Shown here: positions 1 through 64,000 of the stretch, one piece after another
Numbering within the stretch: the first letter of the stretch is position 1
Layout of the letters: each line of letters begins with the position of its first letter
NCBI GenBank assembly: GCA_002127295.1
Contig: NFUV01000001.1
Span: 1,612,001-1,676,000 of the forward strand
DNA from: Chitinophagaceae bacterium IBVUCB2
Lineage (GTDB): Bacteria; Bacteroidota; Bacteroidia; Chitinophagales; Chitinophagaceae
Length of the DNA: 64,000 nt
Direction: 5' to 3'
Made by a program: the position numbers and the translations under genes
The notes under the pieces: model-generated
What the model saw: only the letters and a program-made list of their open reading frames with translations
The model's database searches: none
What the model was told of the DNA's origin: nothing

Positions 1-1
1 T

Positions 2-595
2 GACTGTGGAGTTCCGCTAGTAGCTGATATGAGCAGTGATATATTAAGCCGCCAGCTTGATTTTAATAAGTTTGATTTGATATATGCGGGTGCTCAAAAG
101 AATATGGGAGCGGCAGGAGTAAATTTGGTGGTAATCAATAAAAATATTTTAGGGAATGCAGAAAGATCTATTCCCAGCATGCTCGATTATCGCAATCATA
201 TTAAAGAAGAAAGCATGCTGAATACGCCGCCGGTATTTGCAGTCTATGTTGCCATGCTAACCTTGCGATGGTTGAAAAAAAAGGGTGGTGTTACTTCAGT
301 TGAAAAATTAAATGATGAAAAAGCAAGCCTTTTCTATTCAACACTCGATTCTCTGCACATTTTCAAAGGGCCGGTAACAAAAGAAGACCGCAGTAAAATG
401 AATGCAGTTTTTGTAATGGATAACCCGGAAATAGAAAAAGAATTCCTGGAATCTTGCAAAAAAGAAAATATGATTGGGATCAAAGGGCATCGGAGTGTAG
501 GCGGGTTCAGGGTTTCTATGTACAATGCATTGACATTAGAAAGTGTAAAAGCAATTACTGATTTGATGAAACACTTTGCACAAACAAAATCATAA
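2..595 (+). CDS. serC: Phosphoserine aminotransferase, C-terminal part (runs off left edge)
   Basis: PLP enzyme of serine synthesis, converting 3-phosphohydroxypyruvate plus glutamate to O-phosphoserine in the cytosol. The frame is open from the window edge (DCGVPLVADMSS...), so the start codon is outside; about 197 codons are visible of a usual ~360. The segment AGAQKNMG carries the lysine that binds PLP, and the C-terminal HRSVGGFRVSMYNA block is the substrate-phosphate-binding end typical of SerC. The DUF1015 gene follows 39 bases downstream on the same strand, so they are probably co-transcribed. The internal ATG at 29 is not the true start because coding similarity continues upstream of it. 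Identity is confident; the N-terminal half cannot be judged. Confidence 0.95.
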   Translation, partial: DCGVPLVADMSSDILSRQLDFNKFDLIYAGAQKNMGAAGVNLVVINKNILGNAERSIPSMLDYRNHIKEESMLNTPPVFAVYVAMLTLRWLKKKGGVTSVEKLNDEKASLFYSTLDSLHIFKGPVTKEDRSKMNAVFVMDNPEIEKEFLESCKKENMIGIKGHRSVGGFRVSMYNALTLESVKAITDLMKHFAQTKS

Positions 596-634
596 TATTA
601 ATCATAACCACCAAGCGAATAAACGTTCATAAAA

Positions 635-1855
635 ATGGCAATCATTAAACCTTTCCAATCCTTACGTCCTCAACCAGCAATGGCACAGCAAGTAGCTTCA
701 CCGCCGTATGATGTATTAAATAGCGAAGAAGCAAGAATAGAAGCGGGCAAAAATCCTTATACCTTCTTACATGTCACCAAATCAGAAATAGATCTGCCTG
801 CTGATATTGATATACACAGTGCCCCGGTGTATGCAAAAGCAAAAGAAAATCTTGACAACTTAATTACCAATGGTATTTTAGTAAAAGAAGATAAGCCCTG
901 CTATTACATTTATCAATTAGTAATGAATGGCCGCAGCCAGACAGGACTTGTATGTGCATCATCGGTTGATGACTATTTCAATGATGTGATTAAGAAGCAT
1001 GAGTTTACCCGGCCAGAAAAAGAGAAAGACAGAATTGATCACATGCTTGCTATCCGTGCCCAAACGGGCAATGTTTTTTTAGCTTACAGGGATGTGAAAG
1101 AATTGAATGCATTAATTAATGATTGGAAAGCCAGCAACCAGCCTGTTTATGATTTTACTGCGTCCGATGGGATAAAGCATACCATCTGGATCGTAGATAT
1201 GGATATTGCCGTAAGAACTATTACACAACTCTTCAAAGAAAATGTTCCCCTCACTTATATCGCTGACGGACATCACCGGGCCGCTTCTGCCGCAAAAGTG
1301 AGTAAGCAACTATCGGATAGTGCCGACGCTAAATATTTTTTGACAACTATTTTCCCTGCCAGCCAATTAGCAATTTTAGATTATAACCGTGTAGTAAAGG
1401 ATTTGAACGGACTTACAGCAGAAAAGCTTTTAGGACGTCTACAGGAAGATTTTTATATAACGCTCAGTACCGAGCCAGTAAAACCTTCGCAACTACATGA
1501 ATTTGGTATGTACCTCGAGGGAAAATGGTACATATTGACTTCAAGACCCAATACCTACAACACAGATCCCATCGGTGTACTTGATATTACTATTCTATCT
1601 AATAATGTCCTTAAAAAATTTCTTGACATTAAAGACCAACGAACTGACAAACGAATTGACTTTGTGGGTGGTATACGGGGGTTAAAGGAATTAGAGAAAA
1701 GAGTAGATAGTGGTGAAATGAAAGTGGCATTTAGTTTGTACCCTGTCACCATCGAACAGTTATTTGATATAGCAGACAGTGGAAATGTGATGCCGCCAAA
1801 AAGCACCTGGTTTGAACCAAAACTGCGGGATGGACTGCTTACACATCTTATTTAA
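635..1855 (+). CDS. DUF1015 family protein
   Basis: A 406-residue protein of the DUF1015 family, whose biochemical role is not settled. Family hallmarks visible here are the N-terminal SPPYDVLNSEEA motif, the central FTRPEKEKDRIDHM block, the ADGHHRAASA histidine motif near residue 212, and a FVGGIRGLKELEK segment near the end. No signal peptide or membrane span is seen, so it is probably cytosolic. It sits directly behind serC; in my knowledge of Bacteroidota this gene often accompanies serine biosynthesis genes, which suggests but does not prove a link to that pathway. The ATG at 635 is the natural start; the protein has full family length. Confidence 0.85.
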   Translation: MAIIKPFQSLRPQPAMAQQVASPPYDVLNSEEARIEAGKNPYTFLHVTKSEIDLPADIDIHSAPVYAKAKENLDNLITNGILVKEDKPCYYIYQLVMNGRSQTGLVCASSVDDYFNDVIKKHEFTRPEKEKDRIDHMLAIRAQTGNVFLAYRDVKELNALINDWKASNQPVYDFTASDGIKHTIWIVDMDIAVRTITQLFKENVPLTYIADGHHRAASAAKVSKQLSDSADAKYFLTTIFPASQLAILDYNRVVKDLNGLTAEKLLGRLQEDFYITLSTEPVKPSQLHEFGMYLEGKWYILTSRPNTYNTDPIGVLDITILSNNVLKKFLDIKDQRTDKRIDFVGGIRGLKELEKRVDSGEMKVAFSLYPVTIEQLFDIADSGNVMPPKSTWFEPKLRDGLLTHLI

Positions 1856-1893
1856 CAACTGCCTTGCTCAAAATTGTTGTTATTTTGCAACAC

Positions 1894-1922
1894 GGGACGT
1901 TTAAAAAGCGTCTCTTCTTTTT
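1894..1922 (+). terminator. Probable intrinsic terminator after the DUF1015 gene
   Basis: GGGACG (1894-1899) can pair with CGTCTC (1909-1914), one G-U pair, closing a short A-rich loop, followed by TTCTTTTTT. It lies 12 bases before the next start codon, so it could instead be a leader structure of the TPR gene. The stem is short, hence modest confidence. Confidence 0.4.
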
Positions 1923-1933
1923 TAATTTATAAT

Positions 1934-2950
1934 ATGAAAAAATTTCTCTCCTTTATAATAGGTATCTCAGTTGCCTTTATCTCATTTGCGCAGCCTGATG
2001 ACCCAAAAACCATGCATGAAACGGCAAGAACTTTTATGCGTTCCGGGGATTATGATAACGCAATCCTTGTATTAATCCGGGCATTACAAAAAGATAATAA
2101 GAACCTGGAAATGCAAAAAGACCTGGTCATGAGTTATTATCTCAAAAAAGATTATACAAAAGCATTAGAAGGTGCAGAGGCGCTTATTGAAAGAGATGAT
2201 GTGGATGTAGTTTCTTATCAAATAGCCGGCAATGTATATAAAGCGTTGGAGATGGCTAAGGAATGCGATAAGATGTATAAGAAAGCTTTAAAGAAATTTC
2301 CAAAAAGTGGTTCATTACACAGTGAATATGGTGAATTACTATGGGCGCAACAAGATTTTTCGGCCATAGAGTATTGGGAGAACGGAATTAAAATAGACCC
2401 CGGATATAGCGGCAATTATTATAATGCGGCAATGCATTACTTCTATACAAAAGACAAGGTTTGGAGCCTCCTGTATGGAGAAATATTTGTAAACATGGAA
2501 AGCCTCGGCGAAAGAGGTGCAGCTATGAAACAATTATTATTACAAGGCTATAAAGAAAAATTATTCAATAACCCAGATTTAATGAAGGGTGAGGAAAATA
2601 ACAAGAGTCCGTTTGCAATATCCTTTTTACAATCAATGAATAAGCAGGCATCGCTAACAAGTAAAGGCGTTACTACTGAAACATTGACCATGATACGTAC
2701 CCGTTTTATTCTCGATTGGTACGCTACCAATGCTGTACGATACCCTTTCCGGTTGTTTGATTATCATCGGCAATTAATATCCGAAGGGATGTTTACTGCG
2801 TATAATCAATGGCTGTTTGGTGCTTCAGAAAACCTGGCAGCATATGAGAACTGGACAAAAACCAATGCAGAAGAATACAATGGTTTTAACGCCTTTCAGC
2901 GCAGCAGAATTTTCAAAATGCCGCAGGGACAATATTACCAGGTCAACTAA
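1934..2950 (+). CDS. Secreted tetratricopeptide-repeat protein
   Basis: A 338-residue exported protein. The ATG at 1934 is chosen because it begins a clean signal peptide (MKKFLSFIIGISVAFISFAQ, probable cleavage after FAQ); an upstream TTG in frame would bury it. Residues ~25-190 are helical repeats of TPR type (for example ARTFMRSGDYDNAILVLIRAL, then KALEGAEALIERDD and MYKKALKKFPKSGSLHSEYGELL). The C-terminal part is not recognised and contains several aromatic residues. TPR proteins act as protein-binding scaffolds; the partner here is unknown. It is followed by a strong terminator. Confidence 0.8.
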   Translation: MKKFLSFIIGISVAFISFAQPDDPKTMHETARTFMRSGDYDNAILVLIRALQKDNKNLEMQKDLVMSYYLKKDYTKALEGAEALIERDDVDVVSYQIAGNVYKALEMAKECDKMYKKALKKFPKSGSLHSEYGELLWAQQDFSAIEYWENGIKIDPGYSGNYYNAAMHYFYTKDKVWSLLYGEIFVNMESLGERGAAMKQLLLQGYKEKLFNNPDLMKGEENNKSPFAISFLQSMNKQASLTSKGVTTETLTMIRTRFILDWYATNAVRYPFRLFDYHRQLISEGMFTAYNQWLFGASENLAAYENWTKTNAEEYNGFNAFQRSRIFKMPQGQYYQVN

Positions 2951-2971
2951 TATCAACAATATTACTTTCGC

Positions 2972-3007
2972 ACAGCTCCGTTTACTGATACGGGGCTGTT
3001 TTTTTAT
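2972..3007 (+). terminator. Intrinsic terminator of the TPR gene
   Basis: ACAGCTCCGT (2972-2981) pairs with ACGGGGCTGT (2990-2999) over 10 positions with one G-U pair, followed by a run of T. Confidence 0.85.
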
Positions 3008-3079
3008 CTATTGGTTTTTGCCTAAATTGTCTGTCTATTAGGTTTTAGCTATTGATTATTTATACTTAACGATTGCATC

Positions 3080-4861
3080 ATGACAGAACCAAGCAGGTTA
3101 TTTGATTGCCTTGAATATCATTTGGAAAGAAAGCCGCTTTCGGACATGCTGGCCGGGAAAGAAGGCGGACAATGGAAAACCTATAGCACCGCTGCTGTAA
3201 AAGAAATAGTGGACAATCTAAGTGCTGGCCTTCTTAGTCTTGGAGTTTCCGGCGGCGATATGACTCCCGAAGGCCGTGACAAAGTTGCTATTCTCTGTAA
3301 AAACAGGCCTGAATGGCTTATGCTTGATCTTGCAGTTCAGCAGATCGGGGCAATATTGGTTCCTATTTATCCTACTATCAATGTAAATGAGCTGGAGTTT
3401 GTGCTAAGCGATGCACAGGTAAAAATTGTTTTTGTAAATGATGAAGACTTATTTCTAAAAACAATAAGTATTAAAGATAAAGCCCCTAGCATAAAATATA
3501 TTTACACGTTTGAGCATGTGGCAAACGCAAAACATTGGAAAGAAGTAACGGCATTAAGTACTCCTTCATTAATTGCACAGGTAAAACCTATCGCTGATAA
3601 AATTAAGTATGAAGATCTTGCCACAATAATTTATACTTCCGGAACAACCGGCACTCCCAAAGGGGTGATGCTTTCCCATCGTAATATTCTTTCTAATGTA
3701 AAGGCCAGCATTCCCTGTTTTCCACCGGGAGATAATTTACGTTCATTAAGTTTTTTACCGCTCAATCATATTTTTGAAAGAATGGTTTCTTACTTGTATT
3801 TGTTCAGGGGTGTTTCTATTTATTATGCAGAAAGTTTAGACACCATTGGCGACAATCTGAAAGAAGTAAAACCACATTTATTTACAACCGTTCCTCGTCT
3901 GCTTGAAAAAGTATATGATAAAATAATGCAGAAAGGAAACGAACTCACAGGTATTAAAAAGAATTTGTTTTTCTGGGCACACAGTCTTGCTGAAAAATTT
4001 GAAATAAACAAAAGCATGGGTGCCATGTATAATTTCAAGCTGGGCATTGCCAATAAAATTATTTTTAAAAAATGGAGAGAGGCGCTTGGAGGCAATATAG
4101 TATGTATTGTAACAGGTGGTGCGGCTTGCCAGGTCCGGTTGATTCGCATTTTTACGGCGGCCCGTATTCCTATTATGGAAGGATATGGACTTACTGAAAC
4201 ATCTCCGGTAATTTCTGTAAACCGTTTTGAAGTTAGCGGCCGAATGTTTGGAAGCGTAGGGCCATTGATTGAAGGTGTAGAAGTAAAAATTGCGGAAGAC
4301 GGAGAAATACTTTGCAAGGGGCCGAATGTAATGATGGGCTATTATAAACGTCCGGATTTGACAGCACAGGACATTGTAAACGACTGGTATCACACCGGAG
4401 ATATTGGTGTAATAATAGATAACAAGTTTCTAAAAATTACAGACCGCAAAAAAGAGCTATTTAAAACCAGTGGTGGTAAATATGTAGCTCCTTTAGCAAT
4501 AGAAAACAAACTAAAGGAATCTCCTTTTATTGAGCAGGTTATGCTTTTAGGGGCCGACAAAAAATTTGTGAGTGCATTAATAGTTCCCTCCTTCCCCAAT
4601 CTTAAAGACTGGAGCCGGAAAAATGAAATTCCTGAATGCAGCAATGAAGAACTGATACATCATCCCAAAGTGATTGCACTATTTAAAGAATTAGTAGAAA
4701 GTTTTAATAAATTCTTTAACCATGTGGAACAGGTTAAAAAGTTTGAACTACTGGTTAATGAATGGAGTGTGGACTCCGGGGAATTGACACCAAAAATGTC
4801 ATTAAAAAGAAAAGTAGTTTTAGAAAAATACAGGGATGCTATTGAAAGGATTTATGCATGA
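3080..4861 (+). CDS. fadD: Long-chain fatty-acid--CoA ligase (AMP-forming)
   Basis: Activates long-chain fatty acids to acyl-CoA with ATP via an acyl-adenylate; acts in the cytosol or at the inner membrane. The 593 residues carry the whole ANL-superfamily motif set: the phosphate-binding IIYTSGTTGTPKGVMLSH near residue 185, EGYGLTETSP near 370, YHTGDIG near 438, and the hinge/C-terminal DRKKELFKTSGGKYVAP near 455. The length and the VESFNKFFNHVEQVKKFELL tail fit the long-chain (FAA1/FadD15-like) branch common in Bacteroidota. It appears to be a single gene, with an unrelated lipoprotein downstream. Substrate chain length cannot be read from sequence. Confidence 0.92.
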   Translation: MTEPSRLFDCLEYHLERKPLSDMLAGKEGGQWKTYSTAAVKEIVDNLSAGLLSLGVSGGDMTPEGRDKVAILCKNRPEWLMLDLAVQQIGAILVPIYPTINVNELEFVLSDAQVKIVFVNDEDLFLKTISIKDKAPSIKYIYTFEHVANAKHWKEVTALSTPSLIAQVKPIADKIKYEDLATIIYTSGTTGTPKGVMLSHRNILSNVKASIPCFPPGDNLRSLSFLPLNHIFERMVSYLYLFRGVSIYYAESLDTIGDNLKEVKPHLFTTVPRLLEKVYDKIMQKGNELTGIKKNLFFWAHSLAEKFEINKSMGAMYNFKLGIANKIIFKKWREALGGNIVCIVTGGAACQVRLIRIFTAARIPIMEGYGLTETSPVISVNRFEVSGRMFGSVGPLIEGVEVKIAEDGEILCKGPNVMMGYYKRPDLTAQDIVNDWYHTGDIGVIIDNKFLKITDRKKELFKTSGGKYVAPLAIENKLKESPFIEQVMLLGADKKFVSALIVPSFPNLKDWSRKNEIPECSNEELIHHPKVIALFKELVESFNKFFNHVEQVKKFELLVNEWSVDSGELTPKMSLKRKVVLEKYRDAIERIYA

Positions 4862-4894
4862 TAAAAAGGAATGGTTTTTGCAACCAACAAATTC

Positions 4895-5254
4895 ATGAAA
4901 GCAATTCTAATTATTTCTTTTTCTACCCTGCTGCTAACCGCCTGCAGCAAAAATGGCATTCCTCCTAGTACCGCCTCTTGTATAAAAAAAGAAATATTAT
5001 CTAATAAGGATAATCCGGATTGGTATACCGGTACTGTTGAAGAATATACTTTTCAAAACAAAACAGTCTATGCTTTTCTTCCCGATGGTAATATCATAGC
5101 TGATGGCAGCACCACTATTAAAGATGAATATTGCAATACCTTATGCAATATTGGGGGATTTGGTGGACCCGCAATTAATAAATGTAATGGAGAAAACTTT
5201 TATGAAAAAGCCGTTTTAGTACGAACCATCTGGAAGAAAAAAAGCAGGGAATAA
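4895..5254 (+). CDS. Small lipoprotein of unknown function
   Basis: A 119-residue predicted lipoprotein. The start at 4895 is preferred over an in-frame ATG at 4871 because it gives a compact type II signal peptide ending in the lipobox LLTAC (cysteine ~16). The mature part holds cysteines in SCIKKEI, EYCNTLCNIGG and NKCNGENF, which could form disulphides, and a central aromatic beta-rich stretch (YTFQNKTVYAFLPDG). It resembles small Bacteroidota lipoproteins of the DUF6970 kind, but I cannot confirm the family. Its stop codon lies inside the loop of the terminator shared with the convergent Spy-like gene. Confidence 0.75.
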   Translation: MKAILIISFSTLLLTACSKNGIPPSTASCIKKEILSNKDNPDWYTGTVEEYTFQNKTVYAFLPDGNIIADGSTTIKDEYCNTLCNIGGFGGPAINKCNGENFYEKAVLVRTIWKKKSRE

Positions 5255-5261
5255 CCTGCTT
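5233..5261 (-). terminator. Terminator of the sigma/anti-sigma/Spy operon, overlapping a convergent stop codon
   Basis: AAGCAGG (5242-5248) pairs with CCTGCTT (5255-5261); read on the minus strand it is followed by a T-rich tract (5241 down to 5233). The loop contains the TAA stop of the convergent lipoprotein gene. There is an A-rich run on the other side, so it may work in both directions. Confidence 0.75.
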
Positions 5262-5271
5262 CGCAAAAAAA

Positions 5272-5757
5272 TTATTTCATTTCGGGCTTAGGCTTACTTC
5301 CCCTCTTACCCATATTCTGAACAAGTTTTTGGATCAACTCATCAAGCTTTGTTTGTTGCTCAGGCGTACAGATAGCTCTCATTTTTTGAAAATGCTCAAA
5401 TGTATAGAGAGAAATAAGTGATTGTTGTTTACCTACCGCTTCGGTGTACAAATTAATAAGACTATCATTTACTTGCGGCTCTTTTAATAACTTATACAGA
5501 TTACTTCTGCCTGAAGTAATGGAATCAAATACAGGCTTTAGACGGGCAAAGTGTGCATCCTTAATTTCTTTATGCTGCACTTTTTGTTTTTCATCCAACT
5601 TTAATTCATCTACCATCCAATCGCCTTTATTCCCTTTTCCTTTATCGCTATGCGAATTTGATCTTTTATCCTTCCAAAGAAAATAAACAAGCACTACGTT
5701 AGTAATCAATAACGCAACGGTGAAAAAAGCAAGAATTTTATTTATGGGAGTTTTCAT
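5272..5757 (-). CDS. Spy/CpxP-like periplasmic protein
   Basis: A 161-residue protein with one N-terminal membrane anchor or uncleaved signal (residues ~8-29, ILAFFTVALLITNVVLVYFLW) and a long-helix domain facing the periplasm. The helical part has the LDEKQKVQHKEIKDAH and CTPEQQTKLDEL segments typical of the LTxxQ-motif Spy/CpxP/CnrX-like fold, which in other bacteria chaperones envelope proteins or senses metals. Its start codon overlaps the stop of the anti-sigma-like gene (TAATG), so the two are translationally coupled. Third gene of an ECF sigma operon; it may be the stress effector or a sensor partner. The fold call is from pattern, not alignment. Confidence 0.75.
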   Translation of the reverse strand: MKTPINKILAFFTVALLITNVVLVYFLWKDKRSNSHSDKGKGNKGDWMVDELKLDEKQKVQHKEIKDAHFARLKPVFDSITSGRSNLYKLLKEPQVNDSLINLYTEAVGKQQSLISLYTFEHFQKMRAICTPEQQTKLDELIQKLVQNMGKRGSKPKPEMK

Positions 5758-6077
5758 TATTTATAAACCTCCTCTGTTATAGTTTCATTGAGGTTATACT
5801 CTGCGGCAATGGATTGTAGTGATTCAATTTCAGGATTACTGGTTGCTTTTGTTTCACTATTCTTAAAAATAACAGCGGCATTAATAATTAACACTAATAA
5901 AAGAGCAGCAACTGCATAAACAGGTCTGAAAATCCAGGACTTGGCTGAAACAGGTTCATAGTCTTTATCCATCCTGGCCTTTAGCCGGGTATAAAAGAAA
6001 TCGGGCACGGTAGCCCTTTGTATACCGTCGAGGCTATTTAGAACCTCATCTGTTGTGTTATTTCTTTTAGTATCCAT
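5757..6077 (-). CDS. Anti-sigma-factor-like membrane protein
   Basis: A 106-residue protein with a cytoplasmic N-terminus (~45 residues), one transmembrane helix (~48-67, FRPVYAVAALLLVLIINAAVIF) and a short outside tail. Gene order directly behind an ECF sigma factor and the single-pass topology point to an anti-sigma factor. No HxxxCxxC zinc motif is present, so it is not a ZAS-type anti-sigma; the N-terminal LNSLDGIQRATVPDFFYTRLKAR is typical of small Bacteroidota proteins in this position. It overlaps the Spy-like gene by one base. The function is inferred from context. Confidence 0.7.
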   Translation of the reverse strand: MDTKRNNTTDEVLNSLDGIQRATVPDFFYTRLKARMDKDYEPVSAKSWIFRPVYAVAALLLVLIINAAVIFKNSETKATSNPEIESLQSIAAEYNLNETITEEVYK

Positions 6078-6132
6078 AATTCATAGTTTTTGACGTTAAG
6101 CCCTCTAAAAACCTTCGACCACCGGAAACTAC

Positions 6133-6696
6133 TCAATCCTTTTCTTTTTCCAATATCTTCCGGAGATTTTGCTTTGCCCGGTGCATCAGCGACTCAATAG
6201 CCGGCACCGAGGTCTCCATTATATTGCTTATCTCCTGATAACTAAGGTCTTCTAATTTATGAAGGGTAAAAGCTGTTTTTTGATTTTCTGGTAATTTATT
6301 AATGGCTTTAAAAAGTTTCGATGCATTTTCCTTTCTATCCATCGCCACTCCGGGATGATTAAAATCAGGTATTTCATGCAGCGGCTCATTACCATCACCA
6401 AAGAGACGTTGTAAAAACCCAAAGCGTTTCTTGCTTTTGCGACTTCTTAACAAGTCTAAAGAACGGGTAGTTGTAATCCGGTACATCCAGGTGGAAAGCT
6501 TGGATTCGGCTTTAAAAGAGTGGATAGAACGGAACACCTGTATAAAAACCTCCTGTGCTACATCTTCGGCATCTTCCGCATTTTGTACAATACCAATAGC
6601 CGTATTGAAAACCCTGTCCTGGTAATTGTCTACCAGGAATTTAAATGCAGCTTCATCTCCGTTTCGCAGGCCTTGTATCAGTTCAATCTCTGTCAA
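6133..6696 (-). CDS. RNA polymerase sigma factor, ECF (sigma-70 family)
   Basis: A 187-residue extracytoplasmic-function sigma factor. Region 2 spans ~20-90 (FLVDNYQDRVFNTAIGIVQNAEDAEDVAQEVFI, then STWMYRITTTRSLDLLR) and region 4 ~125-183 (INKLPENQKTAFTLHKLEDLSYQEISNIMETSVPAIESLMHRAK). The start is a TTG at 6694-6696; no in-frame ATG would keep region 2 intact, and the MTEIELIQGLRNGDEAAF beginning fits the family. It leads the operon with the anti-sigma-like and Spy-like genes. A 152-base gap separates it from the LytTR gene upstream, enough for its own promoter. Confidence 0.93.
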   Translation of the reverse strand: MTEIELIQGLRNGDEAAFKFLVDNYQDRVFNTAIGIVQNAEDAEDVAQEVFIQVFRSIHSFKAESKLSTWMYRITTTRSLDLLRSRKSKKRFGFLQRLFGDGNEPLHEIPDFNHPGVAMDRKENASKLFKAINKLPENQKTAFTLHKLEDLSYQEISNIMETSVPAIESLMHRAKQNLRKILEKEKD

Positions 6697-6848
6697 CGAT
6701 GGGTGTGGTTGTTTTGCGGTGTAACTTACAACTTGTCTGTAAAATAATATCAGTAATAGGTTACAAAAAAAACTAATACTAATAACAGCACATCAAAAAT
6801 AATGATGGGAGCTTTTATGGCATTAAACTAATATAGTATTTGAAAATT

Positions 6849-7631
6849 TTATTTGCCCATCCATTTTTTAAAATCGGTTACTTTTTCCCGGCTCACCAAT
6901 GCCTCTTTGTCGACAGCAGGTTTTAATCCAAGAATAAGGCGATTGCCAAAGTAATCATCGATTTTATCTACACTGGCGATGCTTACATAAAAAGAGCGGC
7001 TTATGCGGAAGTAGCTTTCGGGGTCCAGCATGTCTTCTAAATCATCCATGGTATAGTCAACCACAAATTTTCTATTATCGGATGTTTTAAAAAAATTAAG
7101 ACGGCCATCGCTAAAGAAATAGGCTATTTCTTCAACATCTACTGAAACTAATTTCTGGCCTTGTTTCACTAAAAAGCGTTTACGGTATTCTTTCGGCTGT
7201 AATTTTTGTTGTAATTCTTTTACAAGGCTATCCATATTGAATCCATCAGGAGAAGTTTCTTTTCCGGCGTAAATATTTTTCAACTTTTTGTATTTACTTA
7301 ACGCTGCTGCAAGTTCTTCCTGCTGAACAGGTTTTAATAAATAATCAATGCTGTTAACTTTAAAAGCTTTTAACGCATATTCATCGTAAGAAGTAGTAAA
7401 TACAACAGGACTTTTAACTTCCACGAGATTAAATATTTCAAAGCTTTGGCCATCGGCAAGCTCGATATCCATTAATATTAAATCTGGCTTAGGGTTTTCC
7501 TGCAGCCATTCAACAGCAGTTTTTATGCTATCGGCTGTGCCAGCTACAATAGCACCCTCATCAACAGCTGCTAAAGTCTTCTTTAATTTTTTTACGGCCA
7601 GTTCTTCGTCCTCGATAATAAGAATTTTCAT
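6849..7631 (-). CDS. LytTR-family response regulator
   Basis: Cytosolic two-component regulator, 260 residues. The start at 7631 is chosen because MKILIIEDEE is the standard receiver beginning; a TTG start 27 bases upstream would add a nine-residue tail. Receiver domain ~1-120 with acidic pocket E7/D8, phospho-acceptor D55 (LILMDIELADG), T/S switch in VVFTTSYDEYAL and lysine in DYLLKPV. The LytTR DNA-binding domain occupies ~160-258 (RFLVKQGQKLVSVDVEEIAYFFSDGRLNFF ... YFRISRSFYVS). Directly downstream of two LytS-type kinases, so it is probably the output of that system. Confidence 0.93.
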   Translation of the reverse strand: MKILIIEDEELAVKKLKKTLAAVDEGAIVAGTADSIKTAVEWLQENPKPDLILMDIELADGQSFEIFNLVEVKSPVVFTTSYDEYALKAFKVNSIDYLLKPVQQEELAAALSKYKKLKNIYAGKETSPDGFNMDSLVKELQQKLQPKEYRKRFLVKQGQKLVSVDVEEIAYFFSDGRLNFFKTSDNRKFVVDYTMDDLEDMLDPESYFRISRSFYVSIASVDKIDDYFGNRLILGLKPAVDKEALVSREKVTDFKKWMGK

Positions 7632-7679
7632 ATATGGTGTTTTGTGTGGTAAATACAAATTATTCAGTAATCAGTTGTT

Positions 7680-8741
7680 TTAGTATTTGTTTTCATGCAC
7701 CGTTTGCTTATTCCAAATTAATGGTAATACCGCCATAAAGTTTTTATCGCCCTCCAATACCTGGAAGCCATTTTCATTCATCAATTTATACTTTGCCCTT
7801 ATATTACCTAAGCCAATGCCAGCTGATGTTGCCCGCTGCTGACGCCGTTGCAAATTATTATTTACCACAAGCTGTTTGCCTGAGGTTGTAAATATTTCTA
7901 TAATCAGCGGATATTTTTTACTGAGTACATTATGTTTTACTGCATTCTCAACCAACAGCTGTAAACTTAAAGAGGGTAATAAATAAGGATAGTATTTTTT
8001 ATCTACTTCAAAATGCAGCTGCAATGCTTCTCCATGCCTTGTTCTCAGTAATTGATAATAGTTATTAATAAACTTCAGCTCCCTGTCCAATGTTGTCATG
8101 CTGCTTTCATTGCTGCTCAGTAAATAACGATACACTTTGCTTAATTCATTTAAAAAAACTTCTGCTTGTTTTTTATCTTCAGCTATCAGGCTGGAAAGTG
8201 TGTTGAAACAATTAAATAAGAAATGTGGATTTACCTGTCCTTTTAAATTTTCCAGTTCCTGGTCTATCGCCATTTTTTCTACCCGTTCTTTTTCTGATAA
8301 GCTCTCTTTGTATTTATCAAGAATATAAATCACTTCCCATAGTGTTTCAAATATAAGGTTGATAGAAAGTCCTACCATGAACCCGTATTTTAAGTCCCGT
8401 TGCCGCATATTGTAACCAGCAACATTCAAAGCATCAAAAACAAAAAATATTAATAATACGGAAGGTGTCATTATAAGCAGGTTCACAAAAAGCTTATAAA
8501 CAACCCTTCTTCCTGTCTCTTCAAGTGATGGATATTTTCGCCTCATCCAAAGATCATACTGCGCATGAGAATACCAGGAAAAAAAACCAATGATATAAAT
8601 TAACAAGTAGCCGTACAACCAGGGCTCCCACTCGCTGTACATTCTTTTGCCATACATAATATAGCAAAGAGAAAAGGCGATAAAAGGCATGGAAAGCCAG
8701 AAGCCCCAGGAATATACTTTTGGTGGTTTGTATAGCTTCAT
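7680..8741 (-). CDS. LytS/YehU-type sensor histidine kinase, complete catalytic site
   Basis: Membrane histidine kinase of 353 residues. Four hydrophobic segments lie in residues ~15-140. The His_kinase (LytS) domain begins GQVNPHFLFNCFNTLSSL with phospho-accepting H173. The ATPase part keeps the N-box (LLVENAVKHN) and a glycine motif (AGIGLGNIRAKY), so this kinase looks competent. It overlaps the start of its upstream sister gene by four bases (ATGA) and precedes the LytTR regulator by 48 bases, forming a three-gene system. The signal sensed is unknown; there is no extracellular domain of any size. Confidence 0.9.
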   Translation of the reverse strand: MKLYKPPKVYSWGFWLSMPFIAFSLCYIMYGKRMYSEWEPWLYGYLLIYIIGFFSWYSHAQYDLWMRRKYPSLEETGRRVVYKLFVNLLIMTPSVLLIFFVFDALNVAGYNMRQRDLKYGFMVGLSINLIFETLWEVIYILDKYKESLSEKERVEKMAIDQELENLKGQVNPHFLFNCFNTLSSLIAEDKKQAEVFLNELSKVYRYLLSSNESSMTTLDRELKFINNYYQLLRTRHGEALQLHFEVDKKYYPYLLPSLSLQLLVENAVKHNVLSKKYPLIIEIFTTSGKQLVVNNNLQRRQQRATSAGIGLGNIRAKYKLMNENGFQVLEGDKNFMAVLPLIWNKQTVHENKY

Positions 8742-9790
8742 ATCATTACCTCCTCTTGGTCAATCAATGGCAAAATAATTTCACAGATAGTTGGTGTATT
8801 ACTTAATTCTACCGCAGGTTTGTTCAGTAGTTTGTATTTTTTTACCAAATTATCCAACCCTTCTTCACAAGCAGCATTTTTCTTAATACATTTCAGATTT
8901 ACTGTGTTCGTAATAAATAGCTTGTTATCCTTACTGCTAATATTAATTTGAAGAGGATCTGTTTTACTGGCGGAATTTGTATAAATGATCTTCTCCAGAA
9001 CAATGTGTAAACTTAATGGTGGCAGGTATTTTTTTTCAGCTCCCTTATCAATTGTAATAGAAGTTGTAATCGCATTTCCAAACCTTGTTTCGATAAGGTA
9101 TAAATAAGAGTGTGCAAATTTCAATTCTTCTTCCAGCGTTACCAATTGTTCGTCATCACAGCCCAACATATAACGGTGTACTTTGGTCATTTCATTTAAA
9201 AACTTTTCTGCTTCTGCTTCATTTTCGTTTATTAAACTGGAAAGTGAATTAAAACAATTAAATAAAAAATGTGGGTTTACCTGGCCTCTTAATCCCAGAA
9301 GTTTTGTTTTTTGATAGTTGTTCTTAAGCTGTTCTGTTTCTGTTACCGAGATTTTCCAGGCCTCCCAGTTAGCTACTCCTTCATTAATAAATGTTAGAAT
9401 ACTACTGGTAACACAAGCATACAAAACAGCCCACCAAAAACGACTGGGCAATGCCGGACAAGAAAGCATTTCTAACAAGTTGTGATAAGTATATAAACCG
9501 GTTATCAACAAAATGTTCATCACATAAAAAACGGGCAGCATAGTACCAATCCGCCGGAACAAGTCGCTGTTTAACGGAAATCGTTTATTAATCAATGCGG
9601 CCACATACCCAAAAAGGTAGTATCCTAAAAACATTACGAAGATGCCCGTTAAGCTGAAAGAAACTATAAAAAGCTGAAGTGATTGAAAAATACAAGAACC
9701 AAAAATAATAGCATTTAAACCCGCTACATAAGGAAACATGACCCATACAAAGATCAAAAATTCCTTTCTATTATATCTATCAGATGCCAT
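8738..9790 (-). CDS. LytS-type histidine kinase homologue with degenerate ATP site
   Basis: A 350-residue paralogue of the downstream kinase, with hydrophobic segments in ~12-135. The phospho-acceptor block GQVNPHFLFNCFNSLSSL (H174) is intact, but the N-box is altered: where the sister has LLVENAVKHN this protein has IVLEKIIYTNSA, losing the asparagine that holds Mg-ATP. The glycine box survives only as EEGLDNLVKKYKLL. It may be a receptor-only partner phosphorylated in trans by the sister kinase. The four-base overlap with the downstream kinase gene indicates coupled translation in one operon. Confidence 0.88.
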   Translation of the reverse strand: MASDRYNRKEFLIFVWVMFPYVAGLNAIIFGSCIFQSLQLFIVSFSLTGIFVMFLGYYLFGYVAALINKRFPLNSDLFRRIGTMLPVFYVMNILLITGLYTYHNLLEMLSCPALPSRFWWAVLYACVTSSILTFINEGVANWEAWKISVTETEQLKNNYQKTKLLGLRGQVNPHFLFNCFNSLSSLINENEAEAEKFLNEMTKVHRYMLGCDDEQLVTLEEELKFAHSYLYLIETRFGNAITTSITIDKGAEKKYLPPLSLHIVLEKIIYTNSASKTDPLQINISSKDNKLFITNTVNLKCIKKNAACEEGLDNLVKKYKLLNKPAVELSNTPTICEIILPLIDQEEVMI

Positions 9791-9892
9791 ATCTCTAAGT
9801 TAATATAAAGGCATGGCAGATTCACTCCTGCCTTGTCCGGGTTGCATTTGTTTCGGATAAGCTGTAGAAAAGGTGGTATGAATTGGAAACCA

Positions 9893-12800
9893 TTAAACCC
9901 TGATAATAAGCATCAAAAAGGTGCCTTTCCCATCACTTTGTACATGCACTTTGGCATTAATGGCAGCAGCCCGGCTTTTAATTTCAAGAATATGTTTGGA
10001 AGCCGGGGTATCAGTTTTTGGAAGTTCAATTCCTGCAGACAATACTCTTAAATGCAATAACGGCTTATCATAATCAAATTGTACAATTGTTTTCTTTGAA
10101 CCTAACTCCTCTACCAACATCATCAAAGCAAGTTTATAAATTATAATAAGCTCATGCCTGATTTTCATGCTTAAGTTCAGTGCTGAAACATTTTTATCTG
10201 TTTGCACCTCTACTGTTACCGCATGCCTGTTTTGCATAGCATGGGCCACTTCATGCAACCGCTCAATGGTTTTAGGCATGCTGTCATTCTTTGGGTCTAT
10301 ACTCCACAATACATCATTCATGGCAATAACCATACTGCGACTTTTCTGCTGTATCTGGTGTATAAATTCTTTTGACTGTTCCGGCTGCTTATCGGCTTTT
10401 ATACTGGCAATCTCACTCAATACATTAATGTTCTGCAATGCTGTGCTTACATCCTGGTGTAGGTTTCCCGCTATGGCTGTACGAATCTCCTGTTCCTTTT
10501 TTAATCGCTGCATACGTTGCTTGTCGAAGCTAAAAAACAAAGCACCTGCAATTAATGCAAGCAGGCTGTAAAACCACCATGCTTTCCAGAAGGGGGCCTG
10601 CACCTGGAATTTTATACTTGTAGCAGGTCCTAATTTACCATTCTCATCTTTGCTTGCTGTTTTAAAAGTATAAGTGCCGGGTGGCAAATAAGTATAAATA
10701 GCCTGGTTATTTTCGCCTGCTTGTATCCAATCTTTATCAAGCCCTTCCAGCATATAATAGATCGGGTATGTATTTTGAAAAGTAAGGGTAGACAGATCAA
10801 TGATAATAGAATTTTGGTTGTAATGTAGCTTCACCGTTTTTTGCTGCATCAATGAATCTACTGAAACGGATCTGTTCATTATCGACACCCCGGTTATCTG
10901 CACTTCCGGAACTTTATAGTTTATAATAGTAATTTGATCCGGGTCAAATACCAGAATATCATGCGCTGTACCAATGGCTATTTTTCCATTAGGAAGCAAT
11001 GTAGCAGCACCCGTGTTGAATGAGGTAGTGTGCACTCCATCTGATGCGATATAAGAACTCATTTTTCTTTTTTCGGGATGGTAGCTTTCAATACCAAAAG
11101 CTGTAGCCATCCATATATACCCATGTTTATCTACAAGAAGATTGAAAATATCATTCGTTGTAAGCCCTTTATCTGTTGTAACATGAAAAATACTATCATT
11201 CTTTACATTAACTATGTTTAAACCATTCCCAGCAATTATAAACATGCTATCGTTGTATTGAACAATATCAGTTATATGATCAGCCCTTAGCCTTTTGCCA
11301 GCTGACCCCTTGGAGTTGTAGTGCCGGATAATACTCCCATTATTAGTGTTGATTCTGTAAACGCCATTTACTTCTGTAGCAACCCATACATCACCGTTTT
11401 TATCAACAATCATCCGGGGAATAATGGTTTCATACTGGTGTACCAAAGAAAATTTATTAGTAAGAGCATCCCATTTAATTACATCACCCCGCTGAGTACC
11501 AAACCATAGATTTCCATTTTTATCTTCGGTAATCTGTCGAATGGTGCTATTGCCAAATACAGGAGAATGAATTTTTTCTGTAGTGTTTGTTTTCGGATGA
11601 TAAATAAAAATCAGTCCTCCCTGGTCTCCCCTCCAAACATCCCCATTACTCCGTTGGTGAAGACACCAGACCATTCCTGAACGATCTTTCAGCGATTGTG
11701 CAGCAATTGAACTTTTTACAGGGTTAAAATTTTTGTCAAATGAAAAAAGGCCGTTGCCCCATGTACTTGCTACGATGGTTCCGTCTTTCATTTCTAAAAT
11801 ATCGGTAACATCAGGAGTGTAAATAGAATCTTTCCCGTACTGCCGGAGTGCAACTGCTTTGAACCGTTGTCCTGCTGGATTAAACCGAAACAATCCTTTA
11901 TCAGTTCCAACCCAGATGTTTTTTTCCCTGTCTTCAAATACACGGCTTACTCCATCAAACCGTATGCTATACTCCCCCGGCAAGTTGGCAGGTATAGGCT
12001 CAACGCCTGTTTTACTTGTATTAAGTTTTGCAAATAAGTTTAGTCCGGCAAACCAAATTGAACCATCATCTAATTCCGTAATGCTGTACATTTCATAATA
12101 CCTGCCCTGTATGGAACGGCCGATAATATCCTGCCATACCAACGTTTTACCTGTACCGGCATCATAACTCTTAATCTTAAGACCCGTGATTGGCCAGGAA
12201 GTAATCCAGAAACGTTGGGTTTTGTCAACATAAGCAAAGATCACTTTCTCTAAATCGGAAAATGCATGTATGACGGGATCGTTATCAATATTATTCCCTC
12301 TATACGAAAGAGATTTACGCTGTGTATTAAATTTTACCAGGCCTGAGTCGCATCCAATCCAATAGTTTTTTAAATTATCCTGCCAGATATAAAGAACATT
12401 CCACTTAGGTGGGAGGTAAAAAAGTTGCTGATCCTGTATTAATGCTTTTTTTTCTTCGTTATAAATCAAAACGCCGTGACCTACAATAACAACCATTACA
12501 TTTCCATCATTGTCAATAAAAAGCCCGCCTTTGGATCGGGTTAATATATCCGGATGAACCTGCAGTGGAACTTCATGAAAAGAAAGATCAACGGTGTTCA
12601 TATATCCAACCCTAAAGCCCCCAAATAAAATCCAAAGACGTCCTTTAGTATCCATTTGCAGCACATGAACAGCCCCATCGAATATAGTACCTGGAGTATT
12701 TGCTTTATGGCGAAATGAAATAAAACGTTTGCCATCATATCGTTGTAAACCCGCACTACTGCCTAACCATATGTACCCCTTTGGATCTTGTTGTACAGAC

Positions 12801-12949
12801 AGTATATTATTTGAAATCAAACCATCCTTTGTACCCAAATGCGAAAAAAGGTATTGCCCGCCGGTTTGTGCCAGCAAGGGAATACCTGTAATTATTATAG
12901 AAAAAAATAAAAGCAGCCGAAACAAGGGAAATTGGTTTGTGGTCACCAA
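9893..12949 (-). CDS. Two-component propeller sensor protein with degenerate kinase domain
   Basis: A 1018-residue sensor of the Bacteroidota propeller type. It has a signal peptide (~1-27), then about fourteen two-component propeller repeats (for example YIWLGSSAGLQRYDG, NIWVGTDKGLFRFNP, YIWMATAFGIESYHP), a Y_Y_Y domain (~700-785), one membrane helix (~790-810) and a cytoplasmic HisKA_3-like segment with H831 (AGNLHQDVSTALQNIN). The ATPase region has lost the N-box asparagine (IYKLALMMLVEEL) and the DxGxG box, though it ends with the family's GKGTFLMLIIRV. The start is TTG (12949) or GTG (12946); a stop lies just upstream in frame and no ATG would keep the signal peptide. No HTH output domain is present. 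Confidence 0.87.
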   Translation of the reverse strand: MVTTNQFPLFRLLLFFSIIITGIPLLAQTGGQYLFSHLGTKDGLISNNILSVQQDPKGYIWLGSSAGLQRYDGKRFISFRHKANTPGTIFDGAVHVLQMDTKGRLWILFGGFRVGYMNTVDLSFHEVPLQVHPDILTRSKGGLFIDNDGNVMVVIVGHGVLIYNEEKKALIQDQQLFYLPPKWNVLYIWQDNLKNYWIGCDSGLVKFNTQRKSLSYRGNNIDNDPVIHAFSDLEKVIFAYVDKTQRFWITSWPITGLKIKSYDAGTGKTLVWQDIIGRSIQGRYYEMYSITELDDGSIWFAGLNLFAKLNTSKTGVEPIPANLPGEYSIRFDGVSRVFEDREKNIWVGTDKGLFRFNPAGQRFKAVALRQYGKDSIYTPDVTDILEMKDGTIVASTWGNGLFSFDKNFNPVKSSIAAQSLKDRSGMVWCLHQRSNGDVWRGDQGGLIFIYHPKTNTTEKIHSPVFGNSTIRQITEDKNGNLWFGTQRGDVIKWDALTNKFSLVHQYETIIPRMIVDKNGDVWVATEVNGVYRINTNNGSIIRHYNSKGSAGKRLRADHITDIVQYNDSMFIIAGNGLNIVNVKNDSIFHVTTDKGLTTNDIFNLLVDKHGYIWMATAFGIESYHPEKRKMSSYIASDGVHTTSFNTGAATLLPNGKIAIGTAHDILVFDPDQITIINYKVPEVQITGVSIMNRSVSVDSLMQQKTVKLHYNQNSIIIDLSTLTFQNTYPIYYMLEGLDKDWIQAGENNQAIYTYLPPGTYTFKTASKDENGKLGPATSIKFQVQAPFWKAWWFYSLLALIAGALFFSFDKQRMQRLKKEQEIRTAIAGNLHQDVSTALQNINVLSEIASIKADKQPEQSKEFIHQIQQKSRSMVIAMNDVLWSIDPKNDSMPKTIERLHEVAHAMQNRHAVTVEVQTDKNVSALNLSMKIRHELIIIYKLALMMLVEELGSKKTIVQFDYDKPLLHLRVLSAGIELPKTDTPASKHILEIKSRAAAINAKVHVQSDGKGTFLMLIIRV

Positions 12950-13043
12950 ATTTAATCAACCTGTTTTAGATATGGCAAAATAGTCCGTATCAATTGCTGC
13001 CCGGGCCTACAGGTTGATATATTAACTGTATGAATTGTTTTAA

Positions 13044-13268
13044 TTAACTACCCGTAAGCAGCCATGACTCTGCAGCAGATATATGAAGCTGGTTCTTATT
13101 TTCCTGCTGTTCTAACAATAGCTTATTGGAAGAATATTTTTTTCTTGATGCTGCATTCCGGATTAAGGCCCTCATCATGAAGCTTCCATCTTCAAGGGAG
13201 TACATTTTTTCATACTCTTTTTCTTTGCTGATATCCCTTATCACAGCAATCATCTTTTCGGTACTCAT
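13044..13268 (-). CDS. Short hypothetical ORF with a PAS-end-like segment
   Basis: A 74-codon frame beginning ATG at 13268, 30 bases after the cytochrome gene on the same strand and 94 bases before the propeller gene. The beginning (MIAVIRDISKEKEYEKMY) looks like the C-terminal cap of a PAS domain leading into a signalling helix (compare the common VxRDITERKxxE). The rest is not recognised. It could be a small real gene, a remnant of a larger PAS protein, or chance. No ribosome-binding site is visible, which is normal in this phylum. Confidence 0.35.
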   Translation of the reverse strand: MSTEKMIAVIRDISKEKEYEKMYSLEDGSFMMRALIRNAASRKKYSSNKLLLEQQENKNQLHISAAESWLLTGS

Positions 13269-13298
13269 AACAATGATTTTAATTTCTACACTAGTTGA

Positions 13299-13898
13299 TT
13301 ATTTTAAATGTTGTGGCGGTATAGGTGCAGGCACCACATTTTCTACTGGCTTTGTTGATTTAAGAAAAGCGAAAACATCCCGTAAATCTTCATCGGTAAG
13401 ATTTTTATACTGCATCCATGGCATTGGTGGCAAAAGGTCACGGCCATTTTCCATCCCTTTGTATTTACCCTTTCGTAATGCAGTCTTAAATTGCTCCAAA
13501 CTCCAGTTACCAATACCTGTTGCATCACTTGTAATATTAGCAGCGAACGATGCACCCCATGGGCCAACTGCCGCAGTTAGATCATGTGCCATTAAGGCCC
13601 AGGACTTTAGTGTAGCGGTATCTACTTTAGGCATTGGCGCAGCAGCAGGGCGGCCAGAAAACCGGCGTTCGATATCCAGTTGCGGACCCCGGGGCCCAAA
13701 TGTTTTGGGAGAATGGCAGTCATCACAACCCATAACAGTAACCAGGTATTCCCCATGTTTTACATTTTCCGGAGTGGCTATAAAGCCCGTTGCATCCGGA
13801 ATAGCTTTTTCTTTTGCATCGCTGCTGTTGCAGGAAATAATAATTGCAACGATGGCAAGCACTGTTACGGATGTGAAAATAAGTGCAGTCTTTTTCAT
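13299..13898 (-). CDS. c-type cytochrome lipoprotein
   Basis: A 199-residue exported protein with one heme c site (CDDCH, near residue 58) and a likely distal methionine in LLPPMPWMQYKNLTDEDLRDVFAFL, the usual cytochrome c C-terminal helix. The N-terminus is a type II signal peptide whose hydrophobic stretch ends in IIISC, so it is probably lipid-anchored facing the periplasm. It resembles stand-alone monoheme cytochromes that accompany dehydrogenases or sensors. No oxidase or dehydrogenase partner is adjacent, so its redox partner is unknown. Its start region (AAACCTTAATT then ATG) resembles those of the two small membrane genes upstream. Confidence 0.88.
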   Translation of the reverse strand: MKKTALIFTSVTVLAIVAIIISCNSSDAKEKAIPDATGFIATPENVKHGEYLVTVMGCDDCHSPKTFGPRGPQLDIERRFSGRPAAAPMPKVDTATLKSWALMAHDLTAAVGPWGASFAANITSDATGIGNWSLEQFKTALRKGKYKGMENGRDLLPPMPWMQYKNLTDEDLRDVFAFLKSTKPVENVVPAPIPPQHLK

Positions 13899-13962
13899 AA
13901 TTAAGGTTTAATGATTATTGATTTTTGATTTTATAGGCTTTTGAAAAGTTCATTACTAGCTG

Positions 13963-14238
13963 TTATTGCATGAATTGTTCTGATAGAGCAGATGGTAACA
14001 GCGAGACCATCACATCACTATTATTGCCCAAACGATTATGCAATACAGTTTCTGGATTACACTCAGCATATTTCATGTTCTCTTTTTGCAAGCCGGCATT
14101 TTCTTGTTCATTTGAATTTTCTACTGACTTGTTGTTAATGATTACAGAAAACAGGAAAAAAGAGACAACACATAACAGCAGCAATACGATGCAAGTTCTT
14201 AACAGCACCACACATTGCTTTAAAGTAAGCTGTTTCAT
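13963..14238 (-). CDS. Small single-pass membrane protein, copy A
   Basis: A 91-residue protein from ATG 14238 (an in-frame ATG at 14259 would add seven residues). It begins MKQLTLKQCVVLLRT, has one transmembrane helix (~10-33) and a polar tail containing one cysteine and several acidic residues. I do not recognise it. The neighbouring gene at 14384-14563 starts the same way (MKQ, basic patch, one helix), and both are preceded by AAACCTTCnTTT directly before the ATG, suggesting they are diverged duplicates or share a translational control element. Confidence 0.6.
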   Translation of the reverse strand: MKQLTLKQCVVLLRTCIVLLLLCVVSFFLFSVIINNKSVENSNEQENAGLQKENMKYAECNPETVLHNRLGNNSDVMVSLLPSALSEQFMQ

Positions 14239-14383
14239 AAATGAAGGTTTAATGGTCATGATTTTTAATTACGGTATAAAGATGTATGTATAATTTTTTT
14301 GAAAGAAGTAGCAGTTGTATGAATTGCTGTGCGGCATGAATGAATTGAATATTTTAATTAAAAACATTCTGCCTGCTTCCCAC

Positions 14384-14563
14384 TCATATCTGCATCATCA
14401 TTTTTTCTGCAATGGGTCTTGCCACTTCAAACATTTGCTTTCCTGTTTCATAAATCACTTTCCACTCACTCGTCACAAAAGAAAAACTAATGATGGTTAG
14501 TACGGTTGTCACCAAATAGGTTTTTATCCATACTATGCTTTTGTTGATTAATTGCTGTTTCAT
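14384..14563 (-). CDS. Small single-pass membrane protein, copy B (59 residues)
   Basis: A 59-codon gene: ATG at 14563, TGA at 14384. The protein has a short basic N-terminus (MKQQLINKSIVWIK), one transmembrane helix (~12-31) and an amphipathic tail (WKVIYETGKQMFEVARPIAEK). It shares start context and general plan with the protein encoded at 13963-14238 and lies upstream of it on the same strand. No known family is recognised. Support comes from the sensible single-pass topology and the start region shared with its neighbour. Confidence 0.5.
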   Translation of the reverse strand: MKQQLINKSIVWIKTYLVTTVLTIISFSFVTSEWKVIYETGKQMFEVARPIAEKMMMQI

Positions 14564-14718
14564 AAAAGAAGGTTTTGTGTTACTGATTTCTTAACCAAAG
14601 ATGCAAACAACAATTACAGAAGGAAAGATGATAGTGTATGAAATGTAGTCACTACAACATGAACTGAAATAAAAAAGCAAAAGGTTAGAAAACGTTAATA
14701 GCTGTTAACAGGTATTAA

Positions 14719-14745
14719 CAAAAAAACCACTCTAAATTGAGTGGT
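14719..14745 (-). terminator. Intrinsic terminator of the tRNA-Arg gene
   Basis: On the minus strand ACCACTC pairs with GAGTGGT (14726-14732 and 14739-14745) around a six-base loop, followed by a run of T (14725 downward), 11 bases after the tRNA end. Confidence 0.85.
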
Positions 14746-14756
14746 ATAAACGTATT

Positions 14757-14831
14757 TGGTAGTCCCGACAAGAATCGAACTTGTATCAAAAGTTTAGGAA
14801 ACTTCTATTCTATCCATTGAACTACGGGACC
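14757..14831 (-). tRNA. tRNA-Arg (anticodon CCT)
   Basis: On the minus strand the 75 bases fold as a full cloverleaf: acceptor GGTCCCG with CGGGACT (first pair G-U), D arm GTTC/GAAT, anticodon stem GAAGT/ACTTT around the loop TTCCTAA, variable loop of four bases, and T arm ACAAG-TTCGATT-CTTGT. The anticodon is CCT, reading AGG. Discriminator A and an encoded CCA follow. A terminator lies just downstream. It stands alone, not in a tRNA cluster. Confidence 0.95.
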
Positions 14832-14932
14832 GATATAAAACAGGAGGGCAAAAATAACAGTTTTGCGATAAACTATCGGGTTCTTTATAGATAGTCCCGG
14901 TAAAATTTTACCTTCCCATATTATATTTTACT

Positions 14933-15391
14933 ATGAAAAAAATATTACTCTTTGGCTTATTCGTTAGCATTTTGTCGCTACAAGATTTACGGGCACAATC
15001 AGCAACCAATAAACCAGTACTTAACCACATTGCTTTATATGTGGTTGATCTGAAAAAAAGTACTTTCTTCTACCAGCAAATAATTGGCCTGGATACTATT
15101 CCTGAGCCTTTTCATGATGGCAAACATACCTGGTTCAGTATTGGAATTAAAAGCCACCTGCACCTGATACAGGGTGCCGCTGTTGCTACTGAACATCCTA
15201 AGAACAGCCATTTATGTTTTAGCGTCGGTTCTGTAGACCTTTTCATACCCTCCCTCAAAAAAAATAATATTGAGTATGAGAACTGGGGAGGCGAAAAAAA
15301 TGCGGTTACTACCCGTGTGGATGGCGTAAAACAGATATATTTTAAAGATCCGGATGGATACTGGGTTGAGATTAATGACGCCAAAGAGTAA
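14933..15391 (+). CDS. Exported VOC (glyoxalase/bleomycin-resistance fold) protein
   Basis: A 152-residue single-domain VOC protein with a signal peptide (MKKILLFGLFVSILSLQDLRAQ), unusual since most family members are cytosolic. The two beta-alpha-beta-beta-beta modules are visible: LNHIALYVVDLKKSTFFYQQIIGLD with the first metal histidine, SHLHLIQ, SHLCFSVGSVDLFIPSLKK, and KQIYFKDPDGYWVEINDA with the final glutamate ligand. The H/H/E pattern supports a metal site. The reaction is unknown; VOC proteins include lyases, dioxygenases and binding proteins. The gene appears monocistronic. Confidence 0.85.
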   Translation: MKKILLFGLFVSILSLQDLRAQSATNKPVLNHIALYVVDLKKSTFFYQQIIGLDTIPEPFHDGKHTWFSIGIKSHLHLIQGAAVATEHPKNSHLCFSVGSVDLFIPSLKKNNIEYENWGGEKNAVTTRVDGVKQIYFKDPDGYWVEINDAKE

Positions 15392-15415
15392 AAAAGCATA
15401 TTTCTTGTAAGACCT

Positions 15416-15423
15416 TATCTTTG
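15416..15423 (+). promoter_or_regulatory. -7 element for the membrane TPR gene
   Basis: TATCTTTG fits the Bacteroidota -7 consensus TAnnTTTG and lies 19 bases before the start codon at 15443. I see no clear -33 TTTG at the right distance. Confidence 0.5.
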
Positions 15424-15442
15424 CCCCCCTTAATTAAATGAA

Positions 15443-16093
15443 ATGAAGTTTTATAACTTATTGATTAAATACCGTCTCTGGATTGGCCTTGTGTTGATTG
15501 CTACCGGTATTTATGTAAACTATGCCGCCGGCTTCTGGCCAGCCTTCCCCCTATATCTTGTGGGTGTGATATTGATACTGGGGCATTTTTTCTTTGGACC
15601 ATTGAGACTGATTCAAACCTATATGGAAGAAGGAGATATGGACGGCGCAGAAAAAGTGTTGAATTCGGTAAAATATCCTAACCTGCTGTATAAACCAATT
15701 CGCTCCGTTTACTACACTTTGCAAGGAAACATTGCCATGATGAAGCAAGATTTTGTGGGTGCTGAAAAAAGTATGAAGAAAGGTCTTGATCTGGGAATGC
15801 CAATGAAAGAAGCCGAAGGAGCCAGTATGTTGCAGATGGGAATGCTGATGATGCAGAAAAATGATTTAAAGCAGGCCGAAAGCTACATCCGTGGTGCCAT
15901 ACGAAAAGGATTACCAGATAAAGAAAATGAAGCAGCCGCTTATCTACAGATGTGCAGCCTCATGATGAATAAAAGAGAATTTCGTGCCGCCAAAGATTTT
16001 TTTAGAAAATGTAAAGCATTAAAGCCAACTACACCCCAGATCGTTGATCAGATAAAACAAATAGAAAAATATATTTCGAGAATGCCAGGGTAA
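15443..16093 (+). CDS. Membrane-anchored TPR protein
   Basis: A 216-residue protein with two N-terminal transmembrane helices (~10-29 and ~32-53, separated by a short turn) followed by a cytosolic or periplasmic helical-repeat domain. Repeat-like segments are MDGAEKVLNSVKYP, QGNIAMMKQDFVGAEKSMKKGLDLG, MGMLMMQKNDLKQAESYIRGAIRKG and MCSLMMNKREFRAAKDFFRKCKALKP, all of TPR type. Likely a scaffold; the partner is unknown. A strong terminator follows, and the -7 element TATCTTTG lies just upstream, so it is a single-gene unit. Confidence 0.82.
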   Translation: MKFYNLLIKYRLWIGLVLIATGIYVNYAAGFWPAFPLYLVGVILILGHFFFGPLRLIQTYMEEGDMDGAEKVLNSVKYPNLLYKPIRSVYYTLQGNIAMMKQDFVGAEKSMKKGLDLGMPMKEAEGASMLQMGMLMMQKNDLKQAESYIRGAIRKGLPDKENEAAAYLQMCSLMMNKREFRAAKDFFRKCKALKPTTPQIVDQIKQIEKYISRMPG

Positions 16094-16178
16094 AAATTCC
16101 AAGTTTGAAGTTCAAGATTCGAAGTTGTTCATCAAATAAAGGTGTTCATTTTTTAGGAAGATTAAAATCATAATGAGA

Positions 16179-16206
16179 GGCTGACAAAATTTTGTCAGCC
16201 TTTTTT
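16179..16206 (+). terminator. Intrinsic terminator after the membrane TPR gene
   Basis: GGCTGACAAAA (16179-16189) is followed directly by its perfect complement TTTTGTCAGCC (16190-16200) and then TTTTTT. The 22 bases form a perfect palindrome. Confidence 0.9.
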
Positions 16207-16252
16207 ATTTCCTATAGTGAAACAAGTAACTTGTGCTATCAAATCTAGTTGT

Positions 16253-18172
16253 ATGAAAAAAATATTTTTCTTTATAATACTTATAGGCATTTTTGTCAAC
16301 TCCAATGCACAGCAAAAAGGAAGAAGAAGTATTTCTTTGATACCACAACCAGCTTCGATAGTTGAAAATAATAATTTAGGTCGTTTCATTTTACCATCTG
16401 GCCTCATCATTATTGTTCCCAAAAATGATGAGGTAAAAAAAATAGCCTCCGTATTTGCGTCACAAATAGCAACACCAACAGGATATAAAACAACTATTAA
16501 AACAGGAAACTCGCTGTTACCTAAATCCATACTATTTTCATTAACCAACGATAAAGCAATTGCTGACGAAGGATACAAATTAAAAGTTACCAGTGCAGGC
16601 ATCACACTTACTGCAAGAAAACCTGCAGGTATTTTTTATGGCGTTCAAACTTTGCTACAATTACTTCCATCCGGAATTACCAGTACAACGGAACTCGATT
16701 ATGACGAATGGAATATTCCTGCTGTTACTATCGAAGATCATCCAAGATTCGGTTGGAGAGGTTTGATGTTGGATGTATCCCGTCACTTTTTTACTGTAGC
16801 CCAAGTAAAAGATTATATCGACCAGATGGTGAAATATAAATTCAACTTATTGCATTTACACCTTGTAGATGACCAGGGCTGGCGAATTGAAATAAAAAGT
16901 TTGCCTAAACTAACTGAAGTAGGCGCCTGGCGGGTAGAAAGGACAGGCACTTTTGGAACATTATCAAAACCAGAACCGGGTGAGAAAGCCACTTACGGTG
17001 GATTCTATACACATGATGACATCAAAGAATTAGTGCGATATGCAGCAGATCGATTTGTAAATATTTTACCAGAAATTGATGTACCGGGTCATAGTCTTGC
17101 AGCACTTGCTTCTTATCCTGAATTGTCTTGCACACCGGGAGAATATTATGTAAGCCCCGGCGACCGCTTTATGGTATGGCCGGGAGGTGGTCAGCATTTT
17201 TATGGCTTATTGGATAATACTATTTGCCCTGCCAATGAAAAAGCATATGAGTTTTTAGATAAAGTATTTACCGAAGTAGCACAGTTATTTCCATTTGCCT
17301 ATATACACATGGGAGGCGATGAAACAGCAAGAAATTTTTGGGAGAAGAGTGAACAGATAAAAGCATTAATGAAAAAAGAAAATCTGAAAGATCTGGATGA
17401 AGTGCAAAGCTATTTTGTAAAACGAGTAGAGAAGATCATCAATAGCAAAGGCAAAAAAATGATCGGCTGGGACGAGATATTACAAGGGGGTCTTGCTCCC
17501 AATGCAGCAGTAATGAGCTGGCGTGGAATGAAAGGCGGCATTGAAGCAGCTAAACTGGGACATGAAGTAGTGATGAGCCCTACTGATTTTGCTTATATCG
17601 ATTATATGCAGGGAGATGCTTCTGTTGAACCTCCTGTATATGCCAGTTTACGTTTAAAAAAAGCTTACCAGTTTGAACCATTACCCGAGGGAGTAGATGC
17701 TAAATTAATAAAAGGTGGACAGGCTAACCTATGGACAGAGCAGGTTTATAACACAAGACACTTGCAATACATGACATGGCCCAGGGCATTTGCTATTGCC
17801 GAAGCATTATGGAGCCAGAAGGAAAAAAGAAACTGGAATGATTTTTCAAAAAGAGTGGAACGTCATTTTGAACGATTAGAAATGGCAAAAGTAAAATATT
17901 CGCCGGCGATATATGATCCTATCGTTACTGTTAGTAAAAAAGATAGTGCTACGATACTTGTAAAATTAGAAACGGAGATAGAGGGTTTGTCAATCCATTA
18001 TAGTTTCGACAATTCATTCCCTGATAATTTCTACCCTGTATACAAAGAACAACTTACCGTGCCAAGAGATGCTGCAACAATGAAATTGATCACCTACCGA
18101 TATAATGAACCTATAGGAAGAATGATGGTGCTGACAATAACAGAGTTGAGAAAGAGGGCTGGAATAAAATAG
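16253..18172 (+). CDS. Beta-N-acetylhexosaminidase, GH20
   Basis: Exported glycoside hydrolase of 639 residues that removes terminal N-acetylglucosamine or N-acetylgalactosamine. The ATG at 16253 gives a proper signal peptide (MKKIFFFIILIGIFVNSNAQ); an upstream GTG in frame would bury it. Domains: GH20b-type N-terminal domain (~30-145), catalytic barrel (~150-500) with RGLMLDVSRHFF, LHLHLVDDQGWRIEIK, DVPGHSLAALASYPEL and the catalytic Asp-Glu pair in HMGGDETARNFW near residue 355, and a C-terminal beta domain. Probably scavenges chitin or glycan fragments in the periplasm. No PUL partner is adjacent. Confidence 0.94.
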   Translation: MKKIFFFIILIGIFVNSNAQQKGRRSISLIPQPASIVENNNLGRFILPSGLIIIVPKNDEVKKIASVFASQIATPTGYKTTIKTGNSLLPKSILFSLTNDKAIADEGYKLKVTSAGITLTARKPAGIFYGVQTLLQLLPSGITSTTELDYDEWNIPAVTIEDHPRFGWRGLMLDVSRHFFTVAQVKDYIDQMVKYKFNLLHLHLVDDQGWRIEIKSLPKLTEVGAWRVERTGTFGTLSKPEPGEKATYGGFYTHDDIKELVRYAADRFVNILPEIDVPGHSLAALASYPELSCTPGEYYVSPGDRFMVWPGGGQHFYGLLDNTICPANEKAYEFLDKVFTEVAQLFPFAYIHMGGDETARNFWEKSEQIKALMKKENLKDLDEVQSYFVKRVEKIINSKGKKMIGWDEILQGGLAPNAAVMSWRGMKGGIEAAKLGHEVVMSPTDFAYIDYMQGDASVEPPVYASLRLKKAYQFEPLPEGVDAKLIKGGQANLWTEQVYNTRHLQYMTWPRAFAIAEALWSQKEKRNWNDFSKRVERHFERLEMAKVKYSPAIYDPIVTVSKKDSATILVKLETEIEGLSIHYSFDNSFPDNFYPVYKEQLTVPRDAATMKLITYRYNEPIGRMMVLTITELRKRAGIK

Positions 18173-18181
18173 ATAAAACGC

Positions 18182-18655
18182 TTATAGATCATTCCATTTA
18201 CCAAACATCTCTTCTACTTTCTTGTAACGGAATTCAAAGATGTTGTTTAATTTTTTTCTCACAAACAGGGTGTTTGCGATCTTTCCAAAAATTCCCAGTG
18301 GATTTTTATAATGGACTATATCTGTCATTTCAACACCACCTGGTATTTCTTTAAAATGATGCTGATGGTGCCATAGATTATAAGGACCAAAACGTTGTTC
18401 ATCTATAAAATATTCCTTGTCTTTAACCTGTGTAATTTCTGTCATCCAATAAAGCGGAATGCCCAGCACTGGTTTTACTGTATACTCAATCAACTGGCCA
18501 GCATACATAGCGTCTCCATGATGTTTGGAAACTATTGTAAACCCCATATCCGCAGGTGTAATGGCCTGCAGGTTAGCGGGGTTGGAAAAAAAATCCCAGG
18601 CCTTTTCTAACGAAATAGGTATTTTCTGAATTGATTTTAGTGAATGTGCTGGCAT
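18182..18655 (-). CDS. SRPBCC (START/Bet v1-like) ligand-binding protein
   Basis: A 157-residue cytosolic protein of the helix-grip fold. It starts HSLKSIQKIPISLEKAWDFFSNPANLQAITPADMGF, the classic polyketide-cyclase/dehydrase-like beginning, and has a VEMTDIVHYKNPLGIFGKIANTLFVRKKLNNIFEFR C-terminal helix. Proteins of this kind bind hydrophobic ligands; the ligand is unknown. It is convergent with the GH20 gene (9 bases apart) and divergent from the helicase-nuclease gene (62 bases), so both latter genes have compact control regions here. Confidence 0.85.
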   Translation of the reverse strand: MPAHSLKSIQKIPISLEKAWDFFSNPANLQAITPADMGFTIVSKHHGDAMYAGQLIEYTVKPVLGIPLYWMTEITQVKDKEYFIDEQRFGPYNLWHHQHHFKEIPGGVEMTDIVHYKNPLGIFGKIANTLFVRKKLNNIFEFRYKKVEEMFGKWNDL

Positions 18656-18717
18656 GGAGATTATTGGTTTAAATTCGTTTGAATAACGATTTACAGTAAG
18701 AAAAGTTCACCTGCAAT

Positions 18718-21700
18718 ATGTCATTTAATAAAGATAGACTGGAAAGTAAATTTAAACAGGAATACGAACGGCTGAATGAAAAGCAACGCATCGCCGTTGA
18801 TACTATTGAGGGCCCGGTAATGGTTATTGCCGGACCAGGTACCGGCAAAACACAAATATTGGCCAGTCGCATAGGAAAAATATTATTGGATACTCATGCG
18901 CAACCCGAAAATATTCTTTGTTTGACTTATACAGATGCCGGTGTGGTTGCCATGCGGAAACGTTTATTAAACTTTATCGGACCGGATGCCTATAAAGTAA
19001 ACATCTACACTTTCCATGCTTTTTGCAATGATGTGATACAGGAAAATTTATCCTTGTTTGAAAAAACTGCTCTTGATCCTGTCTCTGATTTAGAAAAAAT
19101 TCAATTCTTTAAAGAACTGATTGATACATTCCCAAAAAATCATCCACTAAAAAGATACCGGGGCGATGTGTATTTTGAGATCAATAACCTGCAATCATTG
19201 TTCAGCAATATGAAGAAAGAAGGCTGGACTCCTTCTTTCATCAATCAAAAAATTGATGAATACCTTGCGGATCTGCCAACAAGAGATGAATTTATTTATA
19301 AAAGAAAATACAAGGAGTTCAATGCTGGTGACCTGAAGAGAGATAAAATACAGGAAGAACAGGACCGGATGGATAAACTCCGTGCTGCGGTTGATGAGTT
19401 CGACCGATTTCAGCAATTGATGCGTAAAAAGAATCGCTATGATTTTGATGATATGATCAACTGGGTCATCAAAGCATTTGAAGAAAATAAAAACTTGCTG
19501 GTCAACTACCAGGAAAAATATCAATACATACTGGTAGATGAATACCAGGATACCAGCGGCACACAAAATCGCCTGGTGGAATTATTGATTAGCTATTGGG
19601 ATAAACCCAACGTATTTGTAGTTGGCGATGACGACCAGAGCATTTATCGTTTCCAGGGTGCCAATGTTGAAAACATGCTGGACTTTGCTAACAATTATCA
19701 AAATGATCTGCTTACCGTCGTATTAACCAATAACTATCGTTCTACCCAACCCATTTTAGATGTTTCAAGAACATTGATCAATCGTAACAATGAACGTTTG
19801 GTTAAAAAGATCGATGGTTTAAGTAAAGAATTATTATCGAGCCGAAAAGAATTGATTCCTTTAAAACACCCTCCGCATATCAGGGAATATGACACGCAGC
19901 GGCAAGAAATGATCGGCATTGCCAAACAAGTGCAGGATTTAGTAGCGCAACAAGTTCCCCCGGGGAGAATCGGAATCATTTATAAAGAGAATAAATACGG
20001 AGAAGAGCTGGCGCAATATTTCAAACTGCTGAATATTCCCGTGTATAGCAAGCGACATTTGAATATTTTGGAATTGCCACTGGCAAAAAAAATAATGCTG
20101 GTCTTAAAATACCTGGCATCTGAACATGATATTTCTTATAGTGGTGATGAAATGCTGTTTGAAATTTTGCATTTTGATTGGTTTGACATCCCATCAATAG
20201 AAATTGCCAAGATCAGTATGGAAGTAGCCGAGAAAAGATATAAAGATGATAAGACTTCCATTCGCCAGTTATTAGTTGAAAAGTCTTCTGCCCCCGCAAA
20301 AGATCTTTTCAGCAACAATCTTCACGAAGGATTAAAAAAAACTTCAGCTATTATTGAACAATTGGTTTCTGACGTATCAAATGTAACGCTGCAACATTTA
20401 TTTGAAAGTATAATCAGGGAGGCGGGAGTGCTAAGCCATATTATGCAAAGTCCCGACAAGCACTGGCAATTACAGATACTAACCGGTCTTTATGATTTTG
20501 TAAAAGATGAGACACATCGTAACCCCGTCTTAAATCTCCAGGGATTTGTAAACCTGATCGAGATGATGGAAAAAGAAGAGATCAAATTACCATTGGTGCA
20601 GGTAAGTGGCAGTGATAAAGGTGTAAACCTGATGACAGCCCATGGCTCCAAAGGATTGGAGTTTGAATATGTTTTACTCGTTGGCTGTAACTCATCTTTC
20701 TGGGAGAAGAAAAGAAAACCGGGAGGTGGTTACAAATTGCCCGACACCATGTTCACTTCGCAACCAGCTGCTAATGATGAAGAGGAGCTACGACGATTAT
20801 TTTATGTGGCTTTAACAAGAGCAGAGCAACACCTTTACATTTCTTACAGCAAATTCAAAAACGATGGTAAAGAATTAGAACCCTCCATGTTTATAGCCGA
20901 AATACAGGACGAACATCATTTGCCAGTAGAAAAAATTATTATCGACACCGAAGTATTATCAGAATTTGCAGCTCTGCATTTTGCCGAATCTGAATCACCG
21001 GAAATAGAAAAGATAGAAGAAGAGTTTATTGGCCATATACTGGATAAGTTTGTAATGAATGTAACGGCATTAAATAATTACCTGAAATGTCCGTTGGAAT
21101 TTTATTTCAAAAATTTAATACGGATCCCCTCTCCTAAAAACGAAGCCACCGAATTTGGTTCAGCCGTTCACCATGCATTAGAAAAATTATTTAGAAAAAT
21201 GCAGGATGGCCAAAAAGATACATTTGAAACAAAAGAGGAATTTATTAATGACTTTGTGTGGTACATCGAACGACACAGAGAAAGTTTTACTAAAGAACAA
21301 TTTGCCCGCCGACTGGAATACGGACAAGAAGTATTAAGCAATTACTACGATAAATATATCAACAGCTTCAATAAAATCGTAGCGATTGAACGTCGAATAA
21401 AAACAGTTTATAAAGATGTACCGCTGAAAGGTGCGTTGGATAAATTAGAATTCGATGGCAAATCGGTGAACGTTGTTGATTATAAAACTGGTGACCCGGA
21501 TAAAGCTATTCCTAAAATAAAAGGACCCTCTGATAAAGAACCAAATGGGGGTGATTACTGGCGGCAAGCTGTTTTCTATAAAATACTCGTAGATAACTAC
21601 GAACAGAAAGATTGGAAAGTGGTAAGCACCGAATTTGATTTTATAGAACCTGATAAAAAGAAAAACTACCGACGGGAAAAAATTGTTATTAATCCAGCGG

Positions 21701-21867
21701 ATATAACTACAGTTACACAGCAAATAACAGACACCTGGGAAAAAATACAGAACCGGAACTTCTACACAGGCTGTGGCAAAGAAGATTGCCATTGGTGCAG
21801 TTTTGTAAAAACAAATAACCTGGCGGTTGCGCTGCACACCCTGGAAGAAGAACCTTCTGACGACTAA
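18718..21867 (+). CDS. UvrD-like helicase fused to a PD-(D/E)XK nuclease with Fe-S cysteines
   Basis: A 1049-residue DNA repair enzyme of the AddA/PcrA kind. Helicase motifs in order: LNEKQRIAV and GPGTGKTQ (Walker A, ~45), LVDEYQDTSG (motif II, ~278), VGDDDQSIYRFQGA (III, ~305), NNYRSTQPIL (IV), LMTAHGSKGLEFEYVLL (V, ~640) and FYVALTRAEQHLYISYS (VI, ~695). The C-terminal third (~780-1049) is a RecB-type nuclease: GSAVHHALEKLF, then the D...DYK active site in ALDKLEF and VVDYKTG. YLKCP plus the CGKEDCHWC tail provide the four cysteines of an AddB-like iron-sulphur cluster. Likely processes DNA ends. No AddB-like partner is seen nearby. Confidence 0.92.
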   Translation: MSFNKDRLESKFKQEYERLNEKQRIAVDTIEGPVMVIAGPGTGKTQILASRIGKILLDTHAQPENILCLTYTDAGVVAMRKRLLNFIGPDAYKVNIYTFHAFCNDVIQENLSLFEKTALDPVSDLEKIQFFKELIDTFPKNHPLKRYRGDVYFEINNLQSLFSNMKKEGWTPSFINQKIDEYLADLPTRDEFIYKRKYKEFNAGDLKRDKIQEEQDRMDKLRAAVDEFDRFQQLMRKKNRYDFDDMINWVIKAFEENKNLLVNYQEKYQYILVDEYQDTSGTQNRLVELLISYWDKPNVFVVGDDDQSIYRFQGANVENMLDFANNYQNDLLTVVLTNNYRSTQPILDVSRTLINRNNERLVKKIDGLSKELLSSRKELIPLKHPPHIREYDTQRQEMIGIAKQVQDLVAQQVPPGRIGIIYKENKYGEELAQYFKLLNIPVYSKRHLNILELPLAKKIMLVLKYLASEHDISYSGDEMLFEILHFDWFDIPSIEIAKISMEVAEKRYKDDKTSIRQLLVEKSSAPAKDLFSNNLHEGLKKTSAIIEQLVSDVSNVTLQHLFESIIREAGVLSHIMQSPDKHWQLQILTGLYDFVKDETHRNPVLNLQGFVNLIEMMEKEEIKLPLVQVSGSDKGVNLMTAHGSKGLEFEYVLLVGCNSSFWEKKRKPGGGYKLPDTMFTSQPAANDEEELRRLFYVALTRAEQHLYISYSKFKNDGKELEPSMFIAEIQDEHHLPVEKIIIDTEVLSEFAALHFAESESPEIEKIEEEFIGHILDKFVMNVTALNNYLKCPLEFYFKNLIRIPSPKNEATEFGSAVHHALEKLFRKMQDGQKDTFETKEEFINDFVWYIERHRESFTKEQFARRLEYGQEVLSNYYDKYINSFNKIVAIERRIKTVYKDVPLKGALDKLEFDGKSVNVVDYKTGDPDKAIPKIKGPSDKEPNGGDYWRQAVFYKILVDNYEQKDWKVVSTEFDFIEPDKKKNYRREKIVINPADITTVTQQITDTWEKIQNRNFYTGCGKEDCHWCSFVKTNNLAVALHTLEEEPSDD

Positions 21868-21927
21868 GGCGATTTATGATTTTAAAAACAATCCTTTCCC
21901 CGCAAACCCGTTAAGTTTGCACTCCTA

Positions 21928-23355
21928 ATGAACCCCAAGAGTTTAATATCAGCAGCGGCCTTTGTTTTACTGATTGCTATTAGCATATTCAGTGGACCGG
22001 GCTGCGCCAATATCATACCGCCACAAGGTGGCCCTAGGGATTCATTACCCCCCATATTAATAAAAGCCACCCCCAACGATTCAACAAGAGGTTTTAAAGA
22101 AAAAAGATTTGTATTAACCTTTAATGAGTTTGTTGATATTCAAAACGAACGGGAAAACTTATTAATATCACCATTGCCAGTTAATGCGCCAACTGTGATG
22201 GTTAGATTAAACCAATTGACTGTTCGGTTAAACGATAGCCTGGAAGCCAACACCACTTACTCAATAAATTTTGGTAATGCTATTAAAGATTATAATGAAG
22301 GCAATGTGCTGAAAAATTTCACCTATACTTTTTCTACCGGCAATTATATCGACTCATTAGAATTGAAGGGCTCTGTTGTATTGGCAGAAACAGGTAAAAT
22401 TGATACTACTTTAATTGTAATGCTGCACACCAACCCTGATGACTCTGCTGTTATGAAAGACCGGCCGAGGTATGTTACCAAATTAGACAACAAAGGAAAT
22501 TTTAATTTCAAAAATCTTCCACCCAAAACATTTTATCTCTATGCGCTAAAAGATGAAAGTGGTTTACGCCGTTATTCAAAAGAGGAAGATTTGTTTGCTT
22601 TTGCAGATAAACCAGTTATACTTTCTGGAGATACGGAGCCTGTTACTTTATACGCTTATGCAACAGCAAAACCAGCAGCCCCTATTACTGCCAATACCGA
22701 AGGTGGAGGCAGGCGTACCGGCCCGGGCGGCATTGCTATAGAAAAAAGATTACGTCCGCAATCAACTGTTGTAAATGGTCAGCATGATTTACTAACGCCG
22801 TTTCAATTATCATTTAACTTACCCCTTCGAAAATTTGATTCCTCAAAAATCAGGCTCTACACCGACTCCACTTTTATTCCAGATCCGGCCGCTAATTTTA
22901 GACAAGACAGCACCGGGAAAAAACTGATCCTGGCAAATACCTGGAAACCCGCTACACAATACCACGTCATTATTGATAAAGATTTTGCAGAAGACAGTAC
23001 CGGGCTAAAATTATTAAAGACCGATACCCTCAGTTTTATCACCAAAAAAACAGGCGATTACGGTGGTCTGCAACTTAGATTCCGCAATCTTGATTTAGCA
23101 AAAAACCCGGTATTACTTTTTGTAAGTGCGGGTCAAATTGTCCAGTCTGTACCAATGACCAGTCTGGATTTTTCACAAGCACTATTCCTCCCCGGCGAAT
23201 ACGAACTCCGATTTCTGTATGATGAAAATAAAAATGGCATCTGGGATCCCGGACAATTCTTCGGCAAACGCAATCAACCAGAGCTTGTAAAGCCAGTTGA
23301 ACGAAAAATAAATATAAAACCTAATTGGCAGAATGAGTTTGAAATAGCTTTGTAG
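21928..23355 (+). CDS. Ig-like (Big_5) domain lipoprotein
   Basis: A 475-residue outer-envelope lipoprotein. The signal peptide ends in the lipobox FSGPGC (cysteine ~30), followed by IIPPQGGPRDSLPP, a beginning I associate with a conserved Bacteroidota family. Residues ~40-130 form a Big_5 Ig-like domain (ATPNDSTRGFKEKRFVLTFNEFVDI ... NTTYSINFGNAIKDYNEGN). A middle carboxypeptidase-regulatory-like part and a second Ig-like domain (~280-370) follow, and the C-terminus has RFLYDENKNGIWDPGQF. The function is unknown, probably structural or binding. A promoter-like TAAGTTTG lies at 21912. Confidence 0.82.
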   Translation: MNPKSLISAAAFVLLIAISIFSGPGCANIIPPQGGPRDSLPPILIKATPNDSTRGFKEKRFVLTFNEFVDIQNERENLLISPLPVNAPTVMVRLNQLTVRLNDSLEANTTYSINFGNAIKDYNEGNVLKNFTYTFSTGNYIDSLELKGSVVLAETGKIDTTLIVMLHTNPDDSAVMKDRPRYVTKLDNKGNFNFKNLPPKTFYLYALKDESGLRRYSKEEDLFAFADKPVILSGDTEPVTLYAYATAKPAAPITANTEGGGRRTGPGGIAIEKRLRPQSTVVNGQHDLLTPFQLSFNLPLRKFDSSKIRLYTDSTFIPDPAANFRQDSTGKKLILANTWKPATQYHVIIDKDFAEDSTGLKLLKTDTLSFITKKTGDYGGLQLRFRNLDLAKNPVLLFVSAGQIVQSVPMTSLDFSQALFLPGEYELRFLYDENKNGIWDPGQFFGKRNQPELVKPVERKINIKPNWQNEFEIAL

Positions 23356-23430
23356 TGAATAGTGAATAAAAGCCTTTCTTTCGGCAGCCACATTGACCCT
23401 TCGCTATTCACCATTTACTATCTTCGCTGT

Positions 23431-24051
23431 ATGCAATTCTCCTCCTCTCTTCTCGAAAACGCCGTCAACGAATTTGCCAAGCTTCCAGGCATTGGTAAAA
23501 AAACAGCGTTGCGTTTGGTATTGCATTTATTAAAACAAGACAGTAAAGAAGTAGGCCAGTTCAGCGAAGTAATTGCCCGTATGCGCAGCGAAATAAAATT
23601 TTGCCAGCGTTGCTATAATGTAGCTGATGGAGATATTTGTTCTATCTGTTCCAACTCCAGCCGCAAGCAAGAAGTGATTTGTGTAGTAGAAAGCATCCGT
23701 GATGTGATCGCCATCGAAAGCACCCAACAATTCAATGGCACTTACCATGTATTGAACGGTGTCATCTCGCCATTAGATGGTATTGGCCCCGATCAACTTA
23801 ATATTGCTTCCCTTGTGCTTCGCATAGAAAAGGAAAAAACCGAAGAGCTCATCTTTGCGTTGAACCCTAATATACAAGGAGATACCACTATTTATTACAT
23901 ACAAAAGAAGCTGCAACCATCGGGTATCCGCATCACCACTATTGCCCGTGGCATAGCCTTCGGCGGAGAGCTGGAATACGCCGATGAAATGACCCTTGCC
24001 CGCAGCCTACAAAACCGTTTACCGGTAGAGAGTTATGTGTCCCATCGGTAA
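23431..24051 (+). CDS. recR: Recombination mediator RecR
   Basis: Cytosolic RecFOR-pathway protein that helps load RecA at gaps. 206 residues from the ATG at 23431; the upstream in-frame ATG at 23362 would add 23 residues not found in the family, and a promoter-like TATCTTCG ends five bases before 23431, implying a nearly leaderless mRNA. Visible parts: helix-hairpin-helix LPGIGKKTALRLVLHLL, zinc finger CQRCYNVADGDICSIC, and the Toprim domain starting ICVVESIRDVIAIE with GELEYADEMTLARSL near the end. Normal length. Identity is confident. Confidence 0.95.
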   Translation: MQFSSSLLENAVNEFAKLPGIGKKTALRLVLHLLKQDSKEVGQFSEVIARMRSEIKFCQRCYNVADGDICSICSNSSRKQEVICVVESIRDVIAIESTQQFNGTYHVLNGVISPLDGIGPDQLNIASLVLRIEKEKTEELIFALNPNIQGDTTIYYIQKKLQPSGIRITTIARGIAFGGELEYADEMTLARSLQNRLPVESYVSHR

Positions 24052-24062
24052 TGCTGTCAAAC

Positions 24063-24093
24063 TTGCTTATTCAACCTATATAATGTAGCTTTG
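24063..24093 (+). promoter_or_regulatory. Promoter of the metH locus
   Basis: TTG at 24063-24065, 20 bases, then TAGCTTTG at 24086-24093, a good match to the Bacteroidota -33/-7 pattern. Transcription should start near 24099, leaving a leader of about 240 bases before the first metH gene. Confidence 0.65.
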
Positions 24094-24104
24094 CCACACA
24101 TTCA

Positions 24105-24341
24105 CAGGCGGATTTGTTTATTGTTCGGCCTGCTAAAAAAGAACTAATAAACGTCTAAGAACACCGCATTCGGTTTCCCAACGTTTATAGCGCATTGAAT
24201 AAAATTTTGTAGCCTGGCTGCATTACTACTAGCATCAACTGTTGCGTCGCACACTTGCATAGTAGTAACACAGATGAGCATTTTCGAAGAACCCTCTTGC
24301 TTTGCGAATTGCATTTTTTTGCAAGAGACAAATTGTAAACA
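24105..24341 (+). promoter_or_regulatory. Structured 5' leader of the split metH genes
   Basis: The leader holds four possible hairpins in series: CAGGC/GCCTG (24105-24109 with 24128-24132); ATAAACGT/ACGTTTAT (24147-24154 with 24181-24188) enclosing ACCG/CGGT; TTACTACTA/TAGTAGTAA (24223-24231 with 24260-24268); and CTCTTGC/GCAAGAG (24294-24300 with 24321-24327), ending 14 bases before the start codon. No U-tract follows the last hairpin, so control, if any, may be at translation. I see no SAM-I or cobalamin core. The third hairpin lies in a repeat also present before tsf. Confidence 0.45.
24215..24285 (+). repeat. Dispersed intergenic repeat, copy 1 (metH leader)
   Basis: About 70 bases sharing blocks CTGCA, TACTACTA, TCAAC, TTGCGTCGCAC, CTTG and GAGCATT, in the same order and similar spacing, with the minus strand of 36437-36505 in front of tsf. 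The most conserved part is TTGCGTCGCAC followed by nCTTG. Both copies have the same orientation relative to the downstream gene. Confidence 0.7.
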
Positions 24342-25343
24342 ATGAGTGACATCCGAAAAGAGCTGGAAAAAAGAATTCTCATCATCGATGGTGCAATGGG
24401 CACCATGATACAGCGGTATAAATTATCCGAAGCCGATTATCGTGGCGAACGTTTTAAAGATTGGCATAGCGATGTAAAAGGCAATAATGATCTGTTGAAT
24501 ATTACACAGCCGCAGATCATCACAGCTATTCACAAAGAATATTTAGATGCCGGTGCTGATATTATTGAAACTAATACTTTCAGCAGTACTGTTATTGCCA
24601 TGGCCGATTATGAAATGCAATCATTAGCCTACGAATTAAACGTTGCTGCTGCTAAATGCGCAAAAGAAGCAATTAAACAATCTGGCAAACAAGCCTGGAT
24701 AGCTGGTGCTATCGGCCCATTGAATAAAACATTATCACTTTCACCAGATGTAAACAATCCCGGTTTTCGTGCAGTTACATTTGATGAAGTAGTAGAAGCT
24801 TATTACGAACAAGTAAAAGGTTTGGTAGATGGTGGTGTTGATTTATTATTAATTGAAACCATCTTTGATACATTGAATGCAAAAGCTGCCATCTTCGCCA
24901 TTAAAAAATATTTCAGGGATGTAAAGAAAGAATCTCTGCCGGTAATGATCAGCGGAACGATCACCGATGCGTCTGGCAGAACACTAAGCGGACAAACGTT
25001 AGAAGCTTTCTATACTTCCGTAATGCATGCCAAACCATTAAGCATTGGTTTAAATTGCGCATTAGGTGCTAAAGAAATGAGGCCACATATTGAAGAGCTT
25101 TCACAAATAGCCAGTTGTTATGTATCAGCATATCCCAATGCAGGCTTGCCCAATGCGATGGGAGAGTATGATGAACATCCAACTGATACTGCTCATTACT
25201 TAGAAGATTGGGCTAAAGAGGGCTGGGTAAATATTGTGGGGGGATGCTGTGGTACTACACCCGATCATATAAAGCATATTGCTGAAGAAGTAAAAAATAT
25301 TGCACCAAGGCAACTACCAGTTGTTCAAAAAGAGCTAGTATGA
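24342..25343 (+). CDS. metH: Homocysteine methyltransferase module of split methionine synthase
   Basis: N-terminal (homocysteine-binding) module of cobalamin-dependent methionine synthase as a separate 333-residue cytosolic protein. [17 protein letters not shown] is the canonical MetH beginning. The zinc cysteines are present in GLNCALGA (near residue 235) and VGGCCGTT (near 303). It ends cleanly after [15 protein letters not shown]. The stop overlaps the start of a 32-codon ORF (ATGA), which is itself followed directly by the gene for the rest of MetH. It must work with that second subunit to transfer the methyl group to homocysteine. Split MetH is known in other Bacteroidota, as far as I recall. 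Confidence 0.92.
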
Positions 25344-25438
25344 CAACAGCAAATCTACTTATCGTTATCGCCTTACTCATTCTCATTGTAAACAACTTTT
25401 CAATGATCAAAAAGTTGTTCGTTAAAAAGACTTCATAA
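25340..25438 (+). CDS. 32-residue membrane micro-ORF between the metH halves
   Basis: ATG at 25340 overlaps the upstream stop (ATGA), and its TAA (25436-25438) is followed at once by the ATG of the second metH gene. The predicted peptide starts MTTANLL, has one strongly hydrophobic helix (~5-18, ending IVNN) and a basic end (KKLFVKK). The fit at both ends argues for a real, translationally coupled gene rather than a spacer. No family is recognised. It could anchor the split enzyme at the membrane or serve only to couple translation. Confidence 0.55.
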
Positions 25439-28150
25439 ATGCAGGATAGTGTTGTAATAAAACCGTTCTTACGGTTATCAGGATTAGAGCCTCTCGTTAT
25501 TCGTCCGGAAACAAATTTTGTGAACGTTGGGGAACGTACCAACGTTACCGGTTCTAAAATGTTTGCCCGGCTTATAAAAGAAAATAAGTACGAAGAGGCA
25601 TTAAGTGTTGCCCGCCAGCAGGTAGAAAACGGCGCACAGGTATTGGATGTAAATATGGACGATGCACTACTCGATGGTGTTTTGGCTATGACTACGTTCC
25701 TGAATCTTGTGCAAAGTGAACCGGATATTGCCAAGATCCCTATCATGATCGATAGCTCCAAGTTCGAGATCATTGAAGCAGGATTAAAATGTGTGCAGGG
25801 AAAATGTATTGTGAACTCCATCTCGATGAAGGAAGGAGAGGCAAAGTTCATTGAGCAGGCAATCATTTGCCAGAGTTATGGTGCATCAGTAATTGTAATG
25901 GCCTTTGATGAAAAAGGACAGGCCGATACCAAAGAAAGAAAAGTGGAAATATGTCACCGGGCTTATAAAATATTGACCGAACAAGTTGGTTATGATCCAC
26001 AGGATATAATTTTCGATCCGAATATTTTCGCCATCGCCACCGGCATGGAAGAACATAATAACTACGGTGTTGATTTTATAGAAGCTACCAAAGAGATAAA
26101 ACAACTGATGCCCCTTACGAAAGTAAGCGGAGGTGTCAGTAATCTTTCATTTGCTTTCCGTGGAAATGACCATGTGCGGGAAGCTATGAACAGTGTGTTT
26201 CTGTATTATGCTATCAAAGCAGGAATGGATATGGGCATTGTAAATGCTGGTCAGTTGGTAGTGTATGATGAGATAGAACCGAAGTTGAAACAATTATGCG
26301 AAGATGTAATCCTCAATCGCAATAATGACAACAACGAAGCTACTGAAAGTCTTATTTCTTTTGCAGAAACAGTAAAAGCAAAAGGTAAAGAAAATATTAA
26401 AGATGAAAGATGGAGAGAATCTTCAGTTGAAGAAAGATTAAAACATTCATTGGTAAATGGTATAACTGATTACATAGATGCAGATACAGAAGAAGCAAGA
26501 CAAAAATATCCGAAACCTTTAGATGTAATTGAAGGTCCGCTGATGGATGGAATGAATGTGGTGGGAGATTTGTTTGGTGCCGGTAAAATGTTTTTGCCAC
26601 AGGTAGTTAAGAGTGCAAGGGTGATGAAGAAAAGTGTTGCTGTCCTTACTCCTTTTATTGAACAGGAAAAAGAAGATCGTAAACAAGCACATATTGCTGC
26701 CGGAACAATTAATGAAGAAGCAGCAGGAGCCCCTAAAGTTTTATTAGCCACTGTTAAAGGTGATGTGCATGATATTGGTAAGAATATTGTCGGCGTTGTA
26801 TTAGGCTGTAATGGCTATGATATTATTGATCTTGGTGTAATGGTGCCTGCAGATAAAATATTAGACACTGCTGAAAAAGAAAAAGTTGATATTATCGGTT
26901 TAAGCGGATTGATCACACCATCTTTAGATGAAATGGTGCATGTGGCACATGAAATGAAACGTCGTGGCATGAAGCAGCCATTATTGATCGGTGGCGCAAC
27001 TACATCAAGAATGCATACCGCCGTAAAGATTGCACCGCAATATGATAATGGCGTATTACATATTTTGGATGCCTCAAGAAGTGTAACAGCAGTAAGCACC
27101 TTATTAAGTAAAGAAAAAGAACCACTTATTAAAAAAACACAGGAAGAATATGATGCATTGAGAACCCAATTCATGAATAAGGGTAAAAAATCAATGATCT
27201 CGTATGAAGAAGCTGTTGTTACCAAAGAATATTTCGACTGGAAAAATTATACACCTGCTAAGCCAGCAGTTGAAGGCACCAAAGTGATAAAACAATTTGA
27301 CCTCGCCAATATTGCAAAATATATTGACTGGGGGCCTTTCTTCATCGCCTGGGAAATGCCGGGTCGTTTTCCGGAAGTTTTATCCGATAAAATTTTTGGC
27401 GAAGAAGCCACTCGTCTTTATAATGATGCGCAGAAAATGGTGGAGCAAATTGTAAAAGAGAATTGGTTCAGAGCGGAGGGTGTTATTGGTTTTTGGCCTG
27501 CTACCAGCAACAATGCTGATACAGTTACCTTACAAACAGAAAAGGGAGAAGTAAAATTAGAATCACTTCGTCAGCAATTAAAAAAAGCAGTAGGGCAACC
27601 AAGCTATTCATTGGCTGATTTTATTTGCCCGAAAGAACTAGGTAATGATTACATGGGTTCATTTGCTGTTACTATTCATGGAGCAAAAAAACATATTGAC
27701 AGATTTAATAACGACCATGATGATTACAATAAAATTTTAGTACAGATATTAGCCGACCGTTTTGTGGAAGCCTTTGCAGAATGTTTGCACCAAAAAACGA
27801 GAAAAGAATATTGGGGCTATGAAAAAAATGAAACCCTTAGTAATGAAGCCCTGATAAGAGAAGAATATAAAGGCGTTCGTCCAGCACCTGGCTACCCTGC
27901 TTGCCCGGATCATACAGAAAAAATCAAACTCTTCGATCTAATGAACGTTACCGAAAATATCGGGATTGAGTTAACGGAAAGTTTGGCCATGAATCCGCCT
28001 GCATCTGTTTGCGGTTGGTATATAGCTCATCCACAAAGCCATTATTTTGGCTTGGGTAAAATAGGCAAAGACCAGTTAGAAGATTATGCTAAACGTAAAG
28101 GAATGAGTTTGGATGAAGCAGAGAAATGGTTGAGGCCCGTGTTGGAATAA
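25439..28150 (+). CDS. metH: Methionine synthase, folate/B12/activation modules
   Basis: 903-residue second subunit of split cobalamin-dependent methionine synthase. Domains: methyltetrahydrofolate (pterin) binding ~20-285 ([30 protein letters not shown]), B12 cap ~310-410, B12 Rossmann domain ~420-560 with [11 protein letters not shown] containing the axial histidine and [12 protein letters not shown], and the C-terminal AdoMet-dependent reactivation domain ~600-890 with [15 protein letters not shown]. All modules look intact, so the split is not decay. The start codon follows the stop of the micro-ORF with no gap. A terminator lies about 20 bases after the stop. Confidence 0.95.
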
Positions 28151-28172
28151 AATTTATTGAAAGAAGCTCGAA

Positions 28173-28203
28173 GAGGTTACATCTTTTAAAAAGGTGTAAC
28201 CTC
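28173..28203. terminator. Bidirectional terminator between metH and the HAD gene
   Basis: GAGGTTACATC pairs with GGTGTAACCTC (one G-U pair) around an A/T-rich centre that can extend the stem. It lies between convergent genes; U-rich flanks are weak on both sides. Confidence 0.65.
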
Positions 28204-28211
28204 ATTCAATT

Positions 28212-28826
28212 TTATAATACTTTATAGTTTTTAAGTTCTTCCAATAACTGTTCCGGCGATTGAAAATGAATTGATTTGATTCCCAATTCTTCTGCGGCTT
28301 TAACGTTTCGCACATTATCATCAATAAACAATGACTCCTCTTCTTTTACATTATAGCGGTCGAGCAGGATATTGTAAAACTCAGGAAAGGGTTTTCTTGT
28401 TTTTTCTTCGCCACTTACTACACGGCCATCAAACCAATGTAAAAAATTGTAGCGAACCAGTGCTATATCAAACAAACCAGCTTGCCAGTTTGTCAACGCA
28501 TAGGTTTTATATTTACTGCTTTCTTTAAGTTGCCTGAAAATTTCTACTGTATCGTGTATGGGACCATTTAACATTTCTGTCCAACGGCCATAAAAATCCC
28601 GGATAGATTCTTCCCAATCAGGAAACTTCGTTATTAATTCTTCGGTAGCTTCTACAATAGAACGTCCGGCATCCTGTTCTTCGTTCCAATCGCTGGTGCA
28701 GATATGATTAAAAAAATACTCCCTTTTTTCTTCCGACTCAAAATAAGTCTCATTAAAAACATATTTCGGATTCCAGTCAATTAATACGCCACCTAAATCA
28801 AAAATGATAGTTGTAATAGCTGCCAT
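28212..28826 (-). CDS. HAD-superfamily hydrolase (subfamily IA)
   Basis: 204-residue cytosolic phosphatase-like protein. Motif I TIIFDLGGVLIDWNP carries the nucleophile aspartate near residue 10; here the second aspartate of the usual DxD is a glycine (DLG), the variant found in haloacid-dehalogenase and YihX-like members. Motif II is in YALTNWQAG, motif III near EEKTRKPFPEFYNILL, motif IV in SLFIDDNVRNVKAAEELG. The substrate is unknown. The start overlaps the stop of the SemiSWEET gene by one base (TAATG), so they are coupled. Confidence 0.87.
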   Translation of the reverse strand: MAAITTIIFDLGGVLIDWNPKYVFNETYFESEEKREYFFNHICTSDWNEEQDAGRSIVEATEELITKFPDWEESIRDFYGRWTEMLNGPIHDTVEIFRQLKESSKYKTYALTNWQAGLFDIALVRYNFLHWFDGRVVSGEEKTRKPFPEFYNILLDRYNVKEEESLFIDDNVRNVKAAEELGIKSIHFQSPEQLLEELKNYKVL

Positions 28827-29083
28827 TATTTATTGTACCTGAGTTTTAAAAAAATCATCGTTAACGACATGGCAAGCACAATCGCATTAGTAAGAATAAT
28901 CACCCAATTATCCAGCAATGCCCCGTACACGATCCACATTACTTCGTTTATGGCAGCTATAATAAACATCAATAAGGAAACATCTTTGGCAGATTTTTCC
29001 TTCCATGTTTTTAAAACTTGTGGCAAAAAGGTCAGTGAAGTGATGGCTCCGGCTGCATAACCTAATATATCAGTTCCTGTCAT
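28826..29083 (-). CDS. SemiSWEET sugar transporter
   Basis: 85-residue inner-membrane protein with the three helices of a SemiSWEET (half of a SWEET sugar transporter), which works as a dimer. The N-terminal AAGAITSLTFLPQVLKTWKEKSAKDVS contains the PQ-loop motif (LPQ), and the second and third helices follow (LLMFIIAAINEVMWIVYGALL and WVIILTNAIVLAMSLTMIFLK) with the conserved W-Y-G block. It is coupled to the downstream HAD phosphatase gene, which hints that the pair could handle a sugar or sugar phosphate, but this is only inference. Confidence 0.9.
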   Translation of the reverse strand: MTGTDILGYAAGAITSLTFLPQVLKTWKEKSAKDVSLLMFIIAAINEVMWIVYGALLDNWVIILTNAIVLAMSLTMIFLKLRYNK

Positions 29084-29104
29084 TGGTAGATTTTGAATGC
29101 AATA

Positions 29105-29851
29105 TTACCGTTTCTCAAACAACCACCAATAACGTTTGCGGGGTCTTACCTTATAATTAGTGCTGATGTAATGCCGGATATGTTCCATCGCCTCATCTAC
29201 ACTATCTGTTACCAAAACAAGATTCATATCACCCGGGGAAATCGTTCCTTGTTTTTCCATATCAGCTATGGTAGCCAGTAATGGAGCATAATATTCTTTT
29301 CCAAAAAGTACAACCGGGAACTGGCTAATGCTTTTGGTTTGTACCAATGTAAGTGTTTCAAACAATTCATCCATGGTACCAAACCCGCCGGGCATAATGA
29401 TGAAGGCGTAAGAGTATTTTACCAGCAATACCTTGCGCACAAAAAAATGTTCGAAGGTGACTGATTTTTGCACATAGGGATTTTCATGCTGTTCAAAAGG
29501 TAATTGTATGTTACATCCTACTGACTTCCCCTCATTTTCAAATGCACCACGGTTAGCAGCTTCCATAATACCAGGGCCGCCGCCCGTCATGGTAGTAAGG
29601 CCCAGTTCAGCAATACGTTTACCAAATTCCCTTGCTTTAATATAATATGGGTGATCTTCTTTAAACCTCGCTGATCCAAATACTGTGATACAAGGACCAA
29701 TAAAGTGAAGGTGCCGAAACCCTTTAAGAAACTGCCAGAAAACCCGCCATGCAAAATGTAGTTCATATCCCCTGCTTTTTGGTCCATCCAGGTACACATG
29801 TTCTTTGGCGGGAATTAAACTTTTGTCTTTTGATTTTGCTGATGCCTCCAT
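29105..29851 (-). CDS. LOG-family protein (nucleoside-monophosphate phosphoribohydrolase-like)
   Basis: 248-residue cytosolic protein of the LOG/TIGR00730 family, whose characterised members release free bases from nucleoside 5'-monophosphates. Signature motifs are ITVFGSARF, MTGGGPGIMEAANRGA and the catalytic PGGFGTMDELFETLTLVQTK. The N-terminal ~60 residues and C-terminal RKRYWWLFEKR tail are extensions seen in longer bacterial members. The substrate is not predictable; the cytokinin role of plant LOG proteins should not be assumed. The gene precedes the SemiSWEET/HAD pair on the same strand. Confidence 0.88.
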   Translation of the reverse strand: MEASAKSKDKSLIPAKEHVYLDGPKSRGYELHFAWRVFWQFLKGFRHLHFIGPCITVFGSARFKEDHPYYIKAREFGKRIAELGLTTMTGGGPGIMEAANRGAFENEGKSVGCNIQLPFEQHENPYVQKSVTFEHFFVRKVLLVKYSYAFIIMPGGFGTMDELFETLTLVQTKSISQFPVVLFGKEYYAPLLATIADMEKQGTISPGDMNLVLVTDSVDEAMEHIRHYISTNYKVRPRKRYWWLFEKR

Positions 29852-29951
29852 AGTTGTAAATTGCCTTCCAAATTAAACAATAATAACCCCTATCTTTTAA
29901 AGGAGTTCAAATAAATTTATATTTCGCTGCAAACTTTAATATAGCACTAAT

Positions 29952-30719
29952 ATGAGAATAATTTCATACAACGTAAATGGAATAAGAGCTGCCATCAAAA
30001 AGAATTTTATTGACTGGCTGAAAACAAACCCGGCAGATGTTATTTGCCTGCAGGAAACTAAAGCTACTCAAGGTGATGTGGATATAAAAGCATTAGAAGA
30101 ACTAGGCTTTCATCACTACTGGTACAGTGCACAAAAGAAAGGATATAGCGGCGTTGCGGTATTCACTAAAATAAAACCTGATAAGGTAGAGTACGGCACT
30201 GGCAATAAATTAAGCGATGATGAAGGAAGAGTTATTCAACTGGACTTTGGTGATGTTCGGCTTATCAATGCCTATTTTCCGAGTGGCACCAGTGGTGATA
30301 TTCGACAAACATTTAAATATGCCTGGTTAGATGAGTTTCATATTTATTTGAATAAACTAAGAAAGAAAATCCCCAAACTCATTTTATGTGGTGATTATAA
30401 TATTGCGCATACAGAAATTGATATTCATGACCCAAAAGGAAATAAAAAATCATCCGGCTTTTTACCAGAAGAAAGAGAATGGATGACTAAATTTTTAGAG
30501 AATGATTGGATTGATACTTTCCGTGAATTTCATAAAGAGCCCCATCGCTATAGCTGGTGGAGCCAGCGTTTCCCTACGGTAAGAGCACAAAACAAAGGAT
30601 GGCGGATCGATTATATTACCGTAACTGCTCCGTTAAAAAAGAATTTAAAAGATGCAGAGATATATCCCGATATAAAACACAGTGACCACTGCCCTATATA
30701 TCTCGATATTAAAATTTAA
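29952..30719 (+). CDS. xth: Exodeoxyribonuclease III
   Basis: 255-residue AP endonuclease/3'-5' exonuclease of base excision repair. It begins MRIISYNVNGIRAAIKKNF, followed by ICLQETKA with the metal-binding glutamate (~35), YSGVAVFTK, CGDYNIAHTEIDIH (~145) and the C-terminal RIDYITVT and KHSDHCPIYLDI with catalytic Asp-His. Full family length. It is divergent from the LOG gene; the TATATTTCG at about 29919 may serve as its -7 region. The DUF4286 gene follows after only six bases. Confidence 0.95.
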   Translation: MRIISYNVNGIRAAIKKNFIDWLKTNPADVICLQETKATQGDVDIKALEELGFHHYWYSAQKKGYSGVAVFTKIKPDKVEYGTGNKLSDDEGRVIQLDFGDVRLINAYFPSGTSGDIRQTFKYAWLDEFHIYLNKLRKKIPKLILCGDYNIAHTEIDIHDPKGNKKSSGFLPEEREWMTKFLENDWIDTFREFHKEPHRYSWWSQRFPTVRAQNKGWRIDYITVTAPLKKNLKDAEIYPDIKHSDHCPIYLDIKI

Positions 30720-30725
30720 GTCGCC

Positions 30726-31031
30726 ATGATAGTTTATAATGTTACCGTAAAAACAGAAAATGCTATTGCTGGCGAATATGTAAAATGGCTGAAAGAAGAG
30801 CATATTCCCGAGATTATAAAAACTGGTTGTTTTACCGAAGCCAGGATCTTGCGTTTATTAGAAATAGATGAAAGCGATGGGCCAACATTTGCTGTGCAGT
30901 ACCATGCAAATAGTAAAGCATTGTATAACAGGTACATTCAAAATTTTTCTGACGAAATGAGAAAAAAGAGTGCAGATAAATGGGGGCAAAAAGTAATTGC
31001 CTTTCGATCGGTAATGGAAGTTGTGCATTGA
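30726..31031 (+). CDS. DUF4286 family protein
   Basis: 101-residue cytosolic protein matching the DUF4286 pattern: MIVYNVTVKTENAIAGEYVKWLKEEHIPEIIKTGCF, then FAVQYHANSKALYNRYIQ and a C-terminal FRSVMEVV strand. The family is typical of Bacteroidota and has a ferredoxin-like look, but its role is unknown. It lies six bases behind exonuclease III, so it is probably co-transcribed. Confidence 0.85.
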   Translation: MIVYNVTVKTENAIAGEYVKWLKEEHIPEIIKTGCFTEARILRLLEIDESDGPTFAVQYHANSKALYNRYIQNFSDEMRKKSADKWGQKVIAFRSVMEVVH

Positions 31032-31092
31032 CTGTGCAAAAGAATTAATTTAATTTCAACAAGTTCGAAACAATTGTATATTCCCCGCAAAT

Positions 31093-31151
31093 CCTTTACT
31101 GGCAAGCCTTTTAGGATCATTCTTTTAAAACCCTTTACTGGCAAGGGTTTT
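31093..31151 (+). terminator. Hairpin region with duplicated loop sequence after DUF4286
   Basis: AAAACCCTT (31127-31135), loop TACTGGC, AAGGGTTTT (31143-31151) is a perfect 9-base-pair hairpin ending in T, a likely terminator. The 14-base block CCTTTACTGGCAAG occurs twice (31093-31106 and 31132-31145), so an upstream partial copy of the hairpin is present, with a weaker stem. Confidence 0.6.
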
Positions 31152-31264
31152 ATCATTTTATAGTTATTTATCCCTACATTTACCTGCTTTCATTTTTCGC
31201 CACAATGCTTATCCCGTGCGGTTTCGGCTGGATAATACGAAATGCAGAATATGAATAAAAATAT

Positions 31265-31294
31265 TTTGCCAAAACTAAAAAGCCTCTAAATTTG
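31265..31294 (+). promoter_or_regulatory. Promoter of the HU gene
   Basis: TTTG at 31265-31268, 18 bases, then TAAATTTG at 31287-31294, matching the Bacteroidota consensus. The HU start codon is about 30 bases downstream. Confidence 0.7.
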
Positions 31295-31325
31295 TGCGCT
31301 ATAAAAAAATAAAAAACAATAACAC

Positions 31326-31595
31326 ATGAACAAAGCTGAATTAATTGCAAAACTGGCTGACGATGCAGGCATAACAAAAACACAGGCAAATGCTTCTCTG
31401 GATTCTTTCGTTGAGGCAGTTACAAAAACATTGAAAGGTGGTGGAAAAGTTACACTTGTTGGTTTCGGTACATTCTCTGTATCTAAAAGAGCTGCCCGTA
31501 ACGGCCGCAATCCCCAAACTGGCGAAGTAATTAAAATCAAAGCAAGAAAAGTTGCCAAATTTAAAGCTGGTAAAGAGCTGGCTGGCAAACTATAA
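31326..31595 (+). CDS. hup: HU-family DNA-binding protein
   Basis: 89-residue nucleoid protein that bends DNA as a dimer. [37 protein letters not shown] forms the dimerising helices; [36 protein letters not shown] holds the beta arm with the conserved GFGTF, R-x-GRNPQTG motif and proline 63 region that intercalates into [14 protein letters not shown] ends the fold. It has its own promoter and a clear terminator downstream, so it is a single-gene unit. Confidence 0.96.
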
Positions 31596-31632
31596 TAGCA
31601 TAATTACCATTTGCACCAATACTAACTGCATT

Positions 31633-31673
31633 AAAAGCTCCTGTGCTTATTTTTAGTACCGGAGCTTTTTTAG
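31633..31673 (+). terminator. Intrinsic terminator of the HU gene
   Basis: AAAAGCTCC (31633-31641) pairs with GGAGCTTTT, with an additional inner stem, followed by further T. Well placed 37 bases after the HU stop. Confidence 0.85.
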
Positions 31674-31684
31674 TTTTCACCCCG

Positions 31685-31692
31685 TATTTTTG
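31685..31692 (+). promoter_or_regulatory. -7 element for the bTHX gene
   Basis: TATTTTTG fits TAnnTTTG and lies 28 bases before the bTHX start. No clear -33 element is seen. Confidence 0.45.
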
Positions 31693-31719
31693 CACTAAAT
31701 CAATAATAAATTATTTTTT

Positions 31720-31851
31720 ATGGGAAGAGGAGATAAAAAGACTGCTAAAGGAAAACGTTTTAAAGGTTCTTTTGGCAAAAGCAGACCAGTAACACCAAGT
31801 ACTGCAAAGAAAGCTGCTGCTAAAAAAGCTGCTACTACTAAAAAGGCTTAA
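31720..31851 (+). CDS. 30S ribosomal protein bTHX
   Basis: A 43-codon gene: ATG at 31720, TAA ending at 31851. The product starts MGRGDKKTAKGKRFKGSFGK, the bTHX signature, a tiny basic protein that sits in the head of the small ribosomal subunit in Thermus and is widespread in Bacteroidota. The tail is a run of lysine, alanine and threonine. It lies between the HU terminator and the convergent pdxH gene. Confidence 0.88.
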   Translation: MGRGDKKTAKGKRFKGSFGKSRPVTPSTAKKAAAKKAATTKKA

Positions 31852-31870
31852 TAAGTAAAAGGTATATAAG

Positions 31871-31912
31871 TAAATAGGGTGTATAGTGCAATTGTACTTT
31901 ATACCTTATTTA
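31871..31912. terminator. Long hairpin between bTHX and pdxH
   Basis: Two 18-base arms (31871-31888 and 31895-31912) pair along their length with three G-U pairs and one mismatch, around a six-base loop. It lies between convergent genes and is probably a shared terminator, though it lacks a long U-tract. Confidence 0.55.
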
Positions 31913-31922
31913 CCTGATACTG

Positions 31923-32567
31923 TTATGGGGCTAATCGTTCAATCTTCCAGTTTCCACTTTCATCTAATGTGTATTGTAAACGGTCGTGCAGACGACTGGG
32001 TCGCCCCTGCCAAAATTCAATTATAACAGGCTTTACCCGGTAACCACCCCAATGTTCGGGCCTTTCCACTTTGTTATTCTTCGTTGATTTTTTTATGGCC
32101 TTAAAATGCTCATCCAACCACTCCCTGTTTTCTACAACCTGGCTTTGTGGTGATGCTGCTGCTCCTAACTGGCTTCCAACGGGTCTTGAATAGAAATAAT
32201 CATCGCTTTCTGTAGCACTTACTTTTTCTACTAACCCTGTAATGCGTACTTGCCTTTCTAATTCTTTCCAGAAAAAAACAAGACAGGCTTTAGGGTTTTC
32301 AGCTAACTGCTGACCTTTAAAACTTTTATAATTGGTAAAAAAAACAAATCCATCTTCTGACACACCTTTCAGTAAAACAATTCTTGCAGAGGGTATTCCA
32401 TCAGATGATGCAGTAGCCAGCGTCATTGCATTTACTTCATCCAGTTTAGCTTCTACCGCTTGTTGCCACCATTTAGCAAATTGCTGCAATGGATTTGCAT
32501 CGGCTTTTTTCTCGGTTAATTTTTTTTGAGAATAATTTTTCCTGATAGCTGCGATATTGGCGGACAT
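31923..32567 (-). CDS. pdxH: Pyridoxamine 5'-phosphate oxidase
   Basis: 214-residue FMN enzyme that oxidises pyridoxine or pyridoxamine 5'-phosphate to PLP in the cytosol. Family motifs: NAMTLATASSDGIPSARIVLLKGVSEDGFVFFTNYKS, LVFFWKELERQVRITG, the ASPQSQVV block, and the C-terminal EFWQGRPSRLHDR with the PLP/FMN-binding WxGxxxRLHDR motif. Full length. It is monocistronic and convergent with bTHX. Confident. Confidence 0.95.
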   Translation of the reverse strand: MSANIAAIRKNYSQKKLTEKKADANPLQQFAKWWQQAVEAKLDEVNAMTLATASSDGIPSARIVLLKGVSEDGFVFFTNYKSFKGQQLAENPKACLVFFWKELERQVRITGLVEKVSATESDDYFYSRPVGSQLGAAASPQSQVVENREWLDEHFKAIKKSTKNNKVERPEHWGGYRVKPVIIEFWQGRPSRLHDRLQYTLDESGNWKIERLAP

Positions 32568-32613
32568 ACTATAAAATTTAATGGCAAAGGTAATGGCTCA
32601 AAAATCTAAGCAA

Positions 32614-32634
32614 TAAAAAAAGCCCTTTCGGACT
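32614..32634 (-). terminator. Terminator of the coiled-coil gene
   Basis: On the minus strand AGTCC, tetraloop GAAA, GGGCT, then seven T (32620 down to 32614). A short but typical GNRA-capped terminator. Confidence 0.75.
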
Positions 32635-32647
32635 CAGTAAAATTTAC

Positions 32648-33754
32648 TTATGATGCTCTCGTTTGCTTCCTGGCAAGCTCATCCCGTTCCTCTGCTATTA
32701 CATTCAGCATGCTTTCCAATTCACCAACCCTTTTAAGCTGGCTTTCCAATTTTTTATTCGCCTCTGAAACAGCTTGCATATCATTATTCAACTCTTCCAG
32801 GTAAACAACTCTTTTTTGCAATTGCTGACGCTGAAAGTTTGCTTCTTTTAGCTTATCCTGTATCTCATCAAAAGCTGCCTGTAAGTGCTGATTTTCTGTA
32901 ATAGCAGCATTGTATTTTACTTTTTGTGTATCAAAATCTCTTACTACTTTCTGGTGAGCTTCTTTAAGATCTTCATAATCTAAGCTAACAAGCTTAGAAT
33001 TATTTACCTGTCCTTCCAGCTTATGTATTTTATCCTGCAGCGCATTGAACTCGTTATATGCACTGTCCAGCATAGATGTCATTTCGCTGGTCAGGTGTTC
33101 TTTCTGGCGGGTATTACTAATTTCTTTTTCCTTTTGTGAAAGCATGAACTTAAGATCATCAATCTGGCTGGTTAGTTCTTCATTTAACCGTTGTATTTCC
33201 TGTTGCTTTTCTTCTGTTTCTTTTACAATATCAATTTGGCCAAGCAGTTTATTTATTTTTTCATTGTGCTCCAGTAAGCTGCTTTGTGCTAAACGCAATT
33301 GCTCTATATAACCACCTGTTTTTTCCGTGGCAGGTAAAGATGGAGAGGCGTTGCGAAGGGATTCTAGTTCAGCTTTTAATTGATTATTCATTAACCGAAG
33401 CTCATCAGCTTCAGTTGATGAGGGAGCAATTTTACGAAGTGATTCAATTTCTGCTTTTAGTTTTTTATTTAGCTGTCGCATCTCATCAGCCTCGATAGAA
33501 TTAATGTCATTATTTTCTTCTGTATCCGCCAGTTTTTCTCTTAACTGTATAAGTTCCTTATCTCTTACTTCAACATCATTAAAATAACGGAGTTTCCAAT
33601 CTTCCAGATCCTTAGCCAGTTTTGTAGAGGCTTCTGTAACGGTTGTTGAAAGTGAACGGCGGCTGGTAATAAAAAAGTGTATTGTAATGCCAAGCGTAAT
33701 AGCCCCAAGCATCAGCACAATTATCTCAACAAGGGTAAGTGAAAGGCTCGCCAT
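32648..33754 (-). CDS. Membrane-anchored coiled-coil protein
   Basis: 368 residues from ATG 33754 (a non-ATG start 12 bases upstream is possible but unnecessary). One N-terminal transmembrane helix (~6-30, VEIIVLMLGAITLGITIHFFI) and then almost continuous heptad coiled coil (~40-365), rich in E, K, L and Q, with two near-identical segments ADEMRQLNKKLKAEIESLRK and ADELRLMNNQLKAELESLRN showing internal duplication. Probably a structural or scaffold protein at the inner membrane. No enzymatic motif. Function unknown; coiled-coil content makes distant similarity unreliable. Confidence 0.8.
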   Translation of the reverse strand: MASLSLTLVEIIVLMLGAITLGITIHFFITSRRSLSTTVTEASTKLAKDLEDWKLRYFNDVEVRDKELIQLREKLADTEENNDINSIEADEMRQLNKKLKAEIESLRKIAPSSTEADELRLMNNQLKAELESLRNASPSLPATEKTGGYIEQLRLAQSSLLEHNEKINKLLGQIDIVKETEEKQQEIQRLNEELTSQIDDLKFMLSQKEKEISNTRQKEHLTSEMTSMLDSAYNEFNALQDKIHKLEGQVNNSKLVSLDYEDLKEAHQKVVRDFDTQKVKYNAAITENQHLQAAFDEIQDKLKEANFQRQQLQKRVVYLEELNNDMQAVSEANKKLESQLKRVGELESMLNVIAEERDELARKQTRAS

Positions 33755-33774
33755 AATACACAACAAATGATTTG

Positions 33775-33814
33775 AAAACTATTGAAAAATAAGGAGATTG
33801 ATATCAATAGTTTT
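33775..33814. terminator. Inverted repeat downstream of pyrH
   Basis: AAAACTATTGA (33775-33785) pairs perfectly with TCAATAGTTTT (33804-33814) around an 18-base loop. It lies between the pyrH stop and the upstream side of the coiled-coil gene, both on the minus strand. It could be a pyrH terminator (the U-tract is weak) or a regulatory site. Confidence 0.4.
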
Positions 33815-33901
33815 TCACAGGTGGGTAATAAACAAACTGCAATATAGTAGTTTGTGTAGCGAAAAAAATAGTAAATATACTTAGGATAGATACGAAAAAC
33901 C

Positions 33902-34615
33902 CTATCCTCTTACCAAGGTACCCACCTTCTCGCCGGTTACTACCCTGCGCAGGTTACTTTCTTTGTTCATATCAAAAACAATAATAGGAAGACTATTCTC
34001 CATGCATAGTGTGAAGGCTGTCATGTCCATTACTTTCAAATTTTGCGAAATGCATTCCTGGAAAGTAATGACATTGTATTTTGTAGCGGTAGCATCTTTT
34101 TCAGGATCAGCTGTGTAAATGCCATCAACCCTTGTTCCTTTTAATATTACATCAGCATTTATTTCAATAGCCCGGAGCGAACCTGCGGTATCTGTAGTAA
34201 AATAGGGATTACCAGTGCCTGCTCCAAAAATCACCACCCGTCCTTTCTCCAAATGACGGATTGCACGACGGCGTATATAGGGCTCTGCAATTTGCTCCAT
34301 CTTAATGGCACTCTGTAACCGGGTGTACACTCCAACTTTTTCAAGACCAGCCTGCAAGGCCATACCGTTGATAACGGTAGCCAGCATGCCCATATAATCG
34401 CCATGTGCTCTTTCGATTCCCGTTTCAGCTTCATTCATCCCCCGGTAAATATTTCCACCACCAATAACAATAGCCACCTGAACTCCCAATTCGGTGATGG
34501 ATTTAATATCCTGTGCATATTGTGCAATAACATCGTTGTCAAATCCAAAGCTTTTATCACCCATTAATGCTTCACCAGAAAGTTTGAGGAGTATTCGTTT
34601 GTACTTTGGTAACAT
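33902..34615 (-). CDS. pyrH: UMP kinase
   Basis: 237-residue hexameric kinase making UDP from UMP and ATP. The amino-acid-kinase fold is clear: [15 protein letters not shown] at the start, [72 protein letters not shown] and a C-terminal [10 protein letters not shown]. Full length. In many bacteria pyrH follows tsf directly; here a methyltransferase gene and the tsf terminator separate them. Confidence 0.95.
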
Positions 34616-34651
34616 AGAGCTAATTTTTCGGGGCGAAGATAAGGGTTTTGA

Positions 34652-35452
34652 TTATTGTTTAACAGCTCTAATACTATACACCATCGGCAGTTTTTCTTCC
34701 ATGCCTTTAATATGCCACTTCCCTTTTTCCAACTCTGTCATACTCTTAAAACAAGGGTAAGGGGAAAACATATGTTCATTAAAAAATTCAATATTCAACC
34801 CAGCATTGATTAATGCATTCAACACTTCGCTGATGCTGTGGTTCCAGCTATATTCTTTGCCGGTGATGTATGCATTGCGATCTGTATAGGTTCCTTCATT
34901 TTCTGTTATTATCAACTCCCTGTTATCGTAATGATATTTAATATGTGTAAAATCATCATCAAACATCCATAACACCGGGTGAAACTCTGCTATATAAAAT
35001 AATCCGCCAGGTTTTAAATAATAAGAAACGATATCTGCCCATTTATCTAAATCCGGCAACCAGCCGATTGTTCCGTAAGAAGTAAAAACGATATCAAACT
35101 TTTCATCGAGCTGATCTTTTAAATCGTACACATTACTACAAACGAATTTTGCATTCAATTTTAATTCATCATTTAGTTTTTTTGCTTCACTGATAGCAGT
35201 GTCCGATAAGTCAACGCCTGTCACATCAGCTCCTCTTCTTGCCCAATCCAAACTATCCATTCCAAAATGACATTGTAAATGAAGCATAGTTTTGCCATTT
35301 ACGTCCTTTAGTTCATTTAATTCAATGGAAGTTAAAACGGTTTCACCTTTCTTAAATCCTGCCAGGTTGTAGAAAGAAGAATCTTTATGGACATCTGTAC
35401 GCTGGTTCCATAAATTTTTGTTGGCCTCAAAATATTCATTCAAATTTTCCAT
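34652..35452 (-). CDS. Class I SAM-dependent methyltransferase
   Basis: 266-residue cytosolic methyltransferase. Motif I region: KTMLHLQCHFGMDSLDWARRGADVTGVDLSDTAISEAKKL, where the aspartate of GVDLS binds the SAM ribose; motif II FDIVFTSYGTIGWLPDLDKWADIV; motif III LKPGGLFYIAEFHPVLW. The FHPVLWMFDDD and C-terminal NAGLNIEFFNEHMFSPYPC segments are typical of a Bacteroidota group of unknown substrate. It is inserted between tsf and pyrH, 36 bases before pyrH on the same strand, so co-transcription with pyrH is likely. Confidence 0.86.
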   Translation of the reverse strand: MENLNEYFEANKNLWNQRTDVHKDSSFYNLAGFKKGETVLTSIELNELKDVNGKTMLHLQCHFGMDSLDWARRGADVTGVDLSDTAISEAKKLNDELKLNAKFVCSNVYDLKDQLDEKFDIVFTSYGTIGWLPDLDKWADIVSYYLKPGGLFYIAEFHPVLWMFDDDFTHIKYHYDNRELIITENEGTYTDRNAYITGKEYSWNHSISEVLNALINAGLNIEFFNEHMFSPYPCFKSMTELEKGKWHIKGMEEKLPMVYSIRAVKQ

Positions 35453-35468
35453 GTGATAAAAATAAAAA

Positions 35469-35496
35469 AAGCGTCCCGCTAAATAACGGGACGCTT
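35469..35496 (-). terminator. Intrinsic terminator of the rplM-rpsI-rpsB-tsf run
   Basis: GCGTCCCG (35471-35478) pairs perfectly with CGGGACGC (35487-35494), extended by A-T pairs; on the minus strand it is followed by a long T run. It lies 24 bases after the tsf stop. Confidence 0.92.
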
Positions 35497-35519
35497 AAAA
35501 AATTATAAGTTCAATAATA

Positions 35520-36356
35520 TTAGCCTAACGCTACTCTCTTAAATTCTGTAACTGTTACATTACCGCTTTCTTTCAGGTAATCGCCAACAGTTTTGCCCCC
35601 ATCTTTTACGAAAGCTTGTGCTGTTAATGTTTGCTCTTTGAAGAAAGCTCCCATTTTACCTTCAGCAATTTTAGCCAGCATTTCTTCTGGTTTGCCTGCC
35701 ATTTTAGGATCTTCTTTCATTACATCTATTACGATGGCTTTTTCTCTTGCTACTACTTCTGCAGGAACACTTGCAGCATCAACAGCTACAGGGTTCAAGG
35801 CAGCAATTTGCATAGCTACGTCTTTACCTACTTCAACAGCTTCTTTATCTAAGCCAACTAATACACCGATGCGGTATGCACCATGTATATAAGAGGCAAC
35901 GTAAGGAGCTTCAACTCTTTGGTACTTTGTGATACCGATCTTCTCACCGATGGAAGCTAACTTATCATTGATAAGGTCTGAAATTTTTGCACCGTTTACA
36001 ACAGTGTCATTCAATTCTTCTACAGTTTTGATATTACCAGCAATAGCGGCATCAGCGATGCTTTGTACCATTGCAATAAAATCTGCATTCTTAGAAACGA
36101 AATCAGTTTCGCAGCTAACACATACAACGATTCCGGTTTTGTTGTCGGCAGTTGTTTGTGCTATTACTACACCTTCTTTTGCTTCACGGTCGCTTCTTTT
36201 AGCGGCTACTTTTTGACCTTGCTTGCGCAACCAGTCAATAGCAGCTTCAAAATCGCCGTTTGTTTCTGTTAAAGCCTTGCGGCAATCCATCATACCCGCA
36301 CCAGTAGCCTGGCGAAGTTTGTTTATGTCTTGTGCACTTATTGTTGCTGTACTCAT
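35520..36356 (-). CDS. tsf: Translation elongation factor Ts
   Basis: 278-residue nucleotide-exchange factor for EF-Tu. The N-terminal UBA-like domain INKLRQATGAGMMDCRKALTETNGDFEAAIDWLRKQG is diagnostic, with the conserved TGAGMMDCKKAL block, and the core has CVSCETDFVSKNADF, which contacts EF-Tu. Full length. It follows rpsB as usual, but with a 196-base gap containing a dispersed repeat; a terminator follows the stop. Confidence 0.96.
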   Translation of the reverse strand: MSTATISAQDINKLRQATGAGMMDCRKALTETNGDFEAAIDWLRKQGQKVAAKRSDREAKEGVVIAQTTADNKTGIVVCVSCETDFVSKNADFIAMVQSIADAAIAGNIKTVEELNDTVVNGAKISDLINDKLASIGEKIGITKYQRVEAPYVASYIHGAYRIGVLVGLDKEAVEVGKDVAMQIAALNPVAVDAASVPAEVVAREKAIVIDVMKEDPKMAGKPEEMLAKIAEGKMGAFFKEQTLTAQAFVKDGGKTVGDYLKESGNVTVTEFKRVALG

Positions 36357-36436
36357 TGTAATTAATAATTAATGATTAAAGACTTAATAATTCTCTTTAA
36401 GCAGTTGGTTTGAGTAATTGCGGACACTTTGCATAA

Positions 36437-36505
36437 TGCTCAGTAAAGAACAGAACGTACAAGAGTGCGACGCAACGAAGTTGATAGTAGTACTGCAGTT
36501 TGATC
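36437..36505 (-). repeat. Dispersed intergenic repeat, copy 2 (tsf leader)
   Basis: On the minus strand this interval reads CTGCA, GTACTACTA, TCAACT, TTGCGTCGCAC, TCTTG, then GAGCATT, the same blocks in the same order as 24215-24285. It sits in the 196-base gap between rpsB and tsf, in the sense orientation of tsf. The two copies are diverged between the blocks. Confidence 0.7.
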
Positions 36506-36552
36506 AATGATTGTATTAACTACAAATCATAAACTTTAAACTACAAACTGCC

Positions 36553-37458
36553 TTATCTTCTTCCACCACCCGGGCCTCTGCTACCACCGCCAGCTCCACC
36601 CGGAGTACGACGACGTTGTCCGCCACCTGCACCACCGCCTGGTCCACCAGCACCACGGCCTCTTCCGCCACGGCCACCTTCAGCTTGTGCTTCAGCTTCC
36701 AATCTTGCTGCTTTTCTTTCTTTTTCATCATCACTTACATCATCCACTTCTTCATCTTTTGCAGCTTGTCTTTCAGCAAGACCTTCTGCAATAGCAGCAG
36801 TGATATAATTAACAATGATGGCGATCGATTTAGTAGCATCGTCGTTACCCGGAATTGCGAAGTCAACTTTATTTGGATCGCAGTTAGTATCAACTACACC
36901 AAAAGTGGCAACACCTAAGCGCTTAGCTTCTGCCAATGCAATATGTTCATGCCCGATATCCACTAAGAATAAAGCAGCAGGTACACGGCCCAATTGAGCG
37001 ATACCACCTAATACTTTTTCCATTTTGTCTTTATCACGGCTCAATGTCAAACGTTCTTTTTTAGTGATGCTGTCGAAAGAACCATCACCTAACATTTTTT
37101 CAATGCTCTGCATTTTCTTTACACTCTTACGAACTGTGTTGAAGTTGGTCAGCATACCACCTAACCAACGTTCTGTTACGAAAGGCATGTTTATTTTTTG
37201 TGCAGACTCTTTTACGATGTCCTTTGCTTGCTTCTTAGTACCTACAAACAAGATCTTTTTTCCGCTGCGTGCAATTTGTTTCATTGCAGCTGCAGTTTCC
37301 TGAAGACACTCTACTGTTTTATTCAGGTCGATGATGTGAATACCTTTCTTTTCAGCGAAGATGTAAGGCAACATCTTAGGATTCCATTTCTTCTTCAGGT
37401 GACCGAAGTGTACACCTGCTTCCAAAAGTTGCTGTTGTAGTGAAGTGTTATTTTCCAT
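36553..37458 (-). CDS. rpsB: 30S ribosomal protein S2 with a Gly/Arg-rich C-terminal tail
   Basis: 301-residue S2. The core (~1-230) is canonical: LLEAGVHFGHLKKKWNPKM at the start, FVGTKKQAKDIV, RWLGGMLTNFNTVRKS, LFLVDIGHEHIALAEAKRLGV, and FAIPGNDDATKSIAIIVNYI. An acidic linker (AKDEEVDDVSDDEKERKA) follows, and then about 40 residues made almost only of glycine and arginine (GGRGGRGRGAGG ... GGSRGPGGGRR), resembling an RGG-type RNA-binding tail. Ordinary S2 is about 240 residues, so the tail is an extension. The gene lies in the order rplM, rpsI, rpsB, tsf. Confidence 0.95.
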   Translation of the reverse strand: MENNTSLQQQLLEAGVHFGHLKKKWNPKMLPYIFAEKKGIHIIDLNKTVECLQETAAAMKQIARSGKKILFVGTKKQAKDIVKESAQKINMPFVTERWLGGMLTNFNTVRKSVKKMQSIEKMLGDGSFDSITKKERLTLSRDKDKMEKVLGGIAQLGRVPAALFLVDIGHEHIALAEAKRLGVATFGVVDTNCDPNKVDFAIPGNDDATKSIAIIVNYITAAIAEGLAERQAAKDEEVDDVSDDEKERKAARLEAEAQAEGGRGGRGRGAGGPGGGAGGGQRRRTPGGAGGGSRGPGGGRR

Positions 37459-37537
37459 TTTCTTTTTTATAAAGAGTTTATATTCTAATTATGTTGCTTG
37501 TTGGCTGCTGGTATGAAACCAGCAACCAATAACCAGG

Positions 37538-37927
37538 TTAACGTTTAGAGAACTGGTAGCTACGACGAGCTTTCTTATGACCGAATTTCTTACGTTCAAC
37601 TGATCTTGGATCTCTTTTCAATAAACCGGCTGCTTTTAATGCAGGGCGAAACTCAGGGTTGATTTCCAGCAATACCCTTGCAATACCCAACATAGCTGCT
37701 TCTGCCTGGCCTTTAACACCACCACCGGCAGCGTTTATTTTCACATCAAATTTATTAGCAACATCAACTGTTTTTAGCGGACGTTCTACCTGGTTTTGTA
37801 AATAAACCAGTGGAAAATAAGTTTTGTAGTCTTTATCGTTCACTGTGATAGTGCCTTCTCCTTTGGAAAGAAACACCCTTGTCACAGCTGCTTTACGACG
37901 ACCAATTCCGTTTTTTTGCTTTTCCAT
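37538..37927 (-). CDS. rpsI: 30S ribosomal protein S9
   Basis: 129-residue S9, near the P site of the small subunit. NGIGRRKAAVTRVFLSKGEGTITVN at the start, GGGVKGQAEAAMLGIARVLL in the middle, and the conserved basic end DPRSVERKKFGHKKARRSYQFSKR whose last arginine touches P-site tRNA. Directly downstream of rplM (37-base gap), the universal L13-S9 pair. Confidence 0.97.
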   Translation of the reverse strand: MEKQKNGIGRRKAAVTRVFLSKGEGTITVNDKDYKTYFPLVYLQNQVERPLKTVDVANKFDVKINAAGGGVKGQAEAAMLGIARVLLEINPEFRPALKAAGLLKRDPRSVERKKFGHKKARRSYQFSKR

Positions 37928-37964
37928 TTTTATTTATTTGGAATTTGTAATTTTTAATTGGGGA

Positions 37965-38408
37965 TTAGAACTTTAGTTCTTTAGGTTGTTGTGCAGTGTG
38001 CGGATGTGCAGCACCTGTGTACACAAATAATTTTTTGTACATCTTGCGACCTAAACGATTTTTAGGAAGCATGCCTTTTACTGCTCTTTCGATAACCACC
38101 TCTGGTCTGCGATTGATCAGGTTTCTTGCAACTTCTTCTTTACGGCCACCCGGATAACCACTGAAAGTATCATATACTTTTTGGTCCAGTTTGTTACCGG
38201 TTAAAACAACTTTCTCGCAGTTGGTAACGATAATGTAATCACCAGTGTCAACGTGTGGAGTATAGTATGCTTTGTTTTTACCACGAAGTATCGCAGCAAT
38301 TTTAGCACACATACGTCCAACGGTTTGATTAGTACCATCTACAACATACCAAGTACGTTGCACGGTAGCCTCGTTCGCATGTTTCGTTGTGAAATGTAAT
38401 TTGCTCAT
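37965..38408 (-). CDS. rplM: 50S ribosomal protein L13
   Basis: 147-residue L13, an early-assembly large-subunit protein. It has [63 protein letters not shown] and the [31 protein letters not shown] signature. It heads the ribosomal run; a TACCTTTG -7 element lies about 97 bases upstream, and an inverted repeat in that leader may play a part in autoregulation, which is inference. Confidence 0.97.
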
Positions 38409-38457
38409 TTTAGAAATCTTTTTGCTGTTGGCTCATCGCTTTCAGCGTTAAATAATA

Positions 38458-38512
38458 AACAAGTGAGCTATCCCTCAACTTGTTCCCTTTTTTAATTGGG
38501 AGTGCAAAGGTA
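38458..38512 (-). promoter_or_regulatory. Promoter element and leader hairpin of rplM
   Basis: On the minus strand TACCTTTG (38512 down to 38505) fits the -7 consensus. Downstream, AACAAGT and ACTTGTT (within 38458-38486) can form a stem in the leader. The -33 element is unclear: a TTTG lies 15 bases upstream of the -7, shorter than usual. Confidence 0.5.
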
Positions 38513-38628
38513 GGTTTGAGTGGAATTCAAACCTATAATTTGGGGAGCTTATTTTTACAGCACCTTTGTAAGATGCTGGTTTTCAATAATAATTTTGACG
38601 ATAAAAATAAAAGCTGGCAATTAGTCAA

Positions 38629-39657
38629 TTACTCCCACCAGTTTGAACCCGAATATTCGCCTCCAATAGTCAAAGGCTCCCCGATTTTTGGAGTGTTGGT
38701 GGGCATACCTAAATCTTTGGCTTTTGCAGTTACCCGTTTTATAGATTCGTTCCAGGGGTGCATTCCTAATTTAAATTTCCCCCAGTGTACAGGTAATAAA
38801 GCTTTTGCTTTTAAATCAACGGCCGCCTGGGCTGTTTCTTCCGGCATCATATGAATGAGTGGCCACATGGTATTATATTGACCACATTCTAAAATGGCCA
38901 TGTCGAACGGACCATGTTTTTCACCGATCTCTTTAAAATGAGAATCATATCCGGAATCGCCGCCGATGTATAAATTATGAGTTGAAGTTTTTAGAATGAA
39001 AGAAGACCATAATGTTTGTCCCCTTTTTATTCCCCTGCCGGAAAAATGACGGGCTGGTGCTGCAGTTATCTGTATGTTATCTTCTACCGTTGTTGTTTGC
39101 CACCAATCTAACTCGGTTATATTATTTATAGCTATACCCCAATGTTTTAAATGAGAGCTGATACCTAAAGAGCAAATCACATTACCAATTTTGCTTTTTA
39201 GTTTACGAATGGTTTTGAAATCAAGATGATCATAGTGATCATGTGTGAGAATAAGATAATCAATTGGCGGCATGTCTTCTGCTTTGTATTCATTACTACC
39301 CGGAAAAGCTTTTACCATATATGATACAGGAGCGGCATTGCCACTGAACACAGGATCGATCAAAAAGTTTTTATTGGCAATCCGAATTAAATAAGAGGAG
39401 TGGCCAAACCATACTATTAGCGGTTCTTCTCCTTCTAATTTCTTCAAATCTGTTTTTACAAAAGGCAATATAGTTGAGGGTGCTGTTTCAGGATGCTTCT
39501 TAAAAAACTCTTTCATCATTTTCCAGTACGAAACATCTTCTGGCTTCATAGCTGTAGGCGAAAGATTCTGAAAGGCACCATTCTTATAGTTAGGAGATTG
39601 CTGTAAACTCTGCAGTAGCTTACCTGTTGGAAGTTTACCAGTAATTTTCAGTGACAT
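38629..39657 (-). CDS. MBL-fold metallo-hydrolase (UlaG/NAPE-PLD-like)
   Basis: 342-residue cytosolic metallo-beta-lactamase-fold protein. The core has LIVWFGHSSYLIRIANKNFLIDPVFSG, the metal motif ILTHDHYDHLDF (HxHxDH near residue 140), ITAAPARHFSGRG, LYIGGDSGYD, and MMPEETAQAAVDLKAKALLPVHWGKFKLG with the last histidine. This pattern fits the UlaG / phosphodiesterase branch (lipoprotein-like NAPE-PLD relatives). The N-terminal ~70 residues are a family extension (SLQQSPNYKNGAFQN). The substrate is unknown. The gene is alone. Confidence 0.9.
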   Translation of the reverse strand: MSLKITGKLPTGKLLQSLQQSPNYKNGAFQNLSPTAMKPEDVSYWKMMKEFFKKHPETAPSTILPFVKTDLKKLEGEEPLIVWFGHSSYLIRIANKNFLIDPVFSGNAAPVSYMVKAFPGSNEYKAEDMPPIDYLILTHDHYDHLDFKTIRKLKSKIGNVICSLGISSHLKHWGIAINNITELDWWQTTTVEDNIQITAAPARHFSGRGIKRGQTLWSSFILKTSTHNLYIGGDSGYDSHFKEIGEKHGPFDMAILECGQYNTMWPLIHMMPEETAQAAVDLKAKALLPVHWGKFKLGMHPWNESIKRVTAKAKDLGMPTNTPKIGEPLTIGGEYSGSNWWE

Positions 39658-39744
39658 GAATCAATATTTTTCAGCCTGCAAATTACTGCCCTGTATTACA
39701 GGTTGCTATTTGATTTCGGTGAATGAACGGTTTTAAAAGGTGAA

Positions 39745-40458
39745 TCAGGCAGTAACCCGTTTAACCACTACCCGATTACTGGTGAGATGTACAATATTTA
39801 CCGGTATTATATCGCCTTCTTTGATTGTTTCCTTTTCTGCTTCGGTAACGCTTAGCTTGGCTTGCATTTTTTCTCCAAATAAATTCAAATACACAGCATG
39901 CGGAGAAACTCTTGCCACAACAGCTTCAATATCTATTTTTTTATCGAAGTGTTGTAATGCTTTTTTGTATTCCGCTGTATAATTATGCGAGAAGAGTTCG
40001 GCAGCAATACTATTAGGCTTATCAATATTTATCAATTTAAAACTGATAGCAACATTAGCTGCAGTTTCCACAGGTTCTTTTTCCCACTTGGACAATTGAA
40101 TAGGAAATAGCACATAGCTCTCAACTTCTTTTACAAAAAATTTCCCATCTACAATTTTTAAATATCCGGCAAACCTGTTTTCTATTGCTGATTTTTGAAT
40201 TAGTAAATCAACTGCTTCGTTATGAATAAACTTTACATTATACGCCGTCATTTTATCGCCCCGGTCGGATAAGCGTAGTTGAAAACTTACACTATCATTT
40301 AATTTGAATTGATGTGGTTTTTTACCACTATCTGCTGCATTTGTTTTGAAATTAACAGATTTCTGTTTTGTATTGTGCAGGTAATCAATTGTTGCAAACT
40401 GTTTTTCGTAATTAATAAACGAAATTTTCCCCCGGTATACTTGTTCGTCTTTTTCCAT
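39745..40458 (-). CDS. Predicted RNA-binding protein with cold-shock-like and S1-like domains
   Basis: 237-residue cytosolic protein from ATG 40458. The N-terminal ~70 residues look like a diverged cold-shock domain: RGKISFINYEKQFATIDYL, KSVNFKTNAA, LNDSVSFQLRLSDRGDKMTAYNV follow the order KGxVKxFN, GFGFI, VFxH, GxxVxF, G..A.NV. The C-terminal ~65 residues look like an S1 domain: IDIEAVVARVSPHAVYLNLFGEKMQAKLSV, then IKEGDIIPVNIVHLTSNRVVVKRV. The middle (~75-165) is not recognised. Both end domains are OB folds, so it probably binds RNA or single-stranded DNA. Domain calls are by eye. Confidence 0.6.
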   Translation of the reverse strand: MEKDEQVYRGKISFINYEKQFATIDYLHNTKQKSVNFKTNAADSGKKPHQFKLNDSVSFQLRLSDRGDKMTAYNVKFIHNEAVDLLIQKSAIENRFAGYLKIVDGKFFVKEVESYVLFPIQLSKWEKEPVETAANVAISFKLINIDKPNSIAAELFSHNYTAEYKKALQHFDKKIDIEAVVARVSPHAVYLNLFGEKMQAKLSVTEAEKETIKEGDIIPVNIVHLTSNRVVVKRVTA

Positions 40459-40543
40459 GTTGCTGCAAATGTAAGTAATCACAGACTATGGGATTTAAAT
40501 GGATTAGTTGCTTTCAGTATATTTAATCCATAATCAATGTAAA

Positions 40544-41146
40544 ATGTCAACACGTCTATTAGGCCGGGATAATTTTGGTGATCCAAAAAATGCAGGCAAT
40601 CTCATGTCGATTGAGGAGGCAAATATTTTATTAAATGAATGGGTGCCGAATGAAAAACTTCGCCTCCATATGAAGCAGGTTGCTGCTAATATGAAAGCAT
40701 GGGCCATTGAAAAAGAAAATGCGGATGAACAAATGGCGTTGAAATGGGAACTGGCAGGTTTACTACATGATGCTGATTGGGAAAAATATCCTGATGACCA
40801 TTGCAGAGTGATTGTAGAAGAATTAGAAAAAAGAAATATTGATCCCGATGTTATTCATTGTATTGCTTCTCATGGTCCTGCTGTTTTTGGCGTAGAGCCT
40901 GTAAATAAGATGGATAAAATGATCTATGCAATTGATGAGTTAAGCGGATTGATTCATGCCTATAGTTTGCTTCGTCCCGAAGGATATAATGGTATGGAAG
41001 TAAAAAGTATAAAGAAGAGATTAAAAGAAAAAGCATTTGCCGCCCAGGTAAGCAGAGAAGATATTGCCGATGCAGTTTCAAGAATTGACGTGACACTTGA
41101 AGAATTGATCCAGTTTATTATTGATCACCAGGGATCTGTAAAATAA
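40544..41146 (+). CDS. HD-domain hydrolase-like protein
   Basis: 200 residues from ATG 40544 (a TTG-initiated frame begins 36 bases upstream). HD motif elements: LRLHMKQVAANMKAWA (first histidine), WELAGLLHDADWEKYPDDH (HD pair, near residue 80), and VIHCIASHGPA (later histidine), the arrangement of metal-dependent phosphohydrolases acting on nucleotides. It fits a short family of stand-alone HD proteins common in Bacteroidota. The substrate is unknown. It ends in a shared terminator with the convergent starch operon. Confidence 0.82.
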   Translation: MSTRLLGRDNFGDPKNAGNLMSIEEANILLNEWVPNEKLRLHMKQVAANMKAWAIEKENADEQMALKWELAGLLHDADWEKYPDDHCRVIVEELEKRNIDPDVIHCIASHGPAVFGVEPVNKMDKMIYAIDELSGLIHAYSLLRPEGYNGMEVKSIKKRLKEKAFAAQVSREDIADAVSRIDVTLEELIQFIIDHQGSVK

Positions 41147-41147
41147 T

Positions 41148-41173
41148 AAAGGCTGCCTTGTTGGGCAGCCTTT
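41148..41173. terminator. Bidirectional terminator between the HD gene and the starch operon
   Basis: AAAGGCTGCC (41148-41157), loop TTGTTG, GGCAGCCTTT (41164-41173): a perfect 10-base-pair stem flanked by A and T on the two sides, serving convergent genes. Confidence 0.88.
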
Positions 41174-41193
41174 ACTGTATTCAAAAAGAGATT

Positions 41194-42999
41194 TTAGTTA
41201 ATAGTTACGGTTTGGGTATGTTCATTTAAAGTAATTGTATAAGAGCCCGTAGTGGTTGGTGTTTTAAAGTTGTCACTTCCATCCCATCTAATACCTCTAG
41301 CTGTACCGGTAGCTGTGCTTCCGCCGCTATTATCTTCATAATCGAAAGCTCCCCAATCGTTACCTGCCAGGAACTTAATTTCTTTTCCGGCAACAAGTGT
41401 AAGTGTAATTGTCCAAACACCATTACCGCTATATGTCATTTGAGGAGAAGCTCCTGGATTCCAATCCGGAACACCTTGCATTCCATTACCAACTACTCTC
41501 ATTTCTACTGCTGGGCTTTGCTCAAATTTAACTTGCTGCCCGTTAGTTCCATCCCAAATCACTCTTGAACGTGGAGCTGCTGCTGCCCGTAGATTTGGAT
41601 CACCACCATCATAGTTAAGATTTCCGCCACCTGCATCTCCCCACCAGCGATCGTTGCCAATTCCAAAGGTCCATGCCGCTCCTGCTGAACCATCGTGTAA
41701 TTTAAATTCCTCACCCGCTGATGAGTTGGTAACGATAATAAACTTGTTTCTGTTTACATATCCGCCGTATGTTGGTGCTGTAGGATTCCAACCCTGCATA
41801 CCACCTACAATACCCACTTGTTTTTGCTGTACGTAGGCTATATTATTTTCTACATCCAGTGTTAAGCGATAGAGACCACTGGTACCTATTACGAAGTTGC
41901 CTCCAACATTGTAACCGGTAGAAAATCCGGCTCCGCTGGCACCATTGTTACCATAACCTGATCCCCAATCGCCTTTTACTTTAAAGAATTTAAATTCGTC
42001 ACCGGCATTTAATTTAACGTAAGCATAAAACACTTTGCCAAAACGATCTGATTTTTTGTCGGTAATGATCTCCCATGGGTTATTAATATCCCAACCAGTT
42101 ATATTACCAACGATATAGAATTTAATTTGACGAAGAAGGAACAAATTGTTCATGTAATCAGCCTGCTGTTTCCAGGTTCCGGATGTAGCTACAACTGTCC
42201 ATTTAAGGTTAGCCTGTAAACTCAAGTCAGCAAATCCATGGTTTGCCAGGGAGTCGCTAATTTGTTTGGTAGTGGCAGATAATAAACTATCCGCACCACT
42301 ATTATCAGAAGCAATGGAGAACAGGGTTTGTGTGTTCCAGTCTATCGGTAATTCTTTTCCGTTAGCATCTAATTTTCTTTCTGCGAATAATACTCTGTAT
42401 GTAACCGCAGGACCACCCGTTGCAGGTTTTGATCTTGTCCAGTTGAACTTAATTATATCCGTTGTAGAAACAGGATTGATCTCCATCGGCGTAATTGTTG
42501 GAACAGGGCCTAACAAAACAAATGGAGATGCACCATCTTTCATCCGGGTGATGGTGATATTAAAAACACTTGTACTTAAAATTGTTACTGAGCCGTTTGT
42601 TGCTCTTACAGTCCAAATCATGTCTGTAGTAGCTCCATCAGCAATTGCTTTTGCTTTCAGGGCATCATCAATTTGCTTGTGTGTAAGTCCTAATGAAGTG
42701 GCTCCGCCGGGAACATCGAATTCAATAAACGGAGTATTTAAATTCCCGCCGGTTTTTAGTGCCGCTACAATTTTATACGTGGGGGAAGTGATCAGCCCCG
42801 GGCGGGCTGCATTCCAGGAGAATGGAACTACTGCATTGGGCGTAGCTGCATTTAGTTTTATAACACTACTTGAAACAGGAGTGATTAGTGTAAAATCTAC
42901 CAATCCTTCACCTGTTGGCGTATTATCAGCAAAATCAACTTTCTTACAGCTATTCAGCAGTACTACCGCTACAGAAAGTATATAAACAATTTTTTTCAT
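41194..42999 (-). CDS. susE: SusE/SusF-type starch-binding outer-membrane lipoprotein
   Basis: 601-residue surface lipoprotein (signal MKKIVYILSVAVVLLNSC, cysteine ~18) and the last gene of the starch operon. The N-terminal ~300 residues are SusE-type beta domains that start VDFTLITPVSSSVIKLNAATPNAVVPFSWNAA and repeat the F.W.....YKI pattern. The C-terminal half contains starch-binding modules: FYIVGNITGWDINNPWEI, AYVQQKQVGIVGGMQGWNPTAP and MRVVGNGMQGVPDWNPGASPQMTYSG, each with the W-N-P aromatic platform of SusE/SusF CBMs. It should hold starch at the cell surface near SusC/SusD. Confidence 0.92.
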   Translation of the reverse strand: MKKIVYILSVAVVLLNSCKKVDFADNTPTGEGLVDFTLITPVSSSVIKLNAATPNAVVPFSWNAARPGLITSPTYKIVAALKTGGNLNTPFIEFDVPGGATSLGLTHKQIDDALKAKAIADGATTDMIWTVRATNGSVTILSTSVFNITITRMKDGASPFVLLGPVPTITPMEINPVSTTDIIKFNWTRSKPATGGPAVTYRVLFAERKLDANGKELPIDWNTQTLFSIASDNSGADSLLSATTKQISDSLANHGFADLSLQANLKWTVVATSGTWKQQADYMNNLFLLRQIKFYIVGNITGWDINNPWEIITDKKSDRFGKVFYAYVKLNAGDEFKFFKVKGDWGSGYGNNGASGAGFSTGYNVGGNFVIGTSGLYRLTLDVENNIAYVQQKQVGIVGGMQGWNPTAPTYGGYVNRNKFIIVTNSSAGEEFKLHDGSAGAAWTFGIGNDRWWGDAGGGNLNYDGGDPNLRAAAAPRSRVIWDGTNGQQVKFEQSPAVEMRVVGNGMQGVPDWNPGASPQMTYSGNGVWTITLTLVAGKEIKFLAGNDWGAFDYEDNSGGSTATGTARGIRWDGSDNFKTPTTTGSYTITLNEHTQTVTIN

Positions 43000-43033
43000 G
43001 ACAGTTGTATTAATAAGTTTTCAAACAATCGTT

Positions 43034-43792
43034 TTATTGCATCGTTGTAAAGGTCACTTCCGTTTCTGATGATGTTACAGTAATGGTAGCACCTCCGGGA
43101 TCAAGCACTGTTCCGTTGAACTTATATTTGAACTTGAATAATTTTCTTCCTGTTGAAGGTGTAAATGAAACAGAAGGAATGTAAGAAGCACTCCAAATCG
43201 TTTCTCCTGTTTTTCTTACCGTCAAGTTAAGAGGTGAGCCAACATTATTTCCTGCATCATCCACCATTGTAATAGTAGCTGTAGTGGGAGTCATTCTTTG
43301 TTCGTTGGCAGTAACTCCATAAGCCTTATCAAAGTTTACAGTTACAACATCATCTGCTCCTACTTTTCCTGGAAAAACCCGGAGCATAGTGGGTGTAAAA
43401 ACAAGCGGATCAAAATTAAATGGCCCCTGGTTGGATGTTTGCGCAGAACCATCTTTCTTTTTTACAAGGAAATTAAAGTTTGATAGAGATGCGGGTGGAA
43501 GACCATACAATACAGTGCCGGTAAAAGTAAAACTCCATTTGTTGGTTCCTGCTGCTGTCATCCTTGCTGCATCAGGAGAGTTTGTCCAGCTGGTATTAAG
43601 TGGGCTGTCGCCAGCATTTCCCCATAACCAGATATACGCTTCACTGGAACCAGCCATAGGCGTTCCGGTTACGTCAAAAGTGAGTGTAACCTGGTCTTCT
43701 GCAGTAAAGGTAGCAGGAGAAAAAGATGGGTTCTGTGCTTTTGCAAAAAGACCAGCACTAATAAAAAGAATCAGGTATAATAGCTTCTTCAT
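43034..43792 (-). CDS. Exported protein of the starch operon, starch-binding-like
   Basis: 252-residue secreted protein (signal MKKLLYLILFISAGLFAKAQ, no lipobox cysteine). Two beta-sandwich halves can be seen: ~22-125 (FTAEDQVTLTFDVTGTPMAGSSEAYIWLWG ... KWSFTFTGTVLYGLPP) and ~130-250 (FTPTMLRVFPGKVGADDVVTVNFDKAYGV). The first half resembles the N-terminal ~130 residues of the amylase at 52.7 kb (same order of PDxP, DxVxxxLDxxxG, YVxxG-like blocks), so it may be a carbohydrate-binding or Ig-like module. It lies 34 bases upstream of susE in the same operon. No enzymatic motif. Confidence 0.72.
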   Translation of the reverse strand: MKKLLYLILFISAGLFAKAQNPSFSPATFTAEDQVTLTFDVTGTPMAGSSEAYIWLWGNAGDSPLNTSWTNSPDAARMTAAGTNKWSFTFTGTVLYGLPPASLSNFNFLVKKKDGSAQTSNQGPFNFDPLVFTPTMLRVFPGKVGADDVVTVNFDKAYGVTANEQRMTPTTATITMVDDAGNNVGSPLNLTVRKTGETIWSASYIPSVSFTPSTGRKLFKFKYKFNGTVLDPGGATITVTSSETEVTFTTMQ

Positions 43793-43807
43793 ATAGCAAT
43801 GAGTTTA

Positions 43808-44314
43808 TTATTGTTTAGCAAATTCGTAACTGTAAGTAATAACTGTCTTCCCCGTAGCAGCCTCAACTCTTGCCACAGCTAATTTTAAAGTGTTTGATGC
43901 ACCAACAGGATAGCCTCCTAAAGTAGTAACCTCGGTAGACGCTCCACTGGTAAGTGTTATATTCTTGGGAGATGCAGCATTATCAACTGACCAGGTTCCA
44001 CTGGTAAGCTTAATAATTTTAGGAGATGCTCCTGGTACTGTAGTAAATGTACCGGGTGCTCCTGCATTCAGGTTGAATGTAATTCTAAAATCGGTGTAAG
44101 GAAATAAGGTTGTTATATCTATTTCTTTAAAAGGAAATCCTTTTGCTTTAGCCGATTCATCAACTTGTGTAGCTTTTGTAAGCTTCCAGGTTCCTTCCAA
44201 CGATGCCAATATATTTCTAGGGGCATCTAATTCCTTGTGTGCATCAGGTTGACAAGCCGTTAGCAGGAAGCTAACCGACAACATCATTAAGCCTGCTCTG
44301 AATAATTTTTGCAT
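43808..44314 (-). CDS. Lipocalin-like lipoprotein of the starch operon
   Basis: 168 residues from ATG 44314, which starts the lipoprotein signal MQKLFRAGLMMLSVSFLLTAC (lipobox LLTAC); the longer frame to 44353 overlaps the susD end and has no signal logic. The mature part is beta-rich: SLEGTWKLTKATQVDES, then FRITFNLNAGAPGTFTTVPG, KLTSGTWSVDNAASPKNITLTSG and TLKLAVARVEAATGKTVITYSYEF, the pattern of DUF5004/lipocalin-like proteins that accompany SusC/SusD pairs. The precise role is unknown; it is a possible surface glycan-binding partner. Context supports a starch role. Confidence 0.72.
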   Translation of the reverse strand: MQKLFRAGLMMLSVSFLLTACQPDAHKELDAPRNILASLEGTWKLTKATQVDESAKAKGFPFKEIDITTLFPYTDFRITFNLNAGAPGTFTTVPGASPKIIKLTSGTWSVDNAASPKNITLTSGASTEVTTLGGYPVGASNTLKLAVARVEAATGKTVITYSYEFAKQ

Positions 44315-44343
44315 ATACAATCGTTTAATCGTTTTAATTATTT

Positions 44344-45732
44344 TTAGAAACAACCGCCTTCTACGTTCATAATAAATGCTGTATTAGCATCTTTTTCTGC
44401 TTTCGGAAATTGAAGAATAAATCCGTTACAATTCCATAAAGAACCACGGCGATCTACATTAGTAGCATTCCTTGCTCCTATGCGTTTAATTTCTTGTGTA
44501 CGACTTCCTTCCCCTACTAATTCTAATTCTCTTTCAGTACGGGCAGCAGCAATTACAGCAGATGCGGCAGCATTTAAAGGAAGATTAAATGTGGTTCCAC
44601 CATATGCTCTAGTCATTATCTGATTAATATCGCCAATAGCCACAGCAAGGTTGGCTCCACCTGTTTCTGCACCAGCTTCAGCCCGGATTAACTTGATCTC
44701 TGTTAGATGAACAAGCGGTAATGCAAAATTGTTCTTGTTATACTTCGTTAATAAATTAAACCCTGGTTGTAATGTAGTGCTATACCAGGCAGCTTTTCTC
44801 AGATCGGCAGCCCTTATAGTTGCTGCAGCATAATATTGATCTGTAAAGCGGAAATTAGGCAACCCCGCATCTGATCTAAAAGCACCTCGTAGTTCACCGC
44901 CGGGTCTAAATCCATTCGCATCGTCAGCTATCGTTAAAATTCCTTCTGTGCTTAACCCTAATGAAAATCTATTGGCAAAACCAGCATCCATTGTAAATTT
45001 ATTGCTGCCGATTACCTCATTTGCATATTTATATGCATTTACAAAATCATTTTGCTGGAAATATACTTTTGCCAAATAAGCTTTTGCTGCCCATTTGGTA
45101 GCTGTATAAAATTTGCCATTTGCTGTAACATCTGGCAATAGCACATCAGCCGAAGTTAAATCCGCAATTACCTGGGCATATACTTGTGCAACGGTTGAGC
45201 GGGGTTTTGAAGTTAAATCAAGTTCGGTCCTAAGAGGAATTCCTAAATGAGAATTATCAGCAGAATAACCCCAGGGTTGTGCAAATGTTCTTACTAATTC
45301 AAAAGTGGCTATACCCCGAAAAAGTTTTGCTTCTCCCTCAATCAGGTTTTTTTGAGTAGTGGCAAGATCCAGTCTTGACAAAACCTTATTCGCTCTTGCT
45401 ATTACTTCATATCCTTTTGAATAAAATCCATCTCTTGTACCACCAAAAATTGAGTTCTGTCTTTTATAAATTTCTGAATAATCGCCAGTAAAAAATTCAC
45501 CCCTGTAATGATCCCCAAGCAACTCATTCATTATCTGCAAACGGCCGCCATAAAAAGCTCCATCTGATATTATGGTATAAATACCATTCGAGAAAGCTTG
45601 CAGATCAGCTTCTGTTTTAAGTGCCTGTTCTTCATTAAGCTGACCCTCTGGTGGTCTTTCAAGGAATTTTTTACATGAACTAAAGCTAAAGACCAACAGT
45701 ACCAGGAGCGATATTTTGATAAATTGTTTCAT
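44344..45732 (-). CDS. susD: SusD/RagB-type nutrient-binding lipoprotein
   Basis: 462 residues from ATG 45732. Lipoprotein signal with FSFSSC (cysteine ~20) followed by KKFLERPPEGQLNEEQALKTEADLQAFSNGIYTII, the standard SusD beginning. TPR-like helices follow (AKAYLAKVYFQQNDFVNAYKYANEVI), and the C-terminus has the family's LVHLTEIKLIRAEAGAETGG and ARTERELELVGEGSRTQEIKRIG. It forms the lid on the SusC barrel. Only 21 bases separate it from susC upstream. Normal length. Confident at family level; the starch assignment comes from the amylase and susE neighbours. Confidence 0.95.
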   Translation of the reverse strand: MKQFIKISLLVLLVFSFSSCKKFLERPPEGQLNEEQALKTEADLQAFSNGIYTIISDGAFYGGRLQIMNELLGDHYRGEFFTGDYSEIYKRQNSIFGGTRDGFYSKGYEVIARANKVLSRLDLATTQKNLIEGEAKLFRGIATFELVRTFAQPWGYSADNSHLGIPLRTELDLTSKPRSTVAQVYAQVIADLTSADVLLPDVTANGKFYTATKWAAKAYLAKVYFQQNDFVNAYKYANEVIGSNKFTMDAGFANRFSLGLSTEGILTIADDANGFRPGGELRGAFRSDAGLPNFRFTDQYYAAATIRAADLRKAAWYSTTLQPGFNLLTKYNKNNFALPLVHLTEIKLIRAEAGAETGGANLAVAIGDINQIMTRAYGGTTFNLPLNAAASAVIAAARTERELELVGEGSRTQEIKRIGARNATNVDRRGSLWNCNGFILQFPKAEKDANTAFIMNVEGGCF

Positions 45733-45753
45733 AATAAGCAATTATTAAATATT

Positions 45754-48700
45754 TTAAAATCCAAGATTAATACCAAACACAAATGTTTTTTGTGTAGGCG
45801 CAGTCAGGTAAGTAACATTCGGACTAAGATTTCTATCCTGAGGATTTTCAAAGTCCCTTGTTATTTCCGGATCGCCACCTGGATATTTTGTAAATGTGAG
45901 CAAGTTTGAACCAGACAGGTAGAATTTAAGCGACCTGATCTTCCATTTATCCAATACACTCCTTTTAAGAGAATATCCCAGGGATAATTCTCGTAAACGT
46001 AAATAACTGGCGTCATGTAAAAACATAGTGGAGTTAAATTGATCCTCGCTTGGTAAACCAGGATAGTTTGTTGCATCTGTTGTTAGACGGGGATATTTTG
46101 CGACATCACCCGGCATTGTCCATCTGTCATAAAAATCTTCACGGAAATTCCAGTTCTTTTTAGACACACCCATGAACTGATACTTTCCTGAGTTGTCATA
46201 AATATTGCCTCCTATTACATAAGTAAATAATACAGAAAGATCAAAGCCTTTGTATTCTGCAGCTGTATTAAAACCACCGATATAATCCGGCATAACGCTT
46301 CCTGCAAATACACGATGATCAAGAGAGAATGTTTTGGTTTGCTTGCCATCTTTATCTAACCAGATAGGTAAGCCGTCAGCTGCATCCACTCCAAAATAAC
46401 GAACGAGGTAATTAACACCTAAAGGATAACCCTCTACTACACGGGTATCGTTGGTACCACCACTTACTGCATCAGGTCCAAGTTCCCAATTCAATACTTC
46501 ATTATAATTTCTTGAAATATTACCGCCTACAGACCATTTAGTAGTTGGCTTGTTTATAATCTTGTAATTAAGACTTAACTCTAATCCTTCATTTAACACC
46601 CGGCTATCAAAAAGATTACGGTTAATATTGGGCACCCCTGTAGAAGGAGGCAAGCCCGGATTAAGAATTGTTGAAGTTGTTTGCTTATTATAATATGCTA
46701 ATTCGCCGGTTAATTTACTTCCAAACAATCCAAACTCCACTGCAACATCAACATTCTGTAATTCCTCCCATGCTAAATTGGGATTACCAAGATTATTTAA
46801 ATATAAAGTGGGAGTGCCGTTGTAAGGAGTACCTCCTTGTCTGTAGTTATCGTAATAATTACCAGAGCCGATGCTGGCATTACCAACTATTCCGAAACTT
46901 GCTCTGAGTTTTAAGAAATTAACAAAATTCAAATTTTTAATAAATTCTTCTTCGCTTAATGTCCATGCTGCAGATGCTGCAGGGAAAAAACCGTGTTTGT
47001 TATTCGTTCCAAATTTTGAAGAACCGTCTACACGAGCCGTTAGTTGTAAGGCAATTTTTTCTTTAAAGGAGTAATTAATACGACCAAAGAAGCTGTTAAA
47101 AGTATACTCTCCATCAGATTTTTCAGTTGCCTGTGGCGGTGTTTGCGATTCTCTTTGTTGAATGAAAAAGTCTCTCCGCTTTTTATAGACATCCGGATTT
47201 TTCCAGAATGGTTCATTAGCAAATTGTCCAATTTCAAAAAGATAACTTTTTTGAACATATTCATTTGCTTCCGCACCTAATAAGAAATTGAATTTATGGT
47301 TTTGCCCGATGTCTTTGAGATAGTTAACCGTTACATTTCCATTTTTATTATTTCCCCAATAAGGAAATGCTTTTGCATAACCGGAATCCGGGTTGTTGAT
47401 CCAATTGGCCGTCTCGAAAATATTATCAAGTCCTTTTATATACTCAATAGAACCATTGGCTCTTACAAATAGATTCTTTACCGGCTCATATTCAAAAGAA
47501 AGTCCGCCGATATACCTTTCATTAACTTCTCTTCTTTTTGTTTCCTGTATTTTTCTAACTGGATTAGCTCCGTTTACAAAATAAGACCCATCAGGATTGT
47601 AAGGGGTGTAAAAAGGCAGTGCGCTACTCATTGCATCTCCTATTCCACCATCCCATGCAGCAGATACTCTTTTATTAGTACCCCTGTTATAACCGGAGGT
47701 AAGTGATACTTTTAAATTATCAAGTATCTTATAATCCATGTTCAATCTTGCACTTAATCGCTGATAACTATTTGTTTTAATATACCCTTCGTTATTACTA
47801 TAAGAAAGATTGGCAAATGTTTTTAATTTTTCTGTACCCTGAGTCATACTTAAGTTATGCTCATTGATAAATCCAACCTGTGTTAACAGATCCCACCAGT
47901 CTGTGTTATTTTGACTAGCTGTAGCATAAGTATACCCTCCAGGAAGATCAGCCTGACCAACTTTACCATCATTCTCCCAAGCTTCTTGTCTTAATTGCAG
48001 CCACTCGGAAGTATTGGCGAACTCTTGTCTTTTAGCATAAGTGGCAGCACCCAGGCGAGTAGAATAGTTAAAACTCATTTTACCTGACTTACCTCTCTTT
48101 GTTGTTATTAATATTACACCGTTAGCTCCTCTTGAACCATAAATACCAGTTGCGCCAGCATCTTTTAAGATTTCTATTGATTCAATATCGGACGGATTGA
48201 TGGATGCTAAGGGATTTTGGTTCATTGCTCCCGCATTGCTCCTTGAAAACTGATCAGAAATAATGGGTATCCCATCTACTACATACAAAGGATCGCCACT
48301 GGCTGTTATAGAGCCAACACCCCGGATACGGATAACCGAACCTGAACCTGCCAGGCCATTTCCTTGTAAGACTTGTACACCCGGAGCTTTTCCTTGTAAG
48401 GCAGATTCAAAACTTGGCGATACGATAGTGTTTAATTTGTCGCCACTAACTTTTGTGATCGCACCCGTTACATCTTTACGTCTTTGTGTTCCATAACCAA
48501 TTACCACTACTTCATTCAGTGCCGTATTAGTACCAACTAACGAAACATTTACTGTAGTTCCAGTTATGGATACTTCTTGCGAAGCATAACCCACCGACGA
48601 AACAACTAAAGTAGTTACTGATGAAGGGACGCTGATACTAAAACTCCCGTCTGCGTTTGTTTGGACACCTGTCCGGGTACCTTTCGCAGTAACAGTAGCG

Positions 48701-48834
48701 CCGCTCATAGCACTACCATCTCTTGAATCAGTAATCTTTCCTGTAATTGTTTTGTTTTGCGAGAAGGCCGCAGCAGAAAAAAGTAATAGCAATGTACATA
48801 ACACTGCATTCTTAACAGATAGTGAGGAAGGCAT
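45754..48834 (-). CDS. susC: SusC/RagA-type TonB-dependent outer-membrane transporter
   Basis: 1026 residues from ATG 48834 (a TTG six bases upstream is also in frame). Signal peptide to about residue 25 (LLLLFSAAAFSQ), carboxypeptidase-regulatory-like domain ~28-105 (ITGKITDSRDGSAMSGATV), TonB-box-like VVIGYGTQRRKDVTGAI, plug ~115-225 with DPLYVVDGIPI and SIEILKDAGATGIYGSRGANGVILITTKRGK, and the 22-strand barrel ending in FVFGINLGF. It imports oligosaccharides with SusD. It heads the operon susC-susD-lipoprotein-exported protein-susE, and the upstream sequence shares a promoter/operator block with the amylase gene. Confidence 0.96.
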   Translation of the reverse strand: MPSSLSVKNAVLCTLLLLFSAAAFSQNKTITGKITDSRDGSAMSGATVTAKGTRTGVQTNADGSFSISVPSSVTTLVVSSVGYASQEVSITGTTVNVSLVGTNTALNEVVVIGYGTQRRKDVTGAITKVSGDKLNTIVSPSFESALQGKAPGVQVLQGNGLAGSGSVIRIRGVGSITASGDPLYVVDGIPIISDQFSRSNAGAMNQNPLASINPSDIESIEILKDAGATGIYGSRGANGVILITTKRGKSGKMSFNYSTRLGAATYAKRQEFANTSEWLQLRQEAWENDGKVGQADLPGGYTYATASQNNTDWWDLLTQVGFINEHNLSMTQGTEKLKTFANLSYSNNEGYIKTNSYQRLSARLNMDYKILDNLKVSLTSGYNRGTNKRVSAAWDGGIGDAMSSALPFYTPYNPDGSYFVNGANPVRKIQETKRREVNERYIGGLSFEYEPVKNLFVRANGSIEYIKGLDNIFETANWINNPDSGYAKAFPYWGNNKNGNVTVNYLKDIGQNHKFNFLLGAEANEYVQKSYLFEIGQFANEPFWKNPDVYKKRRDFFIQQRESQTPPQATEKSDGEYTFNSFFGRINYSFKEKIALQLTARVDGSSKFGTNNKHGFFPAASAAWTLSEEEFIKNLNFVNFLKLRASFGIVGNASIGSGNYYDNYRQGGTPYNGTPTLYLNNLGNPNLAWEELQNVDVAVEFGLFGSKLTGELAYYNKQTTSTILNPGLPPSTGVPNINRNLFDSRVLNEGLELSLNYKIINKPTTKWSVGGNISRNYNEVLNWELGPDAVSGGTNDTRVVEGYPLGVNYLVRYFGVDAADGLPIWLDKDGKQTKTFSLDHRVFAGSVMPDYIGGFNTAAEYKGFDLSVLFTYVIGGNIYDNSGKYQFMGVSKKNWNFREDFYDRWTMPGDVAKYPRLTTDATNYPGLPSEDQFNSTMFLHDASYLRLRELSLGYSLKRSVLDKWKIRSLKFYLSGSNLLTFTKYPGGDPEITRDFENPQDRNLSPNVTYLTAPTQKTFVFGINLGF

Positions 48835-48865
48835 AAGCAATCTTTAAATTTTTACAATCGTAATT

Positions 48866-48921
48866 CAAACACACACATTATGTACTAAAGACACAACCAA
48901 ATGTGTATTAAACACACAATG
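48866..48921 (-). promoter_or_regulatory. susC promoter with candidate operator
   Basis: Minus strand: AGTACATAATGTGT followed directly by GTGTTTG, 32 to 52 bases before the susC start. The block AGTACATAnTGTGT is also in front of the amylase gene (52836-52868) in the same position relative to a -7-like element. A further inverted repeat TGTGT-5 bases-ACACA lies at 48902-48916. This is a candidate site for the Nudix-type regulator encoded next door. Confidence 0.6.
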
Positions 48922-49059
48922 TTAAACTAAATTTAAATTCTACAAAAAAATATTTTTGAATTTTTTTAGCAATTTCAATGTCTTAAATCAATAATTGACA
49001 GAAAGTTTAAAAAAACCTTTCAGTTCAAATTAAATTCTTAAACAATTATAACTAACTGA

Positions 49060-49797
49060 TTATCTAACTGTTGCCGAAAATTTCTTTTTCCCGTTTTTCT
49101 TTTTAAGCTCTGGCTTAAGCTTGTAGAGTTTTCCGGGGCGGTGGGGAACATCGTTTTCTATTTCCTTAATATCAAGTAACCAATCCTTTATAACAATCTT
49201 CTTTCTAAAATTGCGCCTGTCCAATTCAACGCCCAAAATAGCCTGGTATAACTCCTGTAATTCCCGAAGTGAAAATTTCTCAGGCAACAAATTAAAAATT
49301 ACTGGATAATCCAACACCTGCTGTTGCAATCTGCCTAAACAAGTTTCCAAAATCAACTTGTGATCGAAAGCAAGTTTCTTAATTTCATGAACAGGATGCC
49401 AGCTAAGTTCATTATGGCTTAGCTGCAATTTTTGATGCTTAATATCAATTAAAGAATAATAAGCAATTGTGATTACTCGACCCGAAGGGTGCCGGTCCAA
49501 GCCTCCGAATGCATGAACCTGTTCAAGATACATATCATCCATCCCTGTCCTTTCTTTTAAAATCCGGTATGACGCAGTTTCCAAATCTTCATCCGGCCTT
49601 ATCAAATCACCCAACAATGAATAAAGACCAGAGAATTCTTCCAAATCCGATTTTATAAGCAATACTTTTAATTCCTTTTCATCATATCCAAAAATTACAC
49701 AGTCTACAGATATAGCTATATTAAAATAATCAATATGGCTTATTTTTTCTAACTCGGCCGTTTTTAACTGGAGTGCTTTTTCCATTGCTGGTGGCAT
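49060..49797 (-). CDS. Nudix-fold transcriptional regulator (NrtR/AraR-like)
   Basis: 245-residue cytosolic regulator with an N-terminal Nudix domain (~25-155) and a C-terminal winged-helix domain (~165-230, FSLRELQELYQAILGVELDRRNFRKKIV). The Nudix box reads RPDEDLETASYRILKERTGM: compared with the catalytic REUxEExGU, the first glutamate is isoleucine and the last is arginine, so hydrolysis is probably lost, as in regulators that use the fold to sense a ligand. It lies between susC and the amylase gene on the same strand, 8 bases after the amylase stop. Likely senses a sugar or nucleotide signal to control starch genes; the ligand is unknown. Confidence 0.87.
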   Translation of the reverse strand: MPPAMEKALQLKTAELEKISHIDYFNIAISVDCVIFGYDEKELKVLLIKSDLEEFSGLYSLLGDLIRPDEDLETASYRILKERTGMDDMYLEQVHAFGGLDRHPSGRVITIAYYSLIDIKHQKLQLSHNELSWHPVHEIKKLAFDHKLILETCLGRLQQQVLDYPVIFNLLPEKFSLRELQELYQAILGVELDRRNFRKKIVIKDWLLDIKEIENDVPHRPGKLYKLKPELKKKNGKKKFSATVR

Positions 49798-49805
49798 TTT
49801 AAATT

Positions 49806-52715
49806 TTATTGAACGACTATTTTAACGGAAACTGATTGAGTGGCCGCCTGTATTTTCAAAACATAAATTCCGGCCGGCAAATTATTGATTTTATTGTTAA
49901 GTGGCAGTAGATGCTTTCCTTTTACTAATCGATCAGCAAATATATTTCTCACCCGCTGACCTACTTGATTGAATAAACTAACATCCACCTTTCCGGTTAT
50001 CGGCACATTAACAGTAAGTACAGACGATGGAGTAGCAGGATTCGAAGAAACAGATGCACTTAAAGTATTTTCAGGATTATTGATAACTGTGACGGGTGTC
50101 GTTACTGCATTAATAAGGTTTCGATTTAAATAGACATGAAACTCGCCGGGTTGCAGTGTTATATTCTGGGCCGTGCCTGTTGATGTAAAAGTTGTTCCAT
50201 TCAGATAATCATACCATGTTCCTGCAGATGGAAATGTAAAGGTGGTTGTCTGAGCTGTTACGTCAAAATTTCCTACCACACACATCATGGATGAGTCGGT
50301 TGCACTTCGCATCGTCATCGTTTTAAAAGCTCCCGAAAGGTTACGGGCTAACGTAATGTTGTTACCGATAAACACATCTTTGTACCATGGATGAAACCTT
50401 AATTTATTTAAACTACTATACACATCATACAATCGTTGTCTTTGTATGACCGTCTGAAAATCCCAGCGGATGGGTTTTTGATCCGTCTTTGTATTACAAT
50501 CCCCACCCTCTCCATTAGTTGATAAATAACAACGGGAAAAATCGTAACCTAATTCACCAAACTGCCATATCATTTTAGGGCCAGGAATGGTAAGCATAAA
50601 TGCGGCGTTCAGCTCCATTCTTTTTAAAGCAGTTGCAAAATCTCTTACACTATAACTTCCGGATGAGTTGCCATACTTAATATTCTTAAATGTTATACGT
50701 TCCTCATCATGGCTTTCCATAAAAGTTACGAGGTGTGGATTGGCCCAGCCTCTTGTTGTATAAACACCTCTTTCAAAATTTGAATTGCCGATAAATCCCA
50801 TTGAAGCTTCCTGGTATTGCGTCCATACATTCGACCACAGCAAAAATCCACTGTTTGATAATTCCAGTTCTTCCGCATCATCACAAAAATGTTCCAGGAT
50901 AATATAGGGATCTGGAATAATAGTTTTAATTGCATTTGAATAGTTATTCAAAATAGCTATACGGCTCGCATCATAAGCAGAAAATCCAGCATCGGTTGTG
51001 GAAACCTTTTGCGTAAGACCTTTAGAAAAGTCCACACGGTATCCATCTATTTTATACTCACTAACCCAATGCTGCAACACCCTGTTGAAAAAATATGTAG
51101 TAGCTGCACTTGAGTGATTAAAATCTTCTCCAAAACCGAAAGCATGGGGCTGTACGGGGTTATACCAGGGATTATTGGCCGCAGGCCTGTTATTCGGCCC
51201 GTCCCAATATAATTGTGCTAAAGGCGAAGGGCCATAGGTGTGATTAAGTACAATATCCATAATAACAGCTATGCCATTTTTATGGCATGTATCAATAAAT
51301 TCCTTCAGTGTATTTTTTGAGCCATAATATTTATCCGGAGCAAAATATTGGTAGCCATTATAACCCCAGCTTAGATTTCCTTCAAACTCATTGAATGGCA
51401 TTACTTCAATGGCATTTATTCCCAATCGTTTTAGGTAACTCAGTGTATCTTTTAAAGTTTTCCAATTATGTGCAGCAAGAAAATCTCTTAACAACAATTC
51501 ATAAATTACCAGGTTTCTTTTATCGGGACGGGTAAAATTGTTTACTGCCCAGGTATATGCAGGACCATTTGTTTGAAGTGTACTAACAATACCCGTTGTA
51601 GATCCTGTCGGATATGGCTTTAGGGGTGTATAAGTATCTGCAGGTATAGAGCCGTCATGTGAAGGATCCAATATTTTTTCAGCATAAGGTTCTGCTATTT
51701 TCAATGTACCATCCACAAAGTATTGAAACAAATATTCTGTTCCTGATGTAAGTCCGTTTATAGTAAGCCACCAGTAATTACCATCAGGTGTTTTATTCAT
51801 GGTATAATTTGTCTGCTCTACCCAATTACTTCCCGGAAAATCTCCAATAACAGAAACACGGCTTTTGCCGGGAGCATATAAAACCAGTGTAACAGAAGTT
51901 CCACTTATATAATTTATGCCATCTTTTACCCCCGGTGGTAAGGGTAAAACTGTAACCGACGATGTAGCAAAAAATTGAAAAGATTCTGATTTTGTGGTAG
52001 CTCCATCTATTGCATCCACTCTTACTGTTTGATTGCCAGAAGTTGTAATTACAGGATTTGCAGATATTGTTGTCACATTATTGGCCGATTGTATTTCTGT
52101 TCCATTTAAGAACAACTTCATCACCGATGATTTATTAGCAATGGCTGTTAATGCAATATTATCACCAACCTGTTTTGTAATTGGCTCTGGAATACGGGCA
52201 AATGTTGGTTGAAAAAAAGGAGTGGTAAACCGTGTAGCTATTGAATTATCATAAACAGGAATATACATATCGCTCCCATCAATATTGGCTGCTTTTTTAA
52301 CCAGTGCGGTATTTGCATTCGCATCCCTAAATATAATAGCAACATTCCTGATGGTTTCCCCTGCCGGTACACCAAAAAAACTTCTGATATTATTAATTAC
52401 GTACTGATATTTATTATTGCCTAAGGAAGTTGCTTTTAATGCAGCAGTAGTGCCTCCGTAGGTTCCTCCGGTACTGCCATTTACATATAGCCATTGTGTG
52501 CCGTTAATACTGAGGTTGGTGGTCACACCTACATGCACATAAATATTATTGGGGTTGGAATAATTAAACAAACCCTGGTTACCCTTACTTGCATCGAGAA
52601 CGATGGTGATATTATCATTGTCTTTCGGAAAATCCGGAGTCCAGGTAAGTAGTTGTGCATTAACAGAAAAAGTAACAGCAACAATACTGAGCAGTGTAAA
52701 AAAAAATCGCTTCAT
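49806..52715 (-). CDS. Secreted alpha-amylase family enzyme (GH13) with T9SS sorting domain
   Basis: 969 residues. Signal peptide ~1-20; N-terminal beta domain ~20-150 with a cadherin/starch-binding look; Ig-like ~165-250; CBM48-like E-set ~255-365 (LVLYAPGKSRVSVIGDFPGSNWVEQ); GH13 barrel ~395-800 with AVIMDIVLNHTYG (region I), YKIDGYRVDFSKG (nucleophile Asp), ILEHFCD (acid/base Glu) and FMESHDEERI (third Asp); C-terminal type A T9SS signal (~885-969, VSLFNQVGQRVRNIF ... LPAGIYVLKIQ). It should cleave alpha-1,4 glucans outside the cell. Bacteroides SusG is a lipoprotein; this one is exported by T9SS instead. Confidence 0.94.
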   Translation of the reverse strand: MKRFFFTLLSIVAVTFSVNAQLLTWTPDFPKDNDNITIVLDASKGNQGLFNYSNPNNIYVHVGVTTNLSINGTQWLYVNGSTGGTYGGTTAALKATSLGNNKYQYVINNIRSFFGVPAGETIRNVAIIFRDANANTALVKKAANIDGSDMYIPVYDNSIATRFTTPFFQPTFARIPEPITKQVGDNIALTAIANKSSVMKLFLNGTEIQSANNVTTISANPVITTSGNQTVRVDAIDGATTKSESFQFFATSSVTVLPLPPGVKDGINYISGTSVTLVLYAPGKSRVSVIGDFPGSNWVEQTNYTMNKTPDGNYWWLTINGLTSGTEYLFQYFVDGTLKIAEPYAEKILDPSHDGSIPADTYTPLKPYPTGSTTGIVSTLQTNGPAYTWAVNNFTRPDKRNLVIYELLLRDFLAAHNWKTLKDTLSYLKRLGINAIEVMPFNEFEGNLSWGYNGYQYFAPDKYYGSKNTLKEFIDTCHKNGIAVIMDIVLNHTYGPSPLAQLYWDGPNNRPAANNPWYNPVQPHAFGFGEDFNHSSAATTYFFNRVLQHWVSEYKIDGYRVDFSKGLTQKVSTTDAGFSAYDASRIAILNNYSNAIKTIIPDPYIILEHFCDDAEELELSNSGFLLWSNVWTQYQEASMGFIGNSNFERGVYTTRGWANPHLVTFMESHDEERITFKNIKYGNSSGSYSVRDFATALKRMELNAAFMLTIPGPKMIWQFGELGYDFSRCYLSTNGEGGDCNTKTDQKPIRWDFQTVIQRQRLYDVYSSLNKLRFHPWYKDVFIGNNITLARNLSGAFKTMTMRSATDSSMMCVVGNFDVTAQTTTFTFPSAGTWYDYLNGTTFTSTGTAQNITLQPGEFHVYLNRNLINAVTTPVTVINNPENTLSASVSSNPATPSSVLTVNVPITGKVDVSLFNQVGQRVRNIFADRLVKGKHLLPLNNKINNLPAGIYVLKIQAATQSVSVKIVVQ

Positions 52716-52835
52716 GTGTACTTAATTTATATAGCCACATGGAATTTGCTCAAACAATGATTTTCGAAAGCATTATAAACTGCTCAATTATTGTTGGGCA
52801 TATTTCATGGCAAGCTCGTTTTCAAATTGTGTTTC

Positions 52836-52868
52836 CGAAGATACACAATATGTACTTACAACACATTA
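52836..52868 (-). promoter_or_regulatory. Amylase promoter with candidate operator
   Basis: Minus strand: TGTGTTGTA, AGTACATATTGTG, then TATCTTCG (52843 down to 52836), a Bacteroidota -7 variant. The operator-like block matches the one before susC. The amylase start is about 120 bases downstream, so the mRNA has a leader of roughly 115 bases; I see nothing else notable in it. Confidence 0.62.
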
Positions 52869-52913
52869 GAAATTCAAATTTTAATTCTTCCGCCATTTAA
52901 TGCTACCGATTAA

Positions 52914-55043
<2,130 letters not shown>

Positions 55044-55154
55044 TAGTAGATATCCTTTTATTATTTTAACTTAGTAAAGATTGAACCACCTGCTCTGATA
55101 ACCTCTGCGTACCGCTGTTATTAACTGCAATCTGCCCTGGCTAAAAAATTTTTT

Positions 55155-55718
55155 ATGATAAAAAAAACAGCCGGTGAAACCTGGAAACCTTTAACCTTTT
55201 CCGGATGGAGGCAATTACGCAATCGCTATGCAGTTTCTAATAAGGGACGAATAGCTAGTTATAAAAATAATGTCCTGGAGGATGGAAAAATACTAAGCGG
55301 CTCCCTTACAACTGGCTACCGGACACTCAACCTTCATCGCCCCAATAATAAAGGGACTTTATATATACACAGGGAGATGGCACATATTTTTTTAAAAAAA
55401 ACTTCCGGCCAACATAAATATGTAATTCACCGCAATCACAATAAGCTGGATAATAACATCAGCAACCTTCGCTGGGTTACTTTACCACAAATGATTTCTC
55501 ACCAACAACAAAGCCCAGCCAAAGTTGCTTATAAAATAAAACAAGCCAATCGTACGCAAGGGTTGAAACTTTCAGCTACACAGGTTAAAAAAATTAAAAC
55601 TATTCTCAACAGCGAAGACCGCCAAATTACCATCAAAAAACTTGCAGAAAAATATAGTGTTAGTGAAATGACGTTGTACAGAATTAAGAGTGGAGAAAAT
55701 TGGGGCAGAATAAAATGA
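55155..55718 (+). CDS. NUMOD4/HNH-type putative homing-endonuclease-like protein
   Basis: 187-residue protein. The N-terminal segment (~10-60, WKPLTFSGWRQLRNRYAVSNKGRIASYKN ... GYRTLNLHRPNNKG) fits NUMOD4; the middle (~65-120) fits HNH_3 (YIHREMAHIFL, then VIHRNHNKLDNNISNLRWVT), keeping one key histidine and the asparagines; the end (~140-187) is a helix-turn-helix of resolvase/NUMOD type (ITIKKLAEKYSVSEMTLYRIKSG). No intron or intein is visible next to it. It may be a freestanding homing enzyme or a domesticated DNA-binding relative. Confidence 0.75.
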   Translation: MIKKTAGETWKPLTFSGWRQLRNRYAVSNKGRIASYKNNVLEDGKILSGSLTTGYRTLNLHRPNNKGTLYIHREMAHIFLKKTSGQHKYVIHRNHNKLDNNISNLRWVTLPQMISHQQQSPAKVAYKIKQANRTQGLKLSATQVKKIKTILNSEDRQITIKKLAEKYSVSEMTLYRIKSGENWGRIK

Positions 55719-55776
55719 GTTTTAATTTGTGGTTTATTGTTGTTTTACTCTGGGGTATCTTAGCAAAAAGTAAACA

Positions 55777-56445
55777 ATGCTAAGTCCTTCGACTATTAAA
55801 TTTCTGAAAGATTTAAAGAAGAACAATAACAGACCCTGGTTTGAGGCCAACAGGGCAAAGTATGACACTGCGAAGGCTGATTTTGCAAATTTTATTCAGG
55901 CCGTAATTGACCAACATGGAAAGAAAGATGTTTCTATAAAAAATATTGTTGCTAAAGATTGTTTATTCCGCATCAACAGAGATGTACGATTTTCAAAGGA
56001 TAAATCCCCCTATAAATCAAACTTCGGAGCCAGCATTAATAAAAGTGGGAAAAAAGCTGAACATTCAGCCGGGTATTACTTCCAGGTTCAACCCCAAAGA
56101 AATTTTGCGGGTGGTGGTATCTGGATGCCAGAACCAAATGAATTGAAAAAAGTACGGCAAGAGATAGATTACAATTTTGCCGACTTCAAAAAAATTATTA
56201 GTTCAAGGAAATTCAAATCGATATACGGCGACCTTGATAGAAGCGAAGAATTTTTACTGCGTCGTGTACCTAAAGGATATGAACCGGATAATCCTGCAGC
56301 TGATTACCTGAAATTAAAAAGTTTTGTTGGAATATCTTTTTTCAGCGATGCAGATCTTATATCAAAAGATCTTGTAAAAAAAACGGTTGCAGCTTTTGAA
56401 GCACTGCAACCTGTTATTCAATTCATCAATAATAGCATGGAATAA
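55777..56445 (+). CDS. DUF2461 family protein
   Basis: 222-residue cytosolic protein with the family's features: LSPSTIKFLKDLKKNNNRPWFEANRAKYDTAK at the start, RINRDVRFSKDKSPYKSNFGASI near residue 70, GYYFQVQPQRNFAGGGIWMPEPNELKKVRQEI, and RVPKGYEPDNPAADYLKLKSFVG. Full length for DUF2461 (TIGR02453). The function is unknown; it is widespread and often single. Convergent with asd, two bases apart, with no terminator visible between them. Confidence 0.9.
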   Translation: MLSPSTIKFLKDLKKNNNRPWFEANRAKYDTAKADFANFIQAVIDQHGKKDVSIKNIVAKDCLFRINRDVRFSKDKSPYKSNFGASINKSGKKAEHSAGYYFQVQPQRNFAGGGIWMPEPNELKKVRQEIDYNFADFKKIISSRKFKSIYGDLDRSEEFLLRRVPKGYEPDNPAADYLKLKSFVGISFFSDADLISKDLVKKTVAAFEALQPVIQFINNSME

Positions 56446-56447
56446 AA

Positions 56448-57455
56448 TCAAAGCAGATTTTTCGATAGCATATATTCTGCAATCTGCACTGCATTTGTTG
56501 CTGCTCCTTTTCTAAGGTTATCAGAAACCACCCACATGTTTAATGTTTTTGGCTGACTCTCATCTCTCCTTAGCCTTCCTACAAACACTTCATCTTTTTC
56601 ATGCGCATCCATCGGCATCGGGTAAAACTGTGCAGCATCATCATTCTGTACCACAATACCAGGCGCAGCTGCTAACAGTGATTTTACTTCTTCCAAATCA
56701 AAATCATTTTCAAATTCCACATTCACACTTTCACTATGGCCACCCATTACCGGAATACGAACTGTAGTAGCTGTTACCCGGATAGAGTCGTCCCGCATAA
56801 TCTTACAAGTCTCTTTCACCATTTTCATTTCTTCTTTCGTATAACCATTTTCTAAAAACACATCGATCTGCGGAATCACATTCAGATCAATTTGATATTT
56901 ATACGCCATTGCATGTTCCGCACTCACTCCTTTTACAGCTCTTTCTCTTTCCCCCATTAATTGTTCAACAGCTTTCGCACCAGTGCCGGTTACACTCTGA
57001 TAGGTGCTCACCACCACTCTTTTTATTTTGTATTTTGTATGTAATGGTTGCAATGCTACTACCATTTGTATAGTAGAGCAGTTAGGATTTGCAATAATAA
57101 AATCATCAGCCGTCAGCGCATCAGCATTTACTTCCGGCACTACTAATTTTTTTTTCGGGTCCATTCTCCAGGCACTACTGTTATCAATTACTTTAATGCC
57201 AGCTTCTGCAAATTTTGGTGCCCACTCCAATGAAGTAGTACCTCCGGCAGAAAAAAGTGCCACTGCCGGTTTCGCAGCAATACCATCGGTCATACTCACT
57301 ACTTTATACTTCTTGCCTTTAAATTCTACTTCCTTACCTACCGACCTTTCTGATGCAACCGGAACTAATTCTGTAACCGGAAAATTTCTTTCTGCTAATA
57401 CCTGTAACATTTTGGTGCCTACTAAGCCTGTGGCCCCTACAACTGCAACTTTCAT
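56448..57455 (-). CDS. asd: Aspartate-semialdehyde dehydrogenase
   Basis: 335-residue enzyme that reduces aspartyl phosphate to aspartate semialdehyde, the branch metabolite for lysine/DAP, threonine and methionine. The NADP-binding start VAVVGATGLVGTKMLQVL, catalytic cysteine in IIANPNCSTIQM (near residue 130), STYQSVTGTGAKAVEQL, and the histidine of VMGGHSESVNVEF are all present. Full length. Upstream lies a 188-base leader with a short lysine-rich ORF and an intrinsic terminator, which suggests control by transcription attenuation (see the leader features). Confidence 0.96.
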   Translation of the reverse strand: MKVAVVGATGLVGTKMLQVLAERNFPVTELVPVASERSVGKEVEFKGKKYKVVSMTDGIAAKPAVALFSAGGTTSLEWAPKFAEAGIKVIDNSSAWRMDPKKKLVVPEVNADALTADDFIIANPNCSTIQMVVALQPLHTKYKIKRVVVSTYQSVTGTGAKAVEQLMGERERAVKGVSAEHAMAYKYQIDLNVIPQIDVFLENGYTKEEMKMVKETCKIMRDDSIRVTATTVRIPVMGGHSESVNVEFENDFDLEEVKSLLAAAPGIVVQNDDAAQFYPMPMDAHEKDEVFVGRLRRDESQPKTLNMWVVSDNLRKGAATNAVQIAEYMLSKNLL

Positions 57456-57531
57456 TTTACCTTTTATTTTTAGAATGAGTAATCAATTTTAAACCTCTGA
57501 CCTAACCTTAATAGATGGCTATAAAAAAAAG

Positions 57532-57554
57532 AGGCCTTCCATTTAGGAAGGCCT
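57532..57554 (-). terminator. Terminator-like hairpin inside the asd leader
   Basis: On the minus strand AGGCCTTCC, loop TAAAT, GGAAGGCCT, then CTTTTTTTT: a strong intrinsic terminator. It lies 77 bases upstream of the asd start, and the only upstream neighbour runs in the other direction, so it can only act on the asd transcript. The stem's 5' arm (CCTTCC) can instead pair with GGGAGG just after the leader ORF stop, giving a possible antiterminator. Confidence 0.85.
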
Positions 57555-57598
57555 GCAAAATTTTATGTTGATACACACATAACGCTGCAAAACCTCCC

Positions 57599-57643
57599 TC
57601 AGGAATGTTTCTTATTGCGTTTCGTATGTTTCACTAATGTCAT
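57599..57643 (-). CDS. Putative leader peptide of the asd attenuator
   Basis: A 14-codon ORF: ATG at 57643, TGA at 57599. The peptide reads MTLVKHTKRNKKHS, with four lysines and two threonines among 14 residues, both end products of the pathway that asd feeds. The predicted transcription start (from the promoter at 57652-57683) is only a few bases before the ATG. The terminator hairpin begins 45 bases after the stop. This is the arrangement of an amino-acid attenuator; the regulation itself is inferred. Confidence 0.55.
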   Translation of the reverse strand: MTLVKHTKRNKKHS

Positions 57644-57651
57644 GGTTCGTG

Positions 57652-57683
57652 CAAAAATAAGCGGATGAAACCTTTATCCCAAA
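57652..57683 (-). promoter_or_regulatory. Promoter of asd
   Basis: Minus strand: TTTG (57683-57680), 20 bases, TATTTTTG (57659-57652), an exact match to the Bacteroidota promoter pattern. Transcription should start at about 57646, three bases before the leader ORF. Confidence 0.75.
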
Positions 57684-57743
57684 CAATCAACAAAAAAAAT
57701 GGCGATTTAACCATATTACAACCGTTTGTTTTAACTTGATATA

Positions 57744-59453
57744 ATGAAAGCAGTATTAGCTCTGTTGTTTATTATACTATTGCCCACTCTTTTGCTGGGG
57801 CAGAACAGGTATGATGTGGTAATAGATGAAATAATGGCCGATCCAACTCCACAAATTGGAATGCCGGCCAACGAATGGATTGAATTAAAAAATACAACAA
57901 CAGCACCTATTAACTTACAAAACTGGCGGATCGGAGATGCGACCGGCCAAAGCGGACCCATGCCAAATTTTATTTTACAACCCGATAGTTACGTTATTAT
58001 TTGTACTGGAGGTGCTCTGGCATCGATGACTGTTTTTGGTCCTGCTATTTCGGTTACCAGTTTTCCATCATTAGACAATGATGGTGACCAACTTTTTTTG
58101 CGGGCTGCTAATGGAAGAACTATTCATGCAGTGAATTATACCTCTGGCTGGTACCAGAATGAAGTAAAAAAAGATGGCGGTTGGACCTTAGAAATGATTG
58201 ATACAAAAAATCCATGCGCCGGGAGCAACAATTGGAAGGCATCTATAAATACGGCAGGCGGAACACCAGCTACAAAAAATTCAATTGATGCAATAATTAA
58301 TGACACAAAATCACCTCAATTAAAAAGAGCTTATACAACAGATAATACAACAATAATATTAGTGTATGATGAGCCGGTTGATAGTTTAGCAGGTGCAACT
58401 ATAACCAACTATTCAATTGATGGCGGTTTGACACTTAGCAGCGCAATAACTTTGGCACCTTTATTCAATTTGGTACAATTAAAAACAACCATGCCACTTA
58501 CAGCCAATACAGTTTATAATATAACAGCCACCAATATAACAGATTGCAAAGGCAACGCCATTGGTTCAGCAAACAAAACAAGAGTCGGTTTGCCTTCAGA
58601 TGCCGCTACCGGCGAATGGATCATAAATGAAATATTATTTAATCCTAAGTCAAATGCATTTGACTTTGTAGAATTCTATAACAACAGTAACAAAATATTT
58701 GATGCGGCTAAGCTATATATTGCTAATCGAAATAGCAGCGGCATAATCAGCTCTATTAAACCATTAAGCACAGTGCCTCATTATATTTTTCCGGGTGACT
58801 ATATTGTTGAAACAGAAGATGCCGACAATTTATCGTTACAATATTTAGTTCAAAATCCGGATAATGTGTTTATAGTTAGCTCGCCACCCTCATTTTCTGA
58901 TGATGAAGGAACAGTAGTTGCATTAAATTTCCAGGGGAATGTTGTAGATGAAGTAAAATATAAAGACGACTGGCATTTTAAACTCATCGACAATGCTGAA
59001 GGTGTTTCATTGGAAAGAATTGATCCATCGGGTATTTCACAAGATGAAAATAATTGGCATAGTGCTGCCTCAACAGCCGGTTACGGAACACCTACCTATA
59101 AAAATTCGCAGTATAAATTATTAAATGCCATTGATGCCAGTATACAGGTCACACCAAAAATCTTCTCGCCAGATAATGATGGACGGGATGACATTACCAC
59201 TATTCAGTATGCAGTTACAGAACCGGGTTATATTGCCAACGTTACTATTTTTGATGCAGCCGGAAGACCCATTCGAAGTTTAGTAAGAAATGGAACATTA
59301 GGATTGAACGGTTACTGGAATTGGGATGGCCTGGATGATAAGGGACAAAAAATACCCATCGGCACCTACATTATCTTTACCGAACTATTTAACTTGCAGG
59401 GAAAGAAAGCCTCTTTTAAAAATGTAGTTGTACTCGCAAGAAAAATTAATTAA
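57744..59453 (+). CDS. Secreted lamin-tail-domain protein with FlgD/CHU_C-like C-terminus
   Basis: 569-residue exported protein (signal MKAVLALLFIILLPTLLLGQ). A lamin-tail domain is visible at ~22-140 (YDVVIDEIMADPTPQIGMPANEWIELKNTTTAPINLQNWRIGD), a Big_5/Ig-like part at ~185-285 (IILVYDEPVDSLAGATITNYSID), a second lamin-tail-like part at ~290-445 (GEWIINEILFNPKSNAFDFVEFYNNSN), and an end module at ~470-569 (IFSPDNDGRDDITTIQYAV ... ANVTIFDAAGRPIRSLVRNG) resembling FlgD Ig or T9SS-type ends. Probably a cell-surface or secreted protein of unknown role. Confidence 0.83.
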   Translation: MKAVLALLFIILLPTLLLGQNRYDVVIDEIMADPTPQIGMPANEWIELKNTTTAPINLQNWRIGDATGQSGPMPNFILQPDSYVIICTGGALASMTVFGPAISVTSFPSLDNDGDQLFLRAANGRTIHAVNYTSGWYQNEVKKDGGWTLEMIDTKNPCAGSNNWKASINTAGGTPATKNSIDAIINDTKSPQLKRAYTTDNTTIILVYDEPVDSLAGATITNYSIDGGLTLSSAITLAPLFNLVQLKTTMPLTANTVYNITATNITDCKGNAIGSANKTRVGLPSDAATGEWIINEILFNPKSNAFDFVEFYNNSNKIFDAAKLYIANRNSSGIISSIKPLSTVPHYIFPGDYIVETEDADNLSLQYLVQNPDNVFIVSSPPSFSDDEGTVVALNFQGNVVDEVKYKDDWHFKLIDNAEGVSLERIDPSGISQDENNWHSAASTAGYGTPTYKNSQYKLLNAIDASIQVTPKIFSPDNDGRDDITTIQYAVTEPGYIANVTIFDAAGRPIRSLVRNGTLGLNGYWNWDGLDDKGQKIPIGTYIIFTELFNLQGKKASFKNVVVLARKIN

Positions 59454-59481
59454 GCTTTTACTCCACACCTAAATTATCAAA

Positions 59482-60195
59482 ATGAAAACAAAGTTTATTC
59501 TATCCACCTGTCTGCTTTTATTACTACAAAGTGCAATATCACAAACAGCCGGATCTAATAATAATTGGACAGTTACAGACCGTTCTGATTTTATCAGGGA
59601 GTGCATTACAAGTGCTGGCCAAAATATGAATGTAGACTCAGCAACCAGTTATTGTAATTGCATGCTTCCGAAAGTAGAAGCAAAATATCCTAAAATTGAA
59701 GATGCGGGAAATCTAACAGCAGAAGTATTGGCAACTCCAGAATGGAAAAAAATGATTGCTGATTGCATGCAAAGCTGGACAAATAAAGATAAAGCGGATT
59801 TTATCCGGGAATGTATAGCAACTGCTAAACAATCACTGGGAGAAGAAAAAGCGTCCTTCTATTGTAACTGTATGCAGGTAAAAGTAGAAGAAAAATATCC
59901 AACGGTGGAGGAAGCTGGTAAAATAACAGATTCCGAACTTCAATCCGAATCCTTTCAAAAGATGATAAAAGATTGCATGGGAGGATGGACTGGTGCTGAA
60001 AAAACTGTTTTTACAAATGATTGCATAAAAGAAGCTAAAAAAACAATGAGTGACTTAAAAGCAAGAAATTATTGTGATTGTGCTCTTTCAAAAATCGAAT
60101 TGAGATTACCCGTTTTCTCAGAAGCACAATATTTAATTCCTGATAAAATAAACAGTCCTTATTGGAAGCAGATTTTATTGGACTGTAATAAGTAA
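59482..60195 (+). CDS. Exported protein made of three 70-residue cysteine modules
   Basis: 237-residue secreted protein (signal ~1-21, ending AISQ). Behind the signal come three direct repeats of exactly 70 residues, each with four cysteines: C41, C58, C60, C95; C111, C128, C130, C165; C181, C198, C200, C235 (pattern C-x16-C-x-C-x34-C). Shared text includes DFIREC, YCNCM, KVExKYP and KMIxDCM. No gap or insertion separates the copies. I do not recognise a named domain; the cysteine pattern suggests paired disulphides or a metal/heme-free structural module. It lies 28 bases behind the lamin-tail gene, so it is probably co-transcribed. Confidence 0.8.
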   Translation: MKTKFILSTCLLLLLQSAISQTAGSNNNWTVTDRSDFIRECITSAGQNMNVDSATSYCNCMLPKVEAKYPKIEDAGNLTAEVLATPEWKKMIADCMQSWTNKDKADFIRECIATAKQSLGEEKASFYCNCMQVKVEEKYPTVEEAGKITDSELQSESFQKMIKDCMGGWTGAEKTVFTNDCIKEAKKTMSDLKARNYCDCALSKIELRLPVFSEAQYLIPDKINSPYWKQILLDCNK

Positions 60196-60214
60196 TGCCA
60201 AAATGGTTTCAATT

Positions 60215-60246
60215 AAAAAAGCCTTTTCATAAGAAAAGGCTTTTTT
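60215..60246. terminator. Bidirectional terminator after the cysteine-module gene
   Basis: AAAAAAGCCTTTTC (60215-60228), loop ATAA, GAAAAGGCTTTTTT (60233-60246): perfect stem with A/T flanks, between convergent genes. Confidence 0.92.
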
Positions 60247-60265
60247 AATTTTCTTAATACTGTAA

Positions 60266-61189
60266 TTATCCTAACTCTATTTCAAAACTCACCAGGTCTT
60301 TAAACTCCTGTATTCTTTCAGTGATATCAGCTTTCGTTATTTCTTTCAATCTTGTAGGGCCAAATTTCTCTACGCAAAAACTTGCCATTGCAGAGCCAAC
60401 AATAATTGCTCTCTTCATATTTTCAAAAGAAATGTCACCGGTTTTTGCCAGGTGACCAATAAAACCACCGGCGAATGTATCACCAGCTCCGGTTGGGTCA
60501 AACACTTCTTCTAATGGTAAGGCAGGTGCATAAAACACACTATCATTATCAAATAAAAGAGCTCCATGCTCTCCTTTCTTTATGATGAGATATTTGGGGC
60601 CCATCGTCAGGATTTTCTTGGCGGCTTTTACAATGGAATATTCACCTGTTAACTGTCTGGCTTCAGCATCATTTACCATCAGCATATCCACCTGCTTCAA
60701 TACTTCTTTTAATCCATCCATTGCAATTTCCATCCAAAAGTTCATGGTGTCCATTACAATCAACTTCGGTCTTGTTTTCAATTGCTTTATTACACTCAAT
60801 TGTACATCCGGGGAAAGATTGCCCAGCATGAGAAACTCTGCACCCTGGTAACTATCAGGAACCTTTGGGTTGAAATCTGCTAATACATTCAGATCGGTAA
60901 TTAATGTATCACGGCTATTCATGTCCTCATGGTAGCGGCCGCTCCAGAAAAATGATTTTTTATCGGTTACCATCTCTACTCCTTCTAACTGAACACCTCT
61001 TTTTTTCAGATCTTCCATTTCTTCTTTCGGATAATCATAACCAACAATAGAGATCTGCTGCACAGGTTTTACAAAATTGCTGGCAGCATAGGCTACATAA
61101 GTAGCAGATCCCCCTATAATTTTATCTGTTTTTCCAAAGGGGGTTTCAATAGCATCAAAAGCCATGGTACCAACTGCAATAAGCGACAT
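60266..61189 (-). CDS. PfkB-family carbohydrate/nucleoside kinase
   Basis: 307-residue cytosolic sugar kinase of the ribokinase/PfkB family. It has a GGSATYVAYAASNF substrate loop near residue 26, DMLMVNDAEARQLTG in the middle, LIIKKGEHGALLFDND, and the anion hole and catalytic base in FDPTGAGDTFAGGFIGHLAK (aspartate of GAGD near residue 238). The substrate is uncertain; the F/Y-rich lid and MNFWMEIAMDGL segment fit a Bacteroidota PfkB group often called sugar kinase or adenosine-kinase-like. The -7-like TAGGTTTG lies about 65 bases upstream (minus strand 61260 down to 61253). Confidence 0.88.
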   Translation of the reverse strand: MSLIAVGTMAFDAIETPFGKTDKIIGGSATYVAYAASNFVKPVQQISIVGYDYPKEEMEDLKKRGVQLEGVEMVTDKKSFFWSGRYHEDMNSRDTLITDLNVLADFNPKVPDSYQGAEFLMLGNLSPDVQLSVIKQLKTRPKLIVMDTMNFWMEIAMDGLKEVLKQVDMLMVNDAEARQLTGEYSIVKAAKKILTMGPKYLIIKKGEHGALLFDNDSVFYAPALPLEEVFDPTGAGDTFAGGFIGHLAKTGDISFENMKRAIIVGSAMASFCVEKFGPTRLKEITKADITERIQEFKDLVSFEIELG

Positions 61190-61326
61190 AATAAATATCA
61201 GATTAAGATTTATAGAAAAGCCGGGGTTGATACCGACTAATTAAAAGGCGTGCAAACCTACAAGAAATTTGCCTACCTGAAAAAACCATTTACCAATAAC
61301 ATCCGCCTCTTTACCTATTCGTTTAT

Positions 61327-61334
61327 TATCTTTG
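61327..61334 (+). promoter_or_regulatory. -7 element for the tetR gene, implying a leaderless mRNA
   Basis: TATCTTTG ends only three bases before the ATG at 61338, so transcription should begin at or next to the start codon. No clear -33 element. Confidence 0.5.
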
Positions 61335-61337
61335 GCT

Positions 61338-61931
61338 ATGGCTAAATCAGTAAGAAAAAAGGCATCCAAAAAAGAATTGATCCTTCGCCGGGCGGCGGCT
61401 ATGTTCCGGGAAAAAGGTTTTGCTGCTACTTCCATGCGGGACCTGGCGGAAATGGTAGGTATTGAAGCCGCCAGTTTGTACAATCACATCCGGTCAAAGA
61501 ATGAGATACTCGAAGCTATTTGCTTTGATGTAGCGAATATATTTAACACTAATATTGAAACGATTGAAGCCAGCAATCAAAAGTCAATTGGTAAAATTGA
61601 CAACCTGCTTCGTTTTCATATTCGCCAGATGATCGAAAATTATGAAGAAGTATATGTGAGTGACAGAGAATGGAAACATCTTGACGAACCTTATCTCTCA
61701 AATTTCCAAACGCAGCGTCGTAACTACCGAAAAAAATTTGCAGCTATAATTGAAGACGGTATCGCTAAAAATGAAATTCGTAAAATAGATGCACCCACTG
61801 CAGTTTTAATCATTCTTCATGCGGTAAGTGGTATTGAAAGCTGGCACCGTAGCAAAGCAAAGATCAATGCACAAGAACTGGAAGACAATATGGTGATGAT
61901 AATGATTGATGGCTTACGAAAACATTCCTGA
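61338..61931 (+). CDS. TetR-family regulator, probably of phenylacetate degradation
   Basis: 197 residues from ATG 61338. The N-terminal HTH is typical: KKELILRRAAAMFREKGFAATSMRDLAEMVGIEAASLYNHIRSKNEIL (~12-60). The C-terminal ligand domain is all helical (FQTQRRNYRKKFAAIIEDGIAKNEIRKIDAPTAVLIILHAVSGIESWH), matching the TetR group in front of paa genes in Bacteroidota. paaE follows after three bases, so it is co-transcribed with the pathway; by analogy with PaaR it probably senses phenylacetyl-CoA and represses the cluster. That role is from context. Confidence 0.85.
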   Translation: MAKSVRKKASKKELILRRAAAMFREKGFAATSMRDLAEMVGIEAASLYNHIRSKNEILEAICFDVANIFNTNIETIEASNQKSIGKIDNLLRFHIRQMIENYEEVYVSDREWKHLDEPYLSNFQTQRRNYRKKFAAIIEDGIAKNEIRKIDAPTAVLIILHAVSGIESWHRSKAKINAQELEDNMVMIMIDGLRKHS

Positions 61932-61934
61932 TTT

Positions 61935-63014
61935 ATGTCGATTCATTTCCACCAGCTTGCGGTTAAAGAAGTAAGAAAAGAAACAGAAGATTGTGTTTCT
62001 GTAGTGTTTGAAATTCCCGATAACTTGAAAGAAAGTTTTCATTTTCAACAAGGGCAAAGCCTTACCATGCGTAAGACTTTAAACAATGAAGATGTTCGCC
62101 GGACTTATTCTATTTGCAGCTCCCCTTTAGATAATGAATGGAGAGTTGCTATCAAAAAAGTGGATGGCGGATTATTTTCCTCTTTTGCAAATAATGAATT
62201 AAAGAAAGGCGATATCCTGGAAGTAATGCAGCCGGTGGGTAAATTTTACGTTGAATTAGATCCTGCCAATAAAAAAAACTACCTGGGTATAGCAGCCGGC
62301 AGTGGTATTACTCCACTACTTTCTATCATCAAAACTACATTACGAACCGAGCCACATAGCAGTTTCACTTTGGTTTATGGAAATAAAAACCGCAGTTCCA
62401 TTATTTTCTTTGAGGAACTGGAAGGCCTTAAAAACAAATACCTGCAACGCTTTAATTTCATCAATATACTTAGCCGGGAAAGAACAGATGCGGCAATTAA
62501 TTTTGGAAGAATCAACACTGATAAATTAAATGAGTTAGAGCAGCTGATAGATTATAATTCTTTTGACGAATCGTTTATCTGCGGACCCGAAGAAATGATA
62601 TTTGCAGCAAAAGATTTTTTAGAAGCAAAAGGCATTGATAAAAAGAAAATACATTTTGAACTGTTTACTACTCCTGGCCAAAAAATAGCAACTAACAATC
62701 AACAACGAACTACGGATAACAGTGGACCTACGAGCCAGGTCACCATTAAATTAGATGGCCGTTCTTTTGATTTCGATTTATCTCTGACCAGCGATACCAC
62801 TATATTGGATGCAGCTTTAAAACAAGGAGCGGACTTACCTTTTGCCTGTAAAGGTGGCGTATGCTGTACCTGCAAAGCCAAACTGTTGGAGGGGCAAGTT
62901 AGTATGGATGTACATTGGGGATTGGAAGATGAAGAAGTTGAACAAGGCTACATTCTTACCTGCCAGGCCCATCCAACTACAGAAAAGGTAGTTGTTGATT
63001 TTGACATCAAATAG
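61935..63014 (+). CDS. paaE: 1,2-phenylacetyl-CoA epoxidase reductase subunit
   Basis: 359-residue reductase that passes electrons from NAD(P)H to the PaaABC oxygenase. FAD domain ~1-105 with RRTYSICSSP; NAD domain ~108-235 with GIAAGSGITPLLSIIKTTL and SFICGPEEMI; C-terminal plant-type 2Fe-2S ferredoxin ~265-359 with cysteines in ACKGGVCCTCKAKLLEG and LTCQAHP. All cofactors' motifs are present. It lies between the TetR gene and paaA. A linker of polar residues (~250-265, TNNQQRTTDNSGPT) joins the reductase and ferredoxin parts. Confidence 0.93.
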   Translation: MSIHFHQLAVKEVRKETEDCVSVVFEIPDNLKESFHFQQGQSLTMRKTLNNEDVRRTYSICSSPLDNEWRVAIKKVDGGLFSSFANNELKKGDILEVMQPVGKFYVELDPANKKNYLGIAAGSGITPLLSIIKTTLRTEPHSSFTLVYGNKNRSSIIFFEELEGLKNKYLQRFNFINILSRERTDAAINFGRINTDKLNELEQLIDYNSFDESFICGPEEMIFAAKDFLEAKGIDKKKIHFELFTTPGQKIATNNQQRTTDNSGPTSQVTIKLDGRSFDFDLSLTSDTTILDAALKQGADLPFACKGGVCCTCKAKLLEGQVSMDVHWGLEDEEVEQGYILTCQAHPTTEKVVVDFDIK

Positions 63015-63060
63015 CACATCAAGTTTTTTTCTCAATAAAATATACCCTCTCTCAGGTATC

Positions 63061-63074
63061 AATTAACGTTAATT
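63061..63074. promoter_or_regulatory. Perfect 14-base palindrome, candidate TetR operator
   Basis: AATTAACGTTAATT is its own reverse complement and lies 47 bases after paaE and ~200 bases before paaA. Such a site could bind a TetR dimer. Palindromes of A/T-rich sequence can also arise by chance, and no second copy was found near the tetR gene. Confidence 0.3.
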
Positions 63075-63163
63075 CAATGTTTTCTTTACAGTAGAGAATA
63101 TACAGCTGTCAAAGTTTTTAAACTGCCGTTCTCTAAATAGTTTTGTTTTTCATGGTTATACTT

Positions 63164-63192
63164 AAAGGTTGCCTTAATTGGCGGCCTTTTTT
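63164..63192 (+). terminator. Intrinsic terminator between paaE and paaA
   Basis: AAAGGTTGCC pairs with GGCGGCCTTT (two G-U pairs) around TTAATT, followed by more T. It divides paaE from paaA, so paaA has its own promoter. Confidence 0.75.
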
Positions 63193-63250
63193 ATTAGTGT
63201 TAAAGCCCGTCTTTTCGTCAACAATTCACTCAAACAGGCGTTAGTTTTAG

Positions 63251-63258
63251 TAGATTTG
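63251..63258 (+). promoter_or_regulatory. -7 element of paaA
   Basis: TAGATTTG fits TAnnTTTG and ends 18 bases before the paaA start. The -33 element is not evident. Confidence 0.5.
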
Positions 63259-63276
63259 TAACCTAAATTGAACGAT

Positions 63277-64000
63277 ATGACTGTTCAGGATTTTGAGCAA
63301 CTTTTTCAGCAAAAGATTGACAACGAAACAAAGATTGAACCTAAAGACTGGATGCCGGATGCATATCGAAAAACAAATATCCGCCAGATCAGTCAGCATG
63401 CCCATAGCGAAATAGTAGGTATGCTGCCCGAAGGCAATTGGATTTCCAGGGCTCCCTCCTTAAAAAGAAAAGCCATACTCATTGCCAAAGTGCAGGACGA
63501 AGCCGGCCATGGTTTGTATCTATATTCTGCTGCTGAAACATTGGGTATGAGCCGGGAGGAAATGATCAATGATCTGAACAGCGGAAAAGCAAAATATTCT
63601 TCCATCTTTAATTACCCCACATTAACATGGGCTGATATGGGTGCTGTTGGCTGGTTGGTTGACGGCGCAGCGATATTGAACCAGGTAATGCTTTGCAGAA
63701 CTTCCTATGGTCCGTATGCTAGAGCTATGGTCAGAATTTGTAAAGAAGAAAGTTTTCATCAACGCCAGGGCTTTGAAACATTATTGGTTTTATCAAGAGG
63801 AACTGATGAACAAAAAGCAATGTGCCAGGATGCAATCAATCGTTGGTGGTGGCCATCGCTGATGATGTTTGGACCAAGAGATTCCGAATCCACCAATAGC
63901 GATCAGAGCATGAAGTGGAAAATAAAAAGAAAAACGAACGATGAGTTGCGTCAACAATTTGTAGATATGGCAGTAGAGCAGGTAAAAGTTCTGGGAATGA
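63277..64000 (+). CDS. paaA: 1,2-phenylacetyl-CoA epoxidase subunit A, N-terminal part (runs off right edge)
   Basis: Catalytic di-iron subunit of the phenylacetyl-CoA epoxidase. The frame from ATG 63277 stays open to the window edge (241 codons of a usual ~310-330). Recognisable stretches: [33 protein letters not shown] near residue 25, the iron-ligand helix [20 protein letters not shown] (ExxH, ~70), [19 protein letters not shown], and [16 protein letters not shown] (second ExxH, ~153). [10 protein letters not shown] also fits PaaA. It has its own -7 element and opens the oxygenase genes that presumably continue beyond the window. Confidence 0.94.

Follow-up and report, generated by a model that had tools for sequence, protein, structure and literature searches.

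A putative leader-peptide attenuator responsive to lysine and threonine in front of asd in Chitinophagaceae

Introduction

Ribosome-mediated transcription attenuators are known as thrL (Rfam family Thr_leader) in enterobacteria and as the trp, his, ilv and phe attenuators. The asd leader described here resembles them in its short ORF with many codons for the regulated amino acids, in the protector, antiterminator and terminator segments and in a downstream gene of the same pathway. Such attenuators have reportedly been the subject of a comparative study by Vitreschak and colleagues in 2004. For lysine, the L-box riboswitch is named beside attenuators for histidine, threonine and phenylalanine in the part of the source considered here (PMC1262725). 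The lysine riboswitch (RF00168) also controls the lysine pathway on the RNA level, but it binds lysine directly.

Within the same phylum, strong clues of leader-peptide attenuation in front of amino acid biosynthesis operons were reported for Flavobacterium psychrophilum, for which the same mechanism was proposed (PMC9723704). The genes are unnamed in the part of this source considered, so an overlap with asd or dapA is possible. Furthermore, short ORFs reminiscent of leader peptides are mentioned for Bacteroides in the considered part of PMC7366714. In the corresponding part of PMC2864571, the Bacteroid-trp motif (RF01692), a cis-regulatory RNA motif of the Bacteroidetes which we take, judged by its name, to be a trp leader, is listed together with the Lactobacillales asd motif (RF01732). 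The same part cites "attenuator-like sequences" in front of asd of Streptococcus mutans (Cardineau and Curtiss, 1987). For RF01732 and the S. mutans element, an RNA-level control of asd has been proposed in another phylum.

Here, the region in front of asd of Chitinophagaceae bacterium IBVUCB2 was analyzed within a stretch of 64,000 nucleotides, called the window in the following. An Rfam scan of the window identified only a tRNA at 14760-14831, and no family reached its gathering score in 57400-57760. At the asd leader, Thr_leader, RF01692, RF01732 and RF00168 all stayed below their gathering thresholds; RF01692 and RF01732 are unmatched by the window as a whole, and the lysine riboswitch was found neither in the window nor in the genome it belongs to. 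In contrast to thrL and its relatives, the asd leader has lysine as its main codon, is placed in front of asd (and of dapA in five genera), and is near-leaderless behind a promoter of the Bacteroidota type. The literature covered, mainly open-access and largely abstracts, yielded no leader-peptide attenuator for lysine at asd or dapA, which agrees with the first-pass annotation, to which no lysine/threonine attenuator of this type at asd was known in this family. Therefore, the mechanism is a long-known one, but its lysine-type version at asd and dapA on a near-leaderless mRNA looks new.

Organization of the asd upstream region

The whole element in front of asd spans 57683-57523 on the minus strand (Table 1). 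The two promoter elements are separated by a spacer of 20 nt, and a further 8 nt lie between the -7 element and the ATG at 57643. The leader ORF comprises 14 residues, and its TGA stop at 57601-57599 is directly followed by GGGAGG at 57598-57593. The terminator stem (57554-57532) consists of nine pairs, six of which are G-C, and the asd ATG is located at 57455. The gene itself was identified by the equivalog TIGR01296 with 433 bits at a cut-off of 324.2.

Table 1. Features of the asd leader region in window coordinates; counts refer to the 114 family loci described below.
Feature	Position	Strand	Basis
-33 TTTG element of the promoter	57680..57683	-	sequence
-7 element TATTTTTG	57652..57659	-	TAnnTT[T/C]G near leader core in 107/114 loci
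Leader ORF MTLVKHTKRNKKHS with stop, near-leaderless	57599..57643	-	sequence, conservation
Region 1: leader codons, partner of region 2 (protector 1:2)	57617..57629	-	fold, two-sided changes
Region 2a GGGAGGTTT: 5' arm of antiterminator (2:3); in the 1:2 fold pairs with the 3' end of the ORF	57590..57598	-	
Region 2b GCGTTATGTGTGT: partner of region 1	57573..57585	-	fold, two-sided changes
Region 3 AGGCCTTCC: 5' arm of terminator and 3' arm of antiterminator	57546..57554	-	
Region 4 GGAAGGCCT: 3' arm of terminator	57532..57540	-	
T8 tract of terminator	57523..57530	-	
asd, aspartate-semialdehyde dehydrogenase, 335 aa, regulated gene	56448..57455	-	TIGR01296 above cut-off

The promoter, the 14-residue ORF, GGGAGG and the terminator with its eight T in front of asd had been placed at the correct coordinates by the first-pass annotation. 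Its statement that no other gene could use the terminator also held, since the neighboring gene at 57744 lies on the plus strand, divergent from asd, so that no other listed gene is served by the terminator.

The 141-nt leader folds with -41.7 kcal/mol compared to a mean of -25.2 kcal/mol after shuffling (z -4.7), and none of 200 dinucleotide shuffles was as good. Taken by itself, a terminator scan with 3 candidates in 2.5 kb stays close to the chance expectation of 1.9 and is not significant; the significance of the terminator comes from its conservation.

Conservation of the leader peptide

An asd gene is present in 185 of the 195 Chitinophagaceae genomes that were sampled for upstream regions. 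Upstream DNA was taken from 130 asd loci, namely the 30 top-scoring ones and 100 more, mostly by score order, and the asd start could be placed in 129 of them, the exception being L088. A terminator candidate was present within 340 nt upstream of asd in 117 of these 129 regions, and 115 contained both an ORF candidate and a terminator. L007 ends at a contig edge, L071 is without an ORF, and after removal of the duplicate L022 the set comprised 114 loci.

The core sequence KHTKRTKK was matched at five or more of its eight residues in 90 of the 114 upstream regions, compared to 2 of 2280 dinucleotide shuffles. Since the ORF most similar to KHTKRTKK was chosen in every region, the identical choice was applied to the shuffles. 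Among the leaders selected in this way, 113/114 contain at least three lysines and 106/114 at least one threonine. Core positions 1, 4, 7 and 8 are lysine in 88, 102, 98 and 103 of the 114 leaders, respectively. Position 3 is threonine in 91 and isoleucine in 17, and position 6 is threonine in 62, isoleucine in 27, asparagine in 9 and serine in 8. His-2 is kept in 77/114 and Arg-5 in 57/114. The residues flanking the core vary freely, and the core itself is alike across many genera. There are exceptions: some leaders are without one of the core lysines, and in one locus of the same genus (L201) glutamate replaces Lys-4.

On codon level, AAA and AAG are both used at the core lysine positions, and asparagine codons account for only 4/92, 2/104, 2/100 and 0/103 of the AA-starting codons at positions 1, 4, 7 and 8, respectively. 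Since Lys-1, Lys-7 and Lys-8 lie outside the modeled stem, lysine itself appears to be under selection at these positions; Lys-4 is less informative, as its third base also takes part in pairing. As a separate observation, Lys-7 is AAG in 92 of 98 lysine codons and Lys-8 is AAA in 76 of 103, which may reflect avoidance of a slippery A run.

Promoter of the leader

In 107/114 loci, the 60 nt preceding the leader core contain a TAnnTT[T/C]G box, compared to 7.1% of shuffles and 3/114 windows placed farther upstream. Near the -33 position, TTG or TGG is found in 102 of the 107 loci with a -7 box. The distance from the box to the first in-frame ATG is 7-9 nt in 75 of 106 loci. This box also served to check for a transcription start downstream of the hairpin, and between the terminator and asd it occurs in only 1/114 loci. 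The motif corresponds to the -7 consensus TAnnTTTG, which together with a -33 element is given as the promoter of Bacteroidota in the part of PMC7366714 considered here. From the placement of the box, the leader probably starts very near the 5' end of its transcript. This would be unusual, since only about 3.7% of the 5' UTRs in Bacteroides are shorter than 10 nt (PMC7366714, same part).

Alternative RNA pairings

In the proposed switch, region 2 can pair either with the leader codons (1:2) or with region 3 (2:3), and region 3 can alternatively form the terminator (3:4). Folding 18 loci singly gave three helices: 1:2 joins the leader codons to a TGTATG-type segment farther downstream, 2:3 can form between a GGGAAGG-type arm and the terminator arm CCTTCC, and 3:4 joins this CCTTCC to GGAAGG. 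Exceptions among the single loci include L014 and L040 for 1:2 and L030 for 2:3. The median energies of 1:2, 2:3 and 3:4 are -17.2, -16.7 and -15.9 kcal/mol, respectively, and three alternatives of such similar energy fit the requirement of a switch.

When 89 leaders were aligned unguided with MAFFT, RNAalifold predicted no consensus pairs. After this, the structure was given by hand for a covariance model (R1, built from 89 leaders), and energies were tested per locus. Here, the cognate partner in 1:2 binds better than the partners of other loci in 99/114 cases (p 8e-17) and in 2:3 in 75/114 cases (p 3e-5), and the control pairing 1:3 displays no cognate preference (54/114, p 0.6).

For covariation, 93 sequences (82 from asd and 11 from copies in front of dapA) were fitted to R1, in which 1:2 and 3:4 are modeled whereas 2:3 was left out. 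In this structure-fitted alignment, two-sided changes occur in 15 of the 19 pairs of 1:2 and 3:4 and in 8 of the 10 pairs within the 1:2 helix. The number of two-sided cells in 1:2 and 3:4 is 120, compared to 40 in shuffles and a maximum of 29 in slid registers. For 2:3, 88.0% of 824 cells pair, which exceeds every shuffle and all slid registers (maximum 68.4%). Its covariation is modest: 14 two-sided cells were counted compared to 5.9 in shuffles, the number of two-sided pairs was equalled in 45/500 shuffles, and the covariation score of 0.136 is close to the 0.128 at register -1, the latter with far fewer paired cells. The unguided alignment contains 854 cells of 2:3, of which 709 pair, compared to a maximum of 699 in 1000 permutations. 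Thus, 1:2 covaries strongly and 2:3 modestly. An inner antiterminator pairing TATGT:ACATA looks good by eye, is without covariation support and is not claimed.

Position of the ribosome relative to the antiterminator

The antiterminator arm starts at a median of 14 nt past the first base of the last core lysine codon, and in 107/114 loci this distance is at least 11 nt. Relative to the leader stop, the arm starts within -15 to +12 in 113/114 loci: either the stop precedes the arm, as in the window, or the arm sits inside a longer ORF, for example one ending in GEGA. A ribosome covers about 12 nt beyond its A site. Judged by these distances and this footprint, a ribosome at the stop would mask the antiterminator arm, and a ribosome stalled at lysine would in most cases not reach it. 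The distance from the last lysine codon, counted from its first base, to the start of the arm is 11-12 nt in the window; a stall at this codon is therefore borderline, and stalls at the earlier lysine or threonine codons are clear.

Distribution of the element

The 114 loci are those nearest to the asd of the window, and a survey with R1 therefore gives a less biased figure. R1 matches 239 of 394 Chitinophagaceae genomes in 73 of 101 genera, counted irrespective of the gene behind the match. The other 155 of the 394 genomes are without an R1 match under strict filters, which miss weak matches. Among 392 genomes of the phylum, 16 match, 12 of them Chitinophagaceae. The four weak matches from outside the family (L172-L175, E 4e-4 to 8e-4) have neither a lysine leader nor asd or dapA behind them and are regarded as chance. 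The same applies to the second match of G022 (L177), beside the end of a ribosomal protein gene, and in the genome of the window, the next-best match (L152, 40.6 bits) coincides with a gene end.

Out of 80 named asd loci, which lie partly on the same contigs as the family set, 26 are matched at E <0.001. These include Niastella yeongjuensis, Sediminibacterium roseum, Niabella ginsengisoli, Limnovirga soli, Filimonas and Flavihumibacter. At the same threshold, R1 does not match the named asd loci of Pedobacter, Mucilaginibacter, Sphingobacterium, Olivibacter, Dyadobacter, Spirosoma, Hymenobacter, Algoriphagus, Fulvivirga, Kordia, Aestuariivivens and Chitinophaga sp. CF118, nor any of the Flavobacteriales asd loci examined. 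For three of the named loci (L261, L262 and L282), the upstream DNA is shorter than 240 nt.

Some genomes display peculiarities. At a distance of 156-273 nt before asd, strong hairpins resembling terminators occur in three Pedobacter loci (L264, L267 and L273) that have no lysine leader, and these hairpins may terminate the preceding gene. In G155, a genome of 2.0 Mb from the same genus as the window, an asd match is absent; since this genome is rated 100% complete, loss of the pathway is suggested. G699 has two leader matches (C18 and C81), each before asd on its own contig, and a contamination value of 3; this reflects a duplicated asd or else an assembly of mixed origin.

Related leaders in front of dapA, thrA and hisG

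The enzyme encoded by asd makes the shared precursor of lysine and threonine, and dapA is the first gene specific to lysine alone. A second copy of the element lies directly before dapA in 13 of the 15 genomes with multiple matches that were examined (L167, L215 and L217-L227), belonging to genera g3, g25, g30, g37 and g86; this set leaves out the third matches of G024 and G121 and the second matches of G603, G636, G670 and G678. The identity of dapA is based on TIGR00674 for L167 and was assigned by eye for the other copies.

Nine of the 13 dapA leaders retain the eight-residue core, with valine (6) or serine (3) at position 6, and the four from g25 have a shortened core without threonine (KKYSSKK or KKYACKK). 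Threonine occurs 0.92 times per leader at dapA versus 1.94 times at asd (p 0.0005), and the lysine content does not clearly differ (p 0.18; L218 was mis-picked and its lysine count is too low); since the dapA copies are few and related, these p-values overstate independence. Furthermore, the asd leaders of g25 and g37 carry isoleucine at position 6, so that the direct threonine contrast rests on g3, g30 and g86. The dapA copies suggest that the regulatory element was duplicated and its codons retuned.

Candidate leaders for other amino acids were observed as well. In the genome of the window, an ORF ending in STTTTTTTTR precedes thrA, the gene of the aspartokinase-homoserine dehydrogenase (L310, G000:C1, upstream of 270857, minus strand), and it has no obvious terminator. 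Before thrA in 9/9 further loci of the same genus with at least 400 nt upstream, a run of Thr or Thr/Ile was likewise present in a short ORF; these ORFs were picked by their threonine run without a shuffle control, L324 being too short and L333 left out. Of three thrA loci from other families, L336 is without such an ORF, and in two the start was not located. In front of hisG of the same genome (L314, G000:C1:530761), the histidine-rich leader MIKHTHNHHHFLLPTSRL is found together with the TATTTTTG box and a terminator, making this a probable his attenuator. The histidine pattern occurs at 8 places in this genome, which is about the level of the control (6), and of the 7 places that were read only L314 precedes hisG. 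In another genus, the second match of G190 (L229) is a histidine leader before hisG. Taken together, the asd, thrA and hisG leaders suggest that leader-peptide control with codons matching the product is probably a habit of this genome.

Proposed mechanism and alternative explanations

The region combines an ORF of end-product codons, a terminator before the gene, an antiterminator that excludes it, the protector 1:2 and, judged by distances, a suitable ribosome geometry. We therefore favor, with a probability of roughly 85%, transcription attenuation mediated by the ribosome as in the trp, thr and his leaders, with lysine and probably threonine as the sensed amino acids. In this model, transcription would begin a few bases ahead of the start codon of the leader, whose Lys/Thr-rich sequence a ribosome would translate behind the RNA polymerase. 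With ample charged tRNA-Lys and tRNA-Thr, the ribosome would arrive at the stop and cover GGGAGG, so that the 3:4 terminator forms and asd is off. Without a ribosome, region 1 would pair with region 2, and the terminator would form again. If lysine or threonine is short, the ribosome would stall on the KHTKRxKK codons, thereby blocking region 1 and leaving GGGAGG free; regions 2 and 3 would then form the antiterminator and asd would be transcribed. As sequence features, the ORF, the promoter box, the terminator, the conserved alternative pairings and the fitting geometry are established. From these we infer translation of the leader, stalling, and a response to lysine as the primary and threonine as the secondary signal.

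The first-pass annotation had already interpreted the Lys/Thr-rich leader as an attenuator at asd with GGGAGG:CCTTCC as the switch, and the relatives support this interpretation. In the alignment that it had suggested, the leader ORF and its four core lysines are conserved and the terminator and antiterminator pairings covary, that of the GGGAGG:CCTTCC switch to the modest degree and with the cognate preference given above. Conservation of the pairing between leader ORF and region 2, the copies at dapA and the companion leaders at thrA and hisG go beyond that annotation.

The same architecture could respond to a different signal, either as an arrest peptide for a small molecule or by reporting translation stress through pausing on basic residues. 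The conservation of His-2 and Arg-5 beside lysine and threonine, and the similarity of the core over many genera, would fit to this. However, both residues fall in the covarying 1:2 stem, which accounts for their conservation, and the residues before and after the core are free to vary. Moreover, copies exist at dapA, and the codons of the thrA and hisG leaders match their products, which makes a signal other than the amino acids improbable.

A plain 5' UTR with a chance ORF and a partial terminator, which would constantly lower asd expression or yield a short RNA with a role of its own, is compatible with the near-chance result of the terminator scan. The conservation of the ORF far beyond shuffles, the conserved and mutually exclusive pairings and the promoter box positioned at the ORF start nevertheless make such an arrangement very improbable. 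Even less credible is a lysine-binding riboswitch or another ligand-binding RNA in which the ORF is incidental. The 5' region is indeed structured and contains a terminator, and lysine riboswitches are found above the cut-off in 7 of 296 genomes of the phylum. But no Rfam family reaches its gathering score at the asd leader, the lysine riboswitch family is absent from the genome of the window under stricter filters, and the lysine codons outside the stem stay lysine despite exchange between AAA and AAG.

Conclusions

For the family as a whole, it is moderately probable that each branch of the aspartate pathway in Chitinophagaceae has a matching leader peptide, with Thr/Ile at thrA, Lys at dapA and Lys plus Thr at asd, and that the latter two represent the first lysine-responsive leader-peptide attenuator, which is in addition near-leaderless. 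If lysine is sensed by a leader peptide in front of asd and dapA, this would close a gap in the catalogue.

The phylum Bacteroidota does without classical Shine-Dalgarno initiation. If the attenuator is true, tight coupling of transcription and translation would be implied in this phylum. Since the switch needs a ribosome close behind the RNA polymerase, the presence of the element in 73 of 101 genera would be comparative evidence for coupling, and the element offers a simple reporter for it in this part of the Bacteroidota. Furthermore, with leaders at asd, dapA and thrA in related genomes, it could be tested cleanly whether the sensed amino acid is determined by nothing but codon identity.
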